Assembly (NCBI GenBank): GCA_038728085.1
Contig: JAVYUU010000003.1
Location: 1 to 64,000 of the forward strand
Source of the DNA: Candidatus Bathyarchaeia archaeon
Lineage (GTDB): Archaea > Thermoproteota > Bathyarchaeia > Bathyarchaeales > Bathycorpusculaceae
Direction of reading: 5' to 3'
DNA: 64,000 bases
The notes below the pieces were generated by a model that made no database searches, was not told where the DNA came from, and worked only from the letters and a program-made list of their open reading frames with translations. Positions 1 through 64,000 of this stretch are shown here, in pieces. The number at the start of each line of letters is the position of its first letter. Position 1 is the stretch's first letter. The translations under genes and the position numbers were made by a program.

Positions 1-13
1 TTTGTATACTCCA

Positions 14-154
14 TCATATCGCCGAATAAGACAACAAGCAAGTGGCCTGCTCAGCATGAGATTTAAAGATAGCTACAGATGCTGTTAATAATAGCTGTAG
101 CAGAGTTATGTTTAAGATTATTCTTATTCTCCTCTCATTTAATTTAATTTTCAT
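14..154 (-). CDS. Start of a secreted protein, possibly frameshifted or running off the window
   Basis: An ATG at 154 on the minus strand follows a strong ribosome site (GGAGG, about 6 bases upstream). It opens a 46-codon frame with a basic N-terminus (MKIKLNERRIRI) and a hydrophobic core typical of a signal peptide. It lies downstream of, and in the same direction as, the dockerin gene. The frame stops at 14-16, but a neighbouring frame from about position 50 reads GHLLVVLFGDMMEYT to the window edge without a stop. Either this is a short peptide or the 5' end of a longer surface gene with a one-base frameshift. I see no recognisable family. Confidence in the start is fair; the extent is unknown. 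Confidence 0.4.
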   Translation of the reverse strand: MKIKLNERRIRIILNITLLQLLLTASVAIFKSHAEQATCLLSYSAI

Positions 155-216
155 TACTCTCCCTCCTGTAATACATCATTAACTATTTTCAAATTAAAAG
201 TTATGGTTAGTTTAGA

Positions 217-1221
217 TCATGAAACTGTGAAGCTTGTTGAGTTGTATGATAGTAAGATTATTAACCCAGAGTGATAAAATGCTGTGGCGTAAGCTGTATA
301 TGTTCCTGTTTGCATATCCGCTTTCAAACGGAAAGCTATGTAGTAGCCGCTTACATTTTGTTGAGTTGTTAATGATGATATCCCCTGACTTTCTGTTGAT
401 GAAGTTATTTCAAAGGATGAGGATTTTTCTGGACAGTGGGGATAGCCTTTGTCCTGGGGTAGGTTTGTGTAGGCATTGGCGTAGATTTTTGCTGTTCCAA
501 GTGCTGCGTCGTCTGGCACTATAAACGCTGAAACGAATTCGTGGGGCCCTCCTGGAGGAACACTCTGGGTAACCCTATCCGAATATAACGGATTGCCTTC
601 TGAATCGCATATTGTATATGTTATGTTGGCATTTATGTAGTTCGACTGATCATTGTTCTTGAATCTTACCCAGATGAAGTACTGTGATCCACGTTTTACC
701 TGGTTTACTGGTCTTCCGTAATAGTCGGCTATAAAAGTGTCTATGATCTCTATCCTCCACGTATGGGGTGATGTGCCCTCTCCAAAGTGGATAGCCACAA
801 CGACCATGTCATATATGTCGACTATTCCGTCCTTATTTATGTCCGCTATTAGGTTATAGTTGAGGTCACCGTACTCAGATCCAAAGGCTACAGCAATTAT
901 AACAGCGTCAAATATGTCCACATATCCGTCCCCGTTGAGGTCGCCCTCTATTACCGACGGAAGTTCCAGCTCATATATGAAATACGTTCTGTACATTATT
1001 GCTTTACCATATGGGTTGTTCACTTGTATGCCTACTAAGCTTTTGTTTACGGGTTGACCACCAAAGAGGACTTGCCCGAATATTTTTACTGTTTCTCCTC
1101 TTGAATAGTTTTCTTTGTCTGTTTGTATGATTAACGTCAAGTCTGGAATGTATGCTAAGGTTAAGTTAGATAACAATATAACCAAAGCGAGAAGGAGGGC
1201 ATACATTATTTTTCTTAGCAA
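217..1221 (-). CDS. Secreted protein with an internal dockerin domain between Ig-like beta regions
   Basis: The protein has 334 residues. Residues 1-23 form a signal peptide. Residues 25-90 look like a beta-sandwich of the kind found in archaeal surface proteins (YSRGETVKIFGQV). Residues 93-148 form a type I dockerin with two calcium-loop repeats (DLNGDGYVDIFD and DINKDGIVDIYD). The rest is a beta-rich, N-glycosylation-sequon-rich region. There is no C-terminal anchor. The start is a TTG at 1221, preceded by GAGGAGAT at good spacing. The gene follows the cohesin gene with its own TATA-like box. Dockerins bind cohesins through calcium-dependent contacts, so the adjacent cohesin protein is the obvious partner (inference). 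An internal rather than terminal dockerin is unusual. Confidence 0.85.
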   Translation of the reverse strand: MLRKIMYALLLALVILLSNLTLAYIPDLTLIIQTDKENYSRGETVKIFGQVLFGGQPVNKSLVGIQVNNPYGKAIMYRTYFIYELELPSVIEGDLNGDGYVDIFDAVIIAVAFGSEYGDLNYNLIADINKDGIVDIYDMVVVAIHFGEGTSPHTWRIEIIDTFIADYYGRPVNQVKRGSQYFIWVRFKNNDQSNYINANITYTICDSEGNPLYSDRVTQSVPPGGPHEFVSAFIVPDDAALGTAKIYANAYTNLPQDKGYPHCPEKSSSFEITSSTESQGISSLTTQQNVSGYYIAFRLKADMQTGTYTAYATAFYHSGLIILLSYNSTSFTVS

Positions 1222-1258
1222 GTTTTATCTCCTCGCAAATTTGTAATAGATTTGTGGA

Positions 1259-1268
1259 GATATATAGT
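1259..1268 (-). promoter_or_regulatory. TATA-like box for the dockerin gene
   Basis: ACTATATATC on the minus strand lies about 42 bases upstream of the TTG start at 1221. That would give a start site near 1238 and a leader of about 17 bases carrying the GAGGAGAT ribosome site. It suggests the dockerin gene can be transcribed separately from the upstream cohesin gene. The call rests on spacing and composition only. Confidence 0.35.
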
Positions 1269-1303
1269 TTCCTCCAAAAATAAAAAATGGGAATTGGAAA
1301 GGT

Positions 1304-3100
1304 TTACTCTGGTTTGATTATGATAGTTGGTGTCGGGGTGTATGTTGGTGTTACTTGGGCTCCTCCGTTAAATGGCCAGTTTGTCAGGGCGTTAACGTAT
1401 ATAGTGGCTTTGCCGGCTGCCGCCCACTTTGGTATTTCAAGTGTGAATGTTGCAACGTATTTCTTGTATGTGCACCATGTTGTCATGTCATTTGTACCCA
1501 CTGTTGTCTTTAGGAAGTCGCTGTCGAAGGGCACGTTCAGCTCATCGTGGGCTACAACTGCTATGAGCACGCTACGTTCTTGAACAGCATAGCTTTGGTA
1601 TTCAACGGTCACCGTTATTGTTTCCCCATGGGCATATGCATCTTTATCTGTTGTGACTTTGACCCACCTTACTAGGTAGTCAAAGTGGAATTCGAGTGTA
1701 TCAGATACCACTACTTCGGCTATTTCAACCGTGGCTATTACTTTCCACACGCCAAAAAGCCTCTCTGGATTTTCGCATGGCCAGGGTATTCTAAAGGATA
1801 CGTGGGCAATCCCACTAGCGTTTGTTCTACTGCATATTATAGTTACAAGGTTTCCTTGTGGATCAAATATTTGGAAGGCTACGTCTTTCTGTTGTACTGG
1901 CCATAGGTTATAGGTCACTAGGGCGAATAGTTCTACTTGTTGTTGCGGGGTGAACATGTCACTTGGCTTGTTGAAGCCTTGGCCGCCGTAGGGAGCTGGG
2001 TACTGCGTAAATAGGTCTATGGCCCTTCCTATTACGTATCCCTCAATTTTGACTAAACCGTCCACTGGTGGTTCATATGGTACTGGCTCTGCGGCTATAT
2101 CCGCGAATTTGGTGTCATAGAGATCGAGTGGCGATGTGCCAACCCACGGCATTGCTTCTTGGCGAATCACCTCGAATTTGAGTTGGACTAGAGGTCCGTC
2201 TTTGCTTATTGGCCTATCCCATGTCGCTGGAGGGTAGCGGTGCGGCAGTAGGAGCACCGCTAAGTGAATGTAGGCTAGTCCGTCCCACCTTATGCCTTTA
2301 ACGATAGGCGTCATGTAGATGTTGCCGAGGCTGTTCAGCCAAGGATCAATGGATGCGGCCTTAAAGTCTATTAGTGTGTCGTTGTAGGCTAGTTTAAATT
2401 CTATGCCTACAATCCACCAGTCCCATGCAGCATCGTAAACATAAACTGAAACGTTGAAGAAGGCATCGATAGTCCCAACAACAGGCGCTCCTGCCGGAAT
2501 TAGGGTTGTTGAGGGCACAACTTTCAAGTAAGGCTTTATCAACGGAGGTTGCCAGACACATCTATATAGGCCATCTTCAGCCACATGAGGTATCGGTTTG
2601 GGAACCGTATCTGCAAGTTTTGTGTCGTAAAGATCTAAGACTGATGAAACCATACCATGCCATGGTGGACTTACCCTAACTTTGAAGGTTATATCGACAA
2701 GAACTCCACTACCGCTTTTTGCTGGTTCAGGAGCCAAGAGTGTGAAGCCAAGGTGCCAATATTTGTGAGTTTCGTTATAAGTCTTGATTGTCCAGACCGG
2801 AATGAACTGGTTAGCTGGGTCTAATGGTTCCATGAAGTGACCCGGAGGTCTAACGGCGCTAACACCTTCTAGGACTCTATCGTCGTAAAGTAGCTTAAAC
2901 TCGTAGGCATACATATCCTGAACGTCTGCGATCATGACTTTTACAGTGAAAGTCTCGTCTTTAGGAACACATTCAACTAGCGGTGGATCAATGTATAGTT
3001 TCGTCTGTGCTGAGGCGCTTGACATCGGTAGAATATAAAACACTGAAAACATTAGAACGGAGATCAATATAGTTGCACTAAGCTTTTTAAACCTATTCAT
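1304..3100 (-). CDS. Secreted protein with two cohesin-like domains
   Basis: From the ATG at 3100 the protein has 598 residues. I prefer this start because AAAGGAGAAGGGAGAA sits directly before it. A signal peptide covers residues 1-31. Two cohesin-type modules follow, at about 33-178 and 188-350. Each starts with a strand near a proline-rich edge, carries an EFKLLYDDRVL- or EFKLAYNDTLI-like strand, and ends in LDLYDTK(L/F)AD followed by a DGL strand, so they are clear internal repeats. Residues 351-598 are further Ig-like beta domains. No transmembrane helix, SLH domain or sorting tail is visible, so how it is held at the cell is unclear. It lies between two dockerin-bearing genes and probably binds both products (inference). 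Cohesin assignment is by sequence pattern; a fold search would settle it. Confidence 0.8.
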   Translation of the reverse strand: MNRFKKLSATILISVLMFSVFYILPMSSASAQTKLYIDPPLVECVPKDETFTVKVMIADVQDMYAYEFKLLYDDRVLEGVSAVRPPGHFMEPLDPANQFIPVWTIKTYNETHKYWHLGFTLLAPEPAKSGSGVLVDITFKVRVSPPWHGMVSSVLDLYDTKLADTVPKPIPHVAEDGLYRCVWQPPLIKPYLKVVPSTTLIPAGAPVVGTIDAFFNVSVYVYDAAWDWWIVGIEFKLAYNDTLIDFKAASIDPWLNSLGNIYMTPIVKGIRWDGLAYIHLAVLLLPHRYPPATWDRPISKDGPLVQLKFEVIRQEAMPWVGTSPLDLYDTKFADIAAEPVPYEPPVDGLVKIEGYVIGRAIDLFTQYPAPYGGQGFNKPSDMFTPQQQVELFALVTYNLWPVQQKDVAFQIFDPQGNLVTIICSRTNASGIAHVSFRIPWPCENPERLFGVWKVIATVEIAEVVVSDTLEFHFDYLVRWVKVTTDKDAYAHGETITVTVEYQSYAVQERSVLIAVVAHDELNVPFDSDFLKTTVGTNDMTTWCTYKKYVATFTLEIPKWAAAGKATIYVNALTNWPFNGGAQVTPTYTPTPTIIIKPE

Positions 3101-3144
3101 TTCTCCCTTCTCCTTTATCTGCATTTTTAATTGCAGCAAATTAA

Positions 3145-3154
3145 GATTTAAATC
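3145..3154 (-). promoter_or_regulatory. TATA-like box for the cohesin gene
   Basis: The palindrome GATTTAAATC lies about 47 bases upstream of the ATG at 3100, a fitting distance for an archaeal TATA element with a leader of 20-odd bases containing the purine-rich ribosome site. Support is by position and composition only. Confidence 0.35.
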
Positions 3155-3279
3155 TTCTGGAATTATTTTCTATAAGCTTTCAGTTCCTCAGAGAAATGGT
3201 AAAGTAGCTTCTCCCAAAAATTAATTGGGAAGAAACGTGCTGAGAAACTTGGACTTTAAAGGGAAAAAGGTGTTTTATT

Positions 3280-3286
3280 AAAAAAA
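3280..3286 (-). terminator. T-tract terminator after the binding-protein gene
   Basis: On the minus strand a run of seven T follows C6 about 14 bases after the stop of the dockerin-bearing binding protein. It is flanked by two copies of AAAACACCT. Archaeal transcription commonly ends at U-rich tracts, so this is a plausible partial terminator separating high expression of the binding protein from the genes downstream. Confidence 0.4.
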
Positions 3287-3299
3287 GGGGGGAGGTGTT

Positions 3300-5447
3300 T
3301 TATTCTAACGCCTCGTAATCTGGCCAGCCGAAAACCAATGCTGCACTTACTAGGTCGAAAATGTCAATTATTCCGTCTCCATTTATGTCTATTGTCCTGG
3401 AGTAACCTTCCTCGCCTTCTTGTACTCCAAACACTAGAGCTATACTGACTATGTCGAAGATATCTACTTTGTCGTCTTTGTTGAGGTCTTCATCTCTGAA
3501 GTAGCGGAAGTATCCGTAGGGTGACGTTATAGGTTCAGCGTCTTTGTTGGGGTCTATTGTTATGCCAGTGTTCACTGTTGAGCCTTTCTTGTGGGCTACA
3601 AGGAGTATGTGGCTATTAGGCATATATTCAGCCAGGCGCCATGGACCGCTGGCTATTAGGTCGGGGTCTGGAGCGAATGTTGTTGGATCCCAAGGTTCCC
3701 CGCTCTTTGGAGCTGGGGCACCTGTGCATATTGGTTGCCATATGTGTTTGGGTAGGATTCTGTTGCCGCACCATCCTAGGGCGAATACGCTTTTGACACT
3801 GAAGCGTATTCTAAATGTTGTTGGAGAAATTACATCGATGCCAACCATGTTTTCGACGTTTGAAACCCACCATGGAGGTGCTAGACCTCTGGCTTTTAGG
3901 TCGTCGTCCATCTGAAGGAACGTGTATACTATGTCGTCTATTGTAACTTTTTTGCCGTCACTCCAGTAGGCGTCTCTTCTAAGGGTGAATTCGATAGCGG
4001 TTAATTCGTCTCCGGTATCGGGGTCAATCCATGTTCCAACCTTGAAAGAGTCTGCAAGCCACGGCATGAATCTCCCAAGGTCATATGGGTTTCTAGTCAC
4101 TAGCCCCTCATAACCTATCAAGTCCAGTACGGTGTTGTCCCATAACCATTCCGAGTAGACTGGATTAAATTGTCTGATGTCTGTTGTCTTAAAACCATAT
4201 GCTATCGTTCCGCCGCGGGAGACACGTGTTGGTCTTAGGTTTAGGAAGGTGAAGCCGTTGTCTACACCGTAGCCTGGTATGTTCACGAAACCTCTCCAAT
4301 ACCTGTCCGTGTATGGTGGAGTAACGGGCTTTCTAGAGACAACCTTGGCTCCGCTTGTTGAGTAGAGTGGAATGCTTAGGACATTGCTAGCGAACACTTC
4401 TTGCGCCAAGTGAGCGTAGTAGACGGCTTCTTCTATGGTATTGGCATACATTACGCCATAGCTTGCCTCATTGAAAACTGGGTCGTTGCAGCCAGCATAA
4501 TTGTATGGCCTGCCTGGATGCCAGTAATAATCCCAGTTCCATAGGATTAAGTGATCTGGATCAACGCCTAAGCTCCAACCACCCGTGTAGATGTGGAAAT
4601 CCTTGTTTGACATAACTTGAAGCCTTGCAGCGGATACATCTCCGTAAACGAGGTTAACCTTAATCTTTACAGGATCACTGGTAAGGACCCCGTATAAGTG
4701 CTCACCTGCAAGCTTTCGCGGCACGTGGTCGCTTCTAACAAAAAGTTTTAATTCAAGGTCTTCGCCCTCGTCTTTCATACCATTACGGTTCCGATCCCAG
4801 AACCTCCAACCGTCAGGGCCTATTGGGAAACCGTTAGCCTGAAGCAGGGCGGCAGCCGCACTTGGGTTGAATAGGTAACATAGCTCTTCAAGGGCCCCGC
4901 CTGGACGAATCTCTGGGTGACTGTATACACCCATTGAAGGCGGAACCGGCGTGTAAAGGGGCACAGCGAAGCCTTCTCCCACAACTTCTCTGACAACATA
5001 GTCCCTGTTCACACAATAAGCAATAGCCTTTCTCAGGTTAACATCTGCCATAGGGTTCGGGAAGACTGGGTTCGGATAAGACGCGTCGGGAGGATTGCCG
5101 AGGTATGTATTATTGTTGTTGTTTAGGTCAAATATGAACAGGCCGAACTCCGCACCGTAGCCCAGAACCTTCAATTTGCCAGACCATTCGGGACTTACAT
5201 ACTTATCATAGTGCGTTTTGTCAAGAGGCCAATCTGTTACATCTATTTCTCCGCCTTCAACACCGGTCTCCCACTCAGATATATCGCTGGCATAGAGCTT
5301 TATAAGCAGCTGATCAGCTCTTGGACCAAAAGTTTCGAATTTTTTATCATCAGGAATTGCTGGATCACCATAAGACCACGCATATACTGGTGACAACAGT
5401 AAAGCAACGAACACGACGGCCAATACTGACATAAGTTCTTTCTTCAT
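3300..5447 (-). CDS. Oligopeptide-type ABC solute-binding protein, permuted, with C-terminal dockerin
   Basis: The protein has 715 residues from the ATG at 5447, chosen for the GGGAAAAGGAGAA just before it. It has a signal peptide (cleavage near PVYA) without a lipobox or membrane anchor. The remainder is SBP_bac_5 (OppA/DppA-like), but the order is unusual. The mature N-terminus begins in the GEIDVTDWPL segment, followed by DVNLRKAIAYCVNRDYVV and the family's normal C-terminal end. Only then come the segments that normally open the family (GGTIAYGFKTTDIRQFNP, LRRDAYWSDGKKVTIDDIVY, SGPWRLAEY). Residues from about 650 to the end form a dockerin with repeats DLNKDDKVDIFD and DINGDGIIDIFD. It should deliver peptides or similar solutes to OppBCDF, encoded upstream. 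Confidence 0.88.
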   Translation of the reverse strand: MKKELMSVLAVVFVALLLSPVYAWSYGDPAIPDDKKFETFGPRADQLLIKLYASDISEWETGVEGGEIDVTDWPLDKTHYDKYVSPEWSGKLKVLGYGAEFGLFIFDLNNNNNTYLGNPPDASYPNPVFPNPMADVNLRKAIAYCVNRDYVVREVVGEGFAVPLYTPVPPSMGVYSHPEIRPGGALEELCYLFNPSAAAALLQANGFPIGPDGWRFWDRNRNGMKDEGEDLELKLFVRSDHVPRKLAGEHLYGVLTSDPVKIKVNLVYGDVSAARLQVMSNKDFHIYTGGWSLGVDPDHLILWNWDYYWHPGRPYNYAGCNDPVFNEASYGVMYANTIEEAVYYAHLAQEVFASNVLSIPLYSTSGAKVVSRKPVTPPYTDRYWRGFVNIPGYGVDNGFTFLNLRPTRVSRGGTIAYGFKTTDIRQFNPVYSEWLWDNTVLDLIGYEGLVTRNPYDLGRFMPWLADSFKVGTWIDPDTGDELTAIEFTLRRDAYWSDGKKVTIDDIVYTFLQMDDDLKARGLAPPWWVSNVENMVGIDVISPTTFRIRFSVKSVFALGWCGNRILPKHIWQPICTGAPAPKSGEPWDPTTFAPDPDLIASGPWRLAEYMPNSHILLVAHKKGSTVNTGITIDPNKDAEPITSPYGYFRYFRDEDLNKDDKVDIFDIVSIALVFGVQEGEEGYSRTIDINGDGIIDIFDLVSAALVFGWPDYEALE

Positions 5448-5498
5448 TTCTCCTTTTCCCTCTCTCCTTTTATGCAATACCTTTCTTGTAAAAACCAG

Positions 5499-5506
5499 CT
5501 TAAAAG
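5499..5506 (-). promoter_or_regulatory. TATA-like box for the binding-protein gene
   Basis: CTTTTAAG lies 52 bases upstream of the binding-protein ATG, inside the 110-base gap after oppF. Its position would place a start site about 28 bases before the gene. Separate transcription would fit the usual excess of binding protein over permease (inference). Confidence 0.35.
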
Positions 5507-5557
5507 TCTTATGGAAAAATGTTACAGTGGAAGAATTTACCAATTTACCATCGAGAG

Positions 5558-6544
5558 CTATCTAGAATAGAGGTGGCAAGCCACTTTTCGCCCTGAGACA
5601 TCAACGAGGGGTGGTTCTTTTACACGGCATATATCACCAATTATAGATGGACATCTAGTGTGAAAACGACAACCCGGAGGTGGATTTATTGGACTTGGGA
5701 TTTCTCCCTTAACACGCACCTCGATACGCTTTGAAGTAGGATCTGGAACAGGGACAGCCTCAATCAATGCTTGTGTATAAGGATGTAATGGTTTTCTAAC
5801 AACGTCTTCAACATCACCCATCTCGACAATCTTCCCCAAATACATCACTGCAAGCCTATCGCATACAGCCCTGGAAATAGCAAGGTCATGCGTTATGAAG
5901 AGAAAAGAAACTCCATACTTTCTACGTAGTTCAAGCATTAAGTTTAATATTTCGGCTCTAATCGAGACATCCAACATCGAAACGGGCTCATCAGCAACTA
6001 TAAAGTCAGGATTAAGCACTAAGGCGCGTGCAACTGCAACTCTCTGCCGTTGCCCACCACTGAGTTCATGAGGATAACGGAAGAGAAACTCTTCTGGGGG
6101 GGTTAACTTAACATCTTCTAAAACTTGATATATCCTCTCCTCAATGTTCTCATAAATCCCTTGAATTAATAGAGGTTCCTCCAAGATGCTTCTAACGATC
6201 ATTTTAGGATTTAGTGACTCGTAAGGATCTTGAAACACGATCTGCATCCTTCGCCTAAACTTTTTGAACTCACTTTCCCTCATAAAAGTTATGTCAACAC
6301 CATCAAAAATTATCTTCCCAGAAGTAGGTGTAACCAATTTTAAGATAAGCCTACCCGTAGTAGTCTTGCCACTTCCACTCTCACCGGCTAATCCAAAAAT
6401 TTCACTCCTTTTTATGTCGAAACTCACACCGTCCACAGCACGTACATAGGGTATGTTTCTAAGTACTAAGGAACGAAAGAAACCGATACTAAGTGGGAAA
6501 TATTTCTTCAAATTTTCAACAATGATAAGAGTCTCCCTACTCAC
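5558..6544 (-). CDS. oppF: Oligopeptide/dipeptide ABC importer ATPase, OppF/DppF type
   Basis: This cytoplasmic ATPase of 328 residues powers the importer. It shows Walker A GESGSGKTT, Q-loop FQDPYESLNP, signature LSGGQRQRVAVARAL, Walker B FIVADEPVSMLD and the H-loop ITHDLAIS. The C-terminal oligo_HPY extension INPPPGCRFHTRC with later cysteines is diagnostic of peptide and sugar-oligomer importers of the Opp/Dpp class. In bacterial homologues this Cys-rich tail can bind a cluster. The GTG start at 6544 follows GGAGGGT, and oppD ends 15 bases upstream, so the two are co-transcribed. Substrate cannot be read from the ATPase. No residue essential for ATP hydrolysis appears missing. Confidence 0.93.
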   Translation of the reverse strand: MSRETLIIVENLKKYFPLSIGFFRSLVLRNIPYVRAVDGVSFDIKRSEIFGLAGESGSGKTTTGRLILKLVTPTSGKIIFDGVDITFMRESEFKKFRRRMQIVFQDPYESLNPKMIVRSILEEPLLIQGIYENIEERIYQVLEDVKLTPPEEFLFRYPHELSGGQRQRVAVARALVLNPDFIVADEPVSMLDVSIRAEILNLMLELRRKYGVSFLFITHDLAISRAVCDRLAVMYLGKIVEMGDVEDVVRKPLHPYTQALIEAVPVPDPTSKRIEVRVKGEIPSPINPPPGCRFHTRCPSIIGDICRVKEPPLVDVSGRKVACHLYSR

Positions 6545-6559
6545 TACGCACCCTCCGAG

Positions 6560-7531
6560 TTAAGATATCAAATGACAACTAACGATGTGGTCCTTCTTAA
6601 CCTCGAAATAGCCTGGTTCCTTTTTACGGCAGATATCCATAGCATATTTGCAGCGCGGATGAAAAACACATCCACGTGGTGGATTTAAAAGGTCTGGAGG
6701 CTGCCCAGGTATTGAAATCAACTGAGTCCGTTCGCCCCTTATGCTCGGAAATGCACTTATTAAACCTATTGTGTAGGGATGCAGGGGGTTTTTGAAAATT
6801 TCCACGGTGTCGCCGTATTCCACAGCCTTGCCACCATACATTATAACTGTAGACTCACAAGTCTCAGCAATTATTGACAGGTCGTGAGATATTAACATCA
6901 TGCTCAAGCCAAGTTTATCTTTCAATTCCTTCAGCAATTTTAAAATTTGAGCGGTAACAATAACGTCCAAGGCAGTTGATGGTTCATCAGCTATTAAAAG
7001 CGAAGGGTTGCAGGCTAAGGCCATTGCAATCATAGCCCGTTGTTTCATGCCTCCACTAAATTCATGTGGGTAATTATCAATTCTCGAGGGAGGAATCCCA
7101 ACAAGTTCAAAGAGTTTGGAAACCCGCTCTAAAGCTTCCCTGCGATCCACGTCTTTCTCATGCAACATAATTGCTTCGACTATCTGGTCCCCCACCTTCA
7201 TCACAGGGTTTAAAGCGTTCATAGCGCCCTGAAAAACTATTGCTATACGCTTCCATCTTATCTCTTCACGAAATGTATCTTCGTCAAGAGAAACTATGTC
7301 CCTACCCTCAAACAATATTCGGCCGCCTACTATCTTGCCGCCTGGAGGCAGAATTCTTAAAATGGAAAGGGCAACCGTTGTTTTTCCACAACCAGATTCG
7401 CCAGCCAGACCTGTTGCCTTACCTTTACCTACTGAAAAGCTTACACCATCAACCGCTTTTACAAATCCTCTCATAACTTGGTAGTAAGTTTTCAAGTTTT
7501 CAACTTCAAGTAGGTTCAAATAATCATTCAC
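6560..7531 (-). CDS. oppD: Oligopeptide/dipeptide ABC importer ATPase, OppD/DppD type
   Basis: The protein has 323 residues. Motifs in order are Walker A GESGCGKTTVALSIL, the OppD-type Q-loop FQGAMNALNPV, signature FSGGMKQRAMIAMALA, Walker B LLIADEPSTALDV and the switch ISHDLS. The C-terminal oligo_HPY tail is LLNPPRGCVFHPRC plus two more Cys. It pairs with OppF as the heterodimeric motor. It is directly upstream of oppF and downstream of oppBC, separated from oppC by a small gene on the opposite strand (7592-7987), so oppDF may need its own promoter in the 60-base gap at 7532-7591. Confidence 0.93.
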   Translation of the reverse strand: MNDYLNLLEVENLKTYYQVMRGFVKAVDGVSFSVGKGKATGLAGESGCGKTTVALSILRILPPGGKIVGGRILFEGRDIVSLDEDTFREEIRWKRIAIVFQGAMNALNPVMKVGDQIVEAIMLHEKDVDRREALERVSKLFELVGIPPSRIDNYPHEFSGGMKQRAMIAMALACNPSLLIADEPSTALDVIVTAQILKLLKELKDKLGLSMMLISHDLSIIAETCESTVIMYGGKAVEYGDTVEIFKNPLHPYTIGLISAFPSIRGERTQLISIPGQPPDLLNPPRGCVFHPRCKYAMDICRKKEPGYFEVKKDHIVSCHLIS

Positions 7532-7591
7532 CCTTTACAAGACCAAAAATTAATACATTACTATTTAACCTTTTACTAGTAGGAACGATAA

Positions 7592-7987
7592 ATGGAAAAA
7601 CACTTTTACAATACAAGGGCAGACATGGAAACACTTTCCAAAGATCTAATTAATTATTTGCATAAAGAGGGATTTAATGTTAAACTTAAAAGAAATGGTG
7701 AATCAATCTATGTTATAACAGCCGAAAAGATAGTTAAAGGCAAAGTAAAACTACTTATGATAGAAATACTTAAGGACAAGGATAATAGTTTAGTCATAAA
7801 CTTTAGAAATCGACATGAGCTTAAACCGCCAACGTACAGCTCTCTGATATGGCAATTTCTTGGTGGCGGTTTTCTGCTCAAAGGAATATATGAAGACGTT
7901 GAGTTTTATCAACAAATAGAAAAAAGATTTTGGAGAATGGTTGAAGAACTGATGAGTGCTTATGGCGAATCATCTGCGCATTCTTAA
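7592..7987 (+). CDS. Hypothetical 131-residue protein inside the opp cluster, opposite strand
   Basis: I do not recognise a family. The protein is soluble and alpha/beta in pattern: an N-terminal helix (METLSKDLINYLHKEGF), alternating strands (VKLKRNGESIYVIT, KVKLLMIEIL, SLVINF) and a C-terminal amphipathic helix ending in a small Ser/Ala tail. It is Lys-rich and has no signal peptide or membrane segment. It starts at ATG 7592 about 60 bases from oppD, which is divergently transcribed. Its 3' end overlaps the 3' end of oppC by 18 bases. It interrupts the otherwise minus-strand importer cluster, so it may be a regulator or simply an insertion. Confidence 0.6.
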   Translation: MEKHFYNTRADMETLSKDLINYLHKEGFNVKLKRNGESIYVITAEKIVKGKVKLLMIEILKDKDNSLVINFRNRHELKPPTYSSLIWQFLGGGFLLKGIYEDVEFYQQIEKRFWRMVEELMSAYGESSAHS

Positions 7988-10522
7988 TTTGGGATTCAAA
8001 ACTTCGTCGAGCGCATAACCCAACAGTATAAATGCCATAGCAACTAAAGAGATTGCCAAGCCAGGGGGGATGATCCACCACCAATTCCTAGTGGCGCCAG
8101 CCTCAAAAACATCATGTAACATTCGCCCCCACGACATTCTAGTAGGATCTGAGAAACCAAGCCAGGCTAGAGCCGCTTCTGCAGTGATGGCCCCAGGCAC
8201 TGATGAAGCAAGTGAGATGTAAGCAAGTGACATTACGTTTGGTAGTATATGTCTAAATATTATGTGCCATGTTCCAGCCCCAGCGGCCCTTGCAGCTTCC
8301 ACAAAAGGTCTTTCTTTTAGCGAAAGTACTTGAGACCGCACTACCCTTGCAAATCCGTTCCATCCTAGAAGACCAAGCAAGATTATTAGGTTTTCGATTC
8401 TTGCACCTAGAACAGCGACAAGCACTATCAGTAAGGGCAATCCAGGCATTACCAGCATGAGATCGTTGATTCGCATTAATAGTTGATCTGCAGCTCCACC
8501 GACATATCCAGCGAAGAGACCAACGACTAAACCTATTGCAACAGATAATAAAGCTACAAGGATACCCACATATAACGATATTCTTGTACCATATATTAAC
8601 TGGGCAAAAAGGTCCCGCCCAAGATGATCCGTTCCCAAGATACCGAAGCTTGTACCATCTAAAAATAGGCCAAAGTTGTCTATGTAAACATTAACAACCA
8701 CATCTGTATCATAAGCAAAATTATCGATGAAAGTAATTTCAATTCCATAAATATATTTACCCGGCATACTTTTGAATAAGTTTCGCAGTGCCACAGGATC
8801 TTCAATGCTTATTAGAGTCCCAGGGTCCCAAGGGGAGGTTTTAGATAAAATCCAATCTGCAGATACATAACCTATGTAAACTTCACCCTTTTTGCCTTCA
8901 ATATCGCCGTAAAAATCTATGTAAAAACCTCTTGGAGGGGACGAAATTGATGGAATGTAATCTGGTGGAAAGATTTTTGTGAGATTTTCTAAACCAACAT
9001 CGAGCGCTCCAAAGAGAACTCTGATTTTTATTGGCACAAGGAGAACTTTTCCACCGGTAGCATCTATTGTAATGTAATTTCTCCCCAAAATATTATACAA
9101 TCTGTTTTTTGCTTCTATAGTTGTACCTGTGAGAGTTCTGAAAATACCCTTACGAAGGCTATATATAGCTACAGTCGTTGAAGGAGGAACATTTATCCTT
9201 AACTGGTAAATTTTTGGTTCTGTAACAACAACCTTCATCACTATGTAAAACCGTGCCCGCCTTACAGTTATATTCTCATAGAGCACAAGTTCATGATTCA
9301 CGACAAGTTCACCCTCGTCATGATCCCTTGTGATGTTTCTGTAGAGCACAAAATAATCAACGCCTATTTCCTTGATCTGATTGATCTCTCGAGAATCTCC
9401 ACTTCCAATGGATATGTAGTCTCCCACCTTAAATGATGAGGTATCAGCGACCTTCAGTCGGAGGTCACCTGCAAAAGCTGGATCCGTGAGAATTGTTTGC
9501 GCCGTGAACCATCTTCTAGGGTAGTATATATCAGGTCTATTGTTTTCGTCCTCAAGGTCTGGATCTGCGATATTGAGATCTTCCATAAAGCAGAAATATG
9601 GATAAATATCACCAGTGTCATCGTACATAGATGGATATGTTGCGTTACGAACTTCATCGTAAGTTTTATTAACAAGACTTCCCTCACTTACAACCCATTT
9701 CATGGCTTCCCAGTTGTTGTTTAACCATTTCCACCAATCTTTATCTGGTGAAACAAGCCAGTCCCTGACGGTTATGTTCGCCGCTGCTATGTGTATCCCC
9801 ACATAATCGTCAACACTGATCGATATATTGCCACTATACGGTTTTGGTTTCCCTTTCTCCAGCGGGGCATCAATTTGAATAACAAACCATTCTTCATCAG
9901 GGAACTTTAGACCTAGACTGCTGCCGTTAACAAGAAGATTTATGTTGCCTCTAAGCCTGGCAGGTAATCCCGAAAAAGGATAATCAAAAACACGGTAAAC
10001 ATACACTGTAGAAATTCCAGGCGGCTGACCGGATGACCTTTGATATGACACAGCTAGAGAGCCACTTAGAGGAATCAAGGGAAAACCCTCAACTTTGAAG
10101 GGATAACCAACGTTTTCATTGAAACCAACGTTCACACCAACTGTACCGTTTGCCAGAAACATCGAAGCGTTCCAAACCCCACCTTCTGCTAATGTTTTGG
10201 GAGCGCTACACTCAATGCCAATTAGGTTCAAGTTTTCGGATAAATCGGGATTGCCCCCAAGCCACGTTGGGAGGTAGCGCAACCATGTAGGGGCTGCCCG
10301 CTTTCCAGCTAATGGACCTTGGAGGTTAGGGTCCTCACCAAGGCTTGTATATGGAGTAAAAAATGGAGCAGCCAAAGCAATAAACACAAAAAAGAAAATT
10401 AAGGATAAACCCAGCAAAGCCCTTTTATTACGAATGAAAATTCTGATGAAACCTATGAACCTTTTAATATTAAAGGAAAACATAGTTTCTTTTTTCTTTG
10501 GACCCTGCATCGTATCACCCAT
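7970..10522 (-). CDS. oppC: OppC-type permease with a very large extracytoplasmic domain
   Basis: The protein has 850 residues, whereas OppC/DppC is normally near 300. The N-terminus is typical (basic region, then a helix at about 31-52, GLSLIFFFVFIALAAPFF). Residues from about 53 to 590 form an outside beta-rich insertion with many N-glycosylation sequons. After that the family resumes with LGTDHLGRDLFAQLIYGTR, five membrane helices and the ATPase-coupling EAA loop (EAARAAGAGTWHIIFRHILP). Part of the ectodomain (TDPAFAGDLRLKVADTSSF to EGELVV) is a small beta module also present in the protein at 11700-13103. Its ATG overlaps the oppB stop by 8 bases, so the genes are translationally coupled. 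The ectodomain may dock the binding protein or scaffold (inference). Confidence 0.9.
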   Translation of the reverse strand: MGDTMQGPKKKETMFSFNIKRFIGFIRIFIRNKRALLGLSLIFFFVFIALAAPFFTPYTSLGEDPNLQGPLAGKRAAPTWLRYLPTWLGGNPDLSENLNLIGIECSAPKTLAEGGVWNASMFLANGTVGVNVGFNENVGYPFKVEGFPLIPLSGSLAVSYQRSSGQPPGISTVYVYRVFDYPFSGLPARLRGNINLLVNGSSLGLKFPDEEWFVIQIDAPLEKGKPKPYSGNISISVDDYVGIHIAAANITVRDWLVSPDKDWWKWLNNNWEAMKWVVSEGSLVNKTYDEVRNATYPSMYDDTGDIYPYFCFMEDLNIADPDLEDENNRPDIYYPRRWFTAQTILTDPAFAGDLRLKVADTSSFKVGDYISIGSGDSREINQIKEIGVDYFVLYRNITRDHDEGELVVNHELVLYENITVRRARFYIVMKVVVTEPKIYQLRINVPPSTTVAIYSLRKGIFRTLTGTTIEAKNRLYNILGRNYITIDATGGKVLLVPIKIRVLFGALDVGLENLTKIFPPDYIPSISSPPRGFYIDFYGDIEGKKGEVYIGYVSADWILSKTSPWDPGTLISIEDPVALRNLFKSMPGKYIYGIEITFIDNFAYDTDVVVNVYIDNFGLFLDGTSFGILGTDHLGRDLFAQLIYGTRISLYVGILVALLSVAIGLVVGLFAGYVGGAADQLLMRINDLMLVMPGLPLLIVLVAVLGARIENLIILLGLLGWNGFARVVRSQVLSLKERPFVEAARAAGAGTWHIIFRHILPNVMSLAYISLASSVPGAITAEAALAWLGFSDPTRMSWGRMLHDVFEAGATRNWWWIIPPGLAISLVAMAFILLGYALDEVLNPKLRMRR

Positions 10523-11588
10523 ATTTTATGCGAGGATCAATTATACCATACAATATGTCGGCAATTATATTGGCGATGATAACACATAGGGAAATTAGAT
10601 AAAAAATCGCCATAAGAACTGTGTAGTCCCGGATGTTTATAGCTGTCCAGATCCAACCACCTAAGCCTGGGTAGGAAAACACAGTCTCAGTTATTATTGC
10701 CCCGGAGAGAATAAAGCCAAAACTTAAAGCTGCACTCGTTATTATTGGTAAGCTTGCGTTTTTAAGAGCATGTTTGTACAAGATTGTGTTTTCTTTAAGG
10801 CCTTTAGCCCTTGCAGTTATAATATAATCTTCCGTTATGGTTTCAAGCATGGTCGCTCTTGTTAACAACAACCATCCTCCAAACGAGAAGATCGTTAATG
10901 TTGTCAAGGGAAGGATTAAATGTCGGACGTATCCAGAGATCAGTTCTAATGCCTCTTCGAAGTTTAAAGATATGTAATATACTACAGAATTTTTATCATA
11001 GAGGGCATTCATTAAGACTGGACGGGGCCATCCAACATTGGGCAGGGCCCATTCTACTGGAAACGCCCTTGCACCAGGAAGCCAATTTAAAGTGCTAACA
11101 AAAATCCACAACAAAACTAACCCTATCCAAAAGGTTGGCAAGGAGTTGGTAATTAAAGCAGTTATCACCGAAAAGGTATCAAATAATCCTCCCCGCTTCT
11201 TTATTACGGCTATGCCCCAAAAGATTCCGATTATCATAGAAACTACAGTCGAAAGACCAAGCAATAAAACAGTGTACGGAATTTTTTGTGCCAAAACTTC
11301 AGATATTGGTCTTCTCCCTGCAATTTCAATACCGAAATTAAACGAAAGTAGGTTTCTTATATATTTCACAAGTTGAACCTCGATTGGATCGTTTAACCCC
11401 CATAGGTCTCTTAAAGCCTGCTCATGTGCTTTACGAGCTTCAGGACTTTCTTTGGACCATGCAGCCATCAGAAAATCCGTTGGGTCACCGGGCATTCTCA
11501 TAAATATGATAAAGTTGACGCATATAACCGCCAGTATTAGTATAAATGAATACACTATGCGCTTCATTATGAATTTCCTAAGGCCCAT
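10515..11588 (-). CDS. oppB: Oligopeptide ABC importer permease, OppB/DppB type
   Basis: The protein has 357 residues and about six membrane helices. The N-terminus (MKRIVYSFILILAVICVNFIIF followed by MPGDPTD) is characteristic of OppB/DppB. The inner-face coupling loop is ITARAKGLKENTILYKHALKN, and the conserved end is ETVFSYPGLGGW followed by RIKYG. It forms the substrate channel with OppC. It is the first gene of the minus-strand importer set, starting about 110 bases from a divergent gene, so the operon promoter should lie at 11589-11699. Confidence 0.93.
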   Translation of the reverse strand: MGLRKFIMKRIVYSFILILAVICVNFIIFMRMPGDPTDFLMAAWSKESPEARKAHEQALRDLWGLNDPIEVQLVKYIRNLLSFNFGIEIAGRRPISEVLAQKIPYTVLLLGLSTVVSMIIGIFWGIAVIKKRGGLFDTFSVITALITNSLPTFWIGLVLLWIFVSTLNWLPGARAFPVEWALPNVGWPRPVLMNALYDKNSVVYYISLNFEEALELISGYVRHLILPLTTLTIFSFGGWLLLTRATMLETITEDYIITARAKGLKENTILYKHALKNASLPIITSAALSFGFILSGAIITETVFSYPGLGGWIWTAINIRDYTVLMAIFYLISLCVIIANIIADILYGIIDPRIKYG

Positions 11589-11699
11589 AGTTTCTCACAT
11601 GAATGCATCTTATAATAATAATTAAGCTTTTGCCTATTAATGCCAAGCCTTAAATATGGCACTATTAAATCCTAAAAACCAGATTGTAACGGTGGTAGT
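11589..11699. promoter_or_regulatory. Divergent promoter region between oppB and the 467-residue membrane protein gene
   Basis: This AT-rich 111-base spacer has candidate TATA elements for both directions. For the plus strand, CTTAAATAT at about 11649 lies about 50 bases before the GTG at 11700. For the minus strand, CTTAATTATTATTATAAG at about 11610-11627 lies just upstream of the oppB ATG. No clear operator palindrome is visible. Confidence 0.35.
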
Positions 11700-13103
11700 G
11701 TGGCTTCATTTAAAAACTTGAGCACCACTCAAGTATTAATTTTCGCAGGGTCAATATTAATGATCGTAAATGGATTTTTGATCTTTCTGAACGGTAAACC
11801 GATAATCATTCAGACATATGACGCAAATACTTTGAACGATATATGGCCCAATGCACCTAAGCCATCTGGGAAATTTTGGGGAAGAATTATTCTTGGAATA
11901 CCAGGTATGGTAGAAGATGGGTTATCAATTTTTTGGATTTTTTGGGCAGTTGTGGTTTTTGCTATTTCTATCCTGATTTTCTTAAAGCCAATCAGACAAA
12001 AAAAGGCCGCTCCGCTAATTTTGATGTGCTCATTATTTACCATCCCAATAGGAGCAGGATTCATAGTCGGCATATTTTTAGTGATAATAGCATGTCTTGC
12101 AGCGTTTGAATGGCCTAAGCATTACAAAGAAACATTTATCGGAACTGTTTTGATGACTCTAAAACTTAATTCAAGGGTTTTCTCAACGTTAGGAGGAAAA
12201 TTTGATGCAAGAAAAGCTGTCCTAATTCTATTTCTTGTTTCCATTTTAAGCAGTATAGGAAGCACAATCTATAGCTATAATGTAAGCAAAATATATCCCC
12301 AACCAAGCACAACCATAGCTACAGACGCAAAAACCGGGGATACACGAATATACGTAACGAATGTAACGGGCTTTAAAAGTGGAGATACAATTGTAATAGG
12401 AACAAGAGATTGGAAAGAGTTTAAACAAATAAGCCTTGTGGGAGCGAGCTACTTTAACTTGACATTACCTTTAGAATACGATCATAAAAAAGGAGAACCA
12501 GTCGTCTCGTTGTACTCTAAATCTTTTGATGCCACTAAGGCTTATGAGATTTTACTTGTTGGAAAATTATACATTGACCTAGGGATACTTTTTATTAACA
12601 CGTTAGGATACATCACAGTATTAGTTCTAAAATGGTTGATACTTACAATCTTGGTTTATATCATGTGCTCAAAATTATTAGACTCGCAAAACTCTTTTCA
12701 TTCAATGGCAATGGCGACATCACTGGTTTTTGTCCCGGAGATTTTAAATGTCTGCTTGCCAATGATGTTTTGTAATGAACCAATGCTTTCGACGGGCCAG
12801 ATTCTGGTATTTCTCCCAATCTCGTGGCCTCTTCTAGTTTTTTATATATCACGTCTATGGGGATTTTTACTGTTAACCTCATTGGTAATAGGGATCACGG
12901 AATTCGAAAAAACAAAAGCCTTTGGTACGGCACTTGTCATATCTTGCATTTACTTTGTAATAGTTTATATTATAATGACCCCGTTGACAAGTGCTTTTGG
13001 AATAGGCATCGTATTAACAGAGGAATCATATAAGACTGCTATGCTGCTCGTAGCGATAGGAATAATTCTATCTTGGTTTTTAGGGGCTTTCAAGAAGACT
13101 TAG
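11700..13103 (+). CDS. Multi-pass membrane protein with an extracytoplasmic beta module shared with OppC
   Basis: The protein has 467 residues and starts with GTG. A membrane helix lies at about 12-30, two more at about 75-135, then one at about 160-190. A soluble insertion follows at about 200-275 and a C-terminal bundle of about five helices at 290-460. The C-terminal bundle resembles Yip1-like small-molecule or trafficking membrane domains, but I cannot assign it firmly. The insertion (TDAKTGDTRIYVTNVTGF to KKGEPVV) aligns closely with a stretch of the OppC ectodomain encoded in this same locus. It is divergently transcribed from oppB. The shared module suggests that both contact the same surface partner, or that the module was copied within the locus. 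Confidence 0.7.
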   Translation: MASFKNLSTTQVLIFAGSILMIVNGFLIFLNGKPIIIQTYDANTLNDIWPNAPKPSGKFWGRIILGIPGMVEDGLSIFWIFWAVVVFAISILIFLKPIRQKKAAPLILMCSLFTIPIGAGFIVGIFLVIIACLAAFEWPKHYKETFIGTVLMTLKLNSRVFSTLGGKFDARKAVLILFLVSILSSIGSTIYSYNVSKIYPQPSTTIATDAKTGDTRIYVTNVTGFKSGDTIVIGTRDWKEFKQISLVGASYFNLTLPLEYDHKKGEPVVSLYSKSFDATKAYEILLVGKLYIDLGILFINTLGYITVLVLKWLILTILVYIMCSKLLDSQNSFHSMAMATSLVFVPEILNVCLPMMFCNEPMLSTGQILVFLPISWPLLVFYISRLWGFLLLTSLVIGITEFEKTKAFGTALVISCIYFVIVYIIMTPLTSAFGIGIVLTEESYKTAMLLVAIGIILSWFLGAFKKT

Positions 13104-13106
13104 CAT

Positions 13107-13331
13107 CTATGCTTTTTGCCCACGCTCTTCTTCCTGTTCTTTGTATAATATCCAATCCTTATAACCGGCAGCAACGCCCCAGAGGATTATTAACAATACT
13201 GTGGCAACCAAAGCAAGGCTCGGGGGTAACTGCAGAATAAACCATATAATCACTAGGGGAAGTATAATTATTAACGACGTTAAAAGAATAATCATCCATA
13301 TCCAGCGGTTAGCAGTGGTTTCGTTCGACAT
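13107..13331 (-). CDS. Small protein with two membrane helices
   Basis: The protein has 74 residues: a short polar N-terminus, two hydrophobic helices (WIWMIILLTSLIIILPLVII and LALVATVLLIILWGVAA) and a charged tail rich in Glu/Lys (YKEQEEERGQ). The family is not recognised. It is convergent with the preceding membrane protein, with only three bases between the stops. Codon use and the clean hairpin topology favour a real gene. Confidence 0.6.
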   Translation of the reverse strand: MSNETTANRWIWMIILLTSLIIILPLVIIWFILQLPPSLALVATVLLIILWGVAAGYKDWILYKEQEEERGQKA

Positions 13332-13467
13332 GCAATTTTCACCAATTCGTATAATTAACTAATATATAATCTTTTAAGTTTTAGCCAAAAAACAACGCAA
13401 TAATCACACTAGGAGGTAAAAGAAATAATTTATGATCACGAAGCGATATTCTTCTGAAAAGTCAAGT

Positions 13468-15510
13468 TTATCTTGAGTTATTCTCTTTTCTAGACTGAAC
13501 GGATTTAGATAGGTGTGCCCTATACGACATGTTCAGCGTATATAGTGTCAGTGCAACAATTCTTTTTAAGCCCCTGGAACTGCTGTAATTTTTAATGTTA
13601 AGAAAGCCCAAAATCTTTCTTTTTATCAAAAAGATTAAAGTTAAGGTGAGGAGGAGGTAGCATGATGGCGCGAGACTTTCAAATTTAAATTCTGAAATCA
13701 CGTGAATGAGGATGTTCTGCATCTTAAAACTGCCATTGAATGTGACATAAAGGTACATAAATTGTTCATCTTCTAATCTGAAAACTTTTGATATGTTTGC
13801 TCCATCGACAAGTATTGCTAATTCATATTTATAGCTGTTATTTAGCACCCTCTTGGGAATTATGATCTTACAAAAGTTGGACGCATCAAGATTACTTTTA
13901 ACTGTAAGATTAAAAAGTACACCATATGTGAAGTCACAATGAAAGAATAATACTATAGAGTTACTAATGATATTTATGTAATGGAGGGTTCCATCCAGCA
14001 CTAGTTTAAAGCTCATTAAAGGGGCTGCAAGCGGGTAATTATCAGTATTTTTACAACTTTCTTCCACAATAAAGGGTTTGTCACATATACCGTCACTTCC
14101 AACCATGTCTTGCATAGCACCATTATAGAAATCCACTAACTCGGGATTTGTGTCCCAGTAATTTCCGCCAACGGGGTACCCATTATCCCACATATTGATA
14201 CATTCAGAATGGCAAATGACTTGAACGTTGTTTTTAACAAAATTGTTATGATAGAAACAGTTTCCATTTGCGTTTTCGATTTTGACAGCTGCTTGTTTAC
14301 TAAAACGTAAATTGTTGCCTTCAAACATGTTCGTATTCGAGTATACTAAGTAAATTGCAAGCGAATTATTTTCGAAGAAGTTATAACGAAACACGTTGCA
14401 TGTTGCATTATCTAAAAAAAGACCATAAATATTTTCAACAATTATGTTGCTTTCAACAATGTTAAATTTGGATGTAAGGGTTTGTTCACGAGATATGTAT
14501 GTTCCAACAGAAAAGTACAAGCCATATCTATTATTATAAATAGTGTTTGAAGAGATGCTATTGTTTGTTGAAGCAATAAGCGAGAAACCAGACCACTGAT
14601 TTGACTCAACCACGTTATTGCTGATGACATTTTTATGAGAAGACAGTAAATAAATACCACGCTCATTTTCTATAAAGGTAGAATTTGATATTATACAATT
14701 ATTTGTATACACTAGAAGAACACCAGCAAAGTTATTTTTAATGTTAACGTCGCGAACAACGATATTAGAACAATTAACTAAGCCAACGAACCCCACGTCT
14801 CCAGCGATCACCCTATCTTGTTGATCAACTAAGTAGTAGACTGACTTTCCATCAACCTTGTTTGTTTCATCAATATTATGTCTAAAATGTGATAGGGGGG
14901 ATCCCCATATCCTAATGTTTATCATATTCTTAATCATAATGTTTGACCTTAGAGTATTATTGGTGGAATCATAAATGTGAATCCCAATGTCATTTCTCAT
15001 GACCAAGTTGTTTTCTAACAAGTTGTTGGAGGAATAACGCAGATATATTCCATTCCTGTGATTGACTATCACATTATCCCTAACAACAACACAGTTTGAT
15101 CTAAATACATAAATTCCATCAGATGCTGGTAATGAGGTATTAACAATAAAGCCTGACACGACAACATTATTAGCAATTATCTTTATGCTAACTTGGCCGT
15201 TAACGTTAAATAATATGGTCTTATTGACGACACCTATCAAGTACACAGTTTTTTTAATCGTCAAGTACTCATAGTAGATGCCCTCATCAACATAAATGAT
15301 GGTACCCTCCACAGCGTTCTCGATGGCTTCCTGTATTTTACTGTAATTTCCAGGCACGTATAAAACAGGATGTGAATTGAATGTTGAGCTTGTCTGCGGT
15401 ATGTTGGATACATACTGATGAATTGGTACGTTAAGACACGCAGGAATAAAAATTTGAAAGAGCAGAAAAGCTGCAACTTTTTTGAATAAGCAACAGTTAT
15501 AGATTATCAC
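13468..15510 (-). CDS. NosD-like right-handed beta-helix surface protein
   Basis: The protein has 680 residues. A signal peptide lies at about 8-28, followed by the NosD entry motif PGNYSKIQEAIENAVEGT. Then come about 15 parallel beta-helix coils with N-rich turns (NNLLENNLVMRNDIGIHIYDS). The pectate-lyase-like cap has the recurring feature GGNYWDTNP...GSDGICDKPF. A C-terminal beta domain carries the FCKIIIPK signature found in many archaeal surface proteins, and one membrane helix (CYLLLTLTLIFLI) with a basic tail anchors it outside. NosD/CASH domains bind or cleave carbohydrate in some families and help copper-enzyme maturation in NosD itself; no nosZ is nearby, so a surface or glycan role is likelier. 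It is a paralogue of 16966-19557. Confidence 0.8.
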   Translation of the reverse strand: MIIYNCCLFKKVAAFLLFQIFIPACLNVPIHQYVSNIPQTSSTFNSHPVLYVPGNYSKIQEAIENAVEGTIIYVDEGIYYEYLTIKKTVYLIGVVNKTILFNVNGQVSIKIIANNVVVSGFIVNTSLPASDGIYVFRSNCVVVRDNVIVNHRNGIYLRYSSNNLLENNLVMRNDIGIHIYDSTNNTLRSNIMIKNMINIRIWGSPLSHFRHNIDETNKVDGKSVYYLVDQQDRVIAGDVGFVGLVNCSNIVVRDVNIKNNFAGVLLVYTNNCIISNSTFIENERGIYLLSSHKNVISNNVVESNQWSGFSLIASTNNSISSNTIYNNRYGLYFSVGTYISREQTLTSKFNIVESNIIVENIYGLFLDNATCNVFRYNFFENNSLAIYLVYSNTNMFEGNNLRFSKQAAVKIENANGNCFYHNNFVKNNVQVICHSECINMWDNGYPVGGNYWDTNPELVDFYNGAMQDMVGSDGICDKPFIVEESCKNTDNYPLAAPLMSFKLVLDGTLHYINIISNSIVLFFHCDFTYGVLFNLTVKSNLDASNFCKIIIPKRVLNNSYKYELAILVDGANISKVFRLEDEQFMYLYVTFNGSFKMQNILIHVISEFKFESLAPSCYLLLTLTLIFLIKRKILGFLNIKNYSSSRGLKRIVALTLYTLNMSYRAHLSKSVQSRKENNSR

Positions 15511-15574
15511 GAAATAAATTTACTTAAAACGTAAGATAAAAATGTTTATTAAAGGGACGGGGGTACATTAACGT

Positions 15575-16375
15575 ATGAAAATAGTGGCAGTCGGCTTAAT
15601 ACTTATTGTAATAGGAGCAACGTTTTGTTGGTTAAGTAGAGTTGAAATGGAAGTAATGATCTCACGAGTAAGAACCGCAAGCAAGATCTATAAAGAAGAT
15701 TACCCAACATGGCCTTATTACTCAAACACTTGGAGTTTAGAGGGAAGTTTCTCTGAGGGAGAATACGTCGGCATCGATTTTCGACCATCATGGGATTGGT
15801 CTCTTGAACAATTTGACGAAGAAGAGCTCCCTCCGGGAAGTGGTAATTGGTTTAGCGCTGTGAAAAGGCTCGACGTAAACATCACAAACCCCAAGGGTGA
15901 AAGCACGTGTTTTGGTATATACTTGGTGATAACAAAACCTAACTCAGGAGATGCAAGCGCGGTCACAATATTCCCGGACTACTTTAGGATTGACCAAAAT
16001 AACGGATTATTAATTGATGAGGATTACCCTAAACCGGAAATTGTGCGAAACGGCACAACAAATTATAGCATGATTATCCTCGGAAGGGCTCCCTTAAGTG
16101 GAGTTTATAAGGTGAAATTTAATTTGGATTATAAGGTTATAGAAATCAGATATGAGGATAATAAACCAAGACCGTGGATCCGCGATCCTATTGCCGCACC
16201 GTATGTGTGGTTATACGCCGTGGAGAAAGGAGTTACCCTAGCACAACCATATGCGCATTTACTATATTTAGGACTGCCCCTCGCGGCATTTGGCATAGTA
16301 TCAGTGTTAATTCAGTTAACAAAAATGAAAAGCACACATAAAAGGAAATCTCGGAGTATGCTTTGGAAAAAATGA
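15575..16375 (+). CDS. Double-anchored membrane protein, extracytoplasmic domain of about 200 residues
   Basis: The protein has 266 residues. Helix 1 is at about 2-20 and helix 2 at about 226-246, followed by a Lys/Arg-rich tail. Between them lies an outside beta-sandwich-like domain (EGSFSEGEYVGIDFRPSWDW, LDVNITNPKGESTCFGIYLV) resembling the layout of the next gene's product. No family is recognised. It is followed by its neighbour with an ATGA overlap, so the pair is translated together and may form a complex. The two lie between two NosD-like genes on the other strand, which suggests a common surface function (inference). Confidence 0.65.
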   Translation: MKIVAVGLILIVIGATFCWLSRVEMEVMISRVRTASKIYKEDYPTWPYYSNTWSLEGSFSEGEYVGIDFRPSWDWSLEQFDEEELPPGSGNWFSAVKRLDVNITNPKGESTCFGIYLVITKPNSGDASAVTIFPDYFRIDQNNGLLIDEDYPKPEIVRNGTTNYSMIILGRAPLSGVYKVKFNLDYKVIEIRYEDNKPRPWIRDPIAAPYVWLYAVEKGVTLAQPYAHLLYLGLPLAAFGIVSVLIQLTKMKSTHKRKSRSMLWKK

Positions 16376-17091
16376 ATGCGGTGGGAGGTTTGCGCCTCCA
16401 GATCATTGGATCGGCATTGATTGTAATATCGGCAATTTTAAGCGCACTTACAATTATTAATCTTGCGGTTTATGAAAGGGTTGAAGACTTTGCGTCGCTG
16501 GCTGAAGATCCAAATGTTAAGATTATGGATATGATTGTTTACGTCCCACCCTTTAATAGAACCCGTGAAGAAGCGCAAAGGCTCGGGAAGAATTGGGGAT
16601 GGGTGGGTTTTAACATATCCTTACCACATGAGAAGATGTTAGGTTATCAAGCGTATGGCATTATCATTTCGATGAATCCAGACGTAAAAGCGGATATAGT
16701 CATGGGGGTAGTTAACGAAACCGGCCTGGAACTGCTGGTCTTTGATGGTTTTTCCGACGCTGCATGGAATGCTTCAAAAGTCTATGCAGCAGCATCTCTA
16801 AATGAAAATAGGCAATACCAGAAATTTTGGTTTAGCGACCTCGATGGAGCTTCCAAGTACTGTGTACTATTTAGGGGGCGAAAAAATGCAGCAGAAGATT
16901 TTCCAATTCTAATATCGATAAAAGAATCTTGGTACGAGAGAAAAGTTTTATTCCCTTTTACAAACTCAAATGTGATAATCATAATTATTATCCTTATAAC
17001 CGGGGCAAGTCTCATAATATTCAGCAGTGGAGGGAAAAGGAGATCGAGGTTTAAGACGCGAAGAGTAAAATACCCGCAGAAAAATTGTTAA
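16372..17091 (+). CDS. Second double-anchored membrane protein of the pair
   Basis: The preferred start is the ATG at 16372, which overlaps the upstream stop as ATGA; a TTG nine bases earlier is an alternative. The protein has about 239 residues: a helix at about 10-30, an outside domain with sequons and a GWVGFNISLPHEKMLGYQ strand region, a helix near 200-220 (VIIIIIILITGASLIIF), and a strongly basic tail (KRRSRFKTRR). Architecture matches the preceding gene, so they may be distant paralogues. The last 126 bases overlap the 3' end of the NosD-like gene on the other strand, so both C-terminal membrane helices are encoded by the same DNA in opposite directions. Confidence 0.6.
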   Translation: MNAVGGLRLQIIGSALIVISAILSALTIINLAVYERVEDFASLAEDPNVKIMDMIVYVPPFNRTREEAQRLGKNWGWVGFNISLPHEKMLGYQAYGIIISMNPDVKADIVMGVVNETGLELLVFDGFSDAAWNASKVYAAASLNENRQYQKFWFSDLDGASKYCVLFRGRKNAAEDFPILISIKESWYERKVLFPFTNSNVIIIIIILITGASLIIFSSGGKRRSRFKTRRVKYPQKNC

Positions 17092-19557
17092 CCAGATGAG
17101 TGTTAGCGAAAGAGCACTTAGATTCTCAGAAATAGCGCCTTCACCGATAACTGAAATTTTATTAAATCCTTGATAAATTCTCAAGTAGACGTAAGTATAT
17201 TCATTATCTTCGAATATTGTATAGTTTGTTTGTTCGTCATTGAGAAGTACTTGCCAATCACCATTGCTCCATAATAGTAGCTTTGGGATCATTATTCGAC
17301 AAGCAGTTTCACAGATTTCCAATGCAACAAATAAACGTAACATTGCATCATGTGGAAAGAAAGAAAGACTAAGCGACGCAACACCAGATAACGAAATTGT
17401 GATGGACGAGTTGAAGTTTTCCAAACGAATTACTATTACGGGATTAACTAGTGGATATCGATCTAAATCGTCGTTGATAGGAAGTGACGTATCAAAAATC
17501 CCATCACTACCGAGTTCGTTTTGTCGTTCACCCATGTAATAATCCGAACTATTATGCCAACTCCAGAAATTCCCGCCCTTCGGATATCCAGAATCCCAAA
17601 AATTCTTTGAGTTGTACACGTAGTATCTTTTTTCTCCAACAAAATTGTTATGATAAAAAAAGTTGCCACTTGAGTTATGGATATAAAAGTGGGAAATATT
17701 TGAAATAATATTGCTTCTTAGAACTTTATTATTATGAGAGTTAACAAGAAATAGACCATGCCAGTTTGATGTTAGTTCCACATTATCAATTAATGTAAAA
17801 TTAGTGAAAGCGAGCAATATTCCTTGAAAGTTATTTTTGATGTTTACTCTCTCGATCGAAACGTTTGTTGAGTTTACAACGGCAATGAAACCAACATTGC
17901 CTTGTATTCTACCACCGTTTTTTGAGACCCAGTAGTATACTTGGGCCCCATCAACCGTATTTGAAAGGTCAAACTCATTAACGAAATCATTAAGATAACG
18001 CCCATACACCCCTACGCTCCATAGGTTATTACACAAGGTATTGTTAGCCAGCGTGTTTCCGCCGGAATACCATAACATTATCCCAAACTTATTTTTTAGT
18101 AAGTTATTATTTAAAACAACATTGCCGTAAGAGCCCCAAAGTTTGAGGGCAATTTCATTTACGGCCAAATCGTTATATTTTATGACGTTTACACATGAAT
18201 GATTTAAATAAATTCCATAAGGTCCTGTTTCTGAGATTGAATTGGAAATCAAGTTATTGTTGCAAGACTGGTTTAGGACTATCCCCTCACAGACATATGA
18301 AATGTTATTCGCTGATACTGTGCTTTGGCTCGTTTTATCAAAATATATTCCATACGCCGGATTGTTTTTTATTATGTTTTTAAATAAAAGCATATTTGTA
18401 CAACTATAAACGGTCACAGCTTGTCCATAGTTCCAAACAAGACAATTGTGCGTGAAATTTATATACTTCGAGGATTCAAACCATACAGCCAAGTTATTAT
18501 TTTCCATGAAATTGTTACAAATTACAGAAAGACTACAATTTTTGAAGAATACTCCATAGTGACTTGACCTTATTATGTTGGAAGCTATTGTAATATTAAC
18601 CAAGTTCTCGGCACGAATCGCCGCCATTCCATAACCGCTACCCTGGATCGTTAGGTTGATCAATGCCACATTAGGTGCACATATTCTAAATACGTCGCCC
18701 ACTTTAGAGCCATCTATTATGGTTTTATTGAATTCTCCCAGCAGAGTAACGCTTTTGTTTACTATTACATTTTCATAGTAAATTCCCGCGGGTATTCTGA
18801 GCACCGTTCCGGGCAACGCTTCATTAATCATCTGTTGTACAGAAACATTACCATTAGCACAATAAGCTTTTGGCAGTTGGGTTAATGTAGGTGTACACGC
18901 AAGTATGTATAACAATAATGATAGAGTTACTGTGGTAGTTATAGATTCTATCTTCACTACAGAGCTTTTAAGTTCGCGTAAAACCTCGACCAGGTTATTT
19001 AAATAAATTCGAATGATTACTACAATAATGAACCCTATCACGGCACCAACAATCGAACCATAAAAATCTCCGATTGTAAATCCAGCTATGCCGGAAAAGA
19101 TTACCAGGTAAAATTCTCTGAAAACAGTAGCTTCAACAGGTAGAATAATCAGCAAGATAAGTAACGCGTTAGTCCACAAACCACGCACTACAAGCGACAT
19201 TACATACGTATCGTAACGATCACTTTCTTTCAGGCCCCATATAGGTCCCCCGAATTCCCCAGAATGATAAGATTCTGGAAGGTACTTAATGGAGACATTA
19301 CCCTTGATAACACCTATCCCTTTAAGCCAGTAACTTGGAAACAAGATTGGATTGAAAACTATGTCTACATAAAAAACTACATCTGCATAGCCAAATTGAT
19401 TGTATGGAGTGAAATAAACTTCATCAATTGCCTTGACTTTGTATCCAACATTTTGAAATAAGCTTAGAATAATCAAGAACAGAGTTATTCCAAGAGCAAA
19501 AAGTAACCTTCTAACTACTTTTACTTTAGCATACATAGGTCGGTCGATGCTTTCCAA
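16966..19557 (-). CDS. NosD-like beta-helix protein with N-terminal membrane domain
   Basis: The protein has about 863 residues from a TTG at 19557 (AGGTG six bases upstream); a GTG at 19566 is the alternative. Residues 1-240 hold about four membrane helices with a short outside loop, an arrangement I do not recognise. The beta-helix then begins with NVSVQQMINEALPGTVLRIP and continues with many N-rich coils to the GGNFWSWHNSSDYYMG...GSDGIFD cap. A C-terminal beta domain with CRIMIPK and a final helix with a basic tail follow. It is a paralogue of the 13468-15510 product in everything but the N-terminal membrane domain. The role is probably at the outer surface; the substrate is unknown. Confidence 0.75.
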   Translation of the reverse strand: MESIDRPMYAKVKVVRRLLFALGITLFLIILSLFQNVGYKVKAIDEVYFTPYNQFGYADVVFYVDIVFNPILFPSYWLKGIGVIKGNVSIKYLPESYHSGEFGGPIWGLKESDRYDTYVMSLVVRGLWTNALLILLIILPVEATVFREFYLVIFSGIAGFTIGDFYGSIVGAVIGFIIVVIIRIYLNNLVEVLRELKSSVVKIESITTTVTLSLLLYILACTPTLTQLPKAYCANGNVSVQQMINEALPGTVLRIPAGIYYENVIVNKSVTLLGEFNKTIIDGSKVGDVFRICAPNVALINLTIQGSGYGMAAIRAENLVNITIASNIIRSSHYGVFFKNCSLSVICNNFMENNNLAVWFESSKYINFTHNCLVWNYGQAVTVYSCTNMLLFKNIIKNNPAYGIYFDKTSQSTVSANNISYVCEGIVLNQSCNNNLISNSISETGPYGIYLNHSCVNVIKYNDLAVNEIALKLWGSYGNVVLNNNLLKNKFGIMLWYSGGNTLANNTLCNNLWSVGVYGRYLNDFVNEFDLSNTVDGAQVYYWVSKNGGRIQGNVGFIAVVNSTNVSIERVNIKNNFQGILLAFTNFTLIDNVELTSNWHGLFLVNSHNNKVLRSNIISNISHFYIHNSSGNFFYHNNFVGEKRYYVYNSKNFWDSGYPKGGNFWSWHNSSDYYMGERQNELGSDGIFDTSLPINDDLDRYPLVNPVIVIRLENFNSSITISLSGVASLSLSFFPHDAMLRLFVALEICETACRIMIPKLLLWSNGDWQVLLNDEQTNYTIFEDNEYTYVYLRIYQGFNKISVIGEGAISENLSALSLTLIWLTIFLRVFYSSRLKPRSPFPSTAEYYETCPGYKDNNYDYHI

Positions 19558-19775
19558 AAGTAACACCTAAAATTTAGAAGCCAAAAATCTACTTAAGTTT
19601 TAATACGATTTTAATAACTGTCAATATCGCCGCAAGGACCATTCATATGGTTTCTTGAGTTTGGGGCCAGTTATTTCGTTTTAAATTATGGAGTCTTTAT
19701 TTATTTCTGTATTCGAGACTCAAATGAGATTGATGTGTCCTCATTTTGAGGTAAGAACGGAGGCATCGAACAAAG

Positions 19776-21539
19776 TTAGCTTTCAGCGATTCTTTTAAGT
19801 TGTTTTTGGTACATTTCTGCTATTTCTTTTGTGGTTGTGGCGTCTTCTGCCGCTTTATCGAGCCTATAGTTGCCTGTGAAGCGTGGGAAGCGTATGGCTA
19901 GGCCGTTTCCTTGGCGTATGGTGTTTAGGGCGCATGTGTGGATGGGGCTTAGGGTTATTTCTGCACCCAGGACTTCTATGACTATTTTTGGTTCGAACCA
20001 TACGTCTGCTTCTATTAGCGAGTTTACTCTTGGGTGTTTGTGGGGTATGACGTGTTTTTTCATGATTTCTGGTAGTTTTGCTAGGTCTTCGTCTGTGAAT
20101 CCTGTTCCGCATTTGCATACTGTTTCGAAGGTGTCGTTTTCTGGGTTGTAGGCTGCCAGTAATAGTGCGCCGTAGGTTCCGGCGCGTTTTCCTCTTCCGT
20201 GGAAGGCGCCGACTACGACGAGGTCTACGGTGTCTGTCATTTCGCTTTTGTAGTCGCGTTTGTATTTTATCCAGAGCCATCCTCTTGCGCCTGCCTGGTA
20301 TATGGAGTCTGGGGCCGTTGATTTGCACATTAAGCCTTCGCAGCCATTTTCTATGGCTTCTAGGAAGAAGTTTTCGAGTTCTTTTATGTTGCTGGTGATT
20401 ATGGATTTGGCAAGTTTTACTCTTTCGCCTTCCTGGATTATGCTTTCGAGGGTTTTCCGTCTTACTGGGTAGGGCTCGAGCGTCAAGTCTTTTCCGTCCA
20501 CATAGAGGACGTCGAACATGAAAAGTGAGACTGGATATTCTTCCATGGCTTTTTCTATGCCGTATTTGCGTCGACGGTGCATAAGCTCTTGGAAAGGCCT
20601 CATCTCGCCTGTGTCCGGGTCTATAGCTACGCATTCAGCCTCCACGATAGCTTCCTTGGCCAGCACGTGTCTCCTCAAGAGTTCTATGGCATCTGGGTAC
20701 TGGTCAGAAATGTCCTCAAGCCTTCTCGAGAATAAGGTGATTTCATCTCCTCTCTTGTGGGCTTGGATGCGTTCACCATCATATTTGTATTCGGCTATGC
20801 ATTTTCCGCCGAGCTTTTCGAGGATCTCCTCCGGTGAGGAAAGCCTTTCAGCCAGCATGGGCCTAATTGGGTTGCCCACCACAACCTTGAACTTTTTGAC
20901 GCTTTCAAGGCCTTCCTCGGCGAGGACCTTGGCGACTTTTCCAAGGTCGGATGAGATGTTGTAGGCGCGTTCCACGAGTTCACGGGTTTCCTTGCCGCCT
21001 CCATAGGCTATTGCCAAGGCGTCCAGCACCGTCATGTCTGCGATTCCCAAACGAAGGTTTCCGGTGACCGTTCGCATAATATACTTGGCCTCTTTAGGCT
21101 TGGCGTCGGCTAGAAGACCGGCCAAAAGTGTTATTTTTGTGTCGATGGCGCCGGGACCGGAGGCCCTTGCCATCTTGTCAAAGGTTTCGTATACTCTTTG
21201 AACGGTTAGGGGCCTTTGAAAGAAGGTTATCTGTTTTTTGCGGGCTATAAAGTTCTGGGCTGTCTCGCCTATGTCGCCGGTCTTCTTTAGGTCCTCTTCA
21301 ATTTCACTTTCCGGCCATCCGGAAGCATGGGCAAGCGCTTTTATGGCGAGCCTTTCAGCCACACCTATTTCAAGCTTAACGAATTCTGGATAAATTCTTC
21401 CCTGTGTAAGGTAAACGACCTTGTCAATTATCTCTTTGGGTGTTTTTTTGAGCAAGCCCACTAGCAGGTCGGTCATTTCAAGCCTTTTGGTGGTAGCCTC
21501 AATCTTCTCGTAAACTTCGGCAATTTCAGAGTATAGCAA
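19776..21539 (-). CDS. lig: ATP-dependent DNA ligase
   Basis: The protein has 587 residues, the usual archaeal length, and seals nicks in replication and repair. It has an N-terminal DNA-binding domain (residues 1-220, with LRLGIADMTVLDALA), then the nucleotidyltransferase core with motif I AEYKYDGERIQAH (Lys is the adenylated residue), motif III LFMFDVLYVDG, motif IV EGLMCKS and motif V WLWIKYKRDY. The C-terminal OB fold has the conserved RFPRFTGNYRLDKAAEDATT ending. GC content is visibly higher than in the genes before it, and it marks the start of the core-gene part of the window. The ATG at 21539 is the natural start. Confidence 0.96.
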   Translation of the reverse strand: MLYSEIAEVYEKIEATTKRLEMTDLLVGLLKKTPKEIIDKVVYLTQGRIYPEFVKLEIGVAERLAIKALAHASGWPESEIEEDLKKTGDIGETAQNFIARKKQITFFQRPLTVQRVYETFDKMARASGPGAIDTKITLLAGLLADAKPKEAKYIMRTVTGNLRLGIADMTVLDALAIAYGGGKETRELVERAYNISSDLGKVAKVLAEEGLESVKKFKVVVGNPIRPMLAERLSSPEEILEKLGGKCIAEYKYDGERIQAHKRGDEITLFSRRLEDISDQYPDAIELLRRHVLAKEAIVEAECVAIDPDTGEMRPFQELMHRRRKYGIEKAMEEYPVSLFMFDVLYVDGKDLTLEPYPVRRKTLESIIQEGERVKLAKSIITSNIKELENFFLEAIENGCEGLMCKSTAPDSIYQAGARGWLWIKYKRDYKSEMTDTVDLVVVGAFHGRGKRAGTYGALLLAAYNPENDTFETVCKCGTGFTDEDLAKLPEIMKKHVIPHKHPRVNSLIEADVWFEPKIVIEVLGAEITLSPIHTCALNTIRQGNGLAIRFPRFTGNYRLDKAAEDATTTKEIAEMYQKQLKRIAES

Positions 21540-21618
21540 AATTATTCCTCAAGAGGTAGGGGGTTGATCGAGATATATTAAGTTTGACCGTCACTAATCT
21601 GCGCCTTGCAAGGGAGTT

Positions 21619-22377
21619 CTACATTTTGTCAAGTTTTGTTAAAAGGTCCGCTAGCCTCTCTATGGCGAGCTGCCATGCCTTCTCGCCTTTTTCTTTGGAT
21701 GCCTTTGTTGGATCGCCAATGACGCCGGTGTTGCTTATTTCCCTCGTTCTGAAGACCCATAAAACCTTTGGCCCAGCCTCTTTTAATCCGATTTTTGTAT
21801 ATTTTGACTTTGGCGGTGTCAGCTTCGGCTTTGTGATTCGCTCTTTGACAACGGCATGTTCCCGGTTCGCCAAGCTTGTGGAAGTTTCAAATTCTCCAGC
21901 GTGAGCGTCGTAGGGTGTTTCTATGTGTTGTTCTATGAAGTCGGGTATGAGGCTGATCGTGTCTATGGCTATGAAGGCACCTGTTTCGGCTTTTATTCTC
22001 TGGGCTGCGGCCTCCAAGGCTGGGATGTTTCCTCCGTGACCGTTTTCGAACAATATTCTTGTGAATCCATGTTTGGTTAGGCATAAGCCTATTTCGTAGG
22101 CTGTCTGCTCGAGGGTTTGCGGGCTCAGCGTTATTGTTCCCGGAAAGTCCATGTGATGCAGTGAAACGCTATGATATATTGGTGGAGCGACAAGGGCGCA
22201 TTGGGCCCTCTCAGCAGCTCTCAACGAAAGCCAGAAGGCGTCATAGGTGTCGGTGTCCAGCGGAAGGTGGGGTCCATGCTGCTCGCAGCTTCCCACAGGA
22301 ACGATGGCGGTTTTATGTTTTTTGAGAAATTCCTGCACGTCAACCCATGTGAGCTCACCCATGTAGTAGCTTCGCAT
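21619..22377 (-). CDS. Creatininase-family amidohydrolase
   Basis: The protein has 252 residues from the ATG at 22377 (MRSYYMGELTW), which matches family N-termini; a start ten codons earlier would overlap the nitroreductase gene. Metal-binding motifs are complete: GSCEQHGPHLPLDTD, FENGHGGN and HAGEFETS. The family includes creatininase, the mycofactocin peptidase MftE and the archaeal riboflavin/F420 pathway deformylase ArfB, and sequence alone does not decide between them. In an archaeon the ArfB-like role is attractive (inference). It lies directly downstream of a flavin-dependent nitroreductase, and both are followed by DNA ligase on the same strand. Confidence 0.85.
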   Translation of the reverse strand: MRSYYMGELTWVDVQEFLKKHKTAIVPVGSCEQHGPHLPLDTDTYDAFWLSLRAAERAQCALVAPPIYHSVSLHHMDFPGTITLSPQTLEQTAYEIGLCLTKHGFTRILFENGHGGNIPALEAAAQRIKAETGAFIAIDTISLIPDFIEQHIETPYDAHAGEFETSTSLANREHAVVKERITKPKLTPPKSKYTKIGLKEAGPKVLWVFRTREISNTGVIGDPTKASKEKGEKAWQLAIERLADLLTKLDKM

Positions 22378-22393
22378 TTTCAAGGCTAATCCC

Positions 22394-22924
22394 CTAAAAC
22401 TTCTCATAGTGGATTATCTGTTTTAGCGGTCTCCTACTCCTAGGGGGCGGAGACTCAGCCGGATAGCCGACGGGGATTATGGCAACCGGCCTCACACCCT
22501 CCGGAATTTCCAAGATTTTTCTCGCTTCCTCCTCTTTGAAGGCTCCTACCCAGCATGTGCCCAAGCCTAGAGCATAGGCTGCTAAGTGGATGTTTTGTAT
22601 GGCGGCAGCCGTGTCCTGAATACAGTAGAGGGTTCTGCCCCTTGCCCCGTAGCCGCTTGCTGAACGCCTTTCATCGGCGCATACAACAATGACCACCGGA
22701 GCCTCTTCGATGAATGTTTGGCCCAAGGCGGCTTCAGCCAACCTCCTTTTTGTTTCAGGGTTTCGTACAATGACGAACTCCCATGGCTGGATGTTTCCGG
22801 CAGACGGTGCCCATCTGGCAGCTTCAATTAGTTTTTCGATGATTTCATCTGGGACATCGGTTTCTTTATAGGCTCTAATGCTGCGGCGTCCTTTAATAGC
22901 CTCGAAAACATCCATCCCGTTCAC
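22394..22924 (-). CDS. Nitroreductase-family FMN oxidoreductase
   Basis: The protein has 176 residues. It begins with the family signature GRRSIRAYKETDVPDEIIEKL, cut here to GRRSIRAYKETDVP, the FMN phosphate-binding arginine cluster. ARWAPSAGNIQPWEFVIV follows, then the dimer core AAAIQNIHLAAYALGLGTCW and the closing VGYPAESPPPRSRRPL. These proteins bind FMN as dimers and reduce nitro compounds, quinones or other substrates with NAD(P)H. It overlaps or abuts the creatininase-family gene, so they are likely co-transcribed. The natural substrate is unknown. Confidence 0.9.
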   Translation of the reverse strand: MNGMDVFEAIKGRRSIRAYKETDVPDEIIEKLIEAARWAPSAGNIQPWEFVIVRNPETKRRLAEAALGQTFIEEAPVVIVVCADERRSASGYGARGRTLYCIQDTAAAIQNIHLAAYALGLGTCWVGAFKEEEARKILEIPEGVRPVAIIPVGYPAESPPPRSRRPLKQIIHYEKF

Positions 22925-23019
22925 ACACCCAACCTAACTATAGGGGAGAGAACACTCCAGATAAAACTTATTAATTGTTCATGGCGGAAAAGTCTCCAAA
23001 CCAGCGTGTGAGGTGAGCA

Positions 23020-23838
23020 GTGTTGAATACCGAGGAGATTATGGAACTGGCGCTGGAGCTTTCAGGCTTGAAGGAAATCCCGGAGGACAGCGCCATATAC
23101 ATTAGCGGAGAAAAAATCAGAAGAGCTTTAGTCTGCATAGATGCTGGACCAGCAGAGCTTCTGCTAGCCAAACAATTAGGCTTCGACGTGGTTGTAGCGC
23201 ACCACCCAGCGGGCGGGAAAGCTATCCTCAATTTCCCAAAAGTTTTCAGGAAACATGTCCAGCAAATGGTTGAAGCCGGCGTCCCTAGGAAGGTTGCGGA
23301 AGAAGCCGTGAGCGAAAAACTTGAGCAGCTTGAAGTGGAAGCGCATAGACAGAACTATTTGCATGCCATTGATTTCGCCAAACTTTTAGGAATGCCCTTT
23401 ATGAACGTGCACAACCCCCTCGATATTATCGGAAGACAGAGAATAATTAAACAGCTTAACAACAAATTGAATAAAGATTCAACATTGGAGGATGTTGTTT
23501 CCGCTTTAATGGAACTCCCGGAATTCAAAAACGCCCAAACAAAAATTAGAATATGCCTTGGAAAACCGGAAAACAAGGCCGGGAGAGTTGTTGTTTCCCA
23601 TGGAGCGGGCACAAACGGGGGCTACGAGGTTGCAAAAACGTACTTTCAACATGGCATTGACACGGTGATATACATTCACATAAGTCCGGTGGACCTGGAA
23701 AAATTGAAGGCAGAAGGAAAAGGCAATTTAATCGTCACGGGGCATATCGCCAGCGATTCTCTGGGTATAAATCCATTTGTAAGGGAGTTGAAGAGGAGAG
23801 GAGTTTCTGTAGCCACAGTCGGGGTTGTTGAAGGCTAA
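23020..23838 (+). CDS. Nif3-like dinuclear metal protein (GTP cyclohydrolase I type 2 family)
   Basis: The protein has 272 residues. The start is GTG at 23020 with AGGTGA five bases upstream. Metal ligands typical of the NIF3 fold are visible: VVAHHPAGGK near residue 65 and GHIASDSLGINPF near residue 247. The family is found in all domains and forms toroidal hexamers; its biochemical role is still poorly defined, and the GTP cyclohydrolase name comes from one bacterial member. It is a single-domain version without the bacterial insertion. It is divergent from the nitroreductase and followed by a small membrane protein on the same strand. Confidence 0.85.
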   Translation: MLNTEEIMELALELSGLKEIPEDSAIYISGEKIRRALVCIDAGPAELLLAKQLGFDVVVAHHPAGGKAILNFPKVFRKHVQQMVEAGVPRKVAEEAVSEKLEQLEVEAHRQNYLHAIDFAKLLGMPFMNVHNPLDIIGRQRIIKQLNNKLNKDSTLEDVVSALMELPEFKNAQTKIRICLGKPENKAGRVVVSHGAGTNGGYEVAKTYFQHGIDTVIYIHISPVDLEKLKAEGKGNLIVTGHIASDSLGINPFVRELKRRGVSVATVGVVEG

Positions 23839-23905
23839 GGGCGTGCACGCTTTAGTCGGGAAATAAAAGCTTAAGTCTTCGGGGAGTGTAATTATTGCGA
23901 TTGCC

Positions 23906-24292
23906 ATGGCTGAAGATGAGCCAAGAGAGATCGGAGAGAGGGACATACCATGGTTTTATAGGCTGATCTTGAAAATTCCGGGGACTGAATTTCTAGAGAA
24001 TGCTGGAGGAGTTTTCTGGGCCATCTTAATGCCGATCTTTTTGATGATGGAATTCTTTTTAAGCATCTTCCTCTTGGTGGCGTTTCCATTTCCAATAAAC
24101 ATAGTTCTGGTTTCAATTATTCCCACAATCACCCTCGTCTTATTCGTGAAGGTATCGCTTAAGAGGTTCATAAATTGGTGGAATGCAAATTTTGGCGAAT
24201 CATGTTTTGAATGGAATGTGGAGAAAACTTTGGATGAATATATCTCCATTCTAGAGAGAAGGAAAGGGAAGAGCGTGGAGGAAAAATCCTAA
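23906..24292 (+). CDS. Small protein with two membrane helices
   Basis: The protein has 128 residues. An acidic N-terminus is followed by an amphipathic stretch (DIPWFYRLILKIPGTEFL), two hydrophobic helices (VFWAILMPIFLMMEFFLSIF and NIVLVSIIPTITLVLFV) and a cytoplasmic C-terminus that includes a helix (WNVEKTLDEYISILERRKGK). No family is recognised. It follows the Nif3-like gene by 67 bases and could be its operon partner. Confidence 0.65.
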   Translation: MAEDEPREIGERDIPWFYRLILKIPGTEFLENAGGVFWAILMPIFLMMEFFLSIFLLVAFPFPINIVLVSIIPTITLVLFVKVSLKRFINWWNANFGESCFEWNVEKTLDEYISILERRKGKSVEEKS

Positions 24293-24463
24293 AAGTGTGT
24301 TTCACCTCTTTGTTTTTTGGATGATGAAGTGGAGAGTCAATAGAGCCTTATGGGCTGTGATATGACTCGACGGGCGAACTGACAAGGCTCATAGGAAAGC
24401 TTATCAACGAATTCTGCGAATTGGAAAAGAAACACGTTTGGCTGTTTAATTGGGCTTAGGCTG

Positions 24464-26101
24464 GTGCGTTTGCCGAAAAAACTCGTGGAGCGGCTGGATA
24501 GGCTTTCCTCGAAGTCAACGGTTAAATATGGAGTTTATCTGACCGCTGTCGTGCTTTTTTTCGCTTTGATTTTGATCCCGCCCATTCTAGGCATAGTAAT
24601 CAAGTGGAAAACGATGCAGGAGATCTTTGGCAACCCTGAGCTTTTAACCCGCGCTTTGAATGCTGTGCGGAATTCGTTTGTTATAGCGGTGTTCGTGTCG
24701 GCCTTGGATGTGGTGGCGGGAATTCCCATGGCTTGGCTCATTGCCCGGGGCAAGTCGGGGTGGATGAATGTCCTTGATGCGCTTGCCGACGTTCCCTTTA
24801 TAGTACCGACGGCCGTTCTTGGCTATTCGCTTCTTCTTTTCTGGCATAAGCCCGAGGGAATTTCAGCCCTATTCGGCGGTTCGCTTGTGTCGCCCGGATG
24901 GCTTCTTGTGGCTTTGCTCCACTTCACGTTTTCCTATCCCGTTGTTGTAAGGGTTATTGTTGGTGCACTGTTGGACTATAAAATTGAGTATGAGCAGGCT
25001 GCGAGAACCTTGGGTGCACCGCCGTTCACAACGGCCAGAACAGTTACGCTTGGAATAATAAAGCCCTCACTGATTGCATCCTTCATTTTGGCTTTTGCAA
25101 GATCCATCTCTGAAACTGGAGCCACGATGATGGTGGCTGGAGCTTTCGAAAATGGTCCCATATTTATTCAGAACACGAAGGATGTTTATGTTGGAGCCAC
25201 GGTGTTTGTAAGTCTAATCCTCATAGTGATTTCATGTCTAATCTTTGCTGCAGTTCGATATCTTGGTGGACGGTTTAGGTTGCCAATGAAGGGGGCTTGG
25301 CCAACCATAGAGAGGAAGATTAGCTATTCAACGGCGACGTTTTTCAGAAATGGCGTCACGCTCTCAATCTTCTTTGCCATAGTCTTGGTTCCCTCGCTTT
25401 TCGCTGCACTTCCAGCCTTTGAGGCTCTTCCAACAGATGTTTTTTCAAAGGCTTTATCCGGTGTCCCGCCTTGGAATGACTACTGGCAAAGCCTTATCTT
25501 ATCGTATTCGCTGGGGGCAACGGTGACAATCTTAAATGTCATCATAGGATTGCCTATGGCCATAATTGTTGCAAGGAAGCGTCTGGGAAGCGTCTCGTCG
25601 GTTTTAAATGTGCTTGTGGACATTCCAATAATTGTTCCCTCAGTGGCGCTCGGCGTGTCTCTGCGGTTTTTCTGGAAGGAAACCGTAGCATTCATACCGG
25701 AAATTTTGCTCCTCATCTTTGCACATCTGGCCATAACATACCCCTATTTTGTTAGGTCTATGGCCGCCGCCGTTGAAAGGATAAGCCTAGAACTGGAAGA
25801 GGCTTCGAGGACTTTGGGAGCCAAGCCTCTATGCGTTTTTAGGACCATAGTGTTCCCCTTAACCAAGTATTCCATGTTTTCAGGAGCCATAATGGTTTTC
25901 ACCAGAAGCGTAAGTGAAACAGGCGCCACGTTGGCGGTTACCAAGCTTAAAACCGCTCCGGTGGTTTTGGTCGACTGGGTTAAGGGTAAGGTTGCGGTTT
26001 CACCTTTAGAAATTGGCTTGGGATGCGGTTTCTTAATATTAATCTCCTTTATAATCTTACTGGCGTTAAGGCTTGTCATCAGGGGCAAGGGAAGGTACTG
26101 A
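24464..26101 (+). CDS. ABC importer permease, two fused permease domains
   Basis: The protein has 545 residues and starts with GTG. It has about 12 membrane helices in two BPD_transp_1 halves, each with a coupling loop: EYEQAARTLGAPPF...FARSISETGATMMV in the first and ELEEASRTLGAKPL...FTRSVSETGATLAV in the second. Fused double permeases of this kind occur in the iron(III), thiamine and polyamine/anion importer group, and the SETGAT pattern resembles the GEFGAT of sulfate/molybdate permeases. The ATPase begins two bases after the stop. No solute-binding protein gene lies nearby, so the substrate is not resolved. A PhoU-like gene downstream hints at anion homeostasis (inference). Confidence 0.9.
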   Translation: MRLPKKLVERLDRLSSKSTVKYGVYLTAVVLFFALILIPPILGIVIKWKTMQEIFGNPELLTRALNAVRNSFVIAVFVSALDVVAGIPMAWLIARGKSGWMNVLDALADVPFIVPTAVLGYSLLLFWHKPEGISALFGGSLVSPGWLLVALLHFTFSYPVVVRVIVGALLDYKIEYEQAARTLGAPPFTTARTVTLGIIKPSLIASFILAFARSISETGATMMVAGAFENGPIFIQNTKDVYVGATVFVSLILIVISCLIFAAVRYLGGRFRLPMKGAWPTIERKISYSTATFFRNGVTLSIFFAIVLVPSLFAALPAFEALPTDVFSKALSGVPPWNDYWQSLILSYSLGATVTILNVIIGLPMAIIVARKRLGSVSSVLNVLVDIPIIVPSVALGVSLRFFWKETVAFIPEILLLIFAHLAITYPYFVRSMAAAVERISLELEEASRTLGAKPLCVFRTIVFPLTKYSMFSGAIMVFTRSVSETGATLAVTKLKTAPVVLVDWVKGKVAVSPLEIGLGCGFLILISFIILLALRLVIRGKGRY

Positions 26102-26102
26102 A

Positions 26103-27206
26103 ATGCCGGATGTACGCTTGGTCAATGTTACAAAAAGGTTCGGCAAGGTCATAGCGGTGGATAACGTCAGCCTCCACATCAAGGATAAGGAATACTTTTC
26201 TATTCTGGGGCCGAGTGGTTGTGGGAAAACAACATTGCTTAGGCTTATCGCTGGCTTGATCGAGCCGGATAAGGGCGAAATATATATTGGAGATAGGCTT
26301 GTAAATGATGTTCCGCCGGAGGACCGGGACATAGGCTTTGTCTTCCAAACCTTCGCTTTGTTTCCCCACATGAACGCTTGGGAAAACGTCACCTACGGCC
26401 CCCGGGTTAAGGGCTTTGACATGAAAAAGGCTGAGAGAATAGGCCACGAAGTCCTGGAGATGGTTAGGCTTCATGAGCGGCTGGATGCTTTCCCCCACGA
26501 GTTAAGCGGCGGTATGATGCAGAGGGTGGCCGTTGCAAGGGCACTAGCCGCGGGTGCAAAGCTCTTGCTGCTAGATGAGCCTCTTGGACATTTAGATGCC
26601 AAAGTAAGAAACGAGCTTAGATATGAGATTAGGCGCATGGTGAAAGACCTGGAGTTGACGGCCATACATGTAACCCACGACCAGTCAGAGGCCATGGCAA
26701 TATCGGACAGAATAGCCGTAATGAAGAAGGGGAGAATTTTGCAGGTTGGCACGCCTCAGGAGCTTTATATGAACCCAAAAACGATTTTTGTAGCCAACTT
26801 CATTGGAGGCGCAAACTTTTTTGAAGGCTTCATTGCAGAGGCCACGGATAAAATGGCAACCGTCGAACTTCGAGGAGGGGTAAGGGTTCAGGCGATCAAC
26901 AAGGGCTTGAATAGGGGTGAAAGGGTGGTTTTGGCTGTTAGGCCGGAAGTTTTCACCATTAGGAGGGGACGAAGCCGCGAGGTGAACTCTCTTTTAGGCG
27001 TTGTTGAAAGGGTTGCCTTTGAAGGAACAAACTTGCGATATGAAGTTAGACTTGAAAACCAAGATTTGGTTGTGGTTGTGGTTCCATCCCTCTCATGTGA
27101 ATGGGTTGGTGTGGGTGAAAAAGTCACTGTGAGTTTTCAGCCGGAAAACGTCCATTTGTTTGCCTATCCGGAGGCTGGACTGCGGGAGGAGATGGCGGTT
27201 GAGTGA
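26103..27206 (+). CDS. ABC importer ATPase, CysA/PotA/FbpC type with TOBE domain
   Basis: The protein has 367 residues. The ATG at 26103 is preferred over an earlier in-frame start inside the permease gene; GGAAGG precedes it. Motifs are Walker A GPSGCGKTT, Q-loop FQTFALFPHM, signature LSGGMMQRVAVARAL, Walker B LLLLDEPLGHLD and the switch VTHDQSEAMA. Residues from about 235 to the end form the TOBE regulatory domain (LAVRPEVFTI, VSFQPENVHLF). It drives the fused permease upstream. Its stop overlaps the next gene's TTG start by eight bases (TTGAGTGA), which couples translation to the PhoU-like protein. Confidence 0.92.
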   Translation: MPDVRLVNVTKRFGKVIAVDNVSLHIKDKEYFSILGPSGCGKTTLLRLIAGLIEPDKGEIYIGDRLVNDVPPEDRDIGFVFQTFALFPHMNAWENVTYGPRVKGFDMKKAERIGHEVLEMVRLHERLDAFPHELSGGMMQRVAVARALAAGAKLLLLDEPLGHLDAKVRNELRYEIRRMVKDLELTAIHVTHDQSEAMAISDRIAVMKKGRILQVGTPQELYMNPKTIFVANFIGGANFFEGFIAEATDKMATVELRGGVRVQAINKGLNRGERVVLAVRPEVFTIRRGRSREVNSLLGVVERVAFEGTNLRYEVRLENQDLVVVVVPSLSCEWVGVGEKVTVSFQPENVHLFAYPEAGLREEMAVE

Positions 27207-27858
27207 ATTGATAAAGTGGTTTGAAAAGAGACGGGAGACGATGGCCTTAACCATGATACAGCAGCACCTAGCCCTAACGGAAAGCATTGTTGAAGACTTG
27301 GAAAGAGCTTTTGACGCGGTCATGAAAAGTGACACCCGCGAAATGAACGTTTGCATTGAAAGAGTGACCAATAACGAGAGGGAAGCGGACATGCTGCGGA
27401 GGAAGGTTATGGACGAAGTTTCCAAAGGCGACCTCCCACCGACGGCTAGAGAGGACATAATGCACCTGGTCAAGAGGGTGGACATGGTGGCGGACTGGAG
27501 CAGAGAGGCCACAAGAATTCTAAGCGTATTACCAATTGAGGAACTTCCCAAATCCATTAAAGAGGAAGCTTTGGAAATGGCCAGAGGCGCGAAAGAATGC
27601 ACAAGCCTATTGAGAGAGTGCATGAACAAGATGATGACAAAGCCCGAAGAGGCTTTGCATGCTGCGGACGCCGTTGAAAGGAAGGAGGAGAAGGTTGACG
27701 ATTTACATGAAAGGGCGCGGAGACTCCTCGGTAAGGAAAACATGCTGAGGGCGGGAGTAGCCGTTTTGGTTGGACAGCTCTTTGAAGCCCTTGAAATGAT
27801 CGCAGATTCATGTGAGGACGCATGTGACCAAGTTAGGGTGATAATGGTTAGAAGATAA
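27199..27858 (+). CDS. PhoU-like protein, DUF47 family
   Basis: The protein has 219 residues from the TTG at 27199, chosen for the GGAGGAG nine bases upstream and the coupling to the ATPase stop. It is all-helical with a repeated PhoU-like pattern (IERVTNNEREADMLRRKV, AREDIMHLVKRVDMVADW, ALEMIADSCEDACDQVRV). The acidic metal-binding positions of PhoU-like three-helix bundles are present. DUF47 proteins usually accompany Pit phosphate carriers; here the partner is an ABC importer, which is uncommon. It probably senses or limits transport (inference). Confidence 0.8.
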   Translation: MSELIKWFEKRRETMALTMIQQHLALTESIVEDLERAFDAVMKSDTREMNVCIERVTNNEREADMLRRKVMDEVSKGDLPPTAREDIMHLVKRVDMVADWSREATRILSVLPIEELPKSIKEEALEMARGAKECTSLLRECMNKMMTKPEEALHAADAVERKEEKVDDLHERARRLLGKENMLRAGVAVLVGQLFEALEMIADSCEDACDQVRVIMVRR

Positions 27859-27874
27859 TGATGGAGGCCTAAAA

Positions 27875-28159
27875 ATGGTTGAGACCCGGATAGACGTGTC
27901 CGAGTTGAAGGCGGAAGGAGACGATGTAATCAAAGAATTGGCGGATTTCCTCCGCGAAAAAACTGGTGCAGAAATTGAAACCTTAACAAACGAGATAGTT
28001 GTAAAGACCGAGGAAAAGGACTTCTCAAAACAGTATTTGCGGGTGCTTTTGCGGAAATACCTACACAAAATGGGGCTCAAAGACTATTACAGAGTTATCG
28101 GTGGAAAAGAGAACACTTTAACAATCAAAGGGAGGAAACTATCAACTGAGGAGGAATAA
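27875..28159 (+). CDS. Ribosomal protein eL22-like
   Basis: The protein has 94 residues. The second half matches the eukaryotic large-subunit protein eL22 closely: DFSKQYLRVLLRKYLHKMGL corresponds to the SKRYLKYLTKKYLKK region, followed by KDYYRVI, a KEN-containing loop and a Glu-rich end (LSTEEE). The first half also fits (RIDVSELKAEGDDVIKELADFL, cut here to its core VIKELADFLREKTGAE, with a shorter loop before the next strand). eL22 was long regarded as eukaryotic and has since been noted in some archaea such as the Asgard group. It is 16 bases from the PhoU-like gene. Basic residues cluster where RNA contact is expected. Confidence 0.8.
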   Translation: MVETRIDVSELKAEGDDVIKELADFLREKTGAEIETLTNEIVVKTEEKDFSKQYLRVLLRKYLHKMGLKDYYRVIGGKENTLTIKGRKLSTEEE

Positions 28160-28162
28160 ACC

Positions 28163-28552
28163 CTATTTTCTTCCAACCCCATGTTTCTTCCCGCTTAGAC
28201 CTTCCTGCACCTTAAACAGGTAATGTCTCGCCAGATAGGTGCTTCTAAGTGCGTTTGAAAGACTACCCACCTTCAAAAAGCCTTGAGCCTCTTCGATCAA
28301 CTCCCTGACCCTCAACATGATGGCTTCTGTTGGCAGGTTTTTTGGGTCCGGGTTGAGTTTAGACGCTGGCACGCTTCGCCCCTCTCCCAGCATTAGGGAG
28401 AAAAGGAAAAGGGCGTATTCAAGTTCCGCGGCAACATGCCAAACGTCATTTGAAAAAGCGTTTTCATCTCCCCTTTTTAGGGCTGAAATGGACTTGTTAA
28501 GATGGTTTAAAGCAGAGAGCAATGCCAGCGATATTTTTTCGTTGAAGGTCAT
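28163..28552 (-). CDS. Hypothetical all-helical protein of 129 residues
   Basis: I do not recognise a family. The sequence reads as four or five helices with hydrophobic heptads (ISLALLSALNHLNKSISALK, VWHVAAELEYALFLFSLML, AIMLRVRELIEEAQGFL, NALRSTYLARHYLFKVQEGL), a layout similar to HEPN-like bundles, although the RX4-6H catalytic motif is not evident. The C-terminus is basic. The stop lies three bases from that of the eL22-like gene, on the opposite strand. Confidence 0.6.
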   Translation of the reverse strand: MTFNEKISLALLSALNHLNKSISALKRGDENAFSNDVWHVAAELEYALFLFSLMLGEGRSVPASKLNPDPKNLPTEAIMLRVRELIEEAQGFLKVGSLSNALRSTYLARHYLFKVQEGLSGKKHGVGRK

Positions 28553-28617
28553 TTTCCCAGCTCGCTGTTAGTGGCAGATTTTCGGACCGAATTTTTATTT
28601 GTTTCTCTAGATTGCGG

Positions 28618-29532
28618 CTATTCCTCTTTCGCTATGGAAATTATTCCCAGCAAGACTAGACTTGTTCCCAAAACGAAAAGTGGAGCTGGAAACTCGTTAA
28701 ACAATATGATGCCTAAGGCTGTTGCACCTATGGGTTCAAGCAGAGCCATGGTGGCGGTTTCAAAGGACTTTAGGTTAGAGAGGGATGAAAAGTAAAGGGT
28801 GTGGGCTAGGGCTGTTGGAAAAACACCCAAACCAAGCAGCGGAAGAATCACCGTAGGCTCCGTTGGCAAACATATCTTTCCATCCGCACCAGCGAGGCTT
28901 AAAAGGCCGACGGTTATGGCTGCAAAAATGTAGATGGGAAGCATGATAGGCAGTATTGCCTTCTGCCCCCGCACCCTCTTGCCATAATTCAGATAGACAG
29001 CCTCCACGAATGCGGCCAATATGGCTTCAACATCGCCCTTAAAGCTTGGGGCAACCCCCACAAAGAACACTTGATTTGAAAATGATTCTGCATATGCAAT
29101 GATGCATGCGCCAGTCACGGACAAGAGTGTTCCCATGGCTGCTAGGCGGGAGGGCTTAATGTTGAGGAGTAGAGCTGAAATGAGCACGGAGAAGATTGGC
29201 GTGGTGTTGACGAAGACTGTTGCGTTGAGGATTGTTGTGTCCTTAACGGCTGATATGAAGAAGACGAAATGAAGCCCTAATAGAAAACCGAGGACAAAGA
29301 AATCTCTCAAATCCCTAAGCCCATAACCTTTTAGAATGGGGAGTTTGCCGGAGAAAAGCAGTATAACCACCAATATGCCACAGGCAATCGTCAGGCGCCA
29401 GAAAGCGATAGAGAACTGGTCCAAACCATGGAGAAGCCGTATTAAAACGGCGGCAGTTCCAAAAAGGACTCCTGCAGCACCGCCCTCCATTAGGGTGAGC
29501 TTCCGTGTCCGCATTTTCAGAGGCATAAACAT
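28618..29532 (-). CDS. EamA/DMT-family membrane transporter
   Basis: The protein has about 304 residues from the ATG at 29532 (GAAGG at good spacing); a TTG five codons earlier is possible. Ten membrane helices form two EamA repeats. The first repeat has FGTAAVLIRLLHGLDQFSIA and FWRLTIACGILVVI, and the second ends with LLEPIGATALGIILFNE, the conserved EamA motif. Members export or import amino acids, nucleobases or sugars; the substrate is not predictable. It is divergent from the FAH-family gene. Confidence 0.9.
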   Translation of the reverse strand: MFMPLKMRTRKLTLMEGGAAGVLFGTAAVLIRLLHGLDQFSIAFWRLTIACGILVVILLFSGKLPILKGYGLRDLRDFFVLGFLLGLHFVFFISAVKDTTILNATVFVNTTPIFSVLISALLLNIKPSRLAAMGTLLSVTGACIIAYAESFSNQVFFVGVAPSFKGDVEAILAAFVEAVYLNYGKRVRGQKAILPIMLPIYIFAAITVGLLSLAGADGKICLPTEPTVILPLLGLGVFPTALAHTLYFSSLSNLKSFETATMALLEPIGATALGIILFNEFPAPLFVLGTSLVLLGIISIAKEE

Positions 29533-29593
29533 AGTCACAACCTTCAAACTGAAAAATTTTCCCGAAGCAACTTTTAATCAACTTGAACACTAA

Positions 29594-30481
29594 AACACTG
29601 TTCTTAGATTCCTTCACAGGAAACGTGAAAGCTACGGCATCTTAGTCAATGAGGAAACTGTTGTGCATCTGCCAAGTCTAGCAAAACTCCTAGGCGTGAG
29701 GGCGCCCAAAACGTTGGAGGAACTTATAACAGCAGGCGCCTTCGAGGAAGTTGAGAAAATGTTTCTTGATGCTTCACGAAACATCATTGATAAGGCTTCC
29801 CTACCGGTGAAGGATGTTAGGCTTTTAGCACCCATAGCGAATCCCCCAAAAATTGTTTGCCTCGGACTAAACTATAGGGATCATGCAGCCGAGCAAAACG
29901 CTGAGATACCAGATGAGCCAGTGATCTTCTTCAAGCCTCGCACAGCCATAGTTGGGCCAAACGATGGTATTGTTAAACCTCGCTTTGTAAGACAGCTTGA
30001 CTATGAAGCTGAACTGGCTGTTGTTATTGGAGGGAAGGCGAAGAACATTCCGGTTGAGGAAGCTGAAAAATACATTTTTGGATATACGATTCTAAATGAT
30101 GTTTCAGCCCGTGACATCCAGTTTAAGGATAAGCAGTGGACGAGGGGCAAAAGCTTTGACACCTTCGCCCCAATGGGTCCATGTATATTGACCCGAAATC
30201 AGATGGGAGACCCATCAAACATTTATATTCGCACTTGGGTGAATGGTGAGCTCCGCCAGAACTCCACGACTAAAAACATGGTTTTCAATGTTTATGAGGT
30301 GCTTCACCACCTAAGCAGAGTAATGACTCTAGAGCCATGCGATGTAATTGCAACCGGCACACCCGCTGGTGTCGGTTTCGCCATGAAGCCTCCAAAGTTT
30401 CTGCGGGTGGGCGATGTTGTAAAAATAGAGATCGAAAGGATAGGCATTCTGGAAAACGTGGTTGTGAAGGAACAGCCTTAA
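29594..30481 (+). CDS. Fumarylacetoacetate hydrolase (FAH) family protein, start unresolved
   Basis: The C-terminal catalytic domain is complete: PKIVCLGLNYRDHAAE, the acidic metal site DYEAELAVVIGG, GYTILNDVSARDIQ, TRGKSFDTFAPMGP and GDVIATGTPAGVGF-type ending (ATGTPAGVGF). These enzymes cleave or hydrate 2-keto acids, for example acylpyruvates or 2-oxo-hept-3-ene-dioate, with a divalent metal. The earliest usable start in frame is GTG at 29663 (272 residues). However, coding similarity extends upstream to 29594 (VLRFLHRKRESYGILVNE, a normal FAH N-terminus) with no ATG, GTG or TTG in that stretch. A one-base frameshift near 29590-29600 would link it to a TTG at 29584. The feature therefore starts at the open-frame limit. 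Confidence 0.85.
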   Translation, partial: NTVLRFLHRKRESYGILVNEETVVHLPSLAKLLGVRAPKTLEELITAGAFEEVEKMFLDASRNIIDKASLPVKDVRLLAPIANPPKIVCLGLNYRDHAAEQNAEIPDEPVIFFKPRTAIVGPNDGIVKPRFVRQLDYEAELAVVIGGKAKNIPVEEAEKYIFGYTILNDVSARDIQFKDKQWTRGKSFDTFAPMGPCILTRNQMGDPSNIYIRTWVNGELRQNSTTKNMVFNVYEVLHHLSRVMTLEPCDVIATGTPAGVGFAMKPPKFLRVGDVVKIEIERIGILENVVVKEQP

Positions 30482-30493
30482 AAGGGGCTTTTG

Positions 30494-32581
30494 CTACTTC
30501 TCCACCGAAACTGTGCTTTCTCCAGCCTCTTTTTCCACTCGTATTACATGCTCGGCTTTCTCCGCGAAGGCTTCGCTGTGGGTTACGGCTATTATTTGTT
30601 CGATAGCTTTGAACCGGGATATGGCTTCAGCCAGTCGGTCTATGGAGCCGTCTTCTCTTCCAAGGCTTTCGGTTGGCTCGTCAAGAAGTAGCAGGCTTAA
30701 ACCGTGCCCTGTTCTGGATTGCATTATCAACTGTCCAAGCCCAAGCCTATAAGCGAAGGCTATCAGTGTGCGTTCTCCACCGGAGAGATTTGAGACCTCC
30801 CTTTCAACCCCACTTTCGCTTATCACGTAGGGCGTGTAGGTTTCGTCGATCATTATGTTTATTGGGGCGCCTTCCTCGCCAGTGAGATTATCCAAGATTT
30901 GTTGCACTAGGTTTCTTAGGACTTTTACGAATTCGCTTCTGAGCTTCGGCTGGATGCTTCTATATGCATCTCGAATGCTTCCAATGATACCCACGATCTT
31001 GTTTAACCTTTCCATCTGCTCCAATTTCTTCTGCGCTTGGTCTATCCGCTCTTTAATGTCGTCTAAGCGTTTAAGTAGGTCGCCCTTGCGGTTTTCCATT
31101 GTTTGTAGCTCAGACTTTAAGAGGTAATAGTTTTGGAAGGCTTGCTCTCTCTGTTTTCTGGCGTTTTCAAGCTCTGAAACGTCGAATCTGGCGATTTCGA
31201 AGCGGAGTTTTTCAAGCTGCGCCCGAAGCTCCGCCTCTAACCTCTGCTTTTCCTCAAACTCTTTGGAAAGCTCCTCTAAAGCCTTGGATTCCTCGTTTAT
31301 GCGGCTTTTAAGCTCTTCAATTCGCGGCATTAAGCCTTGAAGGTTGGCTATGGCTGTGCTTGCCTTCTCCTTTAACTGCTGCAGTTCCTCAATCTCCCTT
31401 TGAAGCTGGTTTAGGGTCTTTTGCCGGTCGCTGTTTTCCCTTTGAATCCTCTCAATTAAGCTGTTTTTGTATTCGATGTTTAATGGTTGCAAACATAGGG
31501 GACAGCGGTTTTCCGTTGAAAGCGAGGAGAGCCTCCTCTGGTCGGCTTGCATGTTCCGGAGGGTTGTCTCTTGTTCCGCCTTAAGGTCAGCGATTTGACT
31601 GTCAAAGGCTAAAAGGTATTGTCTCAAAGCCTCAAGAGGCTCGTTTTCCGGAATCCCGGTTTCCCTTAGCTTGTCCCTATAGGCTTTGGCTTGAGCCTCC
31701 ATGTTGCTTAGCCTCTGTTTAAGATTTTCGATTATGGCTTTTTTGCCCTCAATTTTTTCAGCAACCGCCGCCAAAGAGTCCTCTAGGCTTGTCAGCTGGG
31801 CTTGAAGTTGGGCTTCCTTTCGCCTGCGCTCCTCGATGGAGGCTCTAAGCTCCTCAAGTCTTTTCAACTTCAAGTCGGCTTCTTCAAGGATCTTTTTGGC
31901 TTCATTCAACCTTCTGGAAGCGCTTTGTACGTCGATTTCTAGGCGTGTAAACTCCTCAGCTAGGCGGGTGTATTCGGCGTTGAGCTTTTCTGTGCCAACC
32001 ACGTCGGAGTCCTTTTCGTAAACCCTTTTTTCTGCCTCATACTCCTTCTGGTAGGCGGCTATGTTGCTCCATGCTGTCTCGTAGTCTGAAAGCCCAAAAA
32101 GCTCGTCTAGGCGTTTTTGCCTGTCCCTCGGTGGGGCGTCTATAAGCTCTTTTAGGTGTTCCTGTCTAACCCAGACTATTTCACGGAAAAGATCCTTATC
32201 CAGTCCTGTTATGGCTTTTAGCTGTTCGGCTACGGCTTCGCTTTTCACGCTGGCTATGAGGGTTTCACCGTCAAAAAGCTTCAGCTCGTCAAAGTCTTGG
32301 CTAATGCCTTTTCCACGCCTTTTAAGTCCCCGCGTTAAAGTGTAGCTCTTGCCGTTCTGGGTGAACTGGAGGACAACTTTGCCGCTTTCGGCCCCATCCC
32401 TCAACAGATACTCGTAGCTTCTCCCCAAGGGGTCTCCGAAAAGAGCGAAATCGATGGCATAGAGGATGCTGGATTTTCCGCATCCCAAGCCGCCCACAAG
32501 ACAGTTGAAGCCCTTCGCGAAGGGCACAGTTGTCTTCACATGAGAACGAATGTTTTCCAGGTGGACAACCTCTATCCTCAT
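30494..32581 (-). CDS. rad50: Rad50, SMC-like DNA repair ATPase
   Basis: The protein has 695 residues, shorter than Pyrococcus Rad50 because the coiled coils are shorter. N-terminal Walker A is VGGLGCGKSS (residues 29-38), followed by the first coiled coil, a zinc hook CPLC near residue 360, the second coil, signature LSGGERTLIAFAYRLGLG near 597 and Walker B LLLLDEPTESLG near 630. It dimerises through the ATP-bound heads and the zinc hook and works with Mre11 on double-strand breaks. Its ATG overlaps the mre11 stop as ATGA, so mre11 comes first in the operon. HerA and NurA are not in the window. Confidence 0.95.
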   Translation of the reverse strand: MRIEVVHLENIRSHVKTTVPFAKGFNCLVGGLGCGKSSILYAIDFALFGDPLGRSYEYLLRDGAESGKVVLQFTQNGKSYTLTRGLKRRGKGISQDFDELKLFDGETLIASVKSEAVAEQLKAITGLDKDLFREIVWVRQEHLKELIDAPPRDRQKRLDELFGLSDYETAWSNIAAYQKEYEAEKRVYEKDSDVVGTEKLNAEYTRLAEEFTRLEIDVQSASRRLNEAKKILEEADLKLKRLEELRASIEERRRKEAQLQAQLTSLEDSLAAVAEKIEGKKAIIENLKQRLSNMEAQAKAYRDKLRETGIPENEPLEALRQYLLAFDSQIADLKAEQETTLRNMQADQRRLSSLSTENRCPLCLQPLNIEYKNSLIERIQRENSDRQKTLNQLQREIEELQQLKEKASTAIANLQGLMPRIEELKSRINEESKALEELSKEFEEKQRLEAELRAQLEKLRFEIARFDVSELENARKQREQAFQNYYLLKSELQTMENRKGDLLKRLDDIKERIDQAQKKLEQMERLNKIVGIIGSIRDAYRSIQPKLRSEFVKVLRNLVQQILDNLTGEEGAPINIMIDETYTPYVISESGVEREVSNLSGGERTLIAFAYRLGLGQLIMQSRTGHGLSLLLLDEPTESLGREDGSIDRLAEAISRFKAIEQIIAVTHSEAFAEKAEHVIRVEKEAGESTVSVEK

Positions 32582-33783
32582 TGCACAAGCTCCTCCAAAA
32601 TCTGTCGAACACGCTCATCTTGCTTCTTCGTTAAAGGCTCAATGAGGTTGACGGCGGCGTGGGCTATTTTTTCAGCTTGCTCTGGACCATAGCGCTCAGC
32701 GAAAATTTGAAGGAAATATTCGAAGCTTTTCGTTTTGAAATCCTTGATTTCGCTTTCGAAAATGGATCGAATAACAGCCTCTGGAACCTCACTTTCACGA
32801 AGCAACACAACTGGATGGACAAGCAAGGCTTTTTCAGCTGCGCCTCTAATTTGGGCAACATCAACATCAGCACGGCTCGCTTCAGCCGGCAGAACACCCT
32901 TCAACACCGGCACAAGAACAGCGCCCTCTTGATCAGCGCTTTTCACAAGCTGTATGGCAAGCTCGGTGATCTTTGAAGCCGTGAAGCCAGTGAAGTCCTG
33001 CTCTAGAACAACGAATTTGCGGGGAGACTCAAGCCTAATAAACTGTGGGGATGCCTCGCCATTCTCGTTCACCTCAACATAGTAGAAGCCCTTCTCGTTT
33101 TTTGCCTCATCATAGTTTATGGTTTCCGTGCTCCCCGGATAAACCAGCAAGCCCGTTTTAAACTTGCCGATGTATGGCGCGTGCACGTGTCCAGCAGCGT
33201 AATAATTGAAGCCTTCTGGTATAAGCTCCGGTGAGGCTTCAGCCTCCATGTAGGGCGGGTTAAGCTCTGGAATAGCTAAAGCCATGTGAAAAACGAAGAT
33301 GTTGAACAGGGATGGGTTAGGCGCAGGCTTATTCTTCTCCATGAAGGCTGGAAGCATCTCCTCAGTTTTGCGGCGGGTTCTAAAGTTTGGCACGCCATAA
33401 ACATAGCAGCAGTCCGGTTTCCGCCAGCAAGCCCCCTCATGTCTTGGGAGGAACCGTATAAGCCCAGCACTGTCCAAGGGGTTCAGAATTGTGCTAGTCA
33501 CAACGTTTGGCGCCGAGTCGTGGGAGCCATCAACCACCAGCACTGGGATGCCCGCCTCCCGCAGTCTGCTAAAATTTCTGATGGCGTTTTCCAGCGTCAC
33601 ATTTGATGGGCGAGCATTGTGGAATAGGTCTCCGGCAATAACCATGAAAGTTGGCTTCAACTCCAGGGTTTTGTCAACAAGTTCGCTGAAGGCTCTGTCG
33701 AAGTCCTCCCTTCTGGCTTCAAGCCCATATTGGGAGTATCCTAAATGCAGATCCGCGGCGTGCACGAAGCTGAAGGCTTTCAA
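32578..33783 (-). CDS. mre11: Mre11 DNA repair nuclease
   Basis: The protein has 401 residues. Phosphoesterase motifs are DLHLG (11-15), GDLFH (51-55), GSHD (86-89), FHM near 166 and AGHVH near 197. Motif III reads GSHD where most Mre11 proteins have GNHD, so the Asn that helps bind the second metal is Ser; the catalytic His is kept. The capping and Rad50-binding C-terminal parts follow. It processes DNA ends with Rad50, encoded directly downstream with a 4-base overlap. It is divergent from the AN1-protease gene. Confidence 0.93.
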   Translation of the reverse strand: MKAFSFVHAADLHLGYSQYGLEARREDFDRAFSELVDKTLELKPTFMVIAGDLFHNARPSNVTLENAIRNFSRLREAGIPVLVVDGSHDSAPNVVTSTILNPLDSAGLIRFLPRHEGACWRKPDCCYVYGVPNFRTRRKTEEMLPAFMEKNKPAPNPSLFNIFVFHMALAIPELNPPYMEAEASPELIPEGFNYYAAGHVHAPYIGKFKTGLLVYPGSTETINYDEAKNEKGFYYVEVNENGEASPQFIRLESPRKFVVLEQDFTGFTASKITELAIQLVKSADQEGAVLVPVLKGVLPAEASRADVDVAQIRGAAEKALLVHPVVLLRESEVPEAVIRSIFESEIKDFKTKSFEYFLQIFAERYGPEQAEKIAHAAVNLIEPLTKKQDERVRQILEELVQ

Positions 33784-33911
33784 TGGCGCCTTTCACCTCG
33801 CAAGCCTAACCTACAATAGCGGAGCAAACCCTATTAACGTTTAACCATTAAGGGACAGAAACGTATAAGAGCAAAGCGGCATGCTTGCAGACATCGAAAA
33901 GGCTGTCGAAA

Positions 33912-34730
33912 ATGGAGTGCCAGAAGTGCGGAAAAGAAACATTCTTACCCTTTAAATGCCCCTACTGTGGAGGATACTTCTGCACAGAGCACCGCCTGCC
34001 AGAAAACCACGAATGCCCGGGGCTTGAGCGCGCCCACATCCCCACAAGGGAATTCATGCTTACATCATCAACGTCACAATTGAAGAGGCAAAGCCCATAC
34101 GAGTACACCATGACATACTATATTCCAGTTGAACAGGAGAAGAGGTTTCATTTCAGCAGCAAGGAAGTTGCACATCTAGCGGTGGCCGCGCTCCTTGTCG
34201 CATGCATAGGACTCTCGTTTGGGCTTTCACCAAGATTTCGCACTAGACTTGGAGGGTTTACTATACTGTTTGTCTTCGCCCTCACGGTAGCCGCCTCATT
34301 TCTAGCCCACGAGCTAGCCCACAAGTTCATGGCTCAAAAAGAGGGCTTGTGGGCTGAGTTTAGGCTCGTATTTATCGGTTTAATCTTAACCGTAATATCC
34401 ATAGTTTCCCCAATCTTTAAGATAATATCACCCGGTGCCGTGGTGATTTTCGGATTCGCCAAAAAAGAGAGTGTTGGAAAAATATCCATGGCTGGACCTG
34501 CCACCAACATAGCGTTGTCCCTAATGTTGGCGGGACTAGCCCTTGCAATCGAACAGCCCGTTTTAATGTATGCGTCCGCCATAAACGCTTGGATAGCCCT
34601 CTTCAATCTAATCCCCTTTGGAGTTCTGGATGGCTACAAGGTTCTAACGTGGAGCAAAAGCATGTGGGGACTAGCCTTCACAGCAAGCCTTGCCCTAACA
34701 ATACTAACCTACATGCATTTGCCTTTCTAA
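33912..34730 (+). CDS. AN1-type zinc finger fused to a site-2-protease-like membrane peptidase (M50)
   Basis: The protein has 272 residues from the ATG at 33912 (AAAGG upstream); a TTG nine codons earlier lacks a ribosome site. Residues 1-35 form an AN1-like zinc finger ([19 protein letters not shown], then CTEH and HECPG). After a linker come about six membrane helices with the zinc-metalloprotease motif HELAH near residue 131 and a second metal motif LDG near 240 ([10 protein letters not shown]). It should cleave substrates within or near the membrane, with the AN1 finger on the cytoplasmic side, perhaps recognising a partner. The 3' end overlaps that of the uS10 gene by four bases. Confidence 0.85.
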
Positions 34731-35035
34731 ATAAGTTCTATTGTGACGTGAACCTCTTCTGGAACGCGGATCCGCATGATCCGCCTCATAACACGCTCTT
34801 CAGCGTCAATGTCTATGAGACGCTTGTGGATGCGGAGCTCCCATTTGTCCCATGTGGATGTGCCCTCTCCACAGGGCGACTTCAAAACTGGAACCTTAAG
34901 CCTTTTCGTTGGAAGCGGAACGGGCCCAACTATTTTCACCCCTGTCTTTTCGGCTATGGCCTTCAGTTCCTGGCATACCTCTTCCAATTTCTTGTAGTCT
35001 GTGCTTGTTAAGCGTATGCGCGCTTTTCTGACCAT
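34727..35035 (-). CDS. rps10: Small-subunit ribosomal protein uS10
   Basis: The protein has 102 residues, the normal archaeal length. Features are [18 protein letters not shown], the conserved loop [20 protein letters not shown], then [13 protein letters not shown] and the C-terminal strand [11 protein letters not shown]. It binds 16S rRNA in the 30S head. In many archaea this gene follows EF-1 alpha; here it stands alone between a protease gene (convergent) and a HAD hydrolase (divergent). Confidence 0.96.
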
Positions 35036-35176
35036 GCCTTATCATTCACGCCTCAGTCAAACATGTTTTCCCGGTGGAATACCTTTAGACAACAAAGCAC
35101 AAATAAAAACTTATCGAAGAATAGAACCACATAAAACACAAAACCTTCAACATTTACAGGCAAAAGGGGATTGGTT

Positions 35177-35839
35177 GTGCACAGGAGCATGCTGCTGAAG
35201 GTTAGAGGCATCCTAATGGATCTTGACGGCACAATAGTGGACTCTAGGGAAGCCTATATGGAAGCCCTAAAAAGAACATGGGATGCCCTTGAACTTAAAA
35301 ACTTCAATCCAGCCATCGCCCTAGAAATTCCGAGGAGACTAGAGCAAAATCAGCCCATAAACGATCTAATAGGAGGAGTTGATGCCGAGAAGTTTCTTGA
35401 AGTCTACCTTAAAACTTATTATGCTATAGCTGGAAGCAAGGCGAAGCTTTTGCCAAACGTTCCGAAAACCCTCGAAGCCCTTTCAAAGAAGGTGAAGCTT
35501 GCCCTCCTAACAATGCGGCACGCTCCAAAAGATGAGGTTAAAAGGGAGCTTGAGAAACTTGGCATAGCAAAGTACTTCCACTGCATGGTTACAGCATTAG
35601 ACACGCCGCTCCCAAAACCATCCCCGAAAGCCATAGCAGTATGTGCAAGGAAACTCGACTTGAAAATAGGCGAATGCGCCGTTGTAGGCGACTCCGTCTG
35701 CGATATAAGAGCCGGGAAAAACGCCGGAGCCAAAACCGTGGCAGTTTTGTCCGGGATATTTTCGATGGAGGAGCTTGCAAGAGAAAAGCCGGACCTCATC
35801 TTAAGGGATGTGAACGAACTTTTAGATGTTTTAGGCTAG
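35177..35839 (+). CDS. HAD-superfamily phosphatase
   Basis: The protein has 220 residues. The GTG at 35177 has AGGGG seven bases upstream and is preferred over the ATG at 35189. HAD motifs are I MDLDGTIVDS (the first Asp is the nucleophile), II LLTMRH, III PLPKPSP and IV VVGDSVCDIRAGKNAG. It has a C1-type helical cap and resembles phosphoglycolate phosphatase or beta-phosphoglucomutase-like enzymes; the substrate is not defined by the motifs. Confidence 0.88.
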   Translation: MHRSMLLKVRGILMDLDGTIVDSREAYMEALKRTWDALELKNFNPAIALEIPRRLEQNQPINDLIGGVDAEKFLEVYLKTYYAIAGSKAKLLPNVPKTLEALSKKVKLALLTMRHAPKDEVKRELEKLGIAKYFHCMVTALDTPLPKPSPKAIAVCARKLDLKIGECAVVGDSVCDIRAGKNAGAKTVAVLSGIFSMEELAREKPDLILRDVNELLDVLG

Positions 35840-35973
35840 CTTCAGACACGCTGAAATATTACAGGACGGGCAATATGGCTGAAAACCACTTAAGAATCTT
35901 ATAGAAGATACCATAAATAAAGCTTAATTAAAACTTTGAAGCAGTAAATAGTGGGAGAGGGCTTCGAAAGACG

Positions 35974-36585
35974 ATGAATTTCATTGAAATACTGCTATCT
36001 GAAAAGCTTAAAAATAAGAATCCGATGCTGGATCTTTTCGGAGCGGACCGCAAGGTTCTCCAAATAGCATGCCAAGACCTTACGAACTACCTTAAAGTGC
36101 ACTGGAATTTGGTGGGAAAAGAGGCGAGCGAGTGGGAGCTTGTGGATAAGCTCGAGGAGTTTTACCATAAAGAGCCAAAGGAGCTTGAGGAGTTCCTAGA
36201 CCTTTGGACAAGCATGTGGCTTAAAAAGTGGAGCGAAAGGGTAAAGCTCCTAATAGGCAACGAGGACTCCAAAAAGTGGGACAAAGTGACAAAAATCTTA
36301 AGCAATGCTGAACCATTGTGGAGGAGACTGCCAAACCGCAGAGAACTACAGGAGGTCGTGATTTCAACACTTATCAGGAATGGGGAAATCTGCGGTACAT
36401 CAATTCTCGCCGAAAACCTATTGAAGATGGAGTTGGGTGAAAATAAGAGGAAGTACTCCACGGAAAAGGAGCAAATTCTAAACCTTGTTAACGACGCCCT
36501 GCGAAGGGCTAGAGAGTTGACTCGAAGCAAGGGACCATTAATCTTCGTCAGAATTGATAAGGGGTACTACAACAACTTTCTATAA
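35974..36585 (+). CDS. Hypothetical helical protein of 203 residues
   Basis: No family is recognised. The protein is soluble, rich in Lys, Glu, Leu and Trp, and predicted helical throughout (LIACQDLTNYLKVHWNLV-type segment near 30, FLDLWTSMWLKKWSERVKLL near 80, TEKEQILNLVNDALRRAREL near 165). There is no metal motif. It ends one base before the stop of the eL37 gene on the other strand, so the two transcripts converge. Start ATG 35974 is the first in the frame. Confidence 0.6.
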   Translation: MNFIEILLSEKLKNKNPMLDLFGADRKVLQIACQDLTNYLKVHWNLVGKEASEWELVDKLEEFYHKEPKELEEFLDLWTSMWLKKWSERVKLLIGNEDSKKWDKVTKILSNAEPLWRRLPNRRELQEVVISTLIRNGEICGTSILAENLLKMELGENKRKYSTEKEQILNLVNDALRRARELTRSKGPLIFVRIDKGYYNNFL

Positions 36586-36774
36586 CTATCGGATTCTTTC
36601 CCTGTTAAGGTTTTTAGTTTGCCATGAATACCGTCTAATCTTTGTTGATTTGCCATAGCCACATGCGGCGCATCTCTTCTTGGAGACGTTGTAGGCGCGT
36701 CTTCCACATCGTCTACATCGTATATGCAATGTTTTGCCAGCACGTTTGCCAAATGACGGTGTCCCCTTTCCCAA
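36586..36774 (-). CDS. rpl37e: Large-subunit ribosomal protein eL37
   Basis: The protein has 62 residues. It has the zinc ribbon [20 protein letters not shown] (two CxxC pairs), the N-terminal [10 protein letters not shown] typical of eL37, and a basic tail ([14 protein letters not shown]). It belongs to the 50S subunit. It lies seven bases downstream of the Lsm gene, an arrangement (lsm-rpl37e) common across archaea that links RNA metabolism and translation. Confidence 0.97.
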
Positions 36775-36781
36775 GATATTT

Positions 36782-37009
36782 TCACCTTGGCGGTGGGGAT
36801 ATCAGCACAACATTGTCTCCTCGAACTATGATCAAGCCGAGCTTTTTAACGTTTTCAGCGTCGGTTGTATCCTCTGTTTCCTCGAGAACGAGGTTTAGAT
36901 GCTGATCGAATCCCTTTAATCTTCCTCTGAGGCTTTTTCCACCCTTGAGTTTTACAAGCACAATTTTTCCGAGATTCTGTTCGAGGATTTCCGTTGTCAT
37001 CTCGCTCAT
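36782..37009 (-). CDS. Sm-like archaeal protein (Lsm)
   Basis: The protein has 75 residues from the ATG at 37009 (GAGGT upstream); a GTG five codons earlier is possible. Sm1 motif is [28 protein letters not shown], of which the key core is [14 protein letters not shown], and Sm2 is [13 protein letters not shown]. These proteins form hexa- or heptameric rings that bind U-rich RNA. It is co-transcribed with eL37 and divergent from the PUA-domain gene. Confidence 0.95.
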
Positions 37010-37097
37010 TTGAGCAGACCTCACTCAAACATCACATAACCTCTTTTATACTTAAACTTGTACCATTTAAACCTATCTAAAGGAGACGCTGGAAAAC

Positions 37098-37598
37098 ATG
37101 TCTAAAAGCCGTAAAAGGTACTTTTTGAAGGGGCGGGAAGCCAAAGCCTTGCTGGAAGAGGCTTCGAGAAGGCTGAAAATAGACTTGAAGGAGATTTTCG
37201 GGTCAAATTTCACTGTGGAATTGGCTGAGATAGATTTTGGCGAAATCTTCCTTATAAACGGCAAGCCAGTTCTCTTTAGGGCGGAAGGAAGCCTATACCC
37301 CACTCTGCTCTTTGAGGAGGCTCTTGCTCGAATGCCCAAGGTTGTTGTGGATATGGGGGCTATTCGACACTTATGCAATGGCGCCAACGTTATGGCTCCG
37401 GGCATTCTCCATTTTGAAGGAAACTTCGAAAAGGGTGATCTGGTGGTTGTGGTTGACGAAAAATATGGTAAGCCCCTAGTGGTTGGCGAAATTTTATACA
37501 ACGCAGCTGAGGCGGTCAGGGTTAAGCAAGGTGTTGTCGTTAGAAACTTGCATTTTGTCGGCGACAGGCTTTGGAAGGCCGTCAGGGAGATAGTTTAA
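37098..37598 (+). CDS. PUA-domain RNA-binding protein, MCT-1/Tma20-like
   Basis: The protein has 166 residues. The N-terminal pre-PUA region (SRKRYFLKGREAKALLEEAS, EIDFGEIFLINGKPVLF) is followed by a PUA domain from about residue 85 (PKVVVDMGAIRHLCNGANVM, APGILHF, GDLVVVVDE, GKPLVVGE). Eukaryotic relatives act in ribosome recycling and re-initiation; archaeal ones are predicted to bind tRNA or rRNA. The neighbourhood of Lsm, eL37 and uS10 fits a translation role. Confidence 0.85.
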   Translation: MSKSRKRYFLKGREAKALLEEASRRLKIDLKEIFGSNFTVELAEIDFGEIFLINGKPVLFRAEGSLYPTLLFEEALARMPKVVVDMGAIRHLCNGANVMAPGILHFEGNFEKGDLVVVVDEKYGKPLVVGEILYNAAEAVRVKQGVVVRNLHFVGDRLWKAVREIV

Positions 37599-37700
37599 CG
37601 AGGCTGAACCCTAATCCATATTTCAGATTCATAAATCCTTTAATAGCTAAACATCTGTATTCTAAATTCAGAAAATGGCTATATAGAAGAGAGGAGTGAA

Positions 37701-38075
37701 TTGCCGGGTTTAAGTGAACTCTTCCGCAGGTATAAGCGTGAGGAAAAAGCGGCGGAAAGCAAAACTGAAGAGGTGAAGGGTGAACCTTGCAGGACTTTTT
37801 TGAAGGCTATGCCTCTCCGCGACCTCTCAGATTTGGATACTGTTAAGAATGAGGTGCGTTCCGGAAATATATTGATTCTAAGGATAACGCCCCTTGCAAA
37901 TAAAAGCATTGAGGATGTTAAGCGGGCTGTTAATGAGTTGTGTGAGTTCGTGGAATCCCTAGGCGGGGATATAGCCCGTCTTGGCGAGGAACGGGTTGTA
38001 GTGTGCCCGCCAAACATTAAGATTTGGAGAGAAAAACCGCAAGTGGCAAGCGAGCCTATGCCTACAGCAGCCTAA
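37701..38075 (+). CDS. sepF: SepF-like cell division protein
   Basis: The protein has 124 residues and starts with TTG at 37701, with GAGGAG six bases upstream. The first 15 residues (PGLSELFRRYKREEK) form the amphipathic membrane-binding helix. After an acidic linker the SepF/DUF552 core begins (FLKAMPLRDLSDLDTVKNEV, NILILRITPL, VKRAVNELCEFVESLGGDIA). In archaea with FtsZ, SepF tethers FtsZ to the membrane. This implies FtsZ-based division in the organism; ftsZ itself is not in the window. The 3' end overlaps that of fttA by 14 bases. Confidence 0.9.
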   Translation: MPGLSELFRRYKREEKAAESKTEEVKGEPCRTFLKAMPLRDLSDLDTVKNEVRSGNILILRITPLANKSIEDVKRAVNELCEFVESLGGDIARLGEERVVVCPPNIKIWREKPQVASEPMPTAA

Positions 38076-39984
38076 TCGTCTCCATAACCGAGGGTGCTAC
38101 GGCGGGTATGCCACACTTCTTTTGAATGAAACTGGTTATGCTGGCTATCTTTGCCCTTTCACCGTGGCATACTATAACTCTTTCAGGTCTCGGCTTCAGC
38201 TGAGTTATGTAATTTATTATCTGCCGCCTATCAGAGTGCCCCGAAAAGCCCTCAATAGACTCGACGCGCATCTTAACTTTCACAACGGACATTTTGCCTT
38301 CGCTGTCCATCATTGCAACCTCGTCTATGCCCTTCTGAACCCGTCTCCCCAATGTGCCCTCGATTTGGTAGCTTACAAAGACTATTACGTTTCTTTCGTC
38401 CTCGGCTAGCCCCTTGAAGTATTCTATTACTGGGCCGCCTTCAAGCATGCCTGAAGTCGCCATGATGATGCATGACTCGCCCTCGATGATCTCCTGCCTC
38501 TTGCTTGGATGGTCAACCACCGTGAAGTATTCTGACTCGAAAGGGTTAACTCCCTCGTGGAGTATGCTGTTGCGCACCTCACGCCCCAAATATTCCGGGT
38601 AAGCCGTGTGGATGGCTGTGGCTTCTGAAATCATGCCCTCAATGAAGACCGGAGCCTCCTTCATAAGCCCCCGTTTCATGTACCCGTCTAGAACAAGCAT
38701 TATCTCCTGCGCTCTGCCCACGGCTGGAACTGGAATCAGAACCTTGCCTTTCCTCTCCAGAGTTTCGTTTACAATTCTTGCGAGGCGCTCTTCAGCCTCA
38801 ACCCTTGAAGGCATTATGTCCTCTGGTCCACCATAGGTGCTCTCGGTTATAACTGTTTCAACTCTGGGGAATTCGGCTGTTGCTGGCTCCAGAAGCATTG
38901 TTCTCGCATACTTGTAGTCGCCAGTGTAAACTATGTTGTGAAGGCCCTCGCCTATATGCAAGTGCACTATTGACGAGCCTAAAATGTGTCCGGCATTATG
39001 CAGCGTCAAACGCACATCTGGGGCTATGTCGGTTACAACGCCATACCTTAATGGAATGGTGTGTAATACACATTCCCGCACGTCTTTCTGGTCGTAGGGC
39101 GGTATAATGCCCTGTTTACTTGCCACATCCAAGTAGTCGAGTTGAAGCAGCGTCATAAGGCTTGATGTTGGGGCGGAACAGTAGACAGGCCCGTCATAGC
39201 CGTACTTGAAGAGGAATGGTACGAGGCCGCAGTGGTCTAGGTGGGCGTGGCTTACGACAACAGCGTCCAAAGAGTCTATTTCAAAGGCAGGATGGTCAAG
39301 TCTTGGAAAGGCTTCGAACGGTTTTAGTGAACCCGGGTTTATGCCGCAGTCCAGAAGTATGCTACTTTCTCTAGTCTGCACTAGGAAGGCGGATCTGCCG
39401 ACTTCTTGCACTCCGCCAAGGGGGGTTATGCGGACATCGCCGATTTCAAAGGCTCTGGGTCTGAAGATTCTCTCGCCGAAAGTGCGCAGTATCCTTTCCC
39501 GCTCCTTGCTTTCAGCGTGGAGAAAATGACGCATGTGAGCTATGATTTTTGAGCGAAGCGGGGGGCTTCTCAAAACTTGGGGGCGCCACTTCGTCCTCTT
39601 TATGATCTCCTGTAGGATTGCGCCGTTTTTTCCTATGACCAAGCCGGGTTTTTTGGCTTCGATGATTATTTCTCCAAGGCTTGGGTCGAAGTTTATGTCG
39701 GTTACCTCGGCTTCCGGCGGTATTATTTCGCGGGCTATTTTTTCAGCCTCTTTTTCTGGAAGCCTAACGGAGGGATCGGAGCGGACAACAATGCGTTTTC
39801 TTATGACGCTGACTATGTCGGCGATTAAGCTGCTTTGTTCAACGAGAATTTCCGGTTTTTTGGCATACACCGCCAGCATTGGACCTTCATATTCTACTCT
39901 AGTCACTTCAGCCTCTTTGGGAACATGTTCTAGGATGTATTGGCTTATTTCGATCTTCTCTTTTTCAGCAGAGTTGCGCGCCAA
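38062..39984 (-). CDS. fttA: KH-domain beta-CASP ribonuclease, transcription termination factor FttA (aCPSF1)
   Basis: The protein has 640 residues, the standard length. The N-terminus has two KH-like domains (residues 1-145, including GLVIGKNGAILQEIIKRT). The metallo-beta-lactamase core has HAHLDHCG near 249, and the beta-CASP domain follows (STYGGPEDIMPSRVEAEERL region, IMATSGMLEGGPV) with the C-terminal motif SGHSDRRQ. It cuts nascent RNA and terminates archaeal transcription, the homologue of eukaryotic CPSF73. It follows the proteasome beta gene by 11 bases, an operon seen in other archaea. Confidence 0.96.
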   Translation of the reverse strand: MARNSAEKEKIEISQYILEHVPKEAEVTRVEYEGPMLAVYAKKPEILVEQSSLIADIVSVIRKRIVVRSDPSVRLPEKEAEKIAREIIPPEAEVTDINFDPSLGEIIIEAKKPGLVIGKNGAILQEIIKRTKWRPQVLRSPPLRSKIIAHMRHFLHAESKERERILRTFGERIFRPRAFEIGDVRITPLGGVQEVGRSAFLVQTRESSILLDCGINPGSLKPFEAFPRLDHPAFEIDSLDAVVVSHAHLDHCGLVPFLFKYGYDGPVYCSAPTSSLMTLLQLDYLDVASKQGIIPPYDQKDVRECVLHTIPLRYGVVTDIAPDVRLTLHNAGHILGSSIVHLHIGEGLHNIVYTGDYKYARTMLLEPATAEFPRVETVITESTYGGPEDIMPSRVEAEERLARIVNETLERKGKVLIPVPAVGRAQEIMLVLDGYMKRGLMKEAPVFIEGMISEATAIHTAYPEYLGREVRNSILHEGVNPFESEYFTVVDHPSKRQEIIEGESCIIMATSGMLEGGPVIEYFKGLAEDERNVIVFVSYQIEGTLGRRVQKGIDEVAMMDSEGKMSVVKVKMRVESIEGFSGHSDRRQIINYITQLKPRPERVIVCHGERAKIASITSFIQKKCGIPAVAPSVMETIRLL

Positions 39985-39995
39985 CTTTAACTTCC

Positions 39996-40640
39996 CTACT
40001 TTGCCAGAAGCTTCTTTTTCTCTTCATCCGTTAACTCTCTAAAGCCTTTAGCGTCTATTATGGCGACGTTGAAGCTGTCTCCGCTGGCGGCATCCCGTTT
40101 CATGGCGGAATCCACAGCCCTAACAACTATGGGTAAAGCCTCCTCAACGGTCATGCCCTCCCTAAACTGGTCTTCGAGGACACCGTAGGCTACCGGCGAA
40201 CCTGAACCCGTGGCAACGCATTTCTCCTCGGTTAGGCTGCCGAAGGGATCCAGCGAGAAAACGTGGGGTCCTGTCTCGTCAACTCCTCCAACGAGGACCT
40301 GTGTGACTAGGGGTATGTATCGTGCCGAGAATAGGAGGTTTGCCACAAGCCTTGCGGCTGAGCTTACGGGTATGGGTCTGCCCGTGTTAAGCTTGTATAG
40401 TTGGGCATTAGCCGTCAAAATGTCCACTGTTCTCTGGGCGTCCGCCACGGTGCCAGCAATAGTCATGGCCAAGTGGTCGTCTATCTTGTAAATTTTCTTT
40501 CCATGTTTATGCGCCACGAAGAAGCCCATGGTTACTCGGGTGTCGGAGGCTAGGATCACGCCGTCCTTGCAGACGACGCCTACCGTTGTCGTCCCCCTTA
40601 ACGTCAACTTATCAACTGCTCGATTGTGGACCATTATCAT
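39996..40640 (-). CDS. psmB: Proteasome beta subunit
   Basis: The protein has 214 residues. A short propeptide ends at LRG, and the mature protein starts with TTTVGVVCKDGVILASDTR, exposing Thr as the N-terminal nucleophile. Catalytic Asp and Lys positions are kept, along with the SGSGSPVAYGVLE-type loop (GSGSPVAYGVLED). It forms the inner rings of the 20S proteasome. The alpha subunit is not in the window. It leads the operon with fttA. The ATG at 40640 is followed two codons later by another ATG, so the precise start is uncertain by two residues. Confidence 0.96.
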   Translation of the reverse strand: MIMVHNRAVDKLTLRGTTTVGVVCKDGVILASDTRVTMGFFVAHKHGKKIYKIDDHLAMTIAGTVADAQRTVDILTANAQLYKLNTGRPIPVSSAARLVANLLFSARYIPLVTQVLVGGVDETGPHVFSLDPFGSLTEEKCVATGSGSPVAYGVLEDQFREGMTVEEALPIVVRAVDSAMKRDAASGDSFNVAIIDAKGFRELTDEEKKKLLAK

Positions 40641-40794
40641 TTTCTCCTAAAATCTGGGCGCACGCCGAATTTGCTTCCCGAGGAAGTAGCACTTGTAATC
40701 ATGCATGGGTGGTTTATTAATATTGCGTTTCGAAATGAAAGGTTTGCTTAAAAGGGGAAGGTTTCCACCGATTTTCAAAAGAGTTTTAAGGGTC

Positions 40795-40826
40795 TTGAGG
40801 GTTGAAGGTTAGGGTGAAACCCTCAA
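40795..40826. repeat. Perfect inverted repeat upstream of the G1P dehydrogenase gene
   Basis: TTGAGGGTT at 40795-40803 and AACCCTCAA at 40818-40826 form 9-base arms around a 14-base loop. The repeat ends 14 bases before the TTG start at 40841, so it would lie in the leader of the mRNA or overlap the promoter. It could be an operator or an RNA hairpin that limits access to the start. Confidence 0.5.
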
Positions 40827-40840
40827 CGTAGTGATTTGAG

Positions 40841-41896
40841 TTGCCATTAAAACATCATTGGATGCAACTGCCCAGAGAGGTTATAGTTGGAGAAGGTGTG
40901 GTAGAACGAGTTGCCGAAATCTTTCATAGGCTTGGATTCACAGAGTCAGCCCTAATAATCACGGGCTCGAAAACCGAGGAGATTGCCGGGAGAATCGTTA
41001 GGTCAATTTTGGAGGATGAGGGCTTAAAAGTTGAAACATTAAAAGTGGAGTCAGCCACATTATGGGATGTAAAAGCCGTTGAGGAGAAGATTAAGGCATC
41101 AAAGCCGCAAGTGGTTCTTGGGGTCGGCGGCGGAACAAAAATCGACGTTGCAAAGCTGAGCTCAGCCCGCCAGAACGTGCCCTTCATAAGCGTTCCAACA
41201 ACAGCCTCCCACGATGGCATTGCAAGTCCCCTCTCCTCCATAAAGGGGTTGGAGAAGCCATATTCGATAATGGCTCAGGCGCCCATAGCCATCATAGCGG
41301 ACACAAACATCATAATGCAGGCGCCCTATAGGCTTGTCGCAAGCGGCTGCGGCGACGTAATCGCAAAATTCACAGCCGTCAGAGACTGGAAGCTGGCACG
41401 CGACGAGGTCGGCGAGTATTATGGGGAGTATGCGGCCAGCCTCGCCTTGATGAGCGCTGAGCTGGTGATGCAGAACGCCCAGAAAATTAAGCCCGGAGAC
41501 AATGAGGGACTGCGGGTGCTCTTGGAGGCACTGATAAGCTGCGGGGTAGCCATGAGCATTGCTGGAAGCAGCCGTCCATGCAGTGGCTCAGAACACCTCT
41601 TCAGCCACGCCGTCGACATGATTAAGCTGAACACCTCCATGCACGGAGAAAAGTGTGGAGTTGGAACTATAATGATGGCTTACCTGCATGGAGCAGACTG
41701 GAAAAAGATTAGGGATACGCTGGAAACCATAGGGGCACCCACGAATGCTGAAGGGTTAGGCCTAACCGAAGATGAGGTTGTTAAGGCATTATATATGGCG
41801 CCGTCTGTTAGGCCGGAGCGCTACACCATCCTAAGCAAGTTAAAGTTAAACATGGAGGAATGTAGAAGGGTGGCTAAACAAACAGAAGTCATTTAG
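40841..41896 (+). CDS. egsA: sn-glycerol-1-phosphate dehydrogenase
   Basis: The protein has 351 residues and begins with TTG at 40841; an ATG at 40862 is less likely because residues before it (KHHWMQLPREVIVG) fit the family. It reduces dihydroxyacetone phosphate to sn-glycerol-1-phosphate, the backbone of archaeal ether lipids. Features are the Rossmann glycine loop GVGGGTKIDVAKLSS, SVPTTASHDGIASP, the metal-binding GCGDVIAKFTA and the His ligands in GSEHLFSHAVDM and HGEKCGVGT. It is a marker of archaeal lipid chemistry. Confidence 0.96.
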   Translation: MPLKHHWMQLPREVIVGEGVVERVAEIFHRLGFTESALIITGSKTEEIAGRIVRSILEDEGLKVETLKVESATLWDVKAVEEKIKASKPQVVLGVGGGTKIDVAKLSSARQNVPFISVPTTASHDGIASPLSSIKGLEKPYSIMAQAPIAIIADTNIIMQAPYRLVASGCGDVIAKFTAVRDWKLARDEVGEYYGEYAASLALMSAELVMQNAQKIKPGDNEGLRVLLEALISCGVAMSIAGSSRPCSGSEHLFSHAVDMIKLNTSMHGEKCGVGTIMMAYLHGADWKKIRDTLETIGAPTNAEGLGLTEDEVVKALYMAPSVRPERYTILSKLKLNMEECRRVAKQTEVI

Positions 41897-41910
41897 ACTT
41901 GAGCTTGGGC

Positions 41911-42624
41911 TTAGTTTTCCTTTGTTTCGGCTTCCTCTTTTGCCGCCTTAAAGGTCTCCGTGAACTTCACCGTAGTGATTTCTGGAAAGAATTTTTGGAT
42001 GTCTAGGGCTATACCCCTCTTCGCCACTTGTATTCCTTCAAGATAGAAGGCTTCTTCAGGCATTTCTATACTGAGGGTTTTGCCTTTCACTGTGAACTTG
42101 AACTTTTCCACCTCAACCGAGGGTATTCGACGATGGATTAGAGCGGCAATTTTCTCCTCTTGGGTTTCAAGCTTCTTTTTGACTGTAACCTCGTAAACGA
42201 GTGTTTTCCCAGCCAACGGTGGGTTAAAATCCAGTAAAACCCTTCCAGCGCCTATAGCCCTCACAATTGCTGTTTTCCCATCATATTCGAGGCGCATGCC
42301 AAGGGTTGGCGTTATACCCTTCGAGGTTAACTGCCTCAGTGGGACACGTCTAACCTTTTCGGGGTCTCTGGGGCCGAAGGCTTTTTCCGGCGGAATTTCA
42401 ACAACAGTCGGTTTTCCAACTTCCATGGATGGGAAGCTTTCGTCTAGGGCTTTCAGAACCCAGCCTTCGCCCACTACAACAAGTTTAGGCTCGTATATTT
42501 CGCCCTCCCGATAGAGACGTTCTTTTTTGGCTACCTCCTCGATGGTTGTGTCGAAAACTTCTCCTGTCTCTTTAACCCTTGCCGTGTAGTCCACTAGTAT
42601 GAAGTCGCCCTTTTGCAAGGCCAT
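41911..42624 (-). CDS. FKBP-type peptidyl-prolyl isomerase (SlyD-like)
   Basis: The protein has 237 residues. The FKBP fold starts with GDFILVDYTARVKETGEVFD, carries an insert-in-flap domain, and has VVEIPPEKAFGPRDPEKVRR-type and LLDFNPPLAGKTLVYEV conserved ends (key parts IPPEKAFGPRD and NPPLAGKTLVYEV). A C-terminal domain of about 80 residues typical of long archaeal FKBPs follows. It catalyses proline isomerisation and acts as a chaperone in the cytoplasm. It is convergent with egsA and divergent from the sulfoxide reductase gene. Confidence 0.93.
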   Translation of the reverse strand: MALQKGDFILVDYTARVKETGEVFDTTIEEVAKKERLYREGEIYEPKLVVVGEGWVLKALDESFPSMEVGKPTVVEIPPEKAFGPRDPEKVRRVPLRQLTSKGITPTLGMRLEYDGKTAIVRAIGAGRVLLDFNPPLAGKTLVYEVTVKKKLETQEEKIAALIHRRIPSVEVEKFKFTVKGKTLSIEMPEEAFYLEGIQVAKRGIALDIQKFFPEITTVKFTETFKAAKEEAETKEN

Positions 42625-42714
42625 GGAGACACCATCTTTATGGGATATTTGCCAAACTAAGCCTAAAGCTCCAATAAAAGCTTTATCTCCCCAAGCCTTT
42701 TTGGATTACCATTA

Positions 42715-43221
42715 ATGACTTCCCTTAACAAACCTAAAGTGATAAAAGCCATGTTTGACTCGACCGTTTATGACAAGGACGTCCTTTACAAGAAGTGCAT
42801 TGATAGAATGATGAAAGTCTTCAAGGGGAAAACGCTCACCGAAAAGATGAAGATTGCCTGCAAGATCTTGAAGGATGAAATCCCATACTACTTCTGGGTT
42901 GGATTCTACTTTCCAAGGGAAACCTATCTAGAACTGGGACCCTCAGAGGGGCCGCCGGCTTGTGCTCAAATTGCTTATACCGGTGTTTGTGGGAGATGTG
43001 CCCGAAGCGGCAAAACGATAATTGTTCCGAATGTTCATGAGTTTCCGGGGCATATTGCCTGTGATCCCCGATCTAAGTCTGAGATTGCTGTTCCAGTGTT
43101 TGACAGTGGGGGCAATGTTGTGGCTGTGCTTGACGTTGACAGCGACGAGTATGGAAGTTTTGATGAAAGGGATAGGGAGTGGCTTGAAAGAATAGCGAAA
43201 ATGTTAATCGCCTCAAAGTGA
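42715..43221 (+). CDS. msrC: Free methionine-(R)-sulfoxide reductase, GAF domain
   Basis: The protein has 168 residues. It is a single GAF domain with the fRMsr signature: ACAQIAYTGVCG, VPNVHEFPGHIACD and SKSEIAVPVFD. Three cysteines at 83, 92 and 116 match the catalytic and resolving positions of the E. coli enzyme (84, 94, 118). It reduces free Met-R-O with thioredoxin-type donors. The N-terminal 40 residues are slightly longer than in bacterial enzymes. Confidence 0.88.
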   Translation: MTSLNKPKVIKAMFDSTVYDKDVLYKKCIDRMMKVFKGKTLTEKMKIACKILKDEIPYYFWVGFYFPRETYLELGPSEGPPACAQIAYTGVCGRCARSGKTIIVPNVHEFPGHIACDPRSKSEIAVPVFDSGGNVVAVLDVDSDEYGSFDERDREWLERIAKMLIASK

Positions 43222-43260
43222 ACATTACAGTCATCCTTAAAGAGAGAAAGGCGGTAAAGT

Positions 43261-44472
43261 TTGGATCTTCCAAGTTTGAAGGGCGTTCATGTGGCCATTC
43301 TTCTCCTTGGAATTGTGAGTCTATTGGGCGATGTGGTTTATGAGGGCTCGCGGGGGCTTGTGCCAGCCTATTTGGCTTTTCTGGGCGCTTCATCATTCGT
43401 CGTAGTTTTTGTCGGCCGCCTTGGAGAGTTTTTAGGCTACTCTTTGAGGCTCGCCAGCGGGGCTTTAGCCGACACTACTAGGGCTTATTGGGCTTTCATT
43501 TTTGTTGGGTACGGGCTCATAGTGGCGATTCCGCTTTTAGGCTTCACAAACCTCTGGTGGATAGCCGCAGTCCTCGTGCTGCTTGAAAGGATTGGAAAAG
43601 CCATTAGGGCGCCAGCCAGGGATGCCGTCCTATCCATTGTTAGCAGAGACGTTGGAGCGGGAAAAGCTTTCGGGATCCATGAGCTTCTAGATCAGATAGG
43701 TGCGATTCTAGGCCCGCTGTTGGTTGCAGCCTTAATGTTCTACAGCGGGAACAATTATAGCCAAACCCTTGCGTTGTTGCTTTTACCGTTCCTTCTGCTA
43801 ATGGTTTTCTTGGCCTTCACATACAGGAAAATAGGCCCTAGTAGCAGTCTGGCCGGAGGGGTGAAAGTCCGGGGAGACGTTAAGGGTGAAAGTAGGCTTG
43901 GAAGAGCTTTCTACGTTTACACGTTCGCTGTTGTGCTGAACACTGTGGGGTTTATTCCATACGAGCTTATACTCCTGAGGGCTTCGGCAGTTCTTCAGCC
44001 TACAAGTGCATGGGTTGCCCCGCTCATATACATGCTAATACAGGGGGTGGATGCGCCCACAGCGCTGTTCGCGGGATACTCTTATGACAAATATAGGATC
44101 AGAGTTTTAGCGCTGCCATTTGTCCTTTCAATTTTCCCCACGTTGTTTGCGTTGGCAAACGCTGACTTAGCTACATTGATTGTTGCCGCGGTTTTCTTTG
44201 GCCTAGTCTTGGGCATGCAGGAATCCATCTATCGTGCCGCCGTCTCAGAGTTTGCACCCATCGCCTCGAGGGGAACCGCCTACGGCATTTTCAACACGGC
44301 TTATGGGGTGGGCATGCTGGCCAGCGGCGTTGTTTATGGTTTAATTGCCGCCGTAAATCCGCCCTACATGATTGTAGCCATATACGCCGTGGCAATACAG
44401 TCCATTGCTGTGTTCCTCCTCCTTAAAGCCTACGCGCGGACGTCTCGTAGATTGGAAAACGTTAAAGCCTAA
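43261..44472 (+). CDS. Major facilitator superfamily transporter
   Basis: The protein has 403 residues and about 11-12 membrane helices, starting with TTG. It has the loop 2-3 region GRLGEFLGYSLRLASGALAD, then RIGKAIRAPARDAVLSIVS, a motif shared with a set of bacterial and archaeal MFS proteins of unknown substrate, and the second-half GIFNTAYGVGMLASGVVYG. It is most likely an exporter or a metabolite carrier. It is followed closely by the HtrA-like gene. Confidence 0.88.
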   Translation: MDLPSLKGVHVAILLLGIVSLLGDVVYEGSRGLVPAYLAFLGASSFVVVFVGRLGEFLGYSLRLASGALADTTRAYWAFIFVGYGLIVAIPLLGFTNLWWIAAVLVLLERIGKAIRAPARDAVLSIVSRDVGAGKAFGIHELLDQIGAILGPLLVAALMFYSGNNYSQTLALLLLPFLLLMVFLAFTYRKIGPSSSLAGGVKVRGDVKGESRLGRAFYVYTFAVVLNTVGFIPYELILLRASAVLQPTSAWVAPLIYMLIQGVDAPTALFAGYSYDKYRIRVLALPFVLSIFPTLFALANADLATLIVAAVFFGLVLGMQESIYRAAVSEFAPIASRGTAYGIFNTAYGVGMLASGVVYGLIAAVNPPYMIVAIYAVAIQSIAVFLLLKAYARTSRRLENVKA

Positions 44473-44484
44473 AGCGCTTAATTT

Positions 44485-45435
44485 TTGGCGGGGAGGCTTT
44501 TGGCTTTAAGTGATGAATCCAAAGTTTTAGACATTCTGGAGAGGGTAAGCAAAAGCGTCGTGAACATAAGCACCGTGAGGCTTGTCCACGACATGTTTTA
44601 CCAAGTTTTCCCAGTGAAGGGTATGGGTTCAGGCACAATAATAGACGGGGACGGCCACATATTAACCAACAATCATGTGGTCCAAGGCGCAGAACGCATC
44701 ACCGTAACCCTCTGGAACGGCGAAGTCCTAAATGGTCAACTGCTCGGCACATGCTCAATCCACGACATAGCCGTGGTCAAAATAGACAAGAAGGGCCTTA
44801 TCCATGCAGAGTTGGGAGACTCGGATAAGCTTAGAATGGGCCAACGTGTATACGCCATAGGCAATCCCTTCGGCCTAGCAGGAGGCCCCACGGTGACTTC
44901 AGGCGTTATAAGCGCGTTAAACCGCACAATAGAGTCTAGGAATGAGCTTCTAGAAAACCTTGTGCAGACAGATGCCGCCATAAACCCAGGAAACAGTGGC
45001 GGCCCCCTCGTGGACTTAGACGGCAAGGTGGTTGCCATAAACACGGCGATAATCCCCTTCGCCCATGGCATAGGGTTCGCCATTCCAATAAACCTGGCGA
45101 AAAAGTGCGCCTACGACATCATTGCCAAGGGCGCTCATGTTAGACCTTGGCTTGGAATAATAGGATTAAGCCTCACAAGGGAAATCTCAAGCTATTATGG
45201 GATACCGCTGACAGAGGGAGTTCTAGTCACACGGGTTGTTGAGGGGAGCCCCGCTGACGAGGCCGGCATTGTCTCGGGCGATATAATATTGGCGATGAAT
45301 AATGTTCCCATCACAAGGGTTGAGAAGCTTCTGAGCGAAATCCACAAGCGGGAAGCTGGCGAAAAGGTTGATTTGATAATTTACCGTGGCGGGCTAAAGT
45401 ATTCCGTTGAGGTTGTTTTGGCTAAGGCTCCATGA
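44485..45435 (+). CDS. HtrA/DegP-like trypsin-fold serine protease with one PDZ domain
   Basis: The protein has up to 316 residues from TTG 44485; another TTG at 44500 has GGGAGG close by, so the start is uncertain. The catalytic triad is His64 (TNNHVV), Asp94 (HDIAVV) and Ser171 (NPGNSGGPL). A PDZ domain covers about 225-310 (GVLVTRVVEGSPADEAGI). There is no signal peptide or membrane helix, so this form looks cytoplasmic, unlike most bacterial HtrA proteins. It should degrade misfolded proteins. It lies 12 bases after the MFS gene. Confidence 0.9.
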   Translation: MAGRLLALSDESKVLDILERVSKSVVNISTVRLVHDMFYQVFPVKGMGSGTIIDGDGHILTNNHVVQGAERITVTLWNGEVLNGQLLGTCSIHDIAVVKIDKKGLIHAELGDSDKLRMGQRVYAIGNPFGLAGGPTVTSGVISALNRTIESRNELLENLVQTDAAINPGNSGGPLVDLDGKVVAINTAIIPFAHGIGFAIPINLAKKCAYDIIAKGAHVRPWLGIIGLSLTREISSYYGIPLTEGVLVTRVVEGSPADEAGIVSGDIILAMNNVPITRVEKLLSEIHKREAGEKVDLIIYRGGLKYSVEVVLAKAP

Positions 45436-45537
45436 AAACATTTAAGCGGAAATTATAAATTGCTTTATTAACAACTAAGTTTAAGCAAGGCTGAATTTAC
45501 TGGTCCTTGTATAACAAGAGGTGTGGTAGGGGAGGCT

Positions 45538-46272
45538 ATGAGCACCCACGCGGAAGAGCTTAAACTGCGTTTGATGACTATAGAGCTTCTCCGAACAGCC
45601 AAATACAAGAAGAACATTACATATCGCGAGTTGTCCGCTAAAACGGGTTTGCCAGTAACGGTGCTCAGCAGATACGCGAAAGGGCATGTTTTGCCTAACA
45701 CTGCCCGCGCCAAGCAACTCTGGAAAGTTTTGTCAAAGTTTGTGGGCTTGGAGAATGAAATTAGAAGTCGGATAAAGTTTGATGAGGATGGCTATTTCGA
45801 TAACACCGATATCATAGGCGACTTCAACATTCTCCAGCAAGCCGCAAACCATGCCCTAGCGAATTTTGCTGGGAAACGAGTGACAAAGGTGTTTACGGCG
45901 GCTGTGGACGGCATCCCCCTAGCAACTATGGTGGCAAACGCCCTAGGCGTGAACCTTGTGATAGCCAAGAGGAGCAAGGAGGTCGGCGTTAAAGAGTTTC
46001 TTGAGGAAACCTTTGTGCTTAAGGATTCGGGTGTCACCATGACGCTTTATGTTCCGAAGGACGCCATTAAAAAGCGGGACAGCGTCCTAATAGTGGATGA
46101 CATGATTAAAACTGGTGAAACCCAAGCAGCCCTTGTAAACCTTGTGCGCAAGGCTAAGGCAGAGGTTTCAGGACTGTTTGTGCTCATAGCTGTTGGAGAC
46201 GAATGGAGGAAAAAATTGAAGCTGCCTGAAGACTGCCCTGTGGAAGTTATAACCTACATCAAGCAACCCTAG
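45538..46272 (+). CDS. HTH-phosphoribosyltransferase regulator (GfcR/PurR-like)
   Basis: The protein has 244 residues from ATG 45538; a GTG five codons earlier is possible. The N-terminal helix-turn-helix (TYRELSAKTGLPVTVLSRYA) is followed by a type I phosphoribosyltransferase domain with the PRPP loop VLIVDDMIKTGET near 190 and the flexible hood region. Archaeal relatives are annotated as orotate phosphoribosyltransferase-like proteins. A haloarchaeal member, GfcR, regulates sugar metabolism. It probably senses PRPP or a nucleotide-like ligand and controls transcription (inference). Its stop overlaps the convergent glycosylase gene by 14 bases. Confidence 0.85.
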   Translation: MSTHAEELKLRLMTIELLRTAKYKKNITYRELSAKTGLPVTVLSRYAKGHVLPNTARAKQLWKVLSKFVGLENEIRSRIKFDEDGYFDNTDIIGDFNILQQAANHALANFAGKRVTKVFTAAVDGIPLATMVANALGVNLVIAKRSKEVGVKEFLEETFVLKDSGVTMTLYVPKDAIKKRDSVLIVDDMIKTGETQAALVNLVRKAKAEVSGLFVLIAVGDEWRKKLKLPEDCPVEVITYIKQP

Positions 46273-46966
46273 GGTTTAGGCATTCCACTTTAACGGGGCA
46301 AACGCGGCATTTCGCCCTTCTACAGTAGTTTTTCCCGAGGCGAAGCAGCGCCGCTTCAAAGTTTACGAAGGATTTGCCAGCCACTGCATGTTCAGCCCAA
46401 AACTCTTCAAGCTGCTGCAGAACACTCTTCGATGATTTTTCGTCAATCAATCCAAGGTTTTTAGCCGCCAAAACAACGAGGCTTGTTGGATTCGGCTTGG
46501 CTTTTTCCCAAACACCCCTAAGTTCCCTGAGGAAAATGCTCACGGTTACATCGCCAACGCCTTTGCCTAAGCTCTTCAGCTCCCTCTCCAGCTCCTGGGG
46601 ACTGCTTGCTTTGTTGTGGATGCTGGTTAGTTTGCCTCCGTATTTTTCTATAAGGTTGCGCATGACCTCCAGAAGCTTATCGGCGGTTTTGAAGTCGTAG
46701 CGGGTGTAGCTTCCCTCATCTAGGATTCTGACAAGCCCATCCCAGCCTACTTCAAGGATCCTTTCAGGAGATAAGACGTTGTGTTCTTCGAAGCATCTGT
46801 AGGTTTTTATCACAGAGGTTTCCGTTATGGGCGCGCCGAAGAGGATTGAAGCCAAAAACCATTTGAAGATCTCCTCTTCCCTTCCATCTTCAAGGTTTAT
46901 GCCCAAAACATCGGAGTATTTCTCGCCGAGGGTTTCCACAAGCTTTTGGACGCTCTCTCCCTTCAA
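46259..46966 (-). CDS. HhH-GPD DNA glycosylase, endonuclease III-like
   Basis: The protein has about 235 residues from a TTG at 46966 with GAGGGAG eight bases upstream; longer starts would run into the mtnA leader. It has the helix-hairpin-helix region (LKSLGKGVGDVTVSIFLREL) and a C-terminal cysteine cluster CRRAKCRVCPVKVEC. The first spacing is C-x4-C rather than the C-x6-C of endonuclease III, so a [4Fe-4S] cluster is possible but not certain. The catalytic Asp is not as clear as in Nth. The lesion specificity is unknown. It is divergent from mtnA. Confidence 0.75.
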   Translation of the reverse strand: MKGESVQKLVETLGEKYSDVLGINLEDGREEEIFKWFLASILFGAPITETSVIKTYRCFEEHNVLSPERILEVGWDGLVRILDEGSYTRYDFKTADKLLEVMRNLIEKYGGKLTSIHNKASSPQELERELKSLGKGVGDVTVSIFLRELRGVWEKAKPNPTSLVVLAAKNLGLIDEKSSKSVLQQLEEFWAEHAVAGKSFVNFEAALLRLGKNYCRRAKCRVCPVKVECLNPRVA

Positions 46967-47031
46967 GGAGCGGCTCCCTCGACAAAATTTATACTTAAAC
47001 AGCCTTAAACGGTTAGCGGAGGACGCTAACA

Positions 47032-48063
47032 ATGCGGACTATAGAATGGCGGGAAGACGGAGCAGTTGCCACAATCAACCAGTTGAAGCTTCCACATGAA
47101 ACGGAAATTCTGGTGCTCCGGACATGCGACGAGGTGGCAGAAGCCATAAAAACCATGAAGATAAGAGGGGCTCCGCTGCTTGGGGCTGCCGCCGCCTACG
47201 CCTTGGCTTTAACAGCCTACCACTCGAAGGTGGAGGACAAGGCAGACCTGATCCGCGAACTGGAGGTAGCGGCTGAAAAATTGCGGAAAACCAGACCCAC
47301 GGGGGTTAACCTCTTCTGGGCTATAGACAGAATCCTCGGCAGGGTTTACGCATTTAAAGGAGACGCCAGCGAACTAGCCGCCGTGGTTATCGAGGAGGCT
47401 AAGAGAATAGCTGACGAGGATGCCGCCGTGAACCGGGCGATAGGTAGACATGGCGCCCGCCTACTGGAGGATGGGGACGTAGTGTTAACCCACTGCAATG
47501 CCGGAGCCCTAGCCACAGTCGAGTATGGAACAGCCTTAGGCGTTGTCAGAGCCGCCGTGGAGCAGGGCAAGAAAATAAGCGTTATAGCCACTGAGACAAG
47601 GCCGAAGCTTCAGGGCGCCCGCTTGACAGCCTACGAGCTTAAAAGGGACGGCATACCCGTCACGTTGATAAGCGACACCATGGTGGGCTACGTTATGTAT
47701 AGGCGGATAGTGGACAAGGTTATTGTTGGAGCCGACAGAATAGTGCGGGACGCCGTCATAAACAAGATAGGCACATATCAGATAGCGGTTCTGGCAAAGG
47801 AGCACGGCATACCCTTCTACGTGGCGGCTCCGAAATCCACATTTGATTTGGCACATGCCTCAACAGAAGTAACGATAGAGGAAAGAGATCCGGAAGAAGT
47901 TCTATATGTTGGTGGAGAGAGAATAGCTCCTGAAGGAATCCCGGCTCTAAATCCAGCCTTTGATATAACACCCATAAAATACGTGTCAGCCATAATCTGC
48001 GAGGACGGCATCCTATATAAGGAGGACCTTTCAAGTTTAAGCAGAACGGCGGAAAGAAAATGA
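47032..48063 (+). CDS. mtnA: Methylthioribose-1-phosphate isomerase (MtnA family)
   Basis: The protein has 343 residues. Family motifs are MKIRGAPLLGAAAAYALAL, RPTGVNLFWAID, LTHCNAGALATVEYGTALG with the catalytic Cys, SDTMVGYVM, VIVGADRIVRDAVINKIGT with the catalytic Asp, and the APKSTFDL ending. It converts 5-methylthioribose-1-phosphate to the ribulose form in methionine salvage; some archaeal relatives act on 5-deoxyribose or ribose 1,5-bisphosphate, but the motifs favour MtnA. GGAGG lies nine bases before the ATG. The stop overlaps the EndA-like start as ATGA. Confidence 0.93.
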   Translation: MRTIEWREDGAVATINQLKLPHETEILVLRTCDEVAEAIKTMKIRGAPLLGAAAAYALALTAYHSKVEDKADLIRELEVAAEKLRKTRPTGVNLFWAIDRILGRVYAFKGDASELAAVVIEEAKRIADEDAAVNRAIGRHGARLLEDGDVVLTHCNAGALATVEYGTALGVVRAAVEQGKKISVIATETRPKLQGARLTAYELKRDGIPVTLISDTMVGYVMYRRIVDKVIVGADRIVRDAVINKIGTYQIAVLAKEHGIPFYVAAPKSTFDLAHASTEVTIEERDPEEVLYVGGERIAPEGIPALNPAFDITPIKYVSAIICEDGILYKEDLSSLSRTAERK

Positions 48064-48614
48064 GCAGAGAGAAGGAAACGCAGTCTCGCCAGGAAGCCAA
48101 AATAGAGGGCGTTTTAACGGAAAAAGGCGTCAAAGTGAAAGCGAAGAGCAGAATTGAAGAGCTGAAGGCGAAAGGCTATGGGATAGAAGGGGATGATGGA
48201 CTGCTGCTCAACTTCTGCGAAGCCCTACATCTCATGGATAGGGGCTTACTGGAAGTGAGAAACGAAAAAGGCGAAACCGTCGGTTTTCAAGAGCTTCTGC
48301 GGTTTTCGGAGAAAAATGACCAAAACGTTTGGGCTAAATACATGGTTTACCGAGACCTGCGAACCCGCGGCTACGTGGTCCGCGATGGCTTCGGCGTAGG
48401 CGTCGACTTTAGAGTTTATGATCGGGGCGATTATGGAAAGGACACGGCGAAATATTTAGTTTTAACCCTTCAGGAGGGCAAGCCCATAACTTTGGAGGAG
48501 CTAACCAACATGGTGAGGCAGTGTCAGAGCCTTAGAAAAGAGCTTATAGTGGCGGTTATGAGCCGCCGTGGAGAAATAGTTTACTACTCCGTTTCACAAT
48601 TAACCCTACCATAA
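48060..48614 (+). CDS. tRNA-splicing endonuclease (EndA) family protein, catalytic His replaced
   Basis: The protein has 184 residues, the length of the homodimeric archaeal EndA unit. The N-terminal domain and the C-terminal nuclease fold are present (VYRDLRTRGYVVRDGFGVGV then DFRVYDRG). Of the triad, Tyr120 (RVY) and Lys160 (LRKELIVAV) are kept. The usual His of the HSKYLV-type motif is Thr129 (KDTAKYLV). This suggests either a structural subunit needing a second, catalytic subunit, as in crenarchaeal heterotetramers, or an altered enzyme. It is in an operon with mtnA and upstream of hisS. Confidence 0.85.
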   Translation: MSREKETQSRQEAKIEGVLTEKGVKVKAKSRIEELKAKGYGIEGDDGLLLNFCEALHLMDRGLLEVRNEKGETVGFQELLRFSEKNDQNVWAKYMVYRDLRTRGYVVRDGFGVGVDFRVYDRGDYGKDTAKYLVLTLQEGKPITLEELTNMVRQCQSLRKELIVAVMSRRGEIVYYSVSQLTLP

Positions 48615-48649
48615 TCAGCCCCATGCATATGTGTAGAAGCGGATGAAGC

Positions 48650-49948
48650 ATGAGCGCCTTCAAAACAGTCCGCGGTATGAGAGATTTCCTCCCAGAAGAA
48701 GCAGAAATAATGAGGTTTATAGAGAGGAAAGCCCGGGAAACAGCCAGCCTTTATGGATACAGGGAGATAATAACGCCCGTAGTAGAGTCCTATGAGCTTG
48801 TAGCTGCAAAGGCTGGTGAAGAAGTCCGTGCTAGAATGTATGCCTTCGAAGATTTAGGCGGACGGAAGGTTGCCCTACGCCCAGAATTCACGGCTTCCGT
48901 GGCACGGCTCGTAGCAACCACACTACGGAATGAGCCTAAACCCTTGAGGCTTTTCTGTGTTGGAAGCCTTTACCGCTATGACGAACCCCAGAGGGGGCGC
49001 TTCAGAGAGTTTTGGCAGTCAAACTTTGAGTTAATGGGCTCTGATAAACCCGAGGCGGATGCGGAAATACTGCTTTTAACCAACCACTTCATGAAAAGCG
49101 TTGGACTGAAAAACTTCACGTTCAAGGTTGGGCATGTAAGCGTTTTAAGGAGTATTCTAAGCCATGAAGGACTAGCTGAGGAAGTGCAAAATCAAGCCAT
49201 GCAACGCATGGACAAAAAACTATACGAGGAAGCCTTGAAAATCGCCGAGGAAAACGGTGCATCAGATAAATGCCTCAAAACGCTCCAGAAACTTGTCAAT
49301 TTGAAAGGCGACGACGCAGCCAAAATCTTGGAGGAAATGGCGGAAATTGTTAAAGACTATCGTGAAGCCGTTGAAGCTGTTAAAAACCTAAGGGAAATAA
49401 TCAACCTCGTGGTGGAAACCGACGAAAAAGTGAAAATCACGGTTGACGCCGGATTCGCAAGAGGCTTGGAATACTACACTGGAATGATCTTTGAAGTTTA
49501 TGTTCCAGAGCTTGACATAGCCCTGGCTGGCGGCGGAAGATACAACAAACTTGTGGAACTGTTCGGCGGGGAACCCACACCAGCAGTCGGCGTTGCCCAC
49601 GGGATAGACAGGATAATGCTTGCACTGCAGGAGCAGAGGGCAAAAATTGACTTGAAAAGGGAGATGGGAGTTGTGGTTGTGCCTGTCAGTGAAAACCTTG
49701 CAGCTGAAGCCTTGAGAATTGCCGAGATGCTTAGGGCGGAAAAAATACCGGTGGAATTTGAAGTCATGGGACGGAAAGTCTCGAAGGCTTTGGAGGACGC
49801 CGACAGAAGAGAGGTAGGCTACGTCATAATAGTTGGGGAGAAAGAACTGAAAGAGAACGCTGTTGTCCTTAGGGACATGCAGAAAAAGGAGCAGACCACT
49901 GTGAAGATCGGAAATTTGGTTGAGGTGCTTCGGCATTTAAGGATTTAA
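48650..49948 (+). CDS. hisS: Histidyl-tRNA synthetase
   Basis: The protein has 432 residues. Class II motifs are: motif 1 near GYREIITPVVESYEL, motif 2 FCVGSLYRYDEPQRGRFREF, the histidine-specific RGLEYYTG and motif 3 GVAHGIDRIMLAL. The anticodon-binding domain covers about 335-432 (VVVVPVSENLAAEALRIAEM). It charges tRNA-His. It starts 35 bases after the EndA-like gene. Its 3' end overlaps that of the NIP7-like gene by 12 bases. Confidence 0.96.
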   Translation: MSAFKTVRGMRDFLPEEAEIMRFIERKARETASLYGYREIITPVVESYELVAAKAGEEVRARMYAFEDLGGRKVALRPEFTASVARLVATTLRNEPKPLRLFCVGSLYRYDEPQRGRFREFWQSNFELMGSDKPEADAEILLLTNHFMKSVGLKNFTFKVGHVSVLRSILSHEGLAEEVQNQAMQRMDKKLYEEALKIAEENGASDKCLKTLQKLVNLKGDDAAKILEEMAEIVKDYREAVEAVKNLREIINLVVETDEKVKITVDAGFARGLEYYTGMIFEVYVPELDIALAGGGRYNKLVELFGGEPTPAVGVAHGIDRIMLALQEQRAKIDLKREMGVVVVPVSENLAAEALRIAEMLRAEKIPVEFEVMGRKVSKALEDADRREVGYVIIVGEKELKENAVVLRDMQKKEQTTVKIGNLVEVLRHLRI

Positions 49949-50431
49949 TCTACGTTCGAAACGCCTTTCCCTTCTCAAAAAGTCTCCAATATCCAAGAGG
50001 TTTTCGATTGCTAAACCGCTCTTCAAATAGTCCAGGTTTTCGGCTATTCTCCCGAAACCCAAACACTCGCCATTCCTATTAAAAACCAGCGTATAGGCGC
50101 CTTTCGCTCCAGAACCTTTCACTTCTAGAATGCCCTCCCTGAAAATGTCTCTTCCACATATGAAAAGCCAAGCTGTCTTGTCGTCAACTGTCACCCTGTT
50201 TTTGGCTTTCTCGGCAATCATAGAAAGCAATGGAAAGCTTGGATGGAGTTTCCCATCTTCAACTCTTCCAAGATATATTCCAGCATAAAGCCATTCTTCG
50301 CTTTTTCCAGCAAGCTTTCGAACTTCGCCATCAAGCAGGAAAAGGCGGTTTCCCATCTTAACCACAAGCCTTTCACCTATACGGAGTTCTGCACCGAAAA
50401 GTTTTGCGAAATTGTTGATAATGCTCTCCAT
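49937..50431 (-). CDS. NIP7/UPF0113-like protein with PUA domain
   Basis: The protein has 164 residues from the ATG at 50431 (GAAGG eight bases upstream); earlier starts would overlap the methyltransferase gene. The pre-PUA part (WLYAGIYLGRVEDGKLHPSF) is followed by a PUA domain with WLFICGRDIFREGIL and GECLGFGRIAENLDY, matching the LGFG signature of NIP7. Eukaryotic NIP7 acts in pre-rRNA processing. Its pairing with an NSUN-type m5C methyltransferase fits RNA modification: the PUA protein may help substrate choice. Confidence 0.8.
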   Translation of the reverse strand: MESIINNFAKLFGAELRIGERLVVKMGNRLFLLDGEVRKLAGKSEEWLYAGIYLGRVEDGKLHPSFPLLSMIAEKAKNRVTVDDKTAWLFICGRDIFREGILEVKGSGAKGAYTLVFNRNGECLGFGRIAENLDYLKSGLAIENLLDIGDFLRRERRFERRLNP

Positions 50432-50447
50432 TGCCGAAACCTTCACC

Positions 50448-51326
50448 CTATGCTTTCCTAAGTTTGCAGACAAAGAAGCCTTGGGTTTCACCAGGCCATA
50501 TCCGCCTGCAACGCCTTACAGAGGGGTCCAGCTTTTTCCCGAAAACTTCCGTGAGCCCCTCCACCCCATAGCAGTTTATTTCCACGGTTTCCAAGCCCAG
50601 GTTTTTCACCGCCCAGTCTATGTTTAGCTCGTTTTCCTCAGGCTCAAGGGAGCATGTGGCATAAACTATTTCGCCATCCTCCTTCAGAACCTTAACGGCT
50701 TCGGCTAATATTTGCCTCTGTAGCCTCGCGTTTCTTTGAACATCGCGGAGCGTTCGCCGCTTGAACCATTCTGGGTCCGCGGCGTAGTTGCCGGAGCATG
50801 GCACATCAAGCAGCACCCTGTCAAATTTTAGTCCAAGCCTCGAGGCTTGTCTTGCATCCAACTGGTAAACCACAGTGTTTTTCACGCGGCATCGTTCAAG
50901 CTGATTCATTAAGGCGTCCAGTCGCCTCTTGCTTACGTCCAAAGCCACAATGGCGCCGGTATTTTCCATTAAATCAGCCAGCTGAACGGTTTTTCCACCT
51001 GGAGCTGCACATGCATCTAGGACGAGCTTATTCTTCAAATCTGTGAATAGGGTTGCGGGAATTTGGGCTGCGGCCTCCTGAATGGAATAGTAGCCCAGCA
51101 GATATTCAGCTGTGGCGCCCACCGAAAAACCGGAGCGGAAAACCCAGTAGCCATTCTGCAGAAACGGAACTTTTTCAAGTTCAACGCCCAAGCCCCTAAG
51201 CCGCCCAACAACATCAACCTTCCCGGCATTCATGACATTAACCCTAATAGCTTGTCGAGGAACAACATCCCTAAACTCCCAGCCCAGCATCCGATAACGA
51301 CCAACAAAAAATTCCTTGCCAAACAT
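50448..51326 (-). CDS. NOL1/NOP2/Sun-family RNA m5C methyltransferase
   Basis: The protein has 292 residues from the ATG at 51326; a longer start adds a hydrophobic stretch that does not fit the family. An N-terminal RNA-binding region carries PRQAIRVNVMNA. The SAM site is LDACAAPGGKTVQLADLME. Motif IV is DVPCSGNYAADPEW and motif VI is YATCSLEPEENE, with the two catalytic cysteines. It methylates C5 of a cytosine in rRNA or tRNA. It is directly upstream of the NIP7-like gene and divergent from tRNA-Gly. Confidence 0.93.
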   Translation of the reverse strand: MFGKEFFVGRYRMLGWEFRDVVPRQAIRVNVMNAGKVDVVGRLRGLGVELEKVPFLQNGYWVFRSGFSVGATAEYLLGYYSIQEAAAQIPATLFTDLKNKLVLDACAAPGGKTVQLADLMENTGAIVALDVSKRRLDALMNQLERCRVKNTVVYQLDARQASRLGLKFDRVLLDVPCSGNYAADPEWFKRRTLRDVQRNARLQRQILAEAVKVLKEDGEIVYATCSLEPEENELNIDWAVKNLGLETVEINCYGVEGLTEVFGKKLDPSVRRCRRIWPGETQGFFVCKLRKA

Positions 51327-51461
51327 CAAAAACCAAAAGCAGACAAGACAATAAAAGCCTAGCGATAAATAAGAAGAATCCAACAGTTAACAATATTGCC
51401 AACGGAACCTAAACAACATAATGCTTTTCTAGGGAAAAACGTTAAAAGGATACCGAAGAAA

Positions 51462-51539
51462 GCGGCCGTAGTCTAGCCTGGTCTAGGACATCGGCCTGCC
51501 ACGCCGACGACCCGGGTTCAAATCCCGGCGGCCGCACCA
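51462..51539 (+). tRNA. tRNA-Gly (anticodon GCC), CCA encoded
   Basis: A full cloverleaf can be drawn. The acceptor GCGGCCG pairs with CGGCCGC, followed by A and an encoded CCA. The D arm is GTCT...AGGAC. The anticodon arm TCGGC-CTGCCAC-GCCGA gives GCC. The T arm is CCGGG-TTCAAAT-CCCGG. There is no intron. It lies alone in the gap between the divergent methyltransferase gene and a small membrane-protein gene. Confidence 0.96.
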
Positions 51540-51603
51540 CTCCATGGAAACCCACGGTTTCCGTGAAGCTTGTAAAGGCTTAAGTAAATTTGGGCACGTT
51601 TAG

Positions 51604-51852
51604 ATGTGGAGTGAAGTGTGGGTGATGCGTTGGTTGGTTGTTTTTGGACATACATGTCTAGTTGTTGGATGCTATCTTGTCGCTTGGGGTCTCAATTTAT
51701 TGCCGGTGAGCTCTCCAGAGCCGTTGGACATATTGAGTAAGCCGCTTTTCTGGGGGATGATTTCCATTTTTGGCGGGATATGTGCGAACATGCATTCAAG
51801 GTGCCGATGCATTAGAGGTGAGTGGTCAGTGGTGAAGAAAAGCGAGCATTAA
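51604..51852 (+). CDS. Small protein with two membrane helices
   Basis: The protein has up to 82 residues; an internal ATG at 51625 (MRWLVVFGH) is an alternative start. Two helices are seen (WLVVFGHTCLVVGCYLVAW and LFWGMISIFGGICANM), joined by a Pro/Ser loop, followed by a Cys/Arg-rich tail (HSRCRCIRGEW). No family is recognised. It sits between tRNA-Gly and the convergent mscS gene. Confidence 0.5.
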   Translation: MWSEVWVMRWLVVFGHTCLVVGCYLVAWGLNLLPVSSPEPLDILSKPLFWGMISIFGGICANMHSRCRCIRGEWSVVKKSEH

Positions 51853-51868
51853 TGAATGATGCCCTTTT

Positions 51869-52807
51869 TTATTTTGAACTTTGGGTTTGAATGAGCTTCC
51901 TGTGCACTTTTATTATGTGTTTTAGGAGTTCTGAGCGGAATTCTCTGACCTTAGTGTTGGGAGGTGCTGTTGCCACCACGAGGACTATGTAGTAGTTTTT
52001 GTCGCTTTGCTCTTCGAGGTAAACCTTGTAGTCGCTGATGTTGTTTTTGTCAAGCTGTTCATGGATTCTCGCCAGCACAGTGTCCGGGTCGTATTGAACC
52101 GGAAATTCGTAGCGAACCCGCACCGTTTTTGGTTCCTCCTTCTCCTCCATGACTACGCTGTTGGTGAAGGCTATGTTGTTGGGGATCTTGACGAGTTCGC
52201 CACTGTCTGACAGTATTTTCGTGTGCATTAGGCCAACCTCAACCACTATGCCCCGAAGGGTTGGCATAAACTCGTCTCGGCTGAACATTTTGTAGGCTGG
52301 AAAAGCTAGGGGTGAAAGGGGTAGACCGCCTGAAATCTTGACATTTGCTCCGGGCTTAAGGAAGCCTGTTCCAAGGATTATTAGGCCAGCGAAGAGATTA
52401 GCCAAAACGGGCTGCAAGCCCAAGCCTATTACTAGACCCGAAACAGTGGCGCCAGCGACGGCGCTTACGCCTGTAACCTCGAAGATGGCCAGAACTATGA
52501 GGCCTACAGCCACATAGCCCAGTATAACGACAACGTTTCTGACGAGGTAGACGCCTCTGCCCAAATGCTTAAGCCTAACAGTGATAAGCGAAGCTACGAG
52601 TTCTATGGCTAAAATGCCCAATAGTATGGCGGTTATAGCCCGAACAACGTTAAAATAGACAAGGTAGGTTTGGCGGATTTCTTCGGGCAGAAGCCCTTGA
52701 ATGGTTAAAGCCCAAAGTACAGCAACCACCAAAACGATTATGGAAACATAGGCGACGCGCCAGCTTCGTTTCAAAGGGTTGTCCCCTGCAACCATCCAGT
52801 CTACCAT
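51869..52807 (-). CDS. mscS: Small-conductance mechanosensitive channel (MscS family)
   Basis: The protein has 312 residues. It has about four membrane helices; the pore helix region is AGATVSGLVIGLGLQPVLAN, followed by LFAGLIILGTGFLKPGANVK into the beta domain, then the cytoplasmic cage domain with VVMEEKEEPKTVRVRYEF. The channel releases solutes during osmotic down-shock. The Gly/Ala pattern of the pore helix is kept. It is longer at the N-terminus than E. coli MscS by about one helix. Confidence 0.92.
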   Translation of the reverse strand: MVDWMVAGDNPLKRSWRVAYVSIIVLVVAVLWALTIQGLLPEEIRQTYLVYFNVVRAITAILLGILAIELVASLITVRLKHLGRGVYLVRNVVVILGYVAVGLIVLAIFEVTGVSAVAGATVSGLVIGLGLQPVLANLFAGLIILGTGFLKPGANVKISGGLPLSPLAFPAYKMFSRDEFMPTLRGIVVEVGLMHTKILSDSGELVKIPNNIAFTNSVVMEEKEEPKTVRVRYEFPVQYDPDTVLARIHEQLDKNNISDYKVYLEEQSDKNYYIVLVVATAPPNTKVREFRSELLKHIIKVHRKLIQTQSSK

Positions 52808-52974
52808 GAAAAGGATAATAACCTTTCCCCAGCCCCTAGAAAAACGAAAACTTTTTACGATGTGGAATGCCTTGCTGTTATGGGGGTTTTTGTTGCGTCA
52901 GGCAGACTTGTTGGCGTTGACTGTTCTTACCGTAGCAAGCCTTTCGTTATCCGTGACGGATTGCCTCAAACACG

Positions 52975-53240
52975 ATGGATATTGGGTTTTTCGGTTTAGC
53001 CTTAGCATTTGCAAGTGCTTCAACAGCCTTAACACGCTGCGTTAGAAGCGATAATCCAGCGAAAAGGGTTTTGGAGGTTGTTTTGGCGCTCGGGTCCTTG
53101 GAACCATTTTCTATGGATACTTCTCAACTGGAAGCCTCATGCTTGAGGCTTTAATGGTGTTTGTCGCCGTTTTAATGTTTGTGGGCTTTGTTCTTTCCTA
53201 TATTTTGCCTAGAATTCGAAGCCGAAAAGGTAAAGTTTAA
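52975..53240 (+). pseudogene. Small membrane-protein gene broken by a one-base frameshift
   Basis: Two frames join into one sensible protein of about 88 residues. The first, from ATG 52975, reads MDIGFFGLALAFASAST...RVLEVVLALG. The second continues from about 53090 with LGTIFYGYFSTGSLMLEALM, a third helix (VFVAVLMFVGFVLSYILP) and a basic end (RSRKGKV), stopping at 53238. Adding one G to the GGG at about 53092 would restore the frame. The combined product would have three membrane helices. It lies between mscS and rsmH. Whether this is decay or a sequence error cannot be decided here. Confidence 0.5.
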
Positions 53241-53283
53241 TGAGTTCGAATCGAAGTTCTAGCTGTGCACTGGTGTAGGGTAT

Positions 53284-54171
53284 TTGAGCTCGCATTTGCC
53301 GGTCATGAAAGAGGAGGTTATCCGTTTTCTCGACCCAAAGCCCGGTGAGGATTTTATTGATTGCACTGTGGGTTTAGGCGGTCATGCCTTGGCGATTTTG
53401 GAGCTGAACAAGCCAGATGGAAGAGTTTTAGGCGTCGACTTTGACCCGCAAATTCTGGAGGAGCTTAGGCGCAACGTTCATGGAACAGAGTTTGAGAAAC
53501 GGCTAGTTCTTGTTTGCGATAACTTCGCTAATTTAGAGGCAATTGCCACAAAACATGGGTTTATAGGCGTTTCTGGCGTATTATTTGATTTAGGCTTGTC
53601 AAGCTGGCATTTGGAGGCAAGCGGACGTGGATTCTCATTCTGGAGGAACGAGCCGCTTGACATGAGATATAATCCGCAATCAAACACCTTAACAGCTGAA
53701 GTCATTCTAAACACTTGGAGTTTGGAGGATATTGAGCGGATTTTAAGGGTTTACGGCGAAGAGCGCTTTGCACGGCGCATAGCCAAACAAATAGTCGAAT
53801 CTAGACCGCTGCGAACCACCGTGGACTTGGTTATGACCGTGGAGAGGGCTACACCCCCATGGTATCATAGGAGGCGAATCCACTTCGCCACAAAAACCTT
53901 CCAAGCACTGCGGATAGCAGTAAACAGCGAACTAGAAAACCTAGAGAAAGCCTTGCCCCAAGCCCTAAATGTGCTCCGCAGCGGCGGAAAACTCGCTGTA
54001 ATAGCCTTCCACTCACTGGAAGACCGCATAGTCAAAAACTTTATGAGGACAAAAGCCAAAGAAGGCGCCATAAAAATTTTGACAAAAAAGCCCATCAGAC
54101 CATCAGAGGGAGAAATCAAAGAAAATCCTAGGGCTAGGTCGGCAAGGCTAAGAGTTGCTGTAAAAGTTTAG
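53284..54171 (+). CDS. rsmH: 16S rRNA m4C1402 methyltransferase, RsmH/MraW family
   Basis: The protein has 295 residues, full length, and starts with TTG at 53284. All family blocks are visible: HLPVMKEEVIRFL, the SAM loop DCTVGLGGHALAIL, LFDLGLSSWHLEASGRGFSF, PLDMRYNP, VYGEERFARRIAKQI, ATKTFQALRIAVNSELENLE, AVIAFHSLEDRIVKNFM and the end NPRARSARLRVAVKV. Bacterial RsmH adds the N4 methyl of m4Cm1402 in the 16S decoding centre. It is normally a bacterial gene in the division cluster; none of those neighbours is here. Acquisition from bacteria, or an ancient archaeal branch, are both possible. Confidence 0.93.
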   Translation: MSSHLPVMKEEVIRFLDPKPGEDFIDCTVGLGGHALAILELNKPDGRVLGVDFDPQILEELRRNVHGTEFEKRLVLVCDNFANLEAIATKHGFIGVSGVLFDLGLSSWHLEASGRGFSFWRNEPLDMRYNPQSNTLTAEVILNTWSLEDIERILRVYGEERFARRIAKQIVESRPLRTTVDLVMTVERATPPWYHRRRIHFATKTFQALRIAVNSELENLEKALPQALNVLRSGGKLAVIAFHSLEDRIVKNFMRTKAKEGAIKILTKKPIRPSEGEIKENPRARSARLRVAVKV

Positions 54172-54250
54172 CAAATTTGCTAAACATAACATAAAACATA
54201 AAGTTATATAGTTCAAAAATTGAACAATAAATGTCTCCGTGATTTGAGAG

Positions 54251-55272
54251 ATGAAGAGAAAAAGCGCCATTTTTCTGGCAATATTGATTTTAGGAGTGGC
54301 TGTAGCTGGTTACAGAACATGTTTGGCTGCTGATAATCAATGGGGCGAGTATGAATTTGTGGAGATTGTTATGATATCCGTTAACTGTACAACAGCCCAA
54401 GTATCGGTTGATAGCGGAGTAATATCCGCCAATGAAACGCTTGTGCATTTTCCGAGCGGAATAGACATGAACGCCGAAATATTAACGAATGCAACCCAGA
54501 TTATGCTTTCAGTTTCAACTTCCAACTCCATTCTTCACTTCGTTTTCAACAACACTGAGGTGAATAATGCCGAAAAGTATGCTAACACAACCGTAGAGCT
54601 TTGCTTTGAGCAACACTTCCATCTAGGTTTCAAGCATAATTCTACAGTCCCATTCAATAGCTTTGTAAACGTGACCTTCACGGGAAATGGTGTAGGAAAC
54701 ATGACGGAATTCACGGAACAATTAATTGGAGATTGTCTAGCTCCGGATCTGGGCGGTTTCTCATCAACCTTCCTTTCAATAGCAAGGGAGATTAACGCCT
54801 ACACCCATTTGGTAGCTCAAAAAGCAAGCGGAGGTTTCGAATGGACATATGCAATGGGCGTATCATACAGTACAACCTTTCCAGATGGAGCGGGAGAACA
54901 CACAGTGGACGTTTTAGATCTGCTTAACGTTGAATTGCTCGCACCGTCGGAGTACGCATTCATAATAGCTGTCCCCAACTCATTCTACACGTCAATAGTG
55001 ATATTGGACGTTGTCTCAAATACAACAGTTACATTTGTTTCATGTGCGCCAAACCAAGCATTGGCGCCAAGGATAAGGGGTTGTACATCAATCTATATGT
55101 ACCATCACCTGCAAAAATACAGGGGATATTCTCTTTTGGAGGGGATAATACACCTGTCACGGAGCTTTCGTTGACTTTTAGCGGTGTTATAATTCCAGAG
55201 TTTACAGTGCCAGCGTATACGGTTTTAATGCTTACCTCTGTTGTAGCTGTAGCCATAAAGAAACGGTTTTAA
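54251..55272 (+). pseudogene. Secreted, C-terminally anchored surface protein gene with a frameshift
   Basis: The first frame (54251-55174) encodes a signal peptide (RKSAIFLAILILGVAVAG) and an N-glycosylation-rich beta domain. After about position 55035 it degrades into a Tyr/His/Arg tail. The sensible continuation is in another frame up to 55272: CAKPSIGAKDKGLYINLYV, FSFGGDNTPVTEL and an anchor IPEFTVPAYTVLMLTSVVAV followed by KKRF. The IPEF motif before a helix and basic tail resembles archaeal PEF-type sorting signals. A one-base change near TTTGTTTCATGTGCG would restore about 340 residues. The function is unknown; it probably faces the cell exterior. Confidence 0.65.
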
Positions 55273-55295
55273 AGCTAAACTCTTTCCTCATCCCT

Positions 55296-55714
55296 CTATT
55301 TTATCTTGTTTAAAGCCTCTTCAAGCTCTTTGATCCTTTTTATGGTTATATCTGAGTGGCGATTATCCATGGGCTTGGGTTTTCAAGCTGACAGATGCAT
55401 ATGGTTCTTTTGCCCTTCAACTTTGCATAGAAGAGTTCCATGCATGTTCCAGCCGAAAGCCTTGGCATGTAAGCAATTAAAACATCGCATTTCTCAATGT
55501 CCTCCAAGTCCCGCCTTATAAAATCTAATGATGGAACCTTCGCCCAAAATTTTGGCTCTTCAGCCTCGTATAGAACTTTTTCACGCTGCCATGGGTCTAC
55601 AGGCTCATAGCCGCAGCGAATGCAGATTCGCCTTATCTTTTCCCTATATCCTTGGCGATTTTCCATTCCTTGGATTAGACCCGAAATGAAGGCTTTTATC
55701 TTCACATTTGGCAC
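55296..55714 (-). pseudogene. Nucleoside 2-deoxyribosyltransferase-like gene with a frameshift near its 3' end
   Basis: The open frame from ATG 55714 encodes 122 residues with the Rossmann-like pattern of the deoxyribosyltransferase/NTPase-binding family: KIKAFISGLIQG, DLEDIEKCDVLIAYMPRLSA, GTCMELFYAKLKGKRTICI and SPWIIA. The frame then stops, but a shift of one base restores HSDITIKRIKELEEALNKIK to a stop at 55296, a natural C-terminal helix. The break is near 55358. The catalytic Glu in GTCME is present. The enzyme could cleave or transfer deoxyribose or modified nucleosides; related folds also act as nucleotide sensors. Confidence 0.65.
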
Positions 55715-55807
55715 CTGTGCCGACTTGAAGGTGGTTGAGCGTTTTGGGAAGAATTAAAAGGGCAAAGCACTTATTTTGGTTTTCTAAGGTGGGAGAGAGG
55801 CATCAGG

Positions 55808-57076
55808 TTGGGACTGCTGAATCCAATGGTGGCTATAGCTTTAGCCTTCAGCCTTTTAGGTTTTCTTCTCTACAAGAGAGTAAGCCTCGGAATAACGTTG
55901 ACCGCCACGGCGCTGTTTTTAGGTCTATTAGCCATTGACTGGCAAAACATTCCAGCCATAGTCTATATGACTATTGACCCCACAACAGTGGAGGGCATTC
56001 TCACCTTTGCAGTTGTCCTTGCAACCTTCGGGATAATGTGGCTTAGCATACTATACAAGGAAACAGGTCAAATAGCGAAGCTAAGCGAGGGCATAGGCGG
56101 GCTGGTTAAAAACCCGAAAATCGTACTGAGCATGCTTCCAGCAGTAATAGGATTTCTGCCCGTCTCCGGCGGTGCCCTCATGTCCGCGCCCATAGTGGAT
56201 GCTGAAGCGGAGAAACTTAAAATGCCGCCTGAAAGGAAGGCCTACGTAAACCTTTGGTTTAGACATACAATTTTCCCAGTTTACCCGCTTAGCCAGGTGC
56301 TAATAATAGCCGCAGCCCTAACCGGAGTCCCCCTATTCTCCATAGTTTTGCTTCAAATCCCAACGGTTTTGGTGATGGTGGCCGTCGGTTTTCTGGTTGG
56401 CTTTAGGAAAACGCCAACCCCAGAAGCGGAGGAAGAGCAAACGCAAACGGACAAGATGTCGAAGTTTAAAGATTTTGTCTCAGCCTTCTCGCCTATCTTA
56501 GCAACGATAGTGGTCGCCGTCCTCCTTAACCTCATAAATCCAGAATTCTCCAAACTCGGCTTAGACGTTCTGACAGCAACTTTTGCCGGTTTAATCGTCC
56601 TAACCGCGGTTTCAAGGTTAAACTCTAAAACTCTTGTAAAACCGCTGAGAGGCTGGGGAATATATGACGTAACATTAGCTGCGTACAGCGCCTTCCTCCT
56701 GCGAAACGTGATGAAGGCTGCTGGAATAGCGGAAATCTTTAAGCCCCTAGTTTCAAGCGGAAGCAGTGCAAACATAACAATGCTGTTGACGGTTATCCCG
56801 ATGGCGCTGGGCTTCCTTATGGGTTCTCCATCCGGGGCGATAGCCATAGCCTCCTCGGTGCTAGCGGGAGTTTTAACATTCACACCCAAAACTTCGGCAC
56901 TCCTATACATCAGCGCCTATCTTGGATACGTCATCGCGCCAACCCACCTATGCTTCACTTTCACAGCCGAATACTTCAAAAGCCCCCTTGGAAAAGTCTA
57001 TAGGTATGTGGTTCCCTCCTTCATCATAACCTTTGCAGCAGCCCTAACGGTGTATTTTCTGCCCATCCCCCTCTGA
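55808..57076 (+). CDS. DUF401-family integral membrane protein
   Basis: The protein has 422 residues with about ten membrane helices, starting with TTG. It shows the DUF401 features FLPVSGGALMSAPIVDAEAE, WFRHTIFPVYPLSQVLIIAA, FLMGSPSGAIAIASSVLA and YVIAPTHLCFTFTAEYF. The two halves repeat the same fold, with a charged cytoplasmic loop between (TPEAEEEQTQTDKM). These proteins resemble dicarboxylate/gluconate-type carriers, but substrates are unknown. Two DUF131 genes follow on the same strand. Confidence 0.88.
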   Translation: MGLLNPMVAIALAFSLLGFLLYKRVSLGITLTATALFLGLLAIDWQNIPAIVYMTIDPTTVEGILTFAVVLATFGIMWLSILYKETGQIAKLSEGIGGLVKNPKIVLSMLPAVIGFLPVSGGALMSAPIVDAEAEKLKMPPERKAYVNLWFRHTIFPVYPLSQVLIIAAALTGVPLFSIVLLQIPTVLVMVAVGFLVGFRKTPTPEAEEEQTQTDKMSKFKDFVSAFSPILATIVVAVLLNLINPEFSKLGLDVLTATFAGLIVLTAVSRLNSKTLVKPLRGWGIYDVTLAAYSAFLLRNVMKAAGIAEIFKPLVSSGSSANITMLLTVIPMALGFLMGSPSGAIAIASSVLAGVLTFTPKTSALLYISAYLGYVIAPTHLCFTFTAEYFKSPLGKVYRYVVPSFIITFAAALTVYFLPIPL

Positions 57077-57119
57077 AAATTTTAAAAGTTCAGCTTTCAA
57101 GACGTAGAATTGACCGAGA

Positions 57120-57392
57120 ATGGCGTTAGACGCAAACACCCTCTACAGCATCGGCATAATCATGATTCTAGCAGGCATAACAATCATAATTGTAGCCTTC
57201 GCCCTCCTCTTCATTTCAAGCATTAAAGGCCATGGCGGGGAAGCGCGAGGCGGCGGAGCCCTGATAATTGGGCCTTTCCCAATAGTTTTCGGCACGGACA
57301 AGGAATCCGTCAAGGCTGTTTTATGGCTCTCAATAATCCTCACAATAATCCTTTTCGCACTTTTCATAACACTTTATTTGCTGAGGGGATGA
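57120..57392 (+). CDS. Small membrane protein, DUF131 family (first copy)
   Basis: The protein has 90 residues with two helices flanking a loop with the family signature GPFPIVFGTDKES. The family is widespread in archaea, without known function. It is followed six bases later by a second member, so the pair is probably an operon and could form a heteromer. The ATG at 57120 directly follows a weak purine stretch. Confidence 0.8.
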   Translation: MALDANTLYSIGIIMILAGITIIIVAFALLFISSIKGHGGEARGGGALIIGPFPIVFGTDKESVKAVLWLSIILTIILFALFITLYLLRG

Positions 57393-57398
57393 AGACCT

Positions 57399-57683
57399 GT
57401 GAACGGGGAGGCGGACACGAGAACATTTGAACGTTTTCTCACACTTTTCCTTTTAGGCTTCACTATAATATTGGTGGGCATGATGCTTCTGGTTGCAGCA
57501 ACATTGCTTCTTGGAAACGGAAAGGCAAGTGTTGGAGGCGTCATATTCATTTGGTTTTTCCCAATAGTTTTCGGTGTCGGCCCGGAAGCTCATTGGCTTG
57601 TACTTTTTGCAGTGGTGCTCGCTGTTCTTGGCTTGGTGATGCTTTTTATAATGTGGAAGGCGGCTAAAAGACGCGAATTCTAA
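57399..57683 (+). CDS. Small membrane protein, DUF131 family (second copy)
   Basis: The protein has 94 residues and starts with GTG. It has two helices and the diverged signature WFFPIVFGVGPEA, where the usual Thr-Asp after FG is Val-Gly. It is a tandem paralogue of the preceding gene. The polar C-terminus is basic (KAAKRREF). Confidence 0.75.
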   Translation: MNGEADTRTFERFLTLFLLGFTIILVGMMLLVAATLLLGNGKASVGGVIFIWFFPIVFGVGPEAHWLVLFAVVLAVLGLVMLFIMWKAAKRREF

Positions 57684-57800
57684 CTATCTGGTCTTTTCCT
57701 CTTTGCCGTAAATTATGTATAGGAATATGAGCGCCAAAACGATGAAGGTCACGGTCATGAGGATGTATTTTATGGTTTCAAAGTATGCTCCAATGCTCAT
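57684..57800 (-). CDS. Single-helix micro-protein of 38 residues
   Basis: ATG at 57800 with GAGG eight bases upstream opens a 38-codon frame: MSIGAYFETIKYILMTVTFI, then a continuous hydrophobic helix and a charged end (YGKEEKTR). Its stop abuts the stop of the second DUF131 gene on the other strand, and the ribosome site and topology support translation. The family is unknown; it is possibly a subunit of a membrane complex. Confidence 0.5.
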   Translation of the reverse strand: MSIGAYFETIKYILMTVTFIVLALIFLYIIYGKEEKTR

Positions 57801-57840
57801 GGACCATTCCTCGTCCCACATAAATTATCAGTTTAGGTAT

Positions 57841-58251
57841 TTAAGGAGTTGGTTTCCGCCATTCCTGCATTAGGGTTTCGTAGAGTTCGTCGCCGCTTTC
57901 TATCTCCTCATACCAGCCTAGGCTTTTGGCGATTTTCTGGGCGATGAGGTGATAGCATAGATGCACCTTCCGGTCTAGGACGCGGAAGTAGAAGTCGTCG
58001 CATGTGCAGAATTCGGCTTCGGGCATTATTAGGTAGTCGCGTTCCTTGCCAACCACAACCCAGACGACTCTGCCGCTGGGTTTGAAAACGTATTTTTTGA
58101 CGCGGTTCTCTTTCAGGGCTTCAAAGGCTCTTGCAAAGCGCTGTCCAAAAACCTCGTAAAGCCTTGTTAAACTCTTTCCAGTCAGCCTGCCCTCTGCTTT
58201 GGCTTCCCTGCATATGGCGTTTAGAAGGTCGGTTTCAGAGTCGGCGCTCAT
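57841..58251 (-). CDS. SWIM zinc-finger protein
   Basis: The protein has 136 residues. The central SWIM motif is CTCDDFYFRVL...HLCYH (CxC-xn-CxH), preceded by a beta hairpin (VWVVVGKERDYLIMPEAEF). The N-terminal helical part precedes it. SWIM proteins of this size are conserved in archaea, and their relatives are linked to recombination proteins such as RadA paralogues; binding of DNA or protein is predicted. It is followed by a short gap and shares its strand with Hsp20 upstream. Confidence 0.85.
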   Translation of the reverse strand: MSADSETDLLNAICREAKAEGRLTGKSLTRLYEVFGQRFARAFEALKENRVKKYVFKPSGRVVWVVVGKERDYLIMPEAEFCTCDDFYFRVLDRKVHLCYHLIAQKIAKSLGWYEEIESGDELYETLMQEWRKPTP

Positions 58252-58297
58252 GGAGGATACAAGCTTTAACCGCTAAAGGAAAAGGGCGTGTTGGGGG

Positions 58298-58894
58298 CTA
58301 CTCTATTTTTATTGGTTCGCCCTTTGGTTTCCGCTCTTCCTTTATCTTCGGAAGCTTGACCTCCAAGACGCCGTTCTTATATTGAGTTTTAGCCTCTTTC
58401 ACGTTGACCTTGGCTGGAAGCGTTATCTCCTTGTAGTATTTCCGTTGGGGCGTGTCAACGCTTATGGTTAACGTGTCCTCTGTGCCGTGAAGCTTAATGT
58501 CCTCCTTCTCCACGCCGGGCAGCTCCGCCACAACGTGAATTTCGTTGTCCGTTTCAACCACGTCCACCAGTGGTTCGCGTTCCTCTTTAACGGTTGGCCC
58601 AAAGCGGGTTGGCTTGACGTTGCCGAACTCGCGGATTTCAGGTTTGCCGTCCGGGCCTATGCGGATGCTGTAGCCGTAGACGAAGGGTCCCCACTCGCGT
58701 ATGGTTGAGCCATCTGGGAGCTTGCGTTCCCTAACATACTCCTTGGGAACCCGGGAGGTGAAAGCCTTAAACTCTTCCTCTATCATTTTTTCCATTTCAC
58801 GGAACATGCGGTCAATATCCTCAAAGAACCAGCTTCCGAAGAATGGAAACCGTCTACGTCTAAACCATTCTGGAAAATCCTCATCTTCGGGCAT
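58298..58894 (-). CDS. hsp20: Small heat-shock protein, Hsp20 family
   Basis: The protein has 198 residues from ATG 58894 (AGAGGT upstream). A Phe/Arg-rich N-terminal arm (WFRRRRFPFFGSWFFEDIDR) precedes the alpha-crystallin domain from about 105 (PLVDVVETDNEIHVVAELPG, EDIKLHGTEDTLTISV, NGVLEVKLPK) and a short C-terminal tail with a Pro-Ile-x-Ile anchor (EPIKIE). It forms oligomers that hold unfolded proteins. Confidence 0.94.
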   Translation of the reverse strand: MPEDEDFPEWFRRRRFPFFGSWFFEDIDRMFREMEKMIEEEFKAFTSRVPKEYVRERKLPDGSTIREWGPFVYGYSIRIGPDGKPEIREFGNVKPTRFGPTVKEEREPLVDVVETDNEIHVVAELPGVEKEDIKLHGTEDTLTISVDTPQRKYYKEITLPAKVNVKEAKTQYKNGVLEVKLPKIKEERKPKGEPIKIE

Positions 58895-58941
58895 TTCATA
58901 CACCTCTAGTGAAGGGTAAAGGAAGCCTTTTCTATTAAGGT

Positions 58942-59784
58942 TTATGGCTTTCCAAAAATTTCAAGCTGGCTTAAATAGCCCAGAAAGGTTCCGTCTAGAA
59001 GGTAGACTTCAGCGTTTCTTAGGTCCACTGCTTCCGCGCGGAGGATTGGACCTACGATTTTCTCGCTTTCCGCGGCGTCCTTCTCGTTTAGAGGTTTTCC
59101 GCCCAGGAACTCGTTGAAGGATGGCATTATGAAGAGTTGGCTGGTTTTAGGCTTAACCCCATAATGTTTGAGTAGCGTTTTCTGCGGGGTTTCCTCAACT
59201 TTTATCCCATGTTTCTGAAGTAGGATTTCCGCCAGCTGATTTGGGTTGCATTTGGCTTTAACCCAAACCTGCCTTGTTATCCTGAAGCCTGCGGGATCTC
59301 GGAGAACTATGACGGGGTGAACGTGCCCCATAACAAGGGTTCTGCATTTTAGGAGGGTTGGTGATGGCCAACGGTGCCCGTGGAAGAAGCCTGCGCCGCC
59401 TATAACTGTGCCGGAGGATGGAAGGATGGTTATGCCCTCGGGAAGGAGGGGTTCAAGGTTTCCGTCGTGGTTTCCATGAATTATCTGGATCTCGCCTATG
59501 TGCCTCTTAAGTTCGTTGAAGAATTCTGGGATGTCTTGCCACTCGCCGAGCTCGGCAGTTGCCACAGTGTGTTTCACGTCGCCTAGGATCAGCAGTCTGT
59601 CGGGTTTGTACGCTCTTATGAGTGTTTTAAGTTTTTCCAGAAGTTTTGCGGCTTGGGTTGGCACATGGATGCCCTTTTCGGATAGGGCTATTTCCCATCC
59701 GATGTGGAGGTCTGCCACAACAAGCGTTCGGGTGTCCCCTGTCTTCACGAGGGCTGCTGGATGAGGTGCCAGTGGCGTTATCAT
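58942..59784 (-). CDS. Archaeal metallophosphoesterase
   Basis: The protein has 280 residues. Phosphoesterase motifs are VVADLHIGWE, LLILGDVKHT, IIHGNHDGN, FHGHRWPS and VMGHVHPV, a complete two-metal site. The sequence fits the archaeal SbcD-related phosphoesterase group. A C-terminal part includes a SLNEFLGGKPLN-like insert (MPSFNEFLGGKPLN). The substrate is unknown, probably a nucleotide or nucleic acid phosphodiester. It is 12 bases downstream of the inositol monophosphatase-like gene. Confidence 0.9.
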   Translation of the reverse strand: MITPLAPHPAALVKTGDTRTLVVADLHIGWEIALSEKGIHVPTQAAKLLEKLKTLIRAYKPDRLLILGDVKHTVATAELGEWQDIPEFFNELKRHIGEIQIIHGNHDGNLEPLLPEGITILPSSGTVIGGAGFFHGHRWPSPTLLKCRTLVMGHVHPVIVLRDPAGFRITRQVWVKAKCNPNQLAEILLQKHGIKVEETPQKTLLKHYGVKPKTSQLFIMPSFNEFLGGKPLNEKDAAESEKIVGPILRAEAVDLRNAEVYLLDGTFLGYLSQLEIFGKP

Positions 59785-59796
59785 GGCGCTTTCCTT

Positions 59797-60609
59797 TCAT
59801 GCCTTTAGGAGGCTTAATATTGTTTTGTGGATTTTTCTGTTGGCGGAAGCCACGAAGGTTAGCCTTTCCTTTGGGTCGAGTTTAGCGTTTAGCAGTTTGC
59901 CATCCGGTGTTGTTATTGTGGCTCCAGCCTCCCTTATTATCAGCCAAGCGGCAGCCGTGTCTGTGGCGCGTAGTTTCCCCCTTATGTCTATGAAGGCGTC
60001 TATGGTGCCGTCTGCCACATAACAGAGCTCCAAGGCGTTGGCGCCTAGGTGGCGGATGTGCTTTGTCCGCTCTATTAGGCTTGTTATGCGGGGGGCTATT
60101 TCTCTAGCCCTGTAAGTGTTTAGGTCTACTCCTACCACTGCATCCGCCAAGTCCGTCTGGTCTGAGGGCTTTATTTCTTGGTTGTTGCGTTTCGCCCCTT
60201 CGCCTTTAACGGCTGTGTACGTCACGTCGTGGAACAGGTCTGCCACGAGGGCAGCGTGGACTGTGCGAAGTTCCGGTTTTGTGGATACGGCTATAGACGT
60301 AGCATAAAAGGGTATGCCTCTCATTATGTTTGTTGTGCCATCTATTGGGTCCGCCGTAATATAGTGCTGCTTTGGGTTTGCACCGTATTCTTTTACGCCG
60401 GACTCCTCGCTTATAAGAGTGAAGGATAGGCCGTGTCCCTGTAGAGTTTCAATTATGGCTTTTTCAGCCGCTAGGTCTATCTGCCTTATTGGGTCTCCGC
60501 CGGCGCCTATGCCCAAGTCCGGCTGAGACTGATTTAGGGATTTCAGTAGTGGGGCTATCTGGCTTTTCACGTTGTCTCTGCATTCTTCCAGTATTTGAAG
60601 CCAATCCAC
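59797..60609 (-). CDS. Inositol monophosphatase-family phosphatase (IMPase/FBPase)
   Basis: The protein has 270 residues. Metal-site motifs are LISEESG, DPIDGTTNIMRGIPF and, near the C-terminus, DTAAAWLIIREAGATIT (in place of the usual WDxAAG). In archaea such enzymes often dephosphorylate both inositol-1-phosphate and fructose-1,6-bisphosphate. It probably forms an operon with the metallophosphoesterase gene downstream. Confidence 0.92.
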   Translation of the reverse strand: MDWLQILEECRDNVKSQIAPLLKSLNQSQPDLGIGAGGDPIRQIDLAAEKAIIETLQGHGLSFTLISEESGVKEYGANPKQHYITADPIDGTTNIMRGIPFYATSIAVSTKPELRTVHAALVADLFHDVTYTAVKGEGAKRNNQEIKPSDQTDLADAVVGVDLNTYRAREIAPRITSLIERTKHIRHLGANALELCYVADGTIDAFIDIRGKLRATDTAAAWLIIREAGATITTPDGKLLNAKLDPKERLTFVASANRKIHKTILSLLKA

Positions 60610-60736
60610 CGAATTTCACTCGGTTGTATTTTCGAAGCCTTCAATAATAAGGTTGATGGTTTGCATAAAAAAGGGCGTCTTCTAGAAGAAGCTTCTAAAA
60701 GAGATTTTCAGAAGGCATTTAAAAGAGGGCGGGGAT

Positions 60737-60982
60737 ATGGATGTATCCGTTGGGGGACACAATACGGACACGAAGATGGCTGAAGTTCTGGAAATCTTGG
60801 CTGATGGAAAGTGGCACATGAAAAAGGAGATTTTGGAAAAAACTGGGCTTAAACCGAAGCAGCTTGAAACGATAATAGGTTTTCTGGTGGATTATGGGTT
60901 CATAATGGTGGACGATGAAGGAGGCTCTGTGAGGCTTAACGAAAACTTTAGAAAACTTCTCCTTCAAGAGGTCAACCAGTAA
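60737..60982 (+). CDS. Small winged-helix protein
   Basis: The protein has 81 residues. A single wHTH reads MAEVLEILADGKWHMKKEIL, EKTGLKPKQLETIIGFLVD, then a wing (GFIMVDDEGGSVRLN). It is a probable DNA-binding regulator of the ArsR/MarR-like fold type. The ATG at 60737 is preceded by GGGCGGGG. No partner gene is on this strand nearby, so the target is unknown. Confidence 0.75.
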   Translation: MDVSVGGHNTDTKMAEVLEILADGKWHMKKEILEKTGLKPKQLETIIGFLVDYGFIMVDDEGGSVRLNENFRKLLLQEVNQ

Positions 60983-61060
60983 AGTGTTAAGCGAAGCGGA
61001 ATGGAAGGGTTATTTGCAAAAAGAGAAGGTGAAAATGGGAGGAAAGCCCCGGTCTAGCCC

Positions 61061-61453
61061 CTAAAATTGTCCCAGCTTTTTCAAAATCTTTTCAAGGTCG
61101 GCGTTTTTCTCTGCGAAAATGCTTATTTTGTTATCGCCAATTGTGAGAGATAAAACTTTAACCTCTTTTCCTTCGACGAGGATGTTTTTGACGTCGCCGA
61201 GGTTGAAGGTTTCCGAGAGTTCTTCTCCGGCTTCTAGGGCTGATGATGAGAGGATGGCGTATTCTATGAGTTTTGATGGGTCTTTGAGGTCTATGGCTGC
61301 TGAGGTTGCGTTCCGGAGAATATAGCCAATGACGCCTTCATAGCCCTTTATTTCTTCGAGGCTTGCTTTAAGCTGGTTTGTTAGTGCCGCCTCTTCTATG
61401 GCTATGGGCTCTGCAGCGGTTTCCTCTTCAAAAGCCTTCTTTTTTCTCGTCAT
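61061..61453 (-). CDS. Roadblock/LC7-domain protein
   Basis: The protein has 130 residues from ATG 61453 (GGAGG and AAGGGAA upstream); a GTG five codons earlier overlaps the previous stop. After an acidic N-terminal arm, residues from about 30 to the end show the Roadblock pattern: GYEGVIGYILRNATSAAIDL, LIEYAILSSSALEAGEELSE, LGDVKNILVEGKEVKVLSLT, ISIFAEKNADLEKIL. Roadblock proteins dimerise and often regulate small Ras-like GTPases or motility motors. No GTPase gene is visible in the window. It is coupled to the second Roadblock gene upstream. Confidence 0.75.
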   Translation of the reverse strand: MTRKKKAFEEETAAEPIAIEEAALTNQLKASLEEIKGYEGVIGYILRNATSAAIDLKDPSKLIEYAILSSSALEAGEELSETFNLGDVKNILVEGKEVKVLSLTIGDNKISIFAEKNADLEKILKKLGQF

Positions 61454-61467
61454 TTCCCTTGCCTCCA

Positions 61468-62337
61468 CTATTCGATTACAGGTTTAACCTTCACGAGTTC
61501 TCCCTTCTTGATTTCGAGGGCTAGCTGCGCTTTTTCCGGAATCTGCACTATGCCCTTGCCAGCGTATTTCGCATCTTTTATTGGTTTGACCTTGTAGCGG
61601 GCTGTCTTCCCATCGAAAGTTTCAATCTCCACATACTCTATTTTTTTCCCTTCGAAGGCATTTTCCCAGTTGGAGAGGGTTTCACTGTCAACCCGTACAG
61701 TGTCAGATGGCACAAGCAAGCCGCCAATATTCTCCACTATAAGCTGAACCGCTGGAACCTCAAGGGACGGAGAGGGCTCTTGAACAGTCTCGAAGATAGG
61801 TGTAGGTTCAGGTTTTACCTCCGGCTTATATTCCTCTTCCTCCGGTTCCGGAGCGAGTTCCTCAGCGTGTTTTTCGGTTAGCGCCAAATCCTCCATTATA
61901 GGCTTTTCCGGTTTGGATGGTTCAGGTTTGGATGCTGGAGGAGGGACAACGTTTTTGAGGGGGGTAGGGCTGAGCTTTTCCAGCACTTTTAGAACCGTTG
62001 GGATTAGGACACGGACAACCGCGTCCACCATGCCCACATCGGCTTTCGCAGGGTAAACCATGACAAAGTAATGACCATTAAAGTGGTAAAGTTTAACCGT
62101 TCCAAGGCTGCCGTTTAGGGTTACGGCTTCCACACCGCCTATGGCTTCAGCCCTCTCGAAAATGTCGTCAAAAGCGTCCACCACGTGAACCATGACCTTT
62201 TGCGGAGTGCCCTCGTCTCCTGCGATTATTTCGCCGCTTTCATTGTAGACAAAGGCGTGTCGGATATCTGGGCAGACGTTCCGCATTTCCTCTAGGGCGC
62301 TGTTTAGGGCTGTATTGTAGATTTCGCCATAATCCAT
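61468..62337 (-). CDS. Roadblock/LC7-like protein with Pro/Glu linker and C-terminal beta domain
   Basis: The protein has 289 residues. The first 120 residues form a Roadblock-like domain (HAFVYNESGEIIAGDEGTPQ, AEAIGGVEAVTLNGSLGTVK, GHYFVMVYPAKADVGMV). A linker of about 85 residues rich in Pro, Glu and Lys follows. A C-terminal domain (LSNWENAFEGKKIEYVEIET, GIVQIPEKAQLALEIKKGEL) resembles AbrB-like or small OB folds but is not assigned. The gene is in the middle of a three-gene set with the coiled-coil and the shorter Roadblock genes. Confidence 0.7.
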   Translation of the reverse strand: MDYGEIYNTALNSALEEMRNVCPDIRHAFVYNESGEIIAGDEGTPQKVMVHVVDAFDDIFERAEAIGGVEAVTLNGSLGTVKLYHFNGHYFVMVYPAKADVGMVDAVVRVLIPTVLKVLEKLSPTPLKNVVPPPASKPEPSKPEKPIMEDLALTEKHAEELAPEPEEEEYKPEVKPEPTPIFETVQEPSPSLEVPAVQLIVENIGGLLVPSDTVRVDSETLSNWENAFEGKKIEYVEIETFDGKTARYKVKPIKDAKYAGKGIVQIPEKAQLALEIKKGELVKVKPVIE

Positions 62338-62368
62338 GAAAATTCACCCTTTAACGTGGCTGAAAATG

Positions 62369-62794
62369 CTAGGTTATTTTGAAGAGGATGCGCTCCGGCA
62401 CACCATCGTTCTCCACAACGATATACTTTAGCCCTTCAGTGTCGCCAAGCTGATCCAACCACTTGAGGGCTTCTCTGGCCTTCTGAAGCATCAAAAGCCG
62501 CTCCTGATAGCTGCGAACCACCTGCTCTATGGCTGTCAATTCATGGAAGGGGTTGGCATCCAACACTATGCTTAGGTTGCCAACAGTCACTTCGCCGAGG
62601 CTTTCAGCTGCCGTCTTCTTTCCAGCCAACTTCATGACCACTTCGCGGATTTTCTTTGATTTCTCGGCTAAAGCCCTAATCTCGTCTAGGCGGCGCAAAT
62701 ACTCGCCCAGAGTGCTTTTGGTTTCGGCAATCTGCTTTTCTAGGGTTTCGGCTATATCCTGCGCCGAAGCATACTCCTTTAACTCAACCACCAT
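62369..62794 (-). CDS. Coiled-coil protein heading the Roadblock gene set
   Basis: The protein has 141 residues from ATG 62794, chosen for the GGAGGTG seven bases upstream. Residues 10-60 form a coiled coil (AETLEKQIAETKSTLGEYLR, RALAEKSKKIREVVMKLAG), followed by VTVGNLSIVLDANPFHEL, a second helix (VRSYQERLLMLQKAREALKW) and a beta end (GLKYIVVENDGVPERILFKI). No family is recognised. It is 31 bases upstream of the long Roadblock gene, so it is probably part of the same complex. Confidence 0.65.
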   Translation of the reverse strand: MVVELKEYASAQDIAETLEKQIAETKSTLGEYLRRLDEIRALAEKSKKIREVVMKLAGKKTAAESLGEVTVGNLSIVLDANPFHELTAIEQVVRSYQERLLMLQKAREALKWLDQLGDTEGLKYIVVENDGVPERILFKIT

Positions 62795-62891
62795 ATTGCT
62801 TACACCTCCAACATCACGCAAACAATAGATGGGGAAACTAGACGGAACCTAACACCCTACCCCCAATCCCAACGCGAAAGGCAAAGAAAAG

Positions 62892-63305
62892 CTATGAACT
62901 TGGCGCAACAGCCGAGTAGTAGAACTGATTGCCCTTTGAAGTTACAACACGCACTTGATAGTTGCTTCCAGGGCTCCAAGTAAATGACACTTGAACTTCT
63001 TTTTGACTATTGGCGGGCACCGTTACATCAGATGCTAACAAATCTCCACTGGGGGTTGAGCCTCCAGCTATGTGTATTTCGGTTACTGTTATTGGTGCTG
63101 TACCTGTGTTTTGCAGGGTCACGTTTACTTTTCCACCACTCACGAATTCTACTTGGGTTATTTGTAGTTGTTCTGTTGCTGTGAATGTGAAGGTTAGGGC
63201 TCCCATCCATGCGGCTACGGCGATGCTGACGGCGACGGTTACGGCGATGAGTATGATGGTTGCTACTACGGGGCTTAGGGCTTTCCTACTCTTGAATAGT
63301 TTCAT
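62892..63305 (-). CDS. Archaeal type IV pilin-like protein
   Basis: The protein has 137 residues. A class III signal peptide (KLFKSRKA before LSPVVATIILIAVTVAVSIA) is cut by the prepilin peptidase, leaving the hydrophobic helix as the polymerisation stem. The C-terminal beta domain (ITQVEFVSGGKVNVTLQNTG, VQVSFTWSPGSNYQVRVV) is typical of the archaeal pilin N-terminal domain family. It forms adhesive pili or a surface filament; the pilus ATPase and platform genes are not in the window. It sits upstream of the Roadblock set. Confidence 0.88.
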   Translation of the reverse strand: MKLFKSRKALSPVVATIILIAVTVAVSIAVAAWMGALTFTFTATEQLQITQVEFVSGGKVNVTLQNTGTAPITVTEIHIAGGSTPSGDLLASDVTVPANSQKEVQVSFTWSPGSNYQVRVVTSKGNQFYYSAVAPSS

Positions 63306-63658
63306 TTTCTTTCATATCCCTCCTTGTTTGTTGTCGTGTATGTTAGTGGAAACTGAGAATTTAAATCTTACGACTTAATACACCATATTAACTATTTGTA
63401 AAACAAAACAACAACACCAAACCACAAAAACTAGAGAGGGATAACCACTATTGGCTAAACCACCAACCAAACCAACATAAAAATCCAGAAAAACATCCCC
63501 TCACCACAAAAACCCAAATAGGGCAGTGTTTGGGGGTTAAATAACAAAGCACAAACATAACTTCAAGTCGAAAACGGGCAAGCAAAGAACCTTTAATAAC
63601 AAATCTGCAAACCTACTAAACCAAGACTCGCAAAGAGAAGAAGCCCTAACGCTGCTGG
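63306..63658. other. Intergenic region of 353 bases, A/C-rich on the plus strand
   Basis: No gene was found. Near the pilin start are the ribosome site (GGAGGGATATGAAAGAAA, minus strand) and AT-rich elements that may serve as a promoter. From about 63400 to 63560 the plus strand is unusually poor in G and T, made mostly of A and C, so the minus strand is T/G-rich. No strong palindrome or tRNA-like fold was seen. Confidence 0.5.
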
Positions 63659-63994
63659 CTATTTCTCCAGTTTATCAAAGAACTCCAGCAGAAGCTTCGC
63701 CACCTTCTCGCCTAGCTCAGTCTTCTCATACTTCTTCTTCAATGGATCTAAGCGCTCGCTTTTCGCCAAACCAAGCTCCTCAATCTCAATCATCCTAGCC
63801 CTGAAAGTGCCATCACTCAACGTTAAACCATTCTCCCGCATAAACTCCTTAGCCTCTTTCCACTTCCCCCGCCCCAAATAGAGCAGGAAAATACAGTCAA
63901 TAGCATGATCCTTCTCAAGCATAGCCTTAATCGCCGAAAGCTTCGGATCCGTCAATATACGCCGAATCTTCTCCTCTTCTCCACTCCCAACCAT
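63659..63994 (-). CDS. Winged-helix transcriptional regulator-like protein
   Basis: The protein has 111 residues. A wHTH of the HxlR/PadR-like type is suggested by DHAIDCIFLLYLGRGKWKEA, then GTFRARMIEIEELGLAKSER as the recognition helix region and KKKYEKTELGEKVAKLLLEF as the final helix. The start ATG at 63994 is close to the window edge, and the reading frame could in principle begin further right. It may regulate the pilin gene downstream (inference). Confidence 0.7.
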   Translation of the reverse strand: MVGSGEEEKIRRILTDPKLSAIKAMLEKDHAIDCIFLLYLGRGKWKEAKEFMRENGLTLSDGTFRARMIEIEELGLAKSERLDPLKKKYEKTELGEKVAKLLLEFFDKLEK

Positions 63995-64000
63995 ACAAAC

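Follow-up and report, generated by a model that had tools for sequence, protein, structure and literature searches.

The locus

The window (64,000 nucleotides, positions 1 to 64,000 of contig JAVYUU010000003.1 of a Bathyarchaeia archaeon) carries a gene for a substrate-binding protein (SBP) of family 5 (SBP_bac_5, PF00496) with a dockerin. The gene opens with ATG at 5447, closes with a stop codon at 3300–3302 and encodes 715 aa (coding span 3303–5447, minus strand). Coordinates of the features are given in Table 1.

Table 1. Genes and protein segments at the locus, in window coordinates.
Feature	Position	Strand	Evidence
Permuted SBP_bac_5 gene with dockerin, 715 aa	3300..5447	-	ORF, Pfam, in silico rotation
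Signal peptide, residues 1–24 (boundary estimated)	5376..5447	-	Hydrophobic N-terminus read in sequence; tmN 2.40
Residues 25–406, PF00496 148–361 and C-terminal extension, now first	4230..5375	-	Pfam; local HMM 249–531
Residues 407–650, original N-terminal part (PF00496 2–138), now second	3498..4229	-	Pfam; local HMM 48–242
C-terminal dockerin, about residues 651–707, two DxNxDxxVDIFD repeats	3327..3497	-	Pfam 17.4 bits; 5k39_B
Secreted cohesin-domain protein, likely type of dockerin partner	1304..3100	-	PF00963, 38 bits, above cut-off
Secreted dockerin protein	217..1221	-	PF00404, 27.3 bits, above cut-off
oppF-type ABC ATPase	5558..6544	-	Translation read; synteny in L003
oppD-type ABC ATPase	6560..7531	-	Translation read; synteny in L003
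oppC-type permease, 850 aa, ~590-residue insert between OppC_N and BPD_transp_1	7970..10522	-	Pfam
oppB-type permease	10515..11588	-	Translation read

The oppBCDF genes lie upstream of the SBP gene on the same strand, an arrangement kept in L003, a relative at 74% identity. Downstream follow the secreted cohesin gene and the secreted dockerin gene, and then the contig ends. The genome, a multi-contig draft 97.7% complete, contains one PF00496 protein, that of 715 aa. Amino-acid divergence between the permuted SBP and L003 is low (dN 0.20, against a saturated dS of 4.2).

In the oppC-type permease OppC_N occupies 25–70 and BPD_transp_1 664–847; the insert between them, present also in L003 OppC (840 aa), forms a large domain, probably extracellular, within the permease. 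A stretch of ~60 residues in the insert (GD-R-V-F-GD-I-IG ... DH-GE-VV) has a similar counterpart in the neighbouring membrane protein at 11700–13103. Two large secreted proteins resembling NosD-type beta-helix repeat proteins are encoded near the transporter operon, at 13468–15510 and 16966–19566.

Segment order

PF00496 matches the protein with 131 bits (E 7.8e-38; curated cut-off 32.4 bits), split over two stretches. Residues 44–306 correspond to profile 148–361; profile 2–138 is matched only further along the chain. In the genome search the pieces lie at G000:C3:4530-5318 and 3588-4070, both on the minus strand and each alone above the cut-off. When the sequence is cut in silico at 406/407 and the halves are exchanged, a single stretch results, profile 2–361, with 131.9 bits; every family segment is present once, in an order that is not collinear. 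Against a full-length HMM of 551 positions, built locally from 13 collinear members of the same class, the chain matches positions 249–531 first and 48–242 second. Profile–profile comparison of 18 type A proteins (defined below) with collinear proteins, mostly archaeal, aligns profile 15–320 to template 227–517 and 337–537 to 35–227. These pieces are complementary, meet at template column 227 and score 369 and 302. After rotation the set aligns in one run over 505 columns, and the score, 698, is near the sum of the two.

AppA (1xoc) is aligned to the permuted protein in two parts, 19–209 and 212–508, with a nearly gapless junction. Since the pieces abut in this way, nothing is missing or duplicated, and the circular permutation is genuine. 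AppA and DppA (1dpe) share the same segments, nearly the whole length being covered in two pieces, but are collinear; OppA (1b05), a collinear family 5 homologue among the solved structures, likewise differs in segment order. Among the best 60 of 112 solved homologues nearly all give two matched stretches and none has the permuted order, the coordinates of the best stretch all fitting the normal one. AF2, with an input of four sequences only (the window protein and L003–L005), gave pLDDT 34. Judged from its sequence, the chain is a single complete PF00496 family domain with relocated ends.

The original prediction had the middle of the family first, its C-terminal end next and its N-terminal part last, which is the order found (PF00496 148–361, then 2–138, and one stretch, 2–361, after rotation). 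The alignment to PF00496 allowing permutation, which it proposed, returned two complementary pieces that became one full-length match once rotated. A full-length collinear alignment, named beforehand as contrary evidence, was not obtained in natural order with Pfam, solved homologues or profile–profile comparison; two separate domains, also named, are excluded insofar as each family position occurs once and the rotated alignment extends over 505 columns. Boundaries required correction. The mature protein, predicted to open at GEIDVTDW, opens ~40 residues earlier (AWSYGDPAIPDDKKFETFGPRADQLLIKLYASD), and the family-start segments do come second but begin near residue 407, not only after 430. The dockerin predicted for the new end is recognisable by two Ca-loop repeats, but its Pfam score falls short of the cut-off.

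Dockerin, cohesins and anchoring

The dockerin contains two Ca-binding loop-helix repeats, visible by eye as DLNKDDKVDIFD and DINGDGIIDIFD. It scores 17.4 bits against a PF00404 cut-off of 22.9 bits, which the homologue L004 passes with 27.8, and matches dockerin 5k39_B (E 1.5e-4). The 715-aa protein is without a membrane anchor of its own.

Contig C4 opens within a protein carrying three cohesins and a dockerin; the next gene encodes a short protein with a C-terminal hydrophobic helix, similar to the cohesin protein at L003:16286-16948. In L003 the genes are uninterrupted and run in the order oppBCDF, SBP-dockerin, cohesin, dockerin, 3 x cohesin-dockerin, and cohesin with a C-terminal helix. 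By synteny with L003, contigs C3 and C4 would adjoin. The cohesin cluster lies at L003:14333-18555 and G000:C4:1-2480 and may represent a small archaeal cohesin-dockerin surface system; one of its proteins combines three cohesins with a dockerin, and others bear a membrane helix at the C-terminus. The dockerin and the adjacent cohesin genes suggest a docked tether for the permuted SBP.

Where the C-terminal end is intact, 50 of 54 type A proteins are anchored there, 31 by a helix and 19 by a dockerin (some by a loose motif). On the same basis a helix is present in 27 of 33 type B proteins, and 7 of 26 collinear proteins are anchored at that end. In raw counts C-terminal tethering separates permuted from collinear proteins (77/89 versus 7/26, Fisher 1.5e-8), a link that is not significant once kinship is allowed for, there being just 3–4 independent evolutionary contrasts. 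L088-like, type C and L031 permuted proteins have an N-terminal hydrophobic anchor and none at the C-terminus; collinear neighbours of the L088-like and type C proteins are likewise N-terminally anchored. At the new C-terminus, a membrane helix (in a type A subset, a dockerin) is carried by most type A relatives of the 715-aa protein and by most type B proteins of the main clade.

Distribution and independent origins

Permutation types were told apart by the break on the 551-position HMM: type A at ~245/248, type B at ~386/390, type C at ~290. Type A is also found in many Bathyarchaeia proteins at 26–74% identity. In a sample of 397 genomes from the phylum, at least 68 have it, with at least 78 matches that each cover 80% or more of the type A profile in natural order. 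The order, to be sought in homologues according to the original prediction, is thereby common to far more genomes than a single sequence could reveal. Two of the families with type A have archaeal amoA in the members tested, i.e. are ammonia-oxidising archaea; the type A profile is the main ground for assigning them, because Pfam alone detects the first piece only. It occurs also in family f38, with genomes of 1.8–3.0 Mb, most of them one contig. Type B gives near-full-length matches in 28 genomes of the phylum sample. Bacterial controls (plasmid SBPs) are collinear in 4 of 4 checked among the matches listed, that with the lowest E-value included.

The type C proteins L066 and L067 (G111:C130, G115:C70) have a chain that ends at the break and an N-terminal hydrophobic anchor. 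In L082 a ~60-position HMM overlap was considered as a duplication remnant and rejected, being mostly a spurious extension into the tail; ~10 residues are left.

A tree of 90 sequences, rotated or collinear, was built by a quick method and has long branches. A single branch (SH-aLRT 97) sets type A apart from all the rest. The B-type L088 and type C are sisters in a supported group nested among collinear proteins. L031, L161 and L057 have a B-type break, yet lie outside the main B clade on the tree. Break points were assigned before the tree was built, and the clade tests, framed after it was seen, reject B and C held as one clade (AU p 8e-9) and do not reject type B minus L088 as a single clade, L031, L161 and L057 included (p 0.356). 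Because a single clade of B and C is rejected, this tree calls for no fewer than three independent permutations in the phylum, one each for A, main B and the L088/C group.

Proposed function and alternatives

Very probably the adjacent Opp-type peptide importer uses this protein as its working receptor. This role follows from the protein's being the sole PF00496 member of the genome and from its position after oppBCDF, and is aided by the low amino-acid divergence noted above. The preferred reading as a whole, with good likelihood, is a circularly permuted substrate-binding receptor of that importer, normal in fold and tethered by its dockerin. Near residue 407 a short linker would connect the old C-terminus to the old N-terminus, and the turn corresponding to AppA residues 209–212 would have been opened to give the new ends. 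The chain would fold as a normal two-lobed SBP and be secreted; the dockerin would then tether it to cohesin proteins at the cell surface, products of the neighbouring genes, some of which have a membrane helix at the C-terminus. Because the new C-terminus carries the dockerin, permutation would make the tether leave the receptor at a new place.

Alternatively, a partial duplication with complementary loss might have left tandem half-domains, whose pairing between molecules would make a domain-swapped dimer instead of one permuted fold. In sequence the two pieces can be separated, and the ~10-residue overlap kept by L082 at the break is what a duplication-truncation route leads one to expect; but each family position occurs once, the pieces abut and the linker joining them is short, and such an origin is improbable. 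About as little weight is given to a protein that is no longer a transport receptor but has a sensory or surface role, docked into an assembly of cohesins. Its dockerin and the several cohesin genes after the SBP gene accord with that role, against which stand its position downstream of oppBCDF as the only PF00496 protein of the genome and the plain C-terminal membrane helix that most relatives have instead. An artefact of assembly or annotation could be suspected of a window from a multi-contig draft genome, but the frame is single and uninterrupted, and the same order recurs in many unrelated genomes, several of them single-contig; these homologues refute an artefact, and its probability is negligible.

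As a circularly permuted receptor, the protein belongs to a phylum-wide pattern. Permutation would shift the tether's exit point on the receptor. It is tentatively proposed, at a probability well short of even, that Thermoproteota family 5 SBPs were permuted repeatedly because the tethered terminus thereby moves to a new receptor surface.

Comparison with known systems and significance

Among the papers found, and to our knowledge, the one clear precedent for a naturally permuted binding protein comes from a different SBP cluster; SBP_bac_5 itself belongs to cluster C. The precedent, TpMglB-2 (Tp0684), was proposed as a 'Type Ic / Cluster Bc' SBP that is naturally permuted and still binds its ligand, and its authors propose tethering as the reason for the permutation (PMC4990184). 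Both are naturally permuted binding proteins linked to ABC transporters, TpMglB-2 being tethered and the present protein probably so. TpMglB-2, however, is bacterial, a cluster B glucose-binding protein of another fold class and with another break, whereas the present protein is archaeal and of family 5 (PF00496), in which a single phylum shows three break positions; Pfam assigns it to SBP_bac_5 and to no sugar-binding SBP family, contrary to membership of the glucose/galactose-binding cluster B.

Dockerins on archaeal OppA/NikA-type SBPs are already known: ANME archaea have NikA/OppA binding proteins with dockerin, and cohesin scaffold-like proteins in the genome (PMC9012536). They resemble the present case in both respects; the part of that source dealing with them gives domain content and does not mention segment order. 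No report of circular permutation in family 5 SBPs was found in the open-licence literature, nor any of the three orders among the solved homologues listed, and the orders of types A, B and C are apparently undescribed so far in the family.

An abundant nutrient-uptake family has three rotated orders and the normal one within a single phylum, ammonia oxidisers included. Three rotated orders beside the normal one constitute a natural experiment on the effects of permutation on a two-lobed receptor and on the constraints of tethering. In annotation, 'two SBP_bac_5 domains' in archaea may represent one permuted domain. If the proposed role of the tether is true, permutation would be a selectable way to set how receptor and transporter meet where the receptor is surface-bound and there is no outer membrane.
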